This document shows, piece after piece, positions 1 to 25,593 of a DNA stretch of 25,593 nt. The stretch lies in IMG/VR virus record IMGVR_UViG_3300017714_000145, positions 1 to 25,593 of that record, one strand, 5' to 3'. The notes under the pieces were generated by a model. The model was not told the origin of the DNA and ran no database searches. It saw only the letters and a list, made by a program, of their open reading frames with translations. The DNA is from a virus. Position 1 is the first letter of the stretch. Every line of letters begins with the position of its first letter. A program made the position numbers and the translations under genes.

Positions 1-429
1 ATTGTGTGCCTCATCGTAATAGATACAGTCAATATCAATGTCAGACTCTACAATACGACGGAGACTGTTGTATGTGGTGAATATAATCTCATGAATACCA
101 GCAGTCTTACAGACAGCATGATGACACTGAATCTGTTGAACTTTAGTGCTGCTAGCGAAAGAAGTCTCACCACTATGAACGTGAAACATCTCAGCATTTA
201 CAGTACCATTGAGAGCATTCCAGAACTCATCACACAATTGGTTTGCCAACAGAATACGTGGGGCGACCACTACAATAGTCTGTGGCGTGGTGGCAGCGAG
301 CAAACGACGCTCAGTGTCCTTGATCATGACGAGAGTCTTACCACCACCTGTGGGGACAATGACCTGACCAAAAGAGTTGTTCTCAAGAGCAGCAAGTGCT
401 CGCTGCTGGTGAGGACGGAGGGTGAGCAT
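1..429 (-). CDS. DEAH-box superfamily 2 helicase, N-terminal part (runs off left edge)
   Basis: The minus strand is open from an ATG at 429-427 to the window edge, giving 143 residues. Visible in order: an RPHQ Q-motif-like start (residues 5-8), the Walker A loop PTGGGKT (26-32), a motif Ia-like VVAPRILLANQ (about 54-64), a TTYNSL motif (118-123), and the Walker B/motif II box DEAH (139-142). These are the N-terminal RecA-like lobe motifs of SF2 ATP-dependent nucleic acid translocases; motifs III-VI lie outside the window. AAGG sits five bases before the ATG as a ribosome binding site. T4-type phages carry the SF2 helicase UvsW, but UvsW has a domain ahead of its helicase core that is absent here, so I do not assign that name. 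A role in phage DNA replication or recombination is inference. The stretch is visibly richer in G+C than the structural genes. Confidence 0.9.
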   Translation of the reverse strand, partial: MLTLRPHQQRALAALENNSFGQVIVPTGGGKTLVMIKDTERRLLAATTPQTIVVVAPRILLANQLCDEFWNALNGTVNAEMFHVHSGETSFASSTKVQQIQCHHAVCKTAGIHEIIFTTYNSLRRIVESDIDIDCIYYDEAHN

Positions 430-453
430 GAATGCCTTGCTGACTACTCTATT

Positions 454-459
454 ATTATA
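454..459 (-). promoter_or_regulatory. Possible -10 box ahead of the helicase gene
   Basis: The minus strand reads TATAAT about 25 bases before the helicase ATG and just after the upstream terminator, a sensible position for a promoter. No convincing TTGACA-like -35 box is seen at normal spacing, which would fall inside the terminator hairpin. A chance match in AT-rich DNA is possible. Confidence 0.25.
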
Positions 460-463
460 GCAG

Positions 464-485
464 AAAACCGCCCTTGTGGGGCGGT
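464..485 (-). terminator. Intrinsic terminator after the ParB-like gene
   Basis: On the minus strand a 7-bp perfect stem (ACCGCCC with GGGCGGT), a 5-base loop and a following TTTT run form a Rho-independent terminator. It lies about 20 bases after the TGA stop of the ParB-like gene and just before the helicase gene, separating the two units. Confidence 0.85.
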
Positions 486-505
486 CTAATCCAGTTACGG
501 AAGTG

Positions 506-1543
506 TCACAGTCGGATGAACTGACCCGCTTTTACATCTTCTTTATGGAAGTCTTGAGCAAGGTGAGCATGTTGACAGTTCTTATGCTCCCATGGATAGC
601 ATCCATTGGAAACTTTATAGATAAAGATTTTATCAAGATCTTCAGATAGATTTGGGAGTACAACACTATGTACTTTATTTCGTTTTACTTCCAATGATTC
701 AACACGGGTAGGAGTATCAACAGAATCTTGAATGTTGAGCCAACTAGTTACAGGAACCCGAGCAGCATGAGAAAGTAAAGGATTAGTACGAGACCCCCAG
801 TTAGACATATTGATGTAATGATTATGATCGTGTTTCTTGAGAACTTCTTCTTTATAAGAGTCAGTAGATCGGGCAACAAAATCCTGATACGTAGTGTCAT
901 TGTGAGAAGTATAACGCTCAGTTTTAAAATTGGTATGTCCATTGCTGACAATAAAACTTACCATCTCTTTAACAATAGTACCCATGGCAGTCTTACCAAG
1001 AGAATTATTAGCAATCAGATGAACTTGATCAGCAATATCTTGCTCACATTTAATTTCATTCTTAGAAATACCAAACTTAATATGTTCAATGACTTCATCT
1101 CGGTTGTTGAGCGTAGCATGGAACATACGTTCATTGTTAAGTGTCTTAGCAAAACATTTCTGTGCCCACTCATTGTCACACTTGACGTAAACAAACATAT
1201 ATCCAGGAATACCTAGACGAGCACACACATCATGACGGTGACCACCAGTAAGAATATCACCAGTATCAATATCAATATAAACAGGAGGACATCCACAATC
1301 AATGCCATTTTGTTCAACATCATCAGCCATCATATTGACTTTTTGCTGATTTGTACCAAGAAAACGACCAATATTATTTTGCTTTACAACATTTTTCCAA
1401 AGACCATACTCTTTCTTTATGATCTCAATACCATCGATTCCTTTGTCAGTTACAGAAGCAGTCCAATTATCGGGATCCCTGAGTTTTTTATCAAAGTAAT
1501 CACAGATATATTCAACAAATTCTGGAGCAGAAGTAACAGTCAT
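506..1543 (-). CDS. ParB/Srx-fold-like domain protein, 345 aa
   Basis: A 345-residue protein from ATG to TGA. The informative part is residues 86-111: a PPVYIDIDTG beta segment followed by ILTGGHRHDVCARLG, which matches the GxHRxxAxxxLG box of ParB-like/sulfiredoxin-fold domains. There the loop binds nucleotide or phosphate, and in some families it supports CTPase, kinase or nuclease activity. The rest (about 120-345) is mixed alpha/beta without a motif I recognise, with a His-rich stretch (KKHDHNHY, near residues 240-247). No Shine-Dalgarno is seen before the ATG; the preceding bases are pyrimidine-rich. It has its own downstream terminator and sits beside a helicase rather than in the structural run, which suggests a DNA-metabolism or regulatory role (inference). 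Chromosome partition is unlikely in a lytic phage. Confidence 0.75.
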   Translation of the reverse strand: MTVTSAPEFVEYICDYFDKKLRDPDNWTASVTDKGIDGIEIIKKEYGLWKNVVKQNNIGRFLGTNQQKVNMMADDVEQNGIDCGCPPVYIDIDTGDILTGGHRHDVCARLGIPGYMFVYVKCDNEWAQKCFAKTLNNERMFHATLNNRDEVIEHIKFGISKNEIKCEQDIADQVHLIANNSLGKTAMGTIVKEMVSFIVSNGHTNFKTERYTSHNDTTYQDFVARSTDSYKEEVLKKHDHNHYINMSNWGSRTNPLLSHAARVPVTSWLNIQDSVDTPTRVESLEVKRNKVHSVVLPNLSEDLDKIFIYKVSNGCYPWEHKNCQHAHLAQDFHKEDVKAGQFIRL

Positions 1544-1580
1544 TTGGGAGATTTGATTGAACAGTCATACTGTAACCCAT

Positions 1581-1605
1581 AAAAAAGGGGGTAGCAAGAC
1601 CCCCT
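1581..1605 (-). terminator. Intrinsic terminator closing the structural gene run
   Basis: The minus strand shows a perfect 7-bp stem, AGGGGGT with ACCCCCT, around a 6-base loop, followed by an uninterrupted T run (A run on the plus strand at 1581-1586). It starts 7 bases after the TGA/TAA region of the last structural-cluster gene and is the strongest terminator in the window. It probably ends transcription coming from the fibre genes. Confidence 0.92.
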
Positions 1606-1612
1606 GTGACAC

Positions 1613-1999
1613 TTATTCAATTGGTGTTGGTTCTGGTTCCCGAAAACCCTTCATTCCGTCATTACCACCAGCATATCCATCTTTAGTGAAGATAACATAT
1701 TGAATAAAATAATCATCTTCAACATCTGATTTAGAATTAGGAAAATTATCTCTACAAAATTCTCTTGCTGAATCTTCTGTACTAAACTCTACAAAAGTAA
1801 ACTCATTATATAATAATTTATCAAAGATAGCAGGGTTTTCAGACTGCATATTCATATAATATGCCGAGTAAATACTATTTGCTTTAGTAGCATCGTCAAC
1901 ATTATCAGGACCAGTAGTTCTTAAAACAACAACTGTAGTGTCTAATGCTTGTGTATAGTGGTACAACCACTCCATAAAGTTTTTAGATGATACGTACAT
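1613..1999 (-). CDS. Unknown small protein, 128 aa, last gene of the structural run
   Basis: A 128-residue acidic soluble protein. The ATG has a strong AGGAG ribosome binding site six bases upstream, inside the last codons of the preceding gene, and is separated by one base from that gene's stop. There is no signal peptide, membrane segment or motif I recognise. The middle (about residues 66-83) reads FTFVEFSTEDSAREFC, an alternating beta strand then helix, and suggests a small alpha/beta fold. The C-terminus is Pro/Glu-rich and looks disordered. It sits directly after the fibre chaperone-like gene and just before the terminator, so co-expression with tail proteins is very likely. I cannot assign a function. 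Confidence 0.75.
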   Translation of the reverse strand: MYVSSKNFMEWLYHYTQALDTTVVVLRTTGPDNVDDATKANSIYSAYYMNMQSENPAIFDKLLYNEFTFVEFSTEDSAREFCRDNFPNSKSDVEDDYFIQYVIFTKDGYAGGNDGMKGFREPEPTPIE

Positions 2000-2000
2000 G

Positions 2001-2933
2001 TCACTCTCCTAAATTTAAATTATCAATATTGATGCCAGATAGACCAGCATCTAATTCATATTGTTGAATTTTATCCCAGATTTGTTTACTCATCGGAATA
2101 CCCTCCTCCAACCGTTTCTTCTCAATAATTGCCGCTTTCTCTACATTACCATGAATTGCTTCGATAGCAAATCTACCACTTCCTTCAACAGTTTTTTTGA
2201 ATTGATCACTAGTTGATAGATATTCAATAGAATGCTCTGGGTCAAATTCATGATATTGCTGTGGATCAATTGGCCACTTAAACCCAGCATCCCAAACAAG
2301 ATAATCTAAGAGATCATCAAAATCTTCGGGAGTTTTAATATTATCTCTTAAATATGCTCTATATGTAGCCCACAGTTCAACTTCACCTTCAAATACTTCT
2401 GGAGCATCTGCTAATTGAGACCAAGCAGATTTTTCTAGTAATCTAGTTTTAATTAACTGACGTTCTTCATCAATTTTATCAATGTATGTAGCACTTTTTG
2501 CCATCTCAACAATTTCTCTACTTCGTTCAATCTCAGAATCAACTCGTTGAACTTCAATAGTAGCCTTCAAAACATTAAAAAGTTCTTTGATCTCACCTTC
2601 AGCCATCTCACCATAGTTATATCTATTATATCTTGCTTTTTTTGTAGTAAAATCAAATTTCATTTTCTCTTTATCTAAGATGTATTCACCATCTTCATAA
2701 ATTGAGAAATCTACAATTCTATCATTATCATTAGTCCACTCATCTGGCAAATTCTTTAATAGATTAGAATTTACTGTTTCTGATAATTTACAAGCGTTGT
2801 ATGAATATTCACCATCAGAATTTTTAATCCTAACGATCATTAATCTAGAAACAGCATTCCATTCCAAAATAGGTTTATGCTTTTCTGGAGGAGTAATAGA
2901 TTCAAATTGGAAATCTTCTGGATTGAACGCCAT
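2001..2933 (-). CDS. Tail-fibre assembly chaperone-like protein, about 310 aa
   Basis: Probable folding/trimerisation helper for the large fibre protein encoded immediately upstream. Numbering from a possible TTG start at 2942 (313 aa), residues 191-200 read WATYRAYLRD and are followed by WPIDP (223-227). This W..YR..LRD...WP..P pattern is typical of the C-terminal domain of phage tail assembly chaperones. It is preceded by a helical, charge-rich stretch (about 115-172) and an N-terminal beta domain (about 20-100). After the chaperone-like block there is an extra helical tail to residue 313. I prefer the ATG at 2933 (protein starts MAFNPEDF) because TTG is a weak start; neither has a clear Shine-Dalgarno. 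Fibre gene followed by chaperone is the usual order in tailed phages. Function is inferred from motif and position. Confidence 0.65.
   Translation of the reverse strand: MAFNPEDFQFESITPPEKHKPILEWNAVSRLMIVRIKNSDGEYSYNACKLSETVNSNLLKNLPDEWTNDNDRIVDFSIYEDGEYILDKEKMKFDFTTKKARYNRYNYGEMAEGEIKELFNVLKATIEVQRVDSEIERSREIVEMAKSATYIDKIDEERQLIKTRLLEKSAWSQLADAPEVFEGEVELWATYRAYLRDNIKTPEDFDDLLDYLVWDAGFKWPIDPQQYHEFDPEHSIEYLSTSDQFKKTVEGSGRFAIEAIHGNVEKAAIIEKKRLEEGIPMSKQIWDKIQQYELDAGLSGINIDNLNLGE
2006..2010 (-). promoter_or_regulatory. Ribosome binding site inside the end of the chaperone-like gene
   Basis: AGGAG on the minus strand, six bases before the ATG at 1999. It is made of the Leu-Gly-Glu codons just before the TGA stop of the upstream gene, so termination and re-initiation are probably coupled. 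Confidence 0.7.
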
Positions 2934-2954
2934 CTCAGTCAAAATACTTTTTAC

Positions 2955-2961
2955 TATTTAG
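2955..2961 (-). promoter_or_regulatory. CTAAATA, candidate late-promoter-like element
   Basis: The minus strand has CTAAATA at the end of the large fibre gene (it includes its TAA stop), 22-28 bases before the chaperone-like ATG. The core TAAATA resembles T4-type late promoters (TATAAATA). The same 7-mer occurs before the large fibre gene at 9640-9646. Chance is possible in AT-rich DNA. Confidence 0.25.
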
Positions 2962-5900
2962 TACGCCTTGATTACCCATTTCGTCCACAAGTATGGAGAA
3001 ACCAAACTAACCTGATCTTGTGGTGCTAAAGACGGCGTTGGAACTAACTGTTTAGTAGCAGAAAGTGTAAATTGTCCAGGTAAAACTTGAACACCAAGAT
3101 CCGTTATAGAGTTGAATGGTAAATCAACAACATTCTGCTTGTAATCTTGAGAAGCAGCGGCAAGACCGTCGCTTTGATTACCAGCAGAATCAAAGTTACC
3201 AAAACTATACATAGCACCACTAGCACCATTATCAAATGGTTCAAGCAAAGAAATATAGTGATCATGTGCTAATTTTTGGAGAGGAACAAATCCTTTCACC
3301 GTAGCAATTTTAGAGGGGATATCAATAGCACTAAACCACTTATAAGCAGGGTCAACACCTAAAAGAGATGAAGTTTGACCACCATTCCATGGAGAATTTG
3401 TCACATCAATATAAGAATTAATCTCATTAAAATCAGCACCACTATCTAATTGATCTTGAATCCATTTGGGATCGGGTGTTTCTTCAATCGAGTTAACCCC
3501 GATGTATCCACTAGGTTGAGTCCACTCTTCATTTTCATCATCATCACCACTCCACCATACAGTATCTTCACCAGGACAATACGCCGATTTAGGTAAATAA
3601 GATGATGGAACTGTTGGACGAGGAGCACTAGTGTCCCAGTACATATATCCCCAAGCATTCCAGAAACCATCGCTTGCAATTGCCGTTGGACCAGAATCAT
3701 CACCAACTGGATTATTTCCAGATGTTTGAAAAGGTACTTTCCATCCACCATTTTGTCCCCAAGTTACTCTACCTTTAACAGCAACAGGATCTGGCTCTCC
3801 AGTAACCAATTCATGGAAGTGTAATGGAGTATCATAAATTTTTTCTTTTTTAAGTCCAACTTTACAAATAGTATCTCCAATAACTTGGAATTCAATCAAA
3901 CCACCAACATCATTATATCCAGTAGTTGATACAGAAGCAATACCAAAATAATCAGATTCTGTTGGTGGTAATCCTTCAGCAGGAGTATCTACCTGCTCTA
4001 ATTCAGCAACACCAGGATCGCCAATAGTATCAATAAACCACCTACCACCTGTTGCTCCAGGTTGACTATTTCCAGGAGATCCTGCTTGCTTAGTTGGATT
4101 AAATGATGGTACTAATGAAGGTGAAGCTAATTGGTTGCCATCAATAACACCAGTGCCTTTCACATATCTATTTCTAAAATCAGGTAGTCTGAATGATGTT
4201 TTAGCATCTCCAATTGCTTTTAAAACATTTCCTTTAAAATCACGAATCTCGATAGTGAAAGTACCACCTTCTGCTTTTTCTCCATATTTATTTTGAATAG
4301 CAGCATAGAGTAAGGGATAAGATTCGGGATCTACGTAACTACCATCACAATACAAGAAACTAGGGAATCTAGAAACAACACTACCTTCCAAATCTCCCCA
4401 GTTATCAGATTTAGTAGCATCTTGAAGAATAGGAATAATAGAACCTATAGGAAGTCCATCAAATTTAGTATCAAATCTAACTTGTTTCCCAGCATTAGGA
4501 CCAGCAACAACATATTTAACTGGTTGAATGGAACTATACCACTGACTGAGTATAGGATCTTGAACAGGAGCAGGAGTTTGTACAGTAAAACTTGTAGTGT
4601 AATTACCAAGAGTAACTTGCCCTGTGACAGAAAATCCTGGAATGACTGAAGAAGTTATTCTTACTTTAAACGTATCTCCGTTTTGGACATTAGTAGGAGT
4701 ACCAATAGTAGATGGTGCCCAAGCTCCAGTATTATTCTTTCTAACTTCTAATCCATTGGTAGTAATAAGTGGCAAACTAATACTACCACCTAAACCAGAA
4801 ACAGATACAGTTTCATCTGCTTCTGTATCAACATTAGGACCAGTAGCAAGTTTAGAAGCAAATGTAAATGGTACTGGGTTTGCTGTAAATGATCCAGCAA
4901 TGCCTACTCTCCAGTCAGTTACATATACAGGATATACACCTAATCCTTCCACTAATCCAGAAACTACCTGAGCACCAACTCTAGTATCAAAATGTCTCTG
5001 CTCACCAATAACATCAGTAGTTTTATAAAATAATCGAACAAGAGCATCTGGATTAATATCAACAATATCTTCTGGATCTCCATTACTATCTAATTGAGCA
5101 ACACCATCAACATAAATTGTCGGTAATTCAGCTGTAGATGAATTAGAAGGAGCATCACCAACATTTGGTGTCACTTGAAATTTAACTGTAGTTTCGATAC
5201 CATCAATAAAGTTTGAGTTACTCCACACATCCTCATTAAGATCGTTATTTAAGGAATCAATCCATGTAAATGAATTGGGTTCGGTATCTTGCTGACTTTT
5301 TGTTTTAATAGACCATTGACTAGTTGAACTAGTTCCAATGCCAACAACAATGTTAAAAGTTGTTGTAGTTACGAAAGTAGTTGATGAAGTTCCTCTAAGT
5401 TGTAGTTCTTGACCATTTGAAATTTTTTGTCCACTATCTCCAGCGTACCAAGCACTCCAAGATTGTCCAACAGTTCTAATTCTAAATTCGGCACTTTGAT
5501 CAACAGAAACCGTAACAGGAACATTAATACCACTAATCACTTCAGTTTCACTAACAATAAGTGAATTAAGATCACAAGGATCCACAGTAGCAAAATTATA
5601 AAAATCTGGAGTTCTATCTGGTTTTGGTCCAGTCTTAAGTACCCATTCTCCAGGAGTTTGACCTACATCTACTTTTACAGTATATGTTTTAGTATATTCA
5701 GTTCCAGTAGTTCCTTCTAACTGTAAATATTTGTCATTAGTAATTTGTGTTGCTCCCCAAGCACCACAATCGTTTCCAGATAATGTATCACAAACTCTTG
5801 CTCTAACATTAAATCCAGGAGCAACAACACTAATAGGCACTCCTCCAGTGATACTAGTAATTAAAGCACGATTAGAAAGAACAGTTTCATTAGCATCCAA

Positions 5901-8900
5901 TCCTTCTACAGTATCAAATGAATATGCATCTGGAGTAACATCTTGTGGAGGATATTCAACATAAACAACACCATCTTGACCAGGAGCAGCACCTAATCCA
6001 GCAAAATTTGAAAGAATAACTGTAGTACCACCAGCTGTATCAGCATAGGCACCACCATGACCACCACCATAAGCATCTAAGTCTCTATTATCAAAAATAT
6101 CTGGGTTTGGAGCAATAATACCAGCATTACCATCAAAACCGCCGCCTCCGCCGCCTCCGCCACCGCCTTGAGATGGTCCAGGTTTTAAAGTAGCAACAAT
6201 AGTATCAGAAGCATTTAAAAATTGTATATAATCAACAGCATAAGCATCATTGGCATTTAAATTATCATTTTGTACACTAGTAGGAACAACACTATTAAAT
6301 TCAGGACTTCCAGCGGTAGATTTAAATTTTAATTGTAAGCTACTAATTTTTTCCCCAGCATTTAAAGGAACATCATAATTCTGCCAAGATCCATATTGAT
6401 TATCGAAAGTTGGGTTACCAATTGAAGGGAAATTAGGAATAACAGTAACTACTCTTGGAGTTCCAGATCCAATTTCTAGTGTAAGACTTTCGTTAGAACC
6501 ATTAGGTCTCTCTCCACCATTACTATCATTACCAGCAATAGCACGAATACGTAATTTAGCAACACCAGTTGTATTTGAATTCCATGTTGCTGTTCTTTCT
6601 GTAACTAGAACTGGGTTATACTTACCCATGAATAATAAACTAGTATTATCATCAGTAATAAATCCACCCAATTCTCCAGTTCCAGGATCACCAAAAGGTC
6701 CGTCACCAGACCCAACAATAGAACAACCAACAATTGTCGGGTTCCAGTTTCCACCATCAGATCCATCATCACCAGCTGTATTTAAACCACTGGTTGAACT
6801 CTTAACTGTGCCATGATAAACAATAGAATTACCAAACTGTTTAGATCCTGGCAATGGCGGTACAGTATCATTACCACCACCAGCACCACCACCGCCGCCG
6901 CCTGCCATAGCAATCAAAGTACCATCAGCCATAGTAATAGCAGCGGCACCACCGCCGCCGCCACCTGCTCCAGAAAAATCTTCAAATCCAGCATTACCGC
7001 CATCACCACCATTAGCATATCCAAAACCACCATCACCACCCTGACCATATCCACCAGTAGCACTATTAGGAGCTCCTTCACCGAATGCTCCACCTTCTTC
7101 TCCTTTTGTAGGAGCATAGAAATTTAATGCTCCTGATGGAGTTACGCCATCAGATTGAAGTGGAAAATCACTTAAAGATTTTTGTACTCTAACTCTAAGT
7201 AAGTTACCAGCACCACCACCAGCACCATAACTATTAGGAGCATCATCTCCACCCGTACCACCACCAGCACCAATTAGTGTAACAGTGAAATCTTCTAGAG
7301 CATAGTAAGGAATAGTTTGTGATACTACTTGACTTTGACCATTAATAATAATATTACCAAAGTCTCCTTCAGAATTTGTTTGTCTATTATAGATAATAAA
7401 AGTATCAGATACAGTATCACTACCAACACCTACTGTGTAGGTAGTTTGGGTAATAGCTCCAGATCCAGAAGCAGCAGTTTTTCTAATATAAAGATAGTCA
7501 TTAGTAGGTTGAATAACAATATTATTTCCCCAGTTAGATTCGTCAACACTAAGATCAGCACCAGCAGTAGATGTAGTAGCATTAGTTTGAACATCCAATC
7601 CTTGAATAGGAACTTTAGCAATATACTCTACACTACCTTCCGCCAAGAAAACAGGTCTAGCATGAAATGGGAATGGAACAACTCTCTTACTCCTAGTATT
7701 GAGAGTCATTGTAGTAACTTCATCAGGAAATAATTTGGCAGGACCATTAGTAGGGTTGCCAACATCAGGATTACCGAATGGTGGTCCTTGTATTTTTATT
7801 GAAGAAGTTACTGCTTGAGATCCACTAGCACCCCAAGTTAGACTAGAGTTAGTTTTTAAATTAATAACGTCGCCATTCTGTACCGTTACCGAGACGGTAC
7901 TCCATGCTCCAGTGTTGTTCTTTCTTATTTGACCAACAGTTCCATCAATAATTGCTTTAATCTCTACAGTTTGTCCATTTAATGTAGCAACATAAGATTG
8001 TGTAGTAGCAATACCATTGGTTTCGCCAGATCTTCCATAATTAGTGAGAGGAGTTTCTAAATCATTATAAGCACCAGAACTAAACTCAGTTCCTAATCCT
8101 GATACTGGTATATCAGTAAAATACATGAGTCCAGGTTCACACTCAGCTGTTGTGCCATTAGAAACATAAACTACCTCATATTCTTGAATTTCAATTTTAG
8201 CATTATCAGCTGAAACTCCAGAAGGGGAAATAATATTAACTTCATCACCAATCTGGTATCCATATCCAGGATCCTGAATAAAAACCGTATTCCTCTTATC
8301 AACATTAACAAAAGCAGTACCTGATCCACCAGCACCCATTCTAATTTTCATCCCAGATCCACTTCCACCAGTAGTGTTAAATGTTTGGGTATAATTAAAT
8401 CCAGCTCCAACATCAAGAATGTCAGTTTTGACACCATATGTAAAGATACGATCGGCTTGAATGTCATTTGGATAACGATCAACTTGTGTCCAAGATTGCC
8501 ATCCATCTTCCTGATTACCTAGAACTTGAGTTTCTTGGTAAGTTCCCGATCCATATGATCCTGCTGACACATTTTCATAAGTATTACTACCTCTAGTATA
8601 AGTTTGTCCACCAGTAGCATAAATTTTAACTGTGCCAGATTCTTTTTGAGTAAAATCAGACCCATTTGGCAATCTAACCCAAACGTCATCACCAAGAACA
8701 ACACCATTTAATGAAGTACTATATCCAGTAGTAGGAGGATTATTGCCACCACCCCCTTCTACCTTCACCATTCTGGTGTCACCAGTTCTAGAAACCCTTA
8801 ATACAACGTCATCGTCAATATTAGTAATATCTACTTTTTTATAAAAATATGTACTTCCACCATTATTGGTAGGAACTTGGTCAACCCTATCAGTAAATTC

Positions 8901-9608
8901 TAATTCACTAAAAAGAATGTCTTGATCTTGTGGTCTAGTTGTAAAATTCCAGGTTGCTCTTACTCTAGAGCTGTTGTTTAACCCAGCAGTAACAAATGCT
9001 GATGGCCATCCACCATTGTAAGATGTTTCACCTACACTAAAATCAACAGCAAGGGTAGTAATATACCAGTTAGGCGTCTTAACACGTAACTGTACTTTAT
9101 CTCCTGGTTGTAATCCAGTATTACCAGGAGCAGCAAGATTAGCAGTAACACTAGTTCTCCACCCAGGAGATACTGCGCTACCATTTCTAAAAATACAAAA
9201 CTGTGGTTGAAAAGTTGTTCCAGTCTGAGATGTATTATTATTTTTTGGTCCGTTAGCAGTTGCTCGAATACAAGCAGGAACAGGAATTTCTATATTATCA
9301 ATTTCAACTACGTTAGAATAATAGGTAGTAAATTTCTCAAAATCGGTATATGAAGTTCCTAGTGTTTCGGTAGTCGCATTGTATTGAGAAAGATAACCAA
9401 GTTGATCTGTAAAAGAAATTGCATCAATTTTTCCATCAGGAACTTTAGTAGCGAAAGTAATTCCATTACCATCTCCACCAACTTCATCAAATCCTGTACC
9501 TATTTGGACATCTACACTAACACTAGTGTTCCACGTACTGGGAGTCGGGTATCGTACTCTAACTATATCACCGTTACCAACGTATACTGGATTACTGCTA
9601 AATGGCAT
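2958..9608 (-). CDS. Giant tail-collar/adhesin protein with Ig-like repeats and Gly-rich lectin-like domain, 2216 aa
   Basis: Virion tail-fibre-type protein. Order of parts: Ig-like beta units at about 1-40 (second half only), 99-195, 255-333 and 540-607; a GxGYxxGDEV unit at 446-478; a Gly-rich region at 775-1220 with runs of six to ten glycines, like phage and host adhesin Gly-rich domains; four tandem Ig-like units at 1222-1678; a tail-collar domain at about 1720-1820 with FLYCDGSYVD (1751-1760) and FRLPDFRNRYVKG (1806-1818); then a C-terminal tip to WVIKAY. The tip has two HxH motifs, HFH (1930-1932) and HDH (2115-2117), as found in metal-coordinating T4 fibre tips. Collar domains are trimeric in known fibres. 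The chaperone-like gene follows 24 bases on, and the 66-residue half-domain gene precedes it by 23 bases. Host-receptor binding is inference. The unusual length suggests repeated module insertion. Confidence 0.9.
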   Translation of the reverse strand: MPFSSNPVYVGNGDIVRVRYPTPSTWNTSVSVDVQIGTGFDEVGGDGNGITFATKVPDGKIDAISFTDQLGYLSQYNATTETLGTSYTDFEKFTTYYSNVVEIDNIEIPVPACIRATANGPKNNNTSQTGTTFQPQFCIFRNGSAVSPGWRTSVTANLAAPGNTGLQPGDKVQLRVKTPNWYITTLAVDFSVGETSYNGGWPSAFVTAGLNNSSRVRATWNFTTRPQDQDILFSELEFTDRVDQVPTNNGGSTYFYKKVDITNIDDDVVLRVSRTGDTRMVKVEGGGGNNPPTTGYSTSLNGVVLGDDVWVRLPNGSDFTQKESGTVKIYATGGQTYTRGSNTYENVSAGSYGSGTYQETQVLGNQEDGWQSWTQVDRYPNDIQADRIFTYGVKTDILDVGAGFNYTQTFNTTGGSGSGMKIRMGAGGSGTAFVNVDKRNTVFIQDPGYGYQIGDEVNIISPSGVSADNAKIEIQEYEVVYVSNGTTAECEPGLMYFTDIPVSGLGTEFSSGAYNDLETPLTNYGRSGETNGIATTQSYVATLNGQTVEIKAIIDGTVGQIRKNNTGAWSTVSVTVQNGDVINLKTNSSLTWGASGSQAVTSSIKIQGPPFGNPDVGNPTNGPAKLFPDEVTTMTLNTRSKRVVPFPFHARPVFLAEGSVEYIAKVPIQGLDVQTNATTSTAGADLSVDESNWGNNIVIQPTNDYLYIRKTAASGSGAITQTTYTVGVGSDTVSDTFIIYNRQTNSEGDFGNIIINGQSQVVSQTIPYYALEDFTVTLIGAGGGTGGDDAPNSYGAGGGAGNLLRVRVQKSLSDFPLQSDGVTPSGALNFYAPTKGEEGGAFGEGAPNSATGGYGQGGDGGFGYANGGDGGNAGFEDFSGAGGGGGGAAAITMADGTLIAMAGGGGGGAGGGNDTVPPLPGSKQFGNSIVYHGTVKSSTSGLNTAGDDGSDGGNWNPTIVGCSIVGSGDGPFGDPGTGELGGFITDDNTSLLFMGKYNPVLVTERTATWNSNTTGVAKLRIRAIAGNDSNGGERPNGSNESLTLEIGSGTPRVVTVIPNFPSIGNPTFDNQYGSWQNYDVPLNAGEKISSLQLKFKSTAGSPEFNSVVPTSVQNDNLNANDAYAVDYIQFLNASDTIVATLKPGPSQGGGGGGGGGGFDGNAGIIAPNPDIFDNRDLDAYGGGHGGAYADTAGGTTVILSNFAGLGAAPGQDGVVYVEYPPQDVTPDAYSFDTVEGLDANETVLSNRALITSITGGVPISVVAPGFNVRARVCDTLSGNDCGAWGATQITNDKYLQLEGTTGTEYTKTYTVKVDVGQTPGEWVLKTGPKPDRTPDFYNFATVDPCDLNSLIVSETEVISGINVPVTVSVDQSAEFRIRTVGQSWSAWYAGDSGQKISNGQELQLRGTSSTTFVTTTTFNIVVGIGTSSTSQWSIKTKSQQDTEPNSFTWIDSLNNDLNEDVWSNSNFIDGIETTVKFQVTPNVGDAPSNSSTAELPTIYVDGVAQLDSNGDPEDIVDINPDALVRLFYKTTDVIGEQRHFDTRVGAQVVSGLVEGLGVYPVYVTDWRVGIAGSFTANPVPFTFASKLATGPNVDTEADETVSVSGLGGSISLPLITTNGLEVRKNNTGAWAPSTIGTPTNVQNGDTFKVRITSSVIPGFSVTGQVTLGNYTTSFTVQTPAPVQDPILSQWYSSIQPVKYVVAGPNAGKQVRFDTKFDGLPIGSIIPILQDATKSDNWGDLEGSVVSRFPSFLYCDGSYVDPESYPLLYAAIQNKYGEKAEGGTFTIEIRDFKGNVLKAIGDAKTSFRLPDFRNRYVKGTGVIDGNQLASPSLVPSFNPTKQAGSPGNSQPGATGGRWFIDTIGDPGVAELEQVDTPAEGLPPTESDYFGIASVSTTGYNDVGGLIEFQVIGDTICKVGLKKEKIYDTPLHFHELVTGEPDPVAVKGRVTWGQNGGWKVPFQTSGNNPVGDDSGPTAIASDGFWNAWGYMYWDTSAPRPTVPSSYLPKSAYCPGEDTVWWSGDDDENEEWTQPSGYIGVNSIEETPDPKWIQDQLDSGADFNEINSYIDVTNSPWNGGQTSSLLGVDPAYKWFSAIDIPSKIATVKGFVPLQKLAHDHYISLLEPFDNGASGAMYSFGNFDSAGNQSDGLAAASQDYKQNVVDLPFNSITDLGVQVLPGQFTLSATKQLVPTPSLAPQDQVSLVSPYLWTKWVIKAY
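4575..5945 (-). repeat. Four tandem Ig-like repeats in the large fibre protein
   Basis: Protein-level repeats at residues about 1222-1327, 1330-1437, 1439-1574 and 1575-1678. Each begins with an aromatic-F segment (AYSFDTV, FYNFATV, SFTWIDS, PFTFASK), continues through an acidic/Asn stretch, and the first two and the fourth then show an x-NG-x or ND beta strand such as ISNGQELQLRG or VQNGDTFKVR. The spacing is about 108 residues in the first two. The DNA itself has diverged. Confidence 0.65.
6139..6168 (-). repeat. G-rich low-complexity tract encoding a ten-glycine run
   Basis: The plus strand is an almost pure CCG/CCT/CCA tract; the coding strand is (GGC/GGA/GGT)n and encodes glycines at residues 1148-1157 of the large fibre protein. 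Shorter tracts of the same kind lie near 6888-6905 and 6949-6965, and in the paralogues near 12490-12515, 12556-12582 and 14323-14337. They are G+C islands in AT-rich DNA. Confidence 0.85.
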
Positions 9609-9631
9609 TACTACTCAGGTTACTGATATTC

Positions 9632-9832
9632 CTATTTGTTATTTAGGTCGGATGGTCTCACATTAATCCAAGGACCGTTATTAATTCTAACTTGAATGGG
9701 TTTATCAGAAGTAATTTCTTTCTGTTCGCCCTGTTCAGCATTAATATGTAATCTACCAGACGTATACATACCATCTAGTTCCATATCATATAATGCTGGA
9801 AAAATTTTACTTAGATTATTTTTTTTAGTCAT
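9632..9832 (-). CDS. 66-aa protein resembling a first-half Ig-like domain
   Basis: Small protein running from ATG at 9832 to TAG. The ATG overlaps the upstream TGA stop as ATGA, a classic coupling arrangement, so I prefer it to a TTG four codons upstream at 9844. Residues 1-20 (MTKKNNLSKIFPALYDMELD) have no recognisable motif. From about 21 on, MYTSGRLHIN and then SDKPIQVRINNGPWINVR (41-58) match the terminal segment of the three paralogues, which end SDNPNTQVLINNSNTWKNI and similar. It is thus almost only the first half of the cluster's Ig-like unit. The next protein, starting 23 bases on, opens with the matching second half. It may be a fibre connector or a partner completing that fold; both are inference. 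Confidence 0.75.
   Translation of the reverse strand: MTKKNNLSKIFPALYDMELDGMYTSGRLHINAEQGEQKEITSDKPIQVRINNGPWINVRPSDLNNK
9640..9646 (-). promoter_or_regulatory. CTAAATA, candidate late-promoter-like element
   Basis: CTAAATA on the minus strand about 31 bases before the ATG of the large fibre gene, within the last codons (Leu-Asn-Asn) of the 66-aa gene. It matches the element at 2955-2961 and the TAAATA core of T4-type late promoters. It could equally be a by-product of coding sequence. Confidence 0.25.
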
Positions 9833-10041
9833 AATGAATTCCAATAAGCATTAGCAATAATTTGTACAACGGATTCTTCACCAGAAATATCGTCACCTTT
9901 ATTTAAATAGCGGTCAATTTTAACATTATCAACAACTCTATCTTCATAAGTAATTTCGTATCTTTCCCACAACCCAATTTGTTGTGATCCTAACACGACA
10001 AAAACTCGTTCTAATCCTTTTTTTGTTCTAGTGCTAGCCAT
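9829..10041 (-). CDS. Unknown small protein, 70 aa
   Basis: A 70-residue protein from ATG to TGA in the structural run. It starts one base after the stop of the PA14-like paralogue, and its TGA overlaps the next ATG. It is soluble with mixed charge: a basic start (MASTRTKKGLERVF), an alternating hydrophobic stretch (VFVVLGSQQIGLWERYEITYED), and a C-terminal part that looks helical (SVVQIIANAYWNSL). It shows no Ig-like motif, so it is not simply another half-domain like the gene after it. The ribosome binding site is weak (CGAGAAA upstream, from the Arg-Glu codons of the preceding gene). A small tail connector or assembly factor would fit the position, but nothing in the sequence proves it. 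Confidence 0.75.
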   Translation of the reverse strand: MASTRTKKGLERVFVVLGSQQIGLWERYEITYEDRVVDNVKIDRYLNKGDDISGEESVVQIIANAYWNSL

Positions 10042-10042
10042 T

Positions 10043-11296
10043 TTATATTTCTCGTATATTTTTCCAGGTATTACTATTATTTATTAGCACTTGAGTATTC
10101 GGATTGTCAGATCTAATTTCTACTGGAATGTCAACATCATTAACAGTAACAGTACTAGTTTGAACATAAAATTCAAGTTGAGGATCATTTACAATTAGAT
10201 CAATATCTTCATATGGGTAAATACCAGTAACACTACTAAAATCAAAATCTTCTTTAATTTTAGGTTTTTTAGTTTGAAATGTAACATTAAAAGCATCAAG
10301 TGATCCAACTGTAACAGGGATAACTTTATTATTAAATTTACCAAATTCTGATCCAGCGGGTAAATTACTAATGTCAGTATTATAAGGAGCACCAGTAGTT
10401 CGTAAATATATAGTTTGCCCGTTAGTAAAGTATTTTGGATTACTAAATCCACTATTATTAGAACTAGAAAATGTAACAGCACTTGCTGTAGTTTCTACTT
10501 TAACAACCATATCAACACCAGAAAGAGTTCCTATGCTTTTTGTAGCATTTGTTTCATTTGGTTCTATATCTTCATGTAATGTTGTCCATGTATTAGATGG
10601 AGTATTATCATTTCTAACATTTACTTCAAGTGTTTCTGTATCACACCCAGAAGCATTACATAGTTCTAATGTATATGTTCTTGTAGCAGGAGTATTATTA
10701 TTTGATGACTGAGGTAAATTAGTAATACTAGTGTTTCCACTAGCCGAATTTGGTAATGAGATATTATCTACGTTACTCGTAATTTTAGCACTAGTAATAG
10801 AAGTAAGTGAATTAGAAGTCCAATATAATGTAGTACTATATAAAGGAGATCCTGAAACAGAACTATTTTGTGGATTTGGATCAGCGTAAAAAGTAAGAAT
10901 CTCTGGAGGAGGTGGCAGACTAACACCAACCCAATCTGCTGCCATTCCCCAAGGACCACCACCACTGTTAGCTGATGACATTGAAATAGTATAAGTTCCA
11001 GGAGCAAAGTTATTCGGAGTTTCCCTCAATGTCCATCCGCTATAACCACCAGAGTCAAATTGTTTTACACCATCAATAAAAATTGACCCTTGGTCATCAA
11101 CAGCAGTTCTGAATTGTTGCTTCCCAAAACTTTGAAAAGTAATAGACCAACTGTATGTCCGATTTGCACCAGATCCGCTATCGTTTCCACCAATATTAAG
11201 ACTATTCATTTGAGCGGACCAGGCACCATTAGAATTTTGTCCTGTAAAACCTTGATTATTGGCAGATCTAGTTGTCCAACTACTATCTAATGTCAT
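10043..11296 (-). CDS. Fibre-associated adhesin paralogue with PA14-like head, 417 aa
   Basis: One of three paralogues with different heads. The head, residues about 1-128, has TYSWSITFQSFGKQQFRTAV, DDQGSIFIDG (67-76) and a later GTYTISMSSANSGGGPWGMA. That order, with an Asp-Asp pair followed by IDG and then a Gly-x-Tyr strand, is the layout of PA14-type carbohydrate-binding beta barrels. A PPPP linker (128-131) leads to a PKD/Ig-like domain (132-230, containing the shared PNPQNSS motif), a full Ig-like unit (232-343; GTLSGVDM at 257-263, TNGQTIYLR at 291-299), and a terminal half unit (349-417) ending INNSNTWKNIREI. It starts seven bases after the preceding paralogue without a clear Shine-Dalgarno. 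Glycan recognition on the host surface is inferred from the head. Confidence 0.85.
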   Translation of the reverse strand: MTLDSSWTTRSANNQGFTGQNSNGAWSAQMNSLNIGGNDSGSGANRTYSWSITFQSFGKQQFRTAVDDQGSIFIDGVKQFDSGGYSGWTLRETPNNFAPGTYTISMSSANSGGGPWGMAADWVGVSLPPPPEILTFYADPNPQNSSVSGSPLYSTTLYWTSNSLTSITSAKITSNVDNISLPNSASGNTSITNLPQSSNNNTPATRTYTLELCNASGCDTETLEVNVRNDNTPSNTWTTLHEDIEPNETNATKSIGTLSGVDMVVKVETTASAVTFSSSNNSGFSNPKYFTNGQTIYLRTTGAPYNTDISNLPAGSEFGKFNNKVIPVTVGSLDAFNVTFQTKKPKIKEDFDFSSVTGIYPYEDIDLIVNDPQLEFYVQTSTVTVNDVDIPVEIRSDNPNTQVLINNSNTWKNIREI

Positions 11297-11303
11297 TGAT
11301 TTA

Positions 11304-12920
11304 TTAAGATAAACGTTTGGGATTTAAATTTTCGGCATTTTTCCAACTATCATTTACCGATACTTGAACATTAGAATTTGTTGATCTAATTGGAACATCA
11401 ATTTCAATATCATTACATGTAACACTATTAGTTACCATATAAACATTAGGATCTGGATTTATAAAATCAATATCAGGATTTGGAACATATCCAGTTTGAT
11501 TTCCATAATTAAAAGATTCCTTAATTACGGGTGCTCTTGTTCTATATGTTACATTAAATGCTGCCTTGCTACCAACTTTTACCGATTTTACTCTGTCATT
11601 TGTTTTCCCAACATTAGAATTAACAGAAACTCCAGACAAATCAGTATTGAACGGGGCTGGTATAAATCGAATATACACATTTTGACCAGAATTTATTAAT
11701 TTAGTAGTATTAAATCCTGAAGTACTACTAGTACTAAAAGTAACAGCACTGCTAGTAGAACTTACTTTAGTAGGCATATCTACTCCCGATAATGTACCAA
11801 TTTTTTTGGTAATTGCTGTAGTTGATGGATCTACAGTAAACAACGTAGTCCATGAATTGGATGGATTATTATCATTTCGGACCTTAACCGTAAGTGTTTG
11901 GGTCACACAATTGCCTCCACTACCACCAGCACATAATTTTAGAGTATACGTTACTTCTTTTGGTGTATTGTTATTATTTGTCTGTGGTAAGTCTGTTATC
12001 GAAATAGGAGAACTAGTTAGTTGAGTATAACTACCATTTCCTTTTTTATAAGCAGCATAATCATAATCTTTCCCAGACCATGCAATAGAAGTGCTGTATA
12101 AAGGTGTACCTAGTGAACTATTCTGTGGATTTGGACTGGCAGTAAAAGTAGAGATTTCTGGGGTAACTTCCTGCCACGTTACTTTTACACTACCACTAAC
12201 CTGATTAGTACTATCGCTCTGGTATGAAAGATAAGTGCTATTATATTTTGATCCTCCACCAGATCCGCCGCCTGCTGTTTTATTATTAAAATTAGGATCA
12301 GAACCACCTTGACCACCGCTACCACCAGAAGCTCCAGCGCCACCTCCTCCACCGCCACCACCGTCGTTGGGTCTACCATCAGGAGCACCATTAATTCTCC
12401 CACCATTGCCTCCACCACTACCACCGTTAGATAGTCCACTAGACCAGCTACCCCCAGCACCGCCGTTGTCTCCAGGTCTGTTTGCGCTAGCGCCGCCACC
12501 GCCGCCGCCACCTCCAGCTACGATAACCCAATTTCCACTCAGTTTTACTCTAGTGGATCCACCACCACCACCGCCGCCACCTGAATAGGGATACGGTCCA
12601 GCATCCGCGCCCCTCCCTCCACTATCCCCGCCAGCACCACCGTTGCCACCACCAGTTCCAACAGCATCATTAGCACCGTTAGATCCTTCTCTACTACACC
12701 ACATTTGTATAGTATATCCAGTAAAATCATAAGCCGATTTTACTGCAAAAGTGCCGCCTCTACCACCATTACCAGATCCACCATCATCATTAGAATCGTC
12801 TCCACCATCACCACCGCCTGATGCTTTAACAGTGATACTTACATTTGTGCCGTTTGATGGTATGGATACTTGTGTTTCGCTAGTAGAAGATGTTGAATAA
12901 GATTTAGGAGTCTTTGCCAT
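11304..12920 (-). CDS. Fibre-associated adhesin paralogue with Gly-rich head, 538 aa
   Basis: Second paralogue. The N-terminal head (about 1-250) opens with a beta segment (TQVSIPSNGTNVSITVKA) and then becomes extremely Gly-rich, with runs of eight glycines (114-121 and 136-143, 187-194). It returns to beta with VSGSVKVTWQEV (241-252). Such domains form polyglycine-II-like lattices in some phage tip adhesins and are often receptor-binding. After it come the shared PKD/Ig-like domain (254-350, PNPQNSS), a full Ig-like unit (352-460, GTLSGVDM), and a terminal half unit (467-538) with SVNDSWKNAENLNP. Its ATG directly follows the TAA of the preceding paralogue, with GGGAG six bases upstream. No cysteine pair is present in this head, unlike the neighbour. 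Confidence 0.87.
   Translation of the reverse strand: MAKTPKSYSTSSTSETQVSIPSNGTNVSITVKASGGGDGGDDSNDDGGSGNGGRGGTFAVKSAYDFTGYTIQMWCSREGSNGANDAVGTGGGNGGAGGDSGGRGADAGPYPYSGGGGGGGGSTRVKLSGNWVIVAGGGGGGGGASANRPGDNGGAGGSWSSGLSNGGSGGGNGGRINGAPDGRPNDGGGGGGGGAGASGGSGGQGGSDPNFNNKTAGGGSGGGSKYNSTYLSYQSDSTNQVSGSVKVTWQEVTPEISTFTASPNPQNSSLGTPLYSTSIAWSGKDYDYAAYKKGNGSYTQLTSSPISITDLPQTNNNNTPKEVTYTLKLCAGGSGGNCVTQTLTVKVRNDNNPSNSWTTLFTVDPSTTAITKKIGTLSGVDMPTKVSSTSSAVTFSTSSTSGFNTTKLINSGQNVYIRFIPAPFNTDLSGVSVNSNVGKTNDRVKSVKVGSKAAFNVTYRTRAPVIKESFNYGNQTGYVPNPDIDFINPDPNVYMVTNSVTCNDIEIDVPIRSTNSNVQVSVNDSWKNAENLNPKRLS
11421..11504 (-). repeat. 84-bp near-identical segment shared with the neighbouring paralogue (copy 1)
   Basis: Aligns without gaps to 13065-13148 with about five mismatches by eye, four of them clustered. 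It encodes the GNQTGYVPNPDID region of the terminal half unit. Flanking DNA of the two genes is much less similar. Confidence 0.85.
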
Positions 12921-14480
12921 TTATATCTCCCGTACATACTGCCATGTATCATTATTTATTGAAATTTGTATATCTGGGTTGTCTGATTTTATTTCTGTAC
13001 TAATTTCACCAGAACCAATGTTAGAAGTAATTTGTCCTCTTGATAACTCAATTTCATTACATTCAACACTATTAGTTACCATATAAGATATAGGATCTGG
13101 ATTTATAAGATCAATATCAGGATTTGGAACATATCCAGTTTGATTTCCAAAATCAAAATTTTCATCAATGACAGGTCTTTTTACATTCCACGTAACATTA
13201 AAATTTTTACTACCCAAATACATTGTAAATGTACGAGAAGCAATATTTCCAGTAGTATTAGAAGTTCTTCCTGTAATATCAACTTCGTAATATGGCATAG
13301 GAAGAGTTACATAGATATTATCTCCAGGGTAAAATAACCAGGGATTACTACTATTAGTATTTGTTTTTCCGAGAGATCCACCTGACGCTGTGATATATCC
13401 CCAAACAGGCATATCAACTCCAGATACAGTTCCTATGTTTATTGTTGCTGTTTCTGATGGATTTAATTCACTTTCCGTTTTTGAAATTACTGCATTAGTT
13501 GTAGTTGGAGTCCAATCATTTTTGACACTAACCGTCACTGTTGTACTAGTAAAAGTACCGCCATACCCATATGCCACAACATTATAAGTTTTAGTAGCAG
13601 GACTAGTTCCATTAGCATTAGACTGTAACCCTGTGCTTATATTAGTGTTTCCACCTCCACCATTATTATCCGTGTGATAGACAACACCAGATTTTTTAAC
13701 CTCTACTTTATCGGCATAAGATGTATCCCAAGCAATATTTACCACATCGCTAGGAGTATTTTGTATACCACCACTTTGAGTAGGATTTAAATTTTCTTGA
13801 TTTGTAACAGTAACACTATTAATTACTGGATCTGCCCAGTACCAAGCCCATCCAGCATATCCTTCACCGCCTGATCCTGAATCACCATCATCATTATTAC
13901 CTGCCCCTCCTCCACCAAATGAGTTAGCATCAATACCACCAGGACAACCAGTACACCCAAAACTAGGACTATCACCACTCCAAGATATAGTAGCGCCTTT
14001 TCCACCTTTACCATCACCACATCCACCACATCCAGCAGCTCCTCCACCATCTTGTCCAGCGTCATCATCAGAACCAGAATTTCCACCCGCGGTTTCTAGA
14101 TTTCCAGTTCCAGATCCGCCGCCTCCACCACCTGAGTTATCAGTTCCAGTTTCTCCACCTGTAGCTAATGCTATATTAGAACCAGTAGATCTCCTAACAA
14201 ATGAACTAATACCAGCGTTTCCACCTTTACTACTAGTTCTCCTGGGAGATTTTTGTGCTTGTCTCCATGTAATAGTTTCGCCAACTGATATATCAGCATA
14301 ACCAGCGGCTTTACCTCCACCGCCTCCACCACCACCGTCTTCATCACCATCATCATCACGAAATCCACCACCACCAGCACCAATACAGGCTGCTGTAATT
14401 CTATCGACATTATTTTTCTGCCAATTACCAGTGGATCCACCAGATCCACTTTTTTCTACAATACCGCCGAATACTGACAT
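12921..14480 (-). CDS. Fibre-associated adhesin paralogue with Gly-rich, Cys-pair head, 519 aa
   Basis: First paralogue in transcription order. The head (about 1-215) is Gly- and Asp-rich with glycine runs at 49-56 and 117-122 and acidic clusters (RDDDGDEDGG near 41-50). It differs from the neighbour in having two CxxC pairs, C151/C154 and C176/C179, in CGGCG and CTGC. Then come a PKD/Ig-like domain (218-321), a full Ig-like unit (323-433; GTVSGVDM at 350-357, YPGDNIYVT at 384-392), and a terminal half unit (440-519) ending INNDTWQYVREI. The half unit carries an extra insertion around 479-493 compared with its siblings. It starts four bases after the upstream collar gene. It is probably a tip or fibre-side adhesin (inference). 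Confidence 0.87.
   Translation of the reverse strand: MSVFGGIVEKSGSGGSTGNWQKNNVDRITAACIGAGGGGFRDDDGDEDGGGGGGGGKAAGYADISVGETITWRQAQKSPRRTSSKGGNAGISSFVRRSTGSNIALATGGETGTDNSGGGGGGSGTGNLETAGGNSGSDDDAGQDGGGAAGCGGCGDGKGGKGATISWSGDSPSFGCTGCPGGIDANSFGGGGAGNNDDGDSGSGGEGYAGWAWYWADPVINSVTVTNQENLNPTQSGGIQNTPSDVVNIAWDTSYADKVEVKKSGVVYHTDNNGGGGNTNISTGLQSNANGTSPATKTYNVVAYGYGGTFTSTTVTVSVKNDWTPTTTNAVISKTESELNPSETATINIGTVSGVDMPVWGYITASGGSLGKTNTNSSNPWLFYPGDNIYVTLPMPYYEVDITGRTSNTTGNIASRTFTMYLGSKNFNVTWNVKRPVIDENFDFGNQTGYVPNPDIDLINPDPISYMVTNSVECNEIELSRGQITSNIGSGEISTEIKSDNPDIQISINNDTWQYVREI
12927..12931 (-). promoter_or_regulatory. Ribosome binding site inside the end of the upstream paralogue
   Basis: GGGAG on the minus strand six bases before the ATG at 12920. 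It is formed by the Arg-Glu codons of the terminal REI motif of the preceding paralogue. It fixes the start of the 538-aa gene, whose ATG abuts the TAA stop. Confidence 0.75.
13065..13148 (-). repeat. 84-bp near-identical segment shared with the neighbouring paralogue (copy 2)
   Basis: Partner of 11421-11504, offset 1644 bases, same orientation. Both encode the start of the C-terminal half unit. Confidence 0.85.
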
Positions 14481-14484
14481 AGCT

Positions 14485-15396
14485 TTAAATTTTAATAACG
14501 TATTCCATTAAGATGAAAGGGGGAGTTGCTTCGTCCAACTTATAAAGATTAGCAGTAGTAATAGTAACCGTAGTTTCTAATCCAAGAGCATCAATAATAA
14601 CAGGATTACCATTTTCTTCAAAAATATTGTACGTCATACTATTTTGTGCTTTAATTTGTGCCACAGTAGGAAATTCAATAAAATGACTATGTTGAGCAAC
14701 AGGTACAGATGGATCTGGTGATTGAATTAGTTTCAAATTATTAGATCCTTCATTAACACCGTCATTATCACCAATAGCAGATCCACTAAATGTAACAAAT
14801 GTAGAATCTAACCACCCTCCAAGATAACTAAAAACACCAACATTACAATTATGTCCATGTGCTTGAAATGCTTGTTCACTAGTGTAAGCTTTTAGTGTCT
14901 TATTATCAGATGTAATAGTTTCAAAAAATGGATTGCCAATAAATTTTTGATTAGACGGTGGTTCAATTTCAAATCCACCAGTATATGTAATTTTTTTACT
15001 GTTACCAACTAAAGATATGACATTAATTTCACATCCCACTCTATAATTTACATTAGCATCTTCATTTTGAACTGTGGAGTTTAAAAGAGTACCAGAAGAA
15101 GGTGAAGCAGATATATATTTTGACCCAAGATCTGGTAATTGAAACTGTGTATTTGCTAGTTCTTGATCATCTTTTTTAAACTTAGAATTTTCACCAACTC
15201 CCAAAACGGAAGCTAATACAGGAAAATCTGCTGTTAATAAAATAGATCCATCACATCTTAAAAATCCAGCTGGTAGTAAAGGTTTCCAATCCCCTTCATT
15301 AGGAACTGAACCCGCGGGTAATTTAGTTGGAAAAGGTATGATTGTGCCAGTAACACCACCATATCTAGATTTTTCTCTGGTGTAATAAACGGACAT
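14485..15396 (-). CDS. Tail-collar fibre protein, 303 aa
   Basis: Short tail-fibre-type protein. The collar domain lies at about 18-95: AGFLRCDGSILLTADFPVL (43-61), then FQLPDLGSKYI (85-95). This is the CDG...YP.L...F.LPD pattern of phage tail-collar domains (here DFPVL). The C-terminal tip has two HxH motifs, HGH (180-182) and HSH (236-238), and the protein ends MEYVIKI, like other collar fibres. T4 gp12, the short tail fibre, has a trimeric collar and a His-coordinated metal in its tip, so a similar architecture is plausible. The ATG at 15396 overlaps the TAA stop of the upstream collar gene by one base, which points to coupled translation. It is much shorter than its two collar relatives here, lacking their long inserts. 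Which T4 protein it replaces cannot be decided from this. Confidence 0.85.
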   Translation of the reverse strand: MSVYYTREKSRYGGVTGTIIPFPTKLPAGSVPNEGDWKPLLPAGFLRCDGSILLTADFPVLASVLGVGENSKFKKDDQELANTQFQLPDLGSKYISASPSSGTLLNSTVQNEDANVNYRVGCEINVISLVGNSKKITYTGGFEIEPPSNQKFIGNPFFETITSDNKTLKAYTSEQAFQAHGHNCNVGVFSYLGGWLDSTFVTFSGSAIGDNDGVNEGSNNLKLIQSPDPSVPVAQHSHFIEFPTVAQIKAQNSMTYNIFEENGNPVIIDALGLETTVTITTANLYKLDEATPPFILMEYVIKI

Positions 15397-17345
15397 TAGT
15401 ATGCTCGGATTAGGTTAGTGACAGTAAGAGACGCTACTCTTGTAGTAAATGTAATTTGTAAAGCATCCGTAACATTTTCTGGAACAACATTGGGTTGACA
15501 TTGAACAGATAATTGTTGCGGAACATCTAAAGCATCCCCATCATATTTAACAGCAAAGGTGCCATCATGATCATGTGTTTCAATAACATCATTAGTTATT
15601 GAGGATGCTACATCGTTTTTAAAATCAACACCAGAATGATTAAATAGCACAGGAAAAGGACCCTGTTCACCGCCTTCATCGTCATTATTAGCATCACCAT
15701 CAAAATAGTTCGGAACAGTAATTTGTTGTAAACTATCGGAAAAAGGTATTTTAAATCCAGGAAATATTTGCCCAGTATCTATCATATGTTGTAATTTTTC
15801 TTCATCAGTACCAGCAGGATCTCCACTACCACTAGATAAAGATATACTATTTTTACCATCTGCTGTTCTTAAATTTTTAACAGTATTAGCATTAAACCAT
15901 GTTTTACCAATACCATGAGCAGCGGCAGCCGTTCCAGCAGGAATATGATTAGTAAGTGGTAATCCACCACCAACAACACCAATACTATATCTACCTTGAG
16001 GACCAGCAGTAAAAGGACTTTCGTTTAATCCATCAATTTCTGGATCACTTGGATCCATTTCATTCAAGATATAAACTCCTGGTTTGGCAGAGCAAGTATA
16101 ATCAAAGTTAACACCAGGAATAGGACAATTAAAATCAATACCAATAAAATTTTGTTCTGGTGGGCATGGGTTTCTATACTTATAAGCATCCTGCATAGTA
16201 AACGATGGTGTAGACCAAACAGTAGTACCTAGACCAGGACGATTGCCAGCATCATTATAATTAGTAGTAAGATATGTTCCTTCATGATAATGTTGTGGCA
16301 TATGAAAATTACCCAGTTTTCTAGGAACTATATACACATCTTTAATTCCAAAACCTTTGATAATTGATTGTCCAGTAATAATTCCTTCAAACAAAGAACT
16401 ACCTACTTGAGTAATAGTAATATCAAGATCATTGGTTCCATTGGCACCATTAGTAAATTTAGTACCTAATACTTTAACTCGGTCATTTACATTATATCCT
16501 TCACCTTTTGCTTTAATGCCGACATTAAATGCTCCGCTAGTATTTAAGACAACAACTAAAGCAAGACCTTGACCAGTAACAACAGCATTAGTAACGCTAT
16601 TTGTGCCATTCACAATATCAGATGCTACAATTGTTTCAATTACGGTGTCAGCTACAGTTGGTGCTGTTCCAGTAAATGTGAGATTAACAGCAGTTCCTTG
16701 TGGATCAGGAACATATGAAAAATTAATATCAGTCCTAGCAACTTGAACATTAGGAGGACTAAGATCTCCTGGTTCAAATCCACCAACAGAATCCCCAAGA
16801 TAATTTTTAATTAAAGCAAGTGCTTCTGGATTATCAATTTCATTAGGAGGTCCACTTGTCCCTGTATTAATAGTTTGATATGTAAGATTTACTTCACTAC
16901 CATTTGGTTGTGATCCTGCTGTATGTGTAGGACCAGAGTTACCCAATTTACCAGAGATAGCAGTAGCACTAACTAAAGATACCGTATAATATCTGGTTTG
17001 ATAAAGAATAATATCTCCGCTATATACCGTTTTATCAGCAGACCAACTGATTGTATTTGCTCCAGCATACAATCCAAAATATGTTGTAGAAATATCAGCA
17101 AGTCCCTTATCTGCTGTCAACGGCAATCTAAATGTTCCTGTATAATTAGGAAAAATTCCCGTAAAATTTTGTCCACCATATGTATCTCTTAAAACACGAG
17201 CTAATAAAGGATAATCAACCGCATTTAATTCTTGAGCATTACATAATAACCATCCATCAGGAATTTCCGATAGATCACCACCCCATGGTTGTACAGCACC
17301 AATGGGGCAAGCTTTTTGTGTCTTTACTACGTTGTAACCTGCCAT
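15396..17345 (-). CDS. Tail-collar fibre protein, 649 aa
   Basis: Tail-fibre-type protein with the collar domain at the very N-terminus: CPIGAVQPWGG (13-23), GWLLCNAQELNAVDYPLLAR (31-50), and FRLP (72-75). This is the same GWLLC...YPLL...FRLP pattern as other collar proteins, with CN in place of CDG. A long insert follows, including GEGYNVNDRVKVLGTKF (281-297), a unit also seen in the 2216-residue protein. The tip carries HYH (352-354) and HDH (591-593) and ends LIRAY, close to the WVIKAY of the large fibre. Cysteines are scattered (13, 35, 394, 407, 418, 616). It starts seven bases after the giant structural gene. It is likely a trimeric virion protein; receptor contact is inferred from the HxH tip. 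Confidence 0.86.
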   Translation of the reverse strand: MAGYNVVKTQKACPIGAVQPWGGDLSEIPDGWLLCNAQELNAVDYPLLARVLRDTYGGQNFTGIFPNYTGTFRLPLTADKGLADISTTYFGLYAGANTISWSADKTVYSGDIILYQTRYYTVSLVSATAISGKLGNSGPTHTAGSQPNGSEVNLTYQTINTGTSGPPNEIDNPEALALIKNYLGDSVGGFEPGDLSPPNVQVARTDINFSYVPDPQGTAVNLTFTGTAPTVADTVIETIVASDIVNGTNSVTNAVVTGQGLALVVVLNTSGAFNVGIKAKGEGYNVNDRVKVLGTKFTNGANGTNDLDITITQVGSSLFEGIITGQSIIKGFGIKDVYIVPRKLGNFHMPQHYHEGTYLTTNYNDAGNRPGLGTTVWSTPSFTMQDAYKYRNPCPPEQNFIGIDFNCPIPGVNFDYTCSAKPGVYILNEMDPSDPEIDGLNESPFTAGPQGRYSIGVVGGGLPLTNHIPAGTAAAAHGIGKTWFNANTVKNLRTADGKNSISLSSGSGDPAGTDEEKLQHMIDTGQIFPGFKIPFSDSLQQITVPNYFDGDANNDDEGGEQGPFPVLFNHSGVDFKNDVASSITNDVIETHDHDGTFAVKYDGDALDVPQQLSVQCQPNVVPENVTDALQITFTTRVASLTVTNLIRAY

Positions 17346-17352
17346 GAGTTTC

Positions 17353-20300
17353 TTAGATCTCCATTAACCACCAACCCTGTGCCGAAGATGGGGCACCTGT
17401 TGATGTATTGTCGTAATTTGTATTACCAAGATAAATCATTCCGAAAGCAGCGTGAGCTGTTTGAACTACTAGTTCTCCACCATCATAATTAGTACCACTG
17501 AGGTCAGGAATATTACCATTAGTATTATCCCCCTGTACAGTAATACCATCTTTAGCTCTCATTCTTAAAGAGATGTTGAAAGTTAGATTACCACCAACAT
17601 CAACAATTCTCACCATATCCCCAGTAACTGGGTTTGATGGTAATCTAATTACAAGATCAGCAGAAGGAGAAACAAAGTAGTTAACATTAACCGCTGCTGT
17701 GAAATCAGATTCACCAGCGCCAACAAATTCCCACTTTCTAGCACCATTTGGTGTAAAGAATCCATCTTGTTTAGCGAAGTTAATAGCGCCGCTTCTTTCA
17801 ATTTCAAAGAGAGGTACTTCATCACGGGTTTCTTTAAATGTAAGTGTAATATTTCCAGATGTAGCAGCACCAGATCCATGTGTAGGTGGTATGGTGCCAG
17901 TTTTGGGAGCACTAGCAGGAACGGATGTAACCTGATAGATATTAGCAGAATACCAAATGTAGTCATTAACATCATAGGCAGTTTCTGCTTGCCATTCAGT
18001 TGCTGACTGATAGACATCCTTAATCTTATTAACAATTAGATTACCACCGTTAACTTTTAATGTTCCCTCCATTAGATTGGATCCGTTTCCAATGCTATTG
18101 ATGACTCCACTAACAGAAAGTGTTCCAGAATCATTACTAAGAATCATTCTAGTATTATTTACATTATCACCAGTAACTTTAAGATTACCACCACGGAATA
18201 AAGAGTTACCATTAGACGCGAGAACCGTTAATCGATCACAGTTAGGTCCAGATGCCTTCAGATCTCCCTTGAAACAAAGAGTTCCGTTAGCAGAATCAAC
18301 ACTGAATGTAGTTGTTCCATCACCATTATTGGTTGATAAAATTTCAGAACCAGCAGTAGTACTGCCGTTTAGAGTAATTGATTTATTGACATCTACTGTA
18401 CCAAGAATATTTGTATTCCCATTTGTAGAATCAATAGTAAATTGCTCTACAGGAGAAGTGTCATTGCCATCAGTAACAACAAATCTTTGTGGAGAAGTTG
18501 TATTGATAGCAGTAATCAAGGCAAGTTCACTGTCTGTGAAGCGTAAGATATCTCCACTACCAACAGAACCAGAGAAGTCTCCAGTATTAACATCAACTCC
18601 TGTTGTGCCAGAAGAAACAGCTGGTAACCCAGAAACCTCGTCAATAAAACTCACATTTTCAGCAAGATTATATCTAACAATAGGTGTATTATCTGGGTGA
18701 TCATTTCTCAAGAACTTATAACCACTGCTAGTAACACCAGCTGGTAGTCCTGGAGGTGTTCCAGTAATAATGGTGCCATCAGTATTACGCTGATTCATAG
18801 CACGCTTAACTTTAACTCTCAGTTTTCCAGCACCAACCGTGTTTAAGTTAGTTAACTCTAGAATAAGAAGAAGTTCGCTATAAGCATTACCAATCGGGGA
18901 AAGACCTTGTGTAGATTCACCACCAACAAACTGTACGGTAGTAACGCCAACTGGCAATGGATTCATGTAGTTTTTATCCAACGTGATGGTAGTTCCACTC
19001 AATGCTGTGATTTCAGCAACCTTAGTTCCATCAGCAAATGTTACTCCGTCTGTTTCAATTTCAATCTTGTTGATAGTAATACTAGCAGTACTTGTATTAA
19101 TCCAAGAAACATCAGAAGCAGCAGTAATTTGATTGCCACCACTAGCAGCGGTTCCTGTAAATCGAGTTGGATCAGCTAAAGCAAGACCAGAACGATCAAG
19201 TAACAGATAAGCACCCTCAGCAAATGCTGTAGTATCAGATGGAGCATCAAAATTTAGATACCATTCATCAATAGGAGTTCCAACTTTATCATTAGTACCT
19301 CCCCAGAAAGCAGCACCATCAGTATCAACTCTACGATCAATTAATTGTCTAGAGAAAAGGTCAATATTGGGATCATCAACATCACCAGCAGAATGTGCTG
19401 GAGCAGTAGTACTAAATGATCCTCTAGTAACTTCAAATTCACCAGAATTTAAACCACCAGATAGTGTAACATCACCCATCAATAGTGATGCTGACATAAC
19501 AGTTAGACTGTTATTGACAGTAGTGAAACCACCTTCAGCACCAAGGAACATTCTAGAAACAGATGAACCAATATCAAGTTTTGAAGTGTTAATATCAAAT
19601 AGTTTTACATTCTTAGCATTAGATCTGAGGAAGGCATCTCCAGTACCAAGAGGAAGTTTTGTACCAATTGTGATATCACCATCAAAATTAGCAAATCTGT
19701 TATAAACTTTCAGGATAGAACCATCAGTCAAACTTGTCGAAGATTTATTGTAAACACCACCGATCTCAACAACAGAAGCTCTAGTAACGTCAGTTGAGTT
19801 ATTAGAGACCGTGCCAAGTTTAACAATTGACTTATAAGCAGTTGTCTTACTATGAACATTAAATACTCCTTCATCAACAGCAGTACCAATATTAAATATT
19901 TGATCGCCAGCACTAGTACCTAAGTTGAATACCTGAGGAGCACTAGCAGTGTCAGTAGCGTTAACAGAAGTAGCAAAATTAATTGTTTTAGCGTCACTAG
20001 CAAATGCTAATTGCTCAACATTACCAGATAGTAAACTAAAACTATTGCTGGTGCTTGTTAAAGATCCGCCATTTACGGCAAGGTTCTCTTCAAACAGAGC
20101 ATTTTCCGTCAATCTCATATCACCAACAACTGTTAGTGTGTGATATGTCTGACCAGCACTTACATTAAGACCAACTCTACCACCACTGTGTAGTCTAGCA
20201 GTTCCATCAGCCTGAAGACCATTTGTAGTAGAAACTCTAAATGTAGCAGAATTATTTGGAGTTACCGAATCTCCACCGACTAATAGAGCGTTATCAACTT

Positions 20301-23300
20301 CGTTGAATGTTCTAGCAGAAAGTTGAGAATTTAATAGATAATTTGTAGTAGATAGTTGCTTACCACTAAAGAAAGCATTACCAACAACATCCAAGGTTGC
20401 TCTAGGAGCTGTAGCAGCAGAAACAAATCCGTCTTCATAATCACTATGAGCAGTTCTAGCGATAGTATTGATTCCTAATCCATACAAACCAGGAGTTTCA
20501 GTATTAGTTCTAAGTGCCTCAGCACCTAATACACCAACTTCTTTCCACTCATTTGTAGAAGGAGAAATTTTAACATTAGTTCCTGCTGAATTGATAGCAG
20601 TAGGATCCGTTCCAGAAGTTGTTACAGTGAATGGACCTTGAATTTCAAAGTAGTTAGCACTAATATCTGTAACAACTCTCAAACCGTTAATGGTAAGGAA
20701 TCTACCTTCCAATCCTTCAAGTTTAACAATACCACCTTTGACAATTCCATTAGCAGAAGTAGTTTGATTCGTTCCCATATTAAATCTAACCGTGCTGCCC
20801 GTTGGCGTACCCATGGCACTAACTTCAGCAATATTAGATGTAACATCTGTATAGAAATTAGCAAAGATCCAACCCCATGATCCTGTTTCGCCTACTTGCT
20901 GACCTTTGAGGATAATGTCACCTGATTTAGGATTAGCTTTTAAATTAGGAACATTAGTTCCATTTTCATCAACAGTTGCTGGTCCAAAACGAACTTCTAT
21001 TCCAATCGGAGAAGAAGTATCTTGATCGGGTCTGGCATTAGATGGAGTATTAGCACCAGGATCTACATGAGTTCTGATACTATAATCTTGACCAGATAGT
21101 AGTGAACTACCACGTGGGTTAAGTCTATAGATAGCAGAGAAGATCTGGTTCTGGTGAATAACTACGTCGCCGTTAGACTCAATGAGACTTCTATTAAAGT
21201 TCTGAGAATCTAAAGTAATATCTCCACCTAAAGCTGTATCAACATTAGAAACAACGGTGAAAGCATTTTCTTCGTCAGAATCAACGTTAATTGTTACTGG
21301 ATTGTTGAATAAGGCATCACCATCTACCGTAATCTCCTGTTCAAATACAACAGGTAGTTCAAAGGTAGTAACAAGACCGCCTACATCCTCATCATCATCC
21401 TCAGACTCTAGAAGTTCTGCTCTCTCAAGGAATGTCTCTTCACCTGTAATAGCGTTGATCTTACGATTACCAATATAGAGGTCACCGTTAGAGTTTAGAC
21501 CCGTGTAGAAGACAATACCGCCGTCTTCACGTTTTGCTTGAGCATAGAAGTCTTGGATATCTGATAGAACAACTTCCTGACGAAGTGGGAAACCAGTTGA
21601 GTAGTTACCAGGACCAAATCCAAGATACTCAAATGTGTGGTTACCAGATCTAGCAATAGAAGGACGACGAAGTTCGACATATAGTCTATTTTCTGTCGGG
21701 AATTTAGAGTCACCAGAGATAGGAATCAATCTATCTTCAGAACCAGAAGCAGCATTACCACCTTGGGCTTCAATTTTATTAGTTGTAAACGTATATCTGT
21801 CTAAAGCAGGGTTAGAAACAAGTTCTTCCACAACTTCTTTTGTTGAGCTATTCTTATAGTCGTTAGTTGTAACGAGACCATGAACAAAGTTATCAGCAGC
21901 ACAAATAGTTGATGGAGTATCAAGAATTGTAGTGTCTCTGGTCGTATCTGGACGAATCTGGAACCAAAGTGGATCGTTCTTATAGTTAAGAGGATAAAGT
22001 TGTCCAATTGGTTGAGAGAACCTAAAGTTTCTGAAGTTTTCACCAACACCAGCACCAGTTGGGAATGGAGAAATATTACCTTTAACACAAGTTAGATAGT
22101 AAATACCTTCTTGCTGATTAGGAATACGACGCTTAATCTCTTCAACATCAAAAATGTAGAAGGTATCTTCAATCTCACCAATATCTTCGACAGATTCAAT
22201 ATAATATTCGTTACTATCATCATCACGGATAACATCACCAGGAGTCATCGTAAAGACGTTAGTCTCTTTATCACTATAGAGATAATCTTCCTTCAGTGAT
22301 TTGGACAAGGAAAGATTAGGTGAACCAATACTATCTTGCTTGGCAAGTAGCTTGGCATAGATTAGTTGCTGGTTGCCATTACCATCAAATACAGGATCAT
22401 TATCAGCATCTAAAACAGGTTGGTAAAGAGTTGTAGCTACAATTGAATTATATTCAACTGTTTCTCTTTCTTCATTGTTCTCTTCTAGTTCTTTAAGGAC
22501 TAAGTAGTGATCATCTGTACCATCTGGGTTGAAGTATGCCTGAACATAACCAGAACCACTAGCAAATCCATTCCAGAAGATTTTGTTTAAACTATTATTT
22601 TCAGAAGTATTAACTCTAAAGTTTCCACTTCCGCCTTGAGGAGCAGCAATTTTGACAGTAATAAACTGTTCATTTCTTACAGCATCATCAGTAATTGTTA
22701 GATCAAAGACAGTCATCTCCAACTTACCGTTGGCAAGTGTTCTAGCAGATTGAATACTGAAAGCAACTTTAGAATCAGTTTTATCAGAAGTAATCTGTTT
22801 TACATTTGTACTGTTGTATGGATCGTATGTAAAGGCGTTGTTATAGTTAACATCGTCAGTATCAATACCAAGTTGCTGCTGAATAGTTCCGCCTAATGTT
22901 TGAACTGGAATTTGGAACAATGCTCTGGTAGGAATACCACTCTGGTTTGGAGTAAGTACAATTTTCTGAGGTACAAGTCTTCTTGTAGTATCAGTTCTTG
23001 CCTTAAGAACAAATCCATTGAGAGGATCACGAACGCCATCAGCAAACTTAGGAATAACATAGCGTAAACGATAGATTCTATCGAGAGCAGTTCTATCATC
23101 CTTAAGTCTTTCAAATGTGATGTTCTTAGAACGAGAATCCTTAAGGTCATTACCGATCTCATTCATTCTAGCAGTGATGTTTGTAGCAACATCATAATCA
23201 TCAGTTACTTGAATGTACCACTGACCAGTTGTAGTCTCTTGATTATCTGCTGCTAAAGCACTGTCATCTCTAGTAGGATCGAACAGAACGGGAGATTCAC

Positions 23301-25593
23301 GTTTGTTAGCAAAAACATAGAAGTCAGAACCAAATCCGTTAGCAAAAGTAATGCTTGGAGATCCAGCAACAGCAGATGCCTTGGTTTCAAATACAGCAAA
23401 TGTTTTTTCTGTTAAATATCTGGCATAGTATACTTGATTAATATCAACTAAATTGCCATTAGGAAGCTGTGGTAATGTAGATCCAGTCCCAAACGTTCTG
23501 AAGAAGATTGCTTGTACGTGCTGTTCACTTCCAGGAACATCAAAGATATGAGGTACATCGCTTTCAATAGCATTTGTCTGTCCCGTTGGGAAATTACAAA
23601 CATACTGATGAAGTTTGTAGTTATCATCAAGAACATACTGATAAAGATCAATCTCTACATCATAATCTACTGACTCAGTTTCAGATGAGTACATGTAGAT
23701 ACCAGCAGCAGCATTCTCTTTCGTTGTTGCTAGCATCAACTTAGTAGTTTGTAAACTAGTAAATGTACCAGGATACGTAGTTCCATCAGAATAATCTTCT
23801 GGTTGTGTAGTTCTACCAGGAGCAACTACATAGTAGACTGTATTGGTATTAAACCCTTTTGGAAGTCTAATAACGCGCTTGTCTACACTTTCAACTGCCA
23901 CACCAGTTCTAACTCTAGGAACAAGTCTAACAGGTGTTCCAGTTTCAAAGTAATGGGGATTAGAAGAACCACCTCCAGTATTAACAGTAAATACAGTTGC
24001 TCTAGCAGCAAGATTAGCAGTATCGATAACTGGTTGTACTCTAGTAGCAACGTTAAATGTCGGTTCGGTTCTAGTAATTCCATTTAGATCACCAGGATTT
24101 CCAGGAGTTCCAATACCTTGAGTAACAATGGAAGTTAACGTTGTAATTGAAGAGGCAATATCAGCACAGTCAGTCGATTGACCTTCTACGGTAGAAGTAT
24201 ATTGACCAGGAAGTCCAGAAATATCTCCTAAAACACCAAAATCTGTTACTTGAGTAAGTCCATGAGAACCAGCTACACTAATGTTCTCGTTCCTCATTAC
24301 CGAGATAGCAAGATCTCTAGCTTTGAGCATTGCCTGGACTGATTGAACTCGTTCGCCTTCCAAAAGGTTTGGTTGAGTTACATATAGTTTAGAACCATCA
24401 TAAACTTTATCGTTACCGCCGTACTTAATATTATAAGCAATAGTTTCGATAACATTAACAATATCATCAATACAATCTTGAGGATCACCAGTTGGAGGAA
24501 CAAAACTACCATTTCCTGGTTCTGCCAACATCCTGGCATATGCTTCAGCAGCAATAAAATTCTTGTTGGTAATAATTAAATTGTGAGCATCAACTTCAGT
24601 TCCGCCAAGAGGAGTTAATCCATTATTAAGAATTAAGTTAAATTCAGTGAAATAACCTTGAACAAGAGTAGCAATATCAGCACATTCAGGATACCAGTCA
24701 TCAGCAGTAGGAGGCCAAGCAGTCGTGTCCTGAAGAACAGAACTATCTCTAACTGGATTAATAGCACTGAAACCACCAACTAGAATATCTTCACTATCAG
24801 ATCCACTAGCAGTCTGGGGGAATTCAAAATGTAGAACTGCTGAACTACCTGTTTTACTAGCAGCAACGGCATTACCATATGATGCCGATAAAATATTGTT
24901 AGCATCAGTACTAAGTTGGGGCATCGTATTGCCAATCTCAATCTTAGTAGAGTCGAGAACTTGTCTTACATATACTGTACCAGTAATTTGTGGATCAGTA
25001 GTAAATGGAATAGCAGTATTACGATTTAGTCTTCCATTAGTAAAGTTCGTGGCATTGTAAGCATACTGCCTAACTTCCATACCAACCAAGATACCCTGAG
25101 TATTGCCGATGTCAACAATACTGGATCCGAGAGTAGTTTCACAATCTCTAATTACATAATCATAATTTCTCATCGTAGCGATGATTAAGTTCTTAACATA
25201 GTCATATGCTTCGATAGACTCGTTAAGTTCGCCATCAATATAAGATAAGGCACCACCTACGTAGTATGCTTCTGCTGCTTGAATACTATTGATGTTGCCA
25301 CCAACACGTAAATCTTGAATTACCGCATCTACAATATACCCAATATCTCTCTCACACTTATTAATAGTAATATTAGTGTTAGTCTGAAGAGCAGGATATC
25401 TGGTAATAATATATTTGTATGCTTCATTCTGAATAAACTCTTTGTTAGTTTCGAGAAGATTAGAAGCATCCTGAGCATTGTTATTAATGCTCACACCATC
25501 TGGATTAAGAGTTTCTAGAGAAACCGAATACTGTTTAAATCCAGTTGGAGTTAAAGTTTCTTGATAGAAAGCAGTACCACCACCAGATTTTGG
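17353..25593 (-). CDS. Giant virion structural/tail-fibre-like protein, at least 2746 aa (N-terminus beyond right edge)
   Basis: The frame is open to the right edge: 33 further codons upstream of the GTG at 25494 encode sense sequence (containing YQETLTPTGFKQYSV), so the true start is outside. Numbering below is from that GTG. Residues 15-290 and 308-461 are two copies of a helical module (NKEFIQNEAY and NKNFIAAEAY; CERDIGYIVD and CIDDIVNVIE; CADIA in both). Residues 515-602 and 649-718 share an LPxG...VYY unit. An acidic patch (ESEDDDEDVGG, near 1360) precedes a long beta-rich region of fibre-like repeats with GGDITLD and VVGDMRLTENA-type strands. The C-terminal module (about 2578-2713) contains VIRLPSNPVTGDMVRIVD and ends WWLMEI, a common ending of phage fibres. 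It is probably a baseplate-attached fibre or whisker-like protein; the exact role is unknown. Confidence 0.88.
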   Translation of the reverse strand, partial: PKSGGGTAFYQETLTPTGFKQYSVSLETLNPDGVSINNNAQDASNLLETNKEFIQNEAYKYIITRYPALQTNTNITINKCERDIGYIVDAVIQDLRVGGNINSIQAAEAYYVGGALSYIDGELNESIEAYDYVKNLIIATMRNYDYVIRDCETTLGSSIVDIGNTQGILVGMEVRQYAYNATNFTNGRLNRNTAIPFTTDPQITGTVYVRQVLDSTKIEIGNTMPQLSTDANNILSASYGNAVAASKTGSSAVLHFEFPQTASGSDSEDILVGGFSAINPVRDSSVLQDTTAWPPTADDWYPECADIATLVQGYFTEFNLILNNGLTPLGGTEVDAHNLIITNKNFIAAEAYARMLAEPGNGSFVPPTGDPQDCIDDIVNVIETIAYNIKYGGNDKVYDGSKLYVTQPNLLEGERVQSVQAMLKARDLAISVMRNENISVAGSHGLTQVTDFGVLGDISGLPGQYTSTVEGQSTDCADIASSITTLTSIVTQGIGTPGNPGDLNGITRTEPTFNVATRVQPVIDTANLAARATVFTVNTGGGSSNPHYFETGTPVRLVPRVRTGVAVESVDKRVIRLPKGFNTNTVYYVVAPGRTTQPEDYSDGTTYPGTFTSLQTTKLMLATTKENAAAGIYMYSSETESVDYDVEIDLYQYVLDDNYKLHQYVCNFPTGQTNAIESDVPHIFDVPGSEQHVQAIFFRTFGTGSTLPQLPNGNLVDINQVYYARYLTEKTFAVFETKASAVAGSPSITFANGFGSDFYVFANKRESPVLFDPTRDDSALAADNQETTTGQWYIQVTDDYDVATNITARMNEIGNDLKDSRSKNITFERLKDDRTALDRIYRLRYVIPKFADGVRDPLNGFVLKARTDTTRRLVPQKIVLTPNQSGIPTRALFQIPVQTLGGTIQQQLGIDTDDVNYNNAFTYDPYNSTNVKQITSDKTDSKVAFSIQSARTLANGKLEMTVFDLTITDDAVRNEQFITVKIAAPQGGSGNFRVNTSENNSLNKIFWNGFASGSGYVQAYFNPDGTDDHYLVLKELEENNEERETVEYNSIVATTLYQPVLDADNDPVFDGNGNQQLIYAKLLAKQDSIGSPNLSLSKSLKEDYLYSDKETNVFTMTPGDVIRDDDSNEYYIESVEDIGEIEDTFYIFDVEEIKRRIPNQQEGIYYLTCVKGNISPFPTGAGVGENFRNFRFSQPIGQLYPLNYKNDPLWFQIRPDTTRDTTILDTPSTICAADNFVHGLVTTNDYKNSSTKEVVEELVSNPALDRYTFTTNKIEAQGGNAASGSEDRLIPISGDSKFPTENRLYVELRRPSIARSGNHTFEYLGFGPGNYSTGFPLRQEVVLSDIQDFYAQAKREDGGIVFYTGLNSNGDLYIGNRKINAITGEETFLERAELLESEDDDEDVGGLVTTFELPVVFEQEITVDGDALFNNPVTINVDSDEENAFTVVSNVDTALGGDITLDSQNFNRSLIESNGDVVIHQNQIFSAIYRLNPRGSSLLSGQDYSIRTHVDPGANTPSNARPDQDTSSPIGIEVRFGPATVDENGTNVPNLKANPKSGDIILKGQQVGETGSWGWIFANFYTDVTSNIAEVSAMGTPTGSTVRFNMGTNQTTSANGIVKGGIVKLEGLEGRFLTINGLRVVTDISANYFEIQGPFTVTTSGTDPTAINSAGTNVKISPSTNEWKEVGVLGAEALRTNTETPGLYGLGINTIARTAHSDYEDGFVSAATAPRATLDVVGNAFFSGKQLSTTNYLLNSQLSARTFNEVDNALLVGGDSVTPNNSATFRVSTTNGLQADGTARLHSGGRVGLNVSAGQTYHTLTVVGDMRLTENALFEENLAVNGGSLTSTSNSFSLLSGNVEQLAFASDAKTINFATSVNATDTASAPQVFNLGTSAGDQIFNIGTAVDEGVFNVHSKTTAYKSIVKLGTVSNNSTDVTRASVVEIGGVYNKSSTSLTDGSILKVYNRFANFDGDITIGTKLPLGTGDAFLRSNAKNVKLFDINTSKLDIGSSVSRMFLGAEGGFTTVNNSLTVMSASLLMGDVTLSGGLNSGEFEVTRGSFSTTAPAHSAGDVDDPNIDLFSRQLIDRRVDTDGAAFWGGTNDKVGTPIDEWYLNFDAPSDTTAFAEGAYLLLDRSGLALADPTRFTGTAASGGNQITAASDVSWINTSTASITINKIEIETDGVTFADGTKVAEITALSGTTITLDKNYMNPLPVGVTTVQFVGGESTQGLSPIGNAYSELLLILELTNLNTVGAGKLRVKVKRAMNQRNTDGTIITGTPPGLPAGVTSSGYKFLRNDHPDNTPIVRYNLAENVSFIDEVSGLPAVSSGTTGVDVNTGDFSGSVGSGDILRFTDSELALITAINTTSPQRFVVTDGNDTSPVEQFTIDSTNGNTNILGTVDVNKSITLNGSTTAGSEILSTNNGDGTTTFSVDSANGTLCFKGDLKASGPNCDRLTVLASNGNSLFRGGNLKVTGDNVNNTRMILSNDSGTLSVSGVINSIGNGSNLMEGTLKVNGGNLIVNKIKDVYQSATEWQAETAYDVNDYIWYSANIYQVTSVPASAPKTGTIPPTHGSGAATSGNITLTFKETRDEVPLFEIERSGAINFAKQDGFFTPNGARKWEFVGAGESDFTAAVNVNYFVSPSADLVIRLPSNPVTGDMVRIVDVGGNLTFNISLRMRAKDGITVQGDNTNGNIPDLSGTNYDGGELVVQTAHAAFGMIYLGNTNYDNTSTGAPSSAQGWWLMEI
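24112..25452 (-). repeat. Two copies of a helical N-terminal module in the giant structural protein
   Basis: Copy 1 covers about 25452-24625 and copy 2 about 24573-24112. Matching landmarks in the same order: NK(E/N)FI..EAY, C..DI..(I)V(D/N)..(I)...(L), (V/Y)GGN, ...(I/L)A(T/I)..MRN, CADIA. Copy 1 has an extra beta insert of roughly 100 residues before CADIA. The similarity is in protein, not DNA. Confidence 0.7.

Follow-up and report, generated by a model that had tools for sequence, protein, structure and literature searches.

A putative Ig-like joint formed by two proteins at the start of the short tail fibre of T4-like cyanophages

Introduction

In chaperone-usher pili, an Ig sandwich is completed between chains by one donated strand. 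Subunits of the FimA/FimF type and Caf1 carry an incomplete Ig-like sandwich that is completed in trans, which links the subunits. The donated strand is a single G strand from an N-terminal extension, and the subunits polymerise. One Ig-like domain is likewise reconstituted from two chains in SpyTag/SpyCatcher, an engineered system derived from a CnaB domain, in which one strand is set against the rest and an isopeptide bond seals the complex.

Ig-like folds are also found in virion proteins of tailed phages, for example in Hoc and in T5-type pb6/pb10. The Ig-like domains of phages have been described as complete domains within one chain (PMC10385173, PMC10713586). A limited check of the open-licence literature returned no phage case in which two proteins share an Ig-like domain, and no gp12 joint made from two half domains.

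The locus described here resembles the pili in that an incomplete Ig-like sandwich appears to be completed in trans, linking subunits. It differs from them in that about four strands stand at the C-terminus of one protein and three at the N-terminus of the other, that one socket faces a few plugs, and that the setting is a phage fibre. In contrast to Hoc and pb6/pb10, there are half domains in two chains, not complete ones. Our best reading is a two-chain Ig joint, which resembles strand complementation but swaps half a sandwich. Specifically, we think that one Ig-like beta sandwich is built jointly by a 66-aa protein and the N-terminal ~57 residues of a 2216-aa protein, as an interchain joint that snaps together (we would put the probability at about 0.7).

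Results

The window (the whole stretch of DNA that we analysed) is a 25.6-kb virus record from a T4-like phage, and its relatives are phages of picocyanobacteria. On the minus strand, a 2713-aa structural protein is followed by two collar-type proteins (649 and 303 aa), three structural proteins (519, 538 and 417 aa), two small genes (70 and 66 aa) and finally the 2216-aa short-tail-fibre/collar protein. The features that concern us are the following.

9632..9832, minus strand: 66-aa gene, a free-standing first half (strands A–D, "plug") of an Ig-like unit; its family matches C-terminal first-half tails
9656..9718, minus strand: conserved plug stretch EITSDKPIQVRINNGPWINVR, residues 39–59 and best-conserved part of the 66-aa protein, with the P-I-Q-V spacing
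9639..9646, minus strand: late-promoter-like CTAAATAA, inside the last codons of the 66-aa gene and 38 bases 5' of the fibre ATG
9609..9631, minus strand: intergenic gap of 23 bases, with a TGA (9615–9617) in the frame of the large gene (read from the sequence)
9438..9608, minus strand: residues 1–57 of the 2216-aa protein, a second half ("socket", strands E–G), from HMM, hhalign and AlphaFold2
2958..9608, minus strand: 2216-aa short-tail-fibre/collar protein with the N-terminal socket (PF07484, PHROG 4924)
10046..10180, minus strand: C-terminal first half (plug) of the 417-aa structural protein (HMM positions 14–55, E 3.4e-5; end of PHROG 2155)
11307..11468, minus strand: C-terminal first half (plug) of the 538-aa structural protein (HMM positions 9–53, E 8.1e-6)
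12924..13118, minus strand: C-terminal first half (plug) with an insertion, 519-aa structural protein (alignment to other plugs)

The window therefore holds four first halves and one second half. The original prediction, that two adjacent genes share one Ig-like domain, had its coordinates, lengths and motifs right, and it was also right about the 23-base gap, the difference in frame and the TGA that precedes the large gene in its own frame. It had missed that the 519-, 538- and 417-aa proteins upstream also end in a first half.

By its collar domain (Phage Tail Collar, PF07484) and its family match (PHROG 4924), the 2216-aa protein is a T4-like gp12. Its homologues in Syn1 and S-PM2, which bear the annotation gp12, likewise begin with this socket. 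The protein in the window has about twice the length of Syn1 gp12 (1057 aa) and carries extra Ig-like units. The collar proteins of 2216, 303 and 649 aa (ends 2958, 14485 and 15396) have similar C-termini (WVIKAY, YVIKI and LIRAY, respectively), as do their relatives. The 70-aa gene (9829–10041, minus strand) lies 5' of the 66-aa gene with an ATGA overlap; relatives of 69–102 aa occur in most phages that carry the small plug gene, and none was seen in three of these loci (L005, L019 and L037).

We took six intact Ig-like units from the window, built a profile of 99 positions from them and enlarged it with related loci. The profile also matches the 2216-aa protein at several internal places. 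Across all related loci, matches to the first half only lie at C-termini (85 of 87), matches to the second half only lie at N-termini (39 of 39), and full-unit matches are internal (395 of 397). The commonest break positions are 55 and 56. This distribution of half and full units is far from chance. Two side observations concern individual contigs. In L041 (3620–5950), an internal first-half-only match is followed by unrelated residues, as if this contig contained a frameshift. One sublineage has long structural proteins (L001 8859–11524, L027 3991–7539 and L033 5605–7509) with a divergent plug-like C-terminus, which the plug profile missed.

That the 2216-aa protein opens with a second half is confirmed directly: its residues 4–38 match only positions 56–90 of the 99 (E 2.5e-7). 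For profile–profile comparisons (hhalign) we used a model of full units only. The N-terminal socket family aligns to columns 52–98 of the intact unit (E 8.6e-7), and the C-terminal first-half tails align to columns 2–53 (E 1.9e-8). Short and divergent as it is, the 66-aa protein alone gives no significant match to the model of the intact unit (E 1.1), and hence its assignment rests on its family. This family (40 members) matches the C-terminal first-half tails with an E-value of 1.8e-14, which bears out the claim that the 66-aa protein is a first half only. As expected of this control, profile–profile comparison of the same family with the socket family gave no match. A direct profile alignment between the small family and the intact unit was dropped since the hairpin was misaligned; the small family is therefore linked via the long C-terminal tails. 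Membership in the Ig-like repeat family by profile match is thus direct for the socket and for the tails of the 417- and 538-aa proteins, and for the small family it goes through those tails only. The 519-aa plug falls under the HMM threshold because of its insertion. Apart from the collar domain, a Pfam search gave no family for the small, the plug-bearing or the socket sequences, and sequence searches of the PDB found no relative.

About 95 distinct plug/socket junctions keep the split, counted over IMG/VR and isolates of the Kyanoviridae; a wider search yielded 94 distinct ones. Fused versions, which had been suggested as something to look for in related phages, were found neither among the IMG/VR loci examined nor among the isolates. 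In every related locus the socket opens an open reading frame and the upstream gene, where readable, ends in a plug. The isolates with the split are S-PM2, Syn1, S-RIM44, S-RIM32, S-CAM1, S-CAM3, S-CAM4, S-H9-2, ACG-2014e, Sf-CH3, Sf-CH11 and AG-345-P14. In these twelve, the upstream plug gene encodes a long protein that is annotated in most as a virion structural protein, and often several such proteins stand in a row, all ending in a plug. They are like the PHROG 2155 or cyanophage virion structural proteins (T4-GC 737–739, 1047 and 1048), which are long upstream proteins with a plug at their end. The lineage of the window differs from these in that the plug additionally exists as a separate gene for a free protein of 55–66 aa. 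Four isolate records were searched whole (Sf-FR1, S-CAM1, S-CAM3 and AG-345-P14); each has one terminal socket, and the plug counts are 1, 3, 6 and 1, respectively. Sf-FR1 is a small-gene phage, with a small protein of 58 aa. We gave up a simple stoichiometry in which each gp12 trimer has three plugs, as plug counts range from 1 to 6. With the C-terminus of the 417-aa protein as query, a search of viral contigs returned two loci only.

All small-gene relatives that we examined have the small gene beside the socket, and this gene evolves under purifying selection (dN/dS 0.03–0.33, 14 pairs). Conservation is highest in the plug hairpin and in the socket, and each half ranks with the best-conserved parts of its protein. 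That the same break recurs across relatives suggests a snap-together joint that holds parts of the tail together. It had also been proposed that the 66-aa protein is a small adaptor. This is too specific: the protein barely exceeds half a domain, and the same half ends long virion structural proteins in many relatives. The 66-aa protein looks like a detached plug.

In several relatives plug and socket share one frame and are separated by stops only. For AlphaFold2 we took the DNA of one related locus (L004), with both frames in register and stops read as Ser, which yields the plug, a short linker and the first 233 fibre residues. In this single-chain model, where untranslated sequence tethers the halves and the tether favours contact, the plug strands have a pLDDT of 87–94 and socket residues 5–34 a pLDDT of 91/85/79, with strands at socket residues 8–10, 15–21, 29–36 and 48–54. 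Without the plug, the socket has a pLDDT of 60–75 and only short strands at 29–32 and 50–53. The domain after the socket is predicted with a pLDDT of about 95 both with and without the plug.

Against two-Ig chains, VIA-align aligned the fused model over residues 1–277/279. Among these, 7n6g_4C aligned over 185 residues (Z 6.4, 3.9 Å) and titin Z1Z2 (2f8v_D) over 165 residues (Z 6.0, 3.8 Å); VIA Z-scores below 8, such as these, can reflect a mere common arrangement. The pilins CfaE/CfaB are among the Foldseek and VIA matches of the model, as Ig-like folds generally are. With Z below 8 and a single-chain model, an Ig-like fold is predicted across both halves, which speaks for a joint two-chain Ig domain without proving one.

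At 31–46 bases 5' of the fibre ATG, 44 of 44 nonredundant junctions have a T4-type late-promoter-like element (NATAAATA or CTAAATA), where 0.015 per 70 bases is expected. The element is also present in 8 of 8 further isolate loci, and is absent within 70 bases of the fibre start in one contig (L097). Cyanophage genomes have been searched for T4-type late promoters before (PMC3037559). The putative promoter at the split would let the fibre gene be transcribed alone. Similar sequences occur elsewhere in the window: the INN codons of the 519-aa plug (12951–12959, minus strand) and of the 417-aa plug (10076–10084, minus strand) read ATAAATAAT, which is late-promoter-like and lies about 39–43 bases before the next gene. 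Hence, coding and promoter constraints may overlap there.

Discussion

Our reading of a two-chain joint is based on the homology of the halves, the conservation of the split, the arrangement of one socket and many plugs, and a predicted fold that depends on the plug. We infer from this that the plug strands A–D of the small protein and the socket strands E–G of the fibre assemble between chains. The joint would lie at the N-terminal end of the fibre, which is presumably the end closer to the virion. Of the original prediction, the idea of two chains and one sandwich has gained from the homology, the roughly 95 conserved junctions and the plug-dependent socket fold, with physical assembly as the step we add by inference. 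Donor-strand complementation in the strict sense has to be given up. The break falls after strand D and each part contributes several strands: one chain has about four and its partner three, where strict complementation involves a single donated strand.

Which plug fills the socket in this phage? The small proteins carry the P-I-Q-V residues at one fixed spacing, as do all 15 of the listed long plugs from phages without the small gene. Long plugs in small-gene phages are mostly one residue longer in the lead of the C strand than this type, by a spacing pattern that misparses a minority of long plugs. Given that the small plug adjoins the socket and carries P-I-Q-V, it is the likeliest socket partner in the window. 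The lineage of the window has a free plug of 55–66 aa beside the socket, with the spacing that long proteins carry elsewhere. Judging from these sequence patterns, the simplest reading is that the small protein took over the canonical plug role, and the long tails may still be used.

One could also argue that the socket is filled by the plugs of the long proteins, and that the 66-aa protein is a temporary cap, an assembly chaperone or a competitor. The 417-, 538- and 519-aa proteins all end in a first half, so that four plugs compete for one socket gene within the window, and in phages without the small gene (e.g., S-PM2 and S-CAM1) long proteins are the only plugs. However, the longer C-strand lead sets most long plugs of small-gene phages apart from the P-I-Q-V type, and the small gene, which is under purifying selection, borders the socket in every small-gene locus examined. 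We consider this alternative unlikely, though it deserves to be taken seriously.

The charges at the junction also bear on the pairing of plug and socket. In nearly all of 94 junctions, the charges of one plug-strand residue (R/K or D/E/Q) and one socket residue (E/P or K/R) are reciprocal. Where the plug residue is basic, the socket residue is basic in 0 of 65 junctions; where it is acidic or neutral, the socket residue is basic in 25 of 29. On the tree the pattern goes back to only one or two independent co-changes, and by MI-APC the pair ranks about 30th of 1485. With so few independent co-changes, the reciprocity counts as supporting evidence only. The net charges of plug and socket anticorrelate as well (Spearman −0.50, again with few independent changes).

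It is less probable still that the two halves never meet. The split would then be an old gene fission that left the C-terminal first halves as incomplete ends, and the N-terminus of the fibre would fold in some other way, for example as a trimer. In T4, gp12 is a trimer, and a trimeric gp12 could stabilise an open edge. There are several plugs per socket, and the physical assembly of the halves is a prediction. Two observations speak against such a fission. First, both halves are highly conserved within their proteins and have been kept in all those distinct junctions. Second, the socket loses predicted strands in AlphaFold2 when the plug is removed.

Ribosome recoding (a frameshift or bypass), which fuses Ig-like extensions to some phage structural proteins, hardly needs to be considered for these adjacent genes with halves in the right order, since the gaps between them measure 9–46 bases in most loci and all three relative frames occur, the frames do not overlap and are separated by stops (several in some relatives), the large gene has its own conserved ATG behind a late-promoter-like element, and the upstream protein is a long structural protein in many phages.

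The joint between two chains could be one case of a more general system. Across the T4-like phages of cyanobacteria, gp12 begins with the socket, and between one and six virion structural proteins, whose genes lie immediately upstream, end in the plug. We propose only tentatively that one gp12 socket takes any of these proteins, that attachment proteins are exchanged or mixed on one fibre while the joint stays the same, and that the lineage of the window has made the plug an independent subunit; on balance we doubt that the full scheme applies.

If the two-chain joint is real, then it would explain how the fibre of marine cyanophages is linked to the abundant but unassigned virion structural proteins whose genes lie upstream of gp12, and it would predict which protein end meets which. 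It would also provide a split Ig pair from nature, available in many sequence variants that lend themselves to tests of specificity. Finally, it would give a likely role to tiny genes that are currently annotated as hypothetical.
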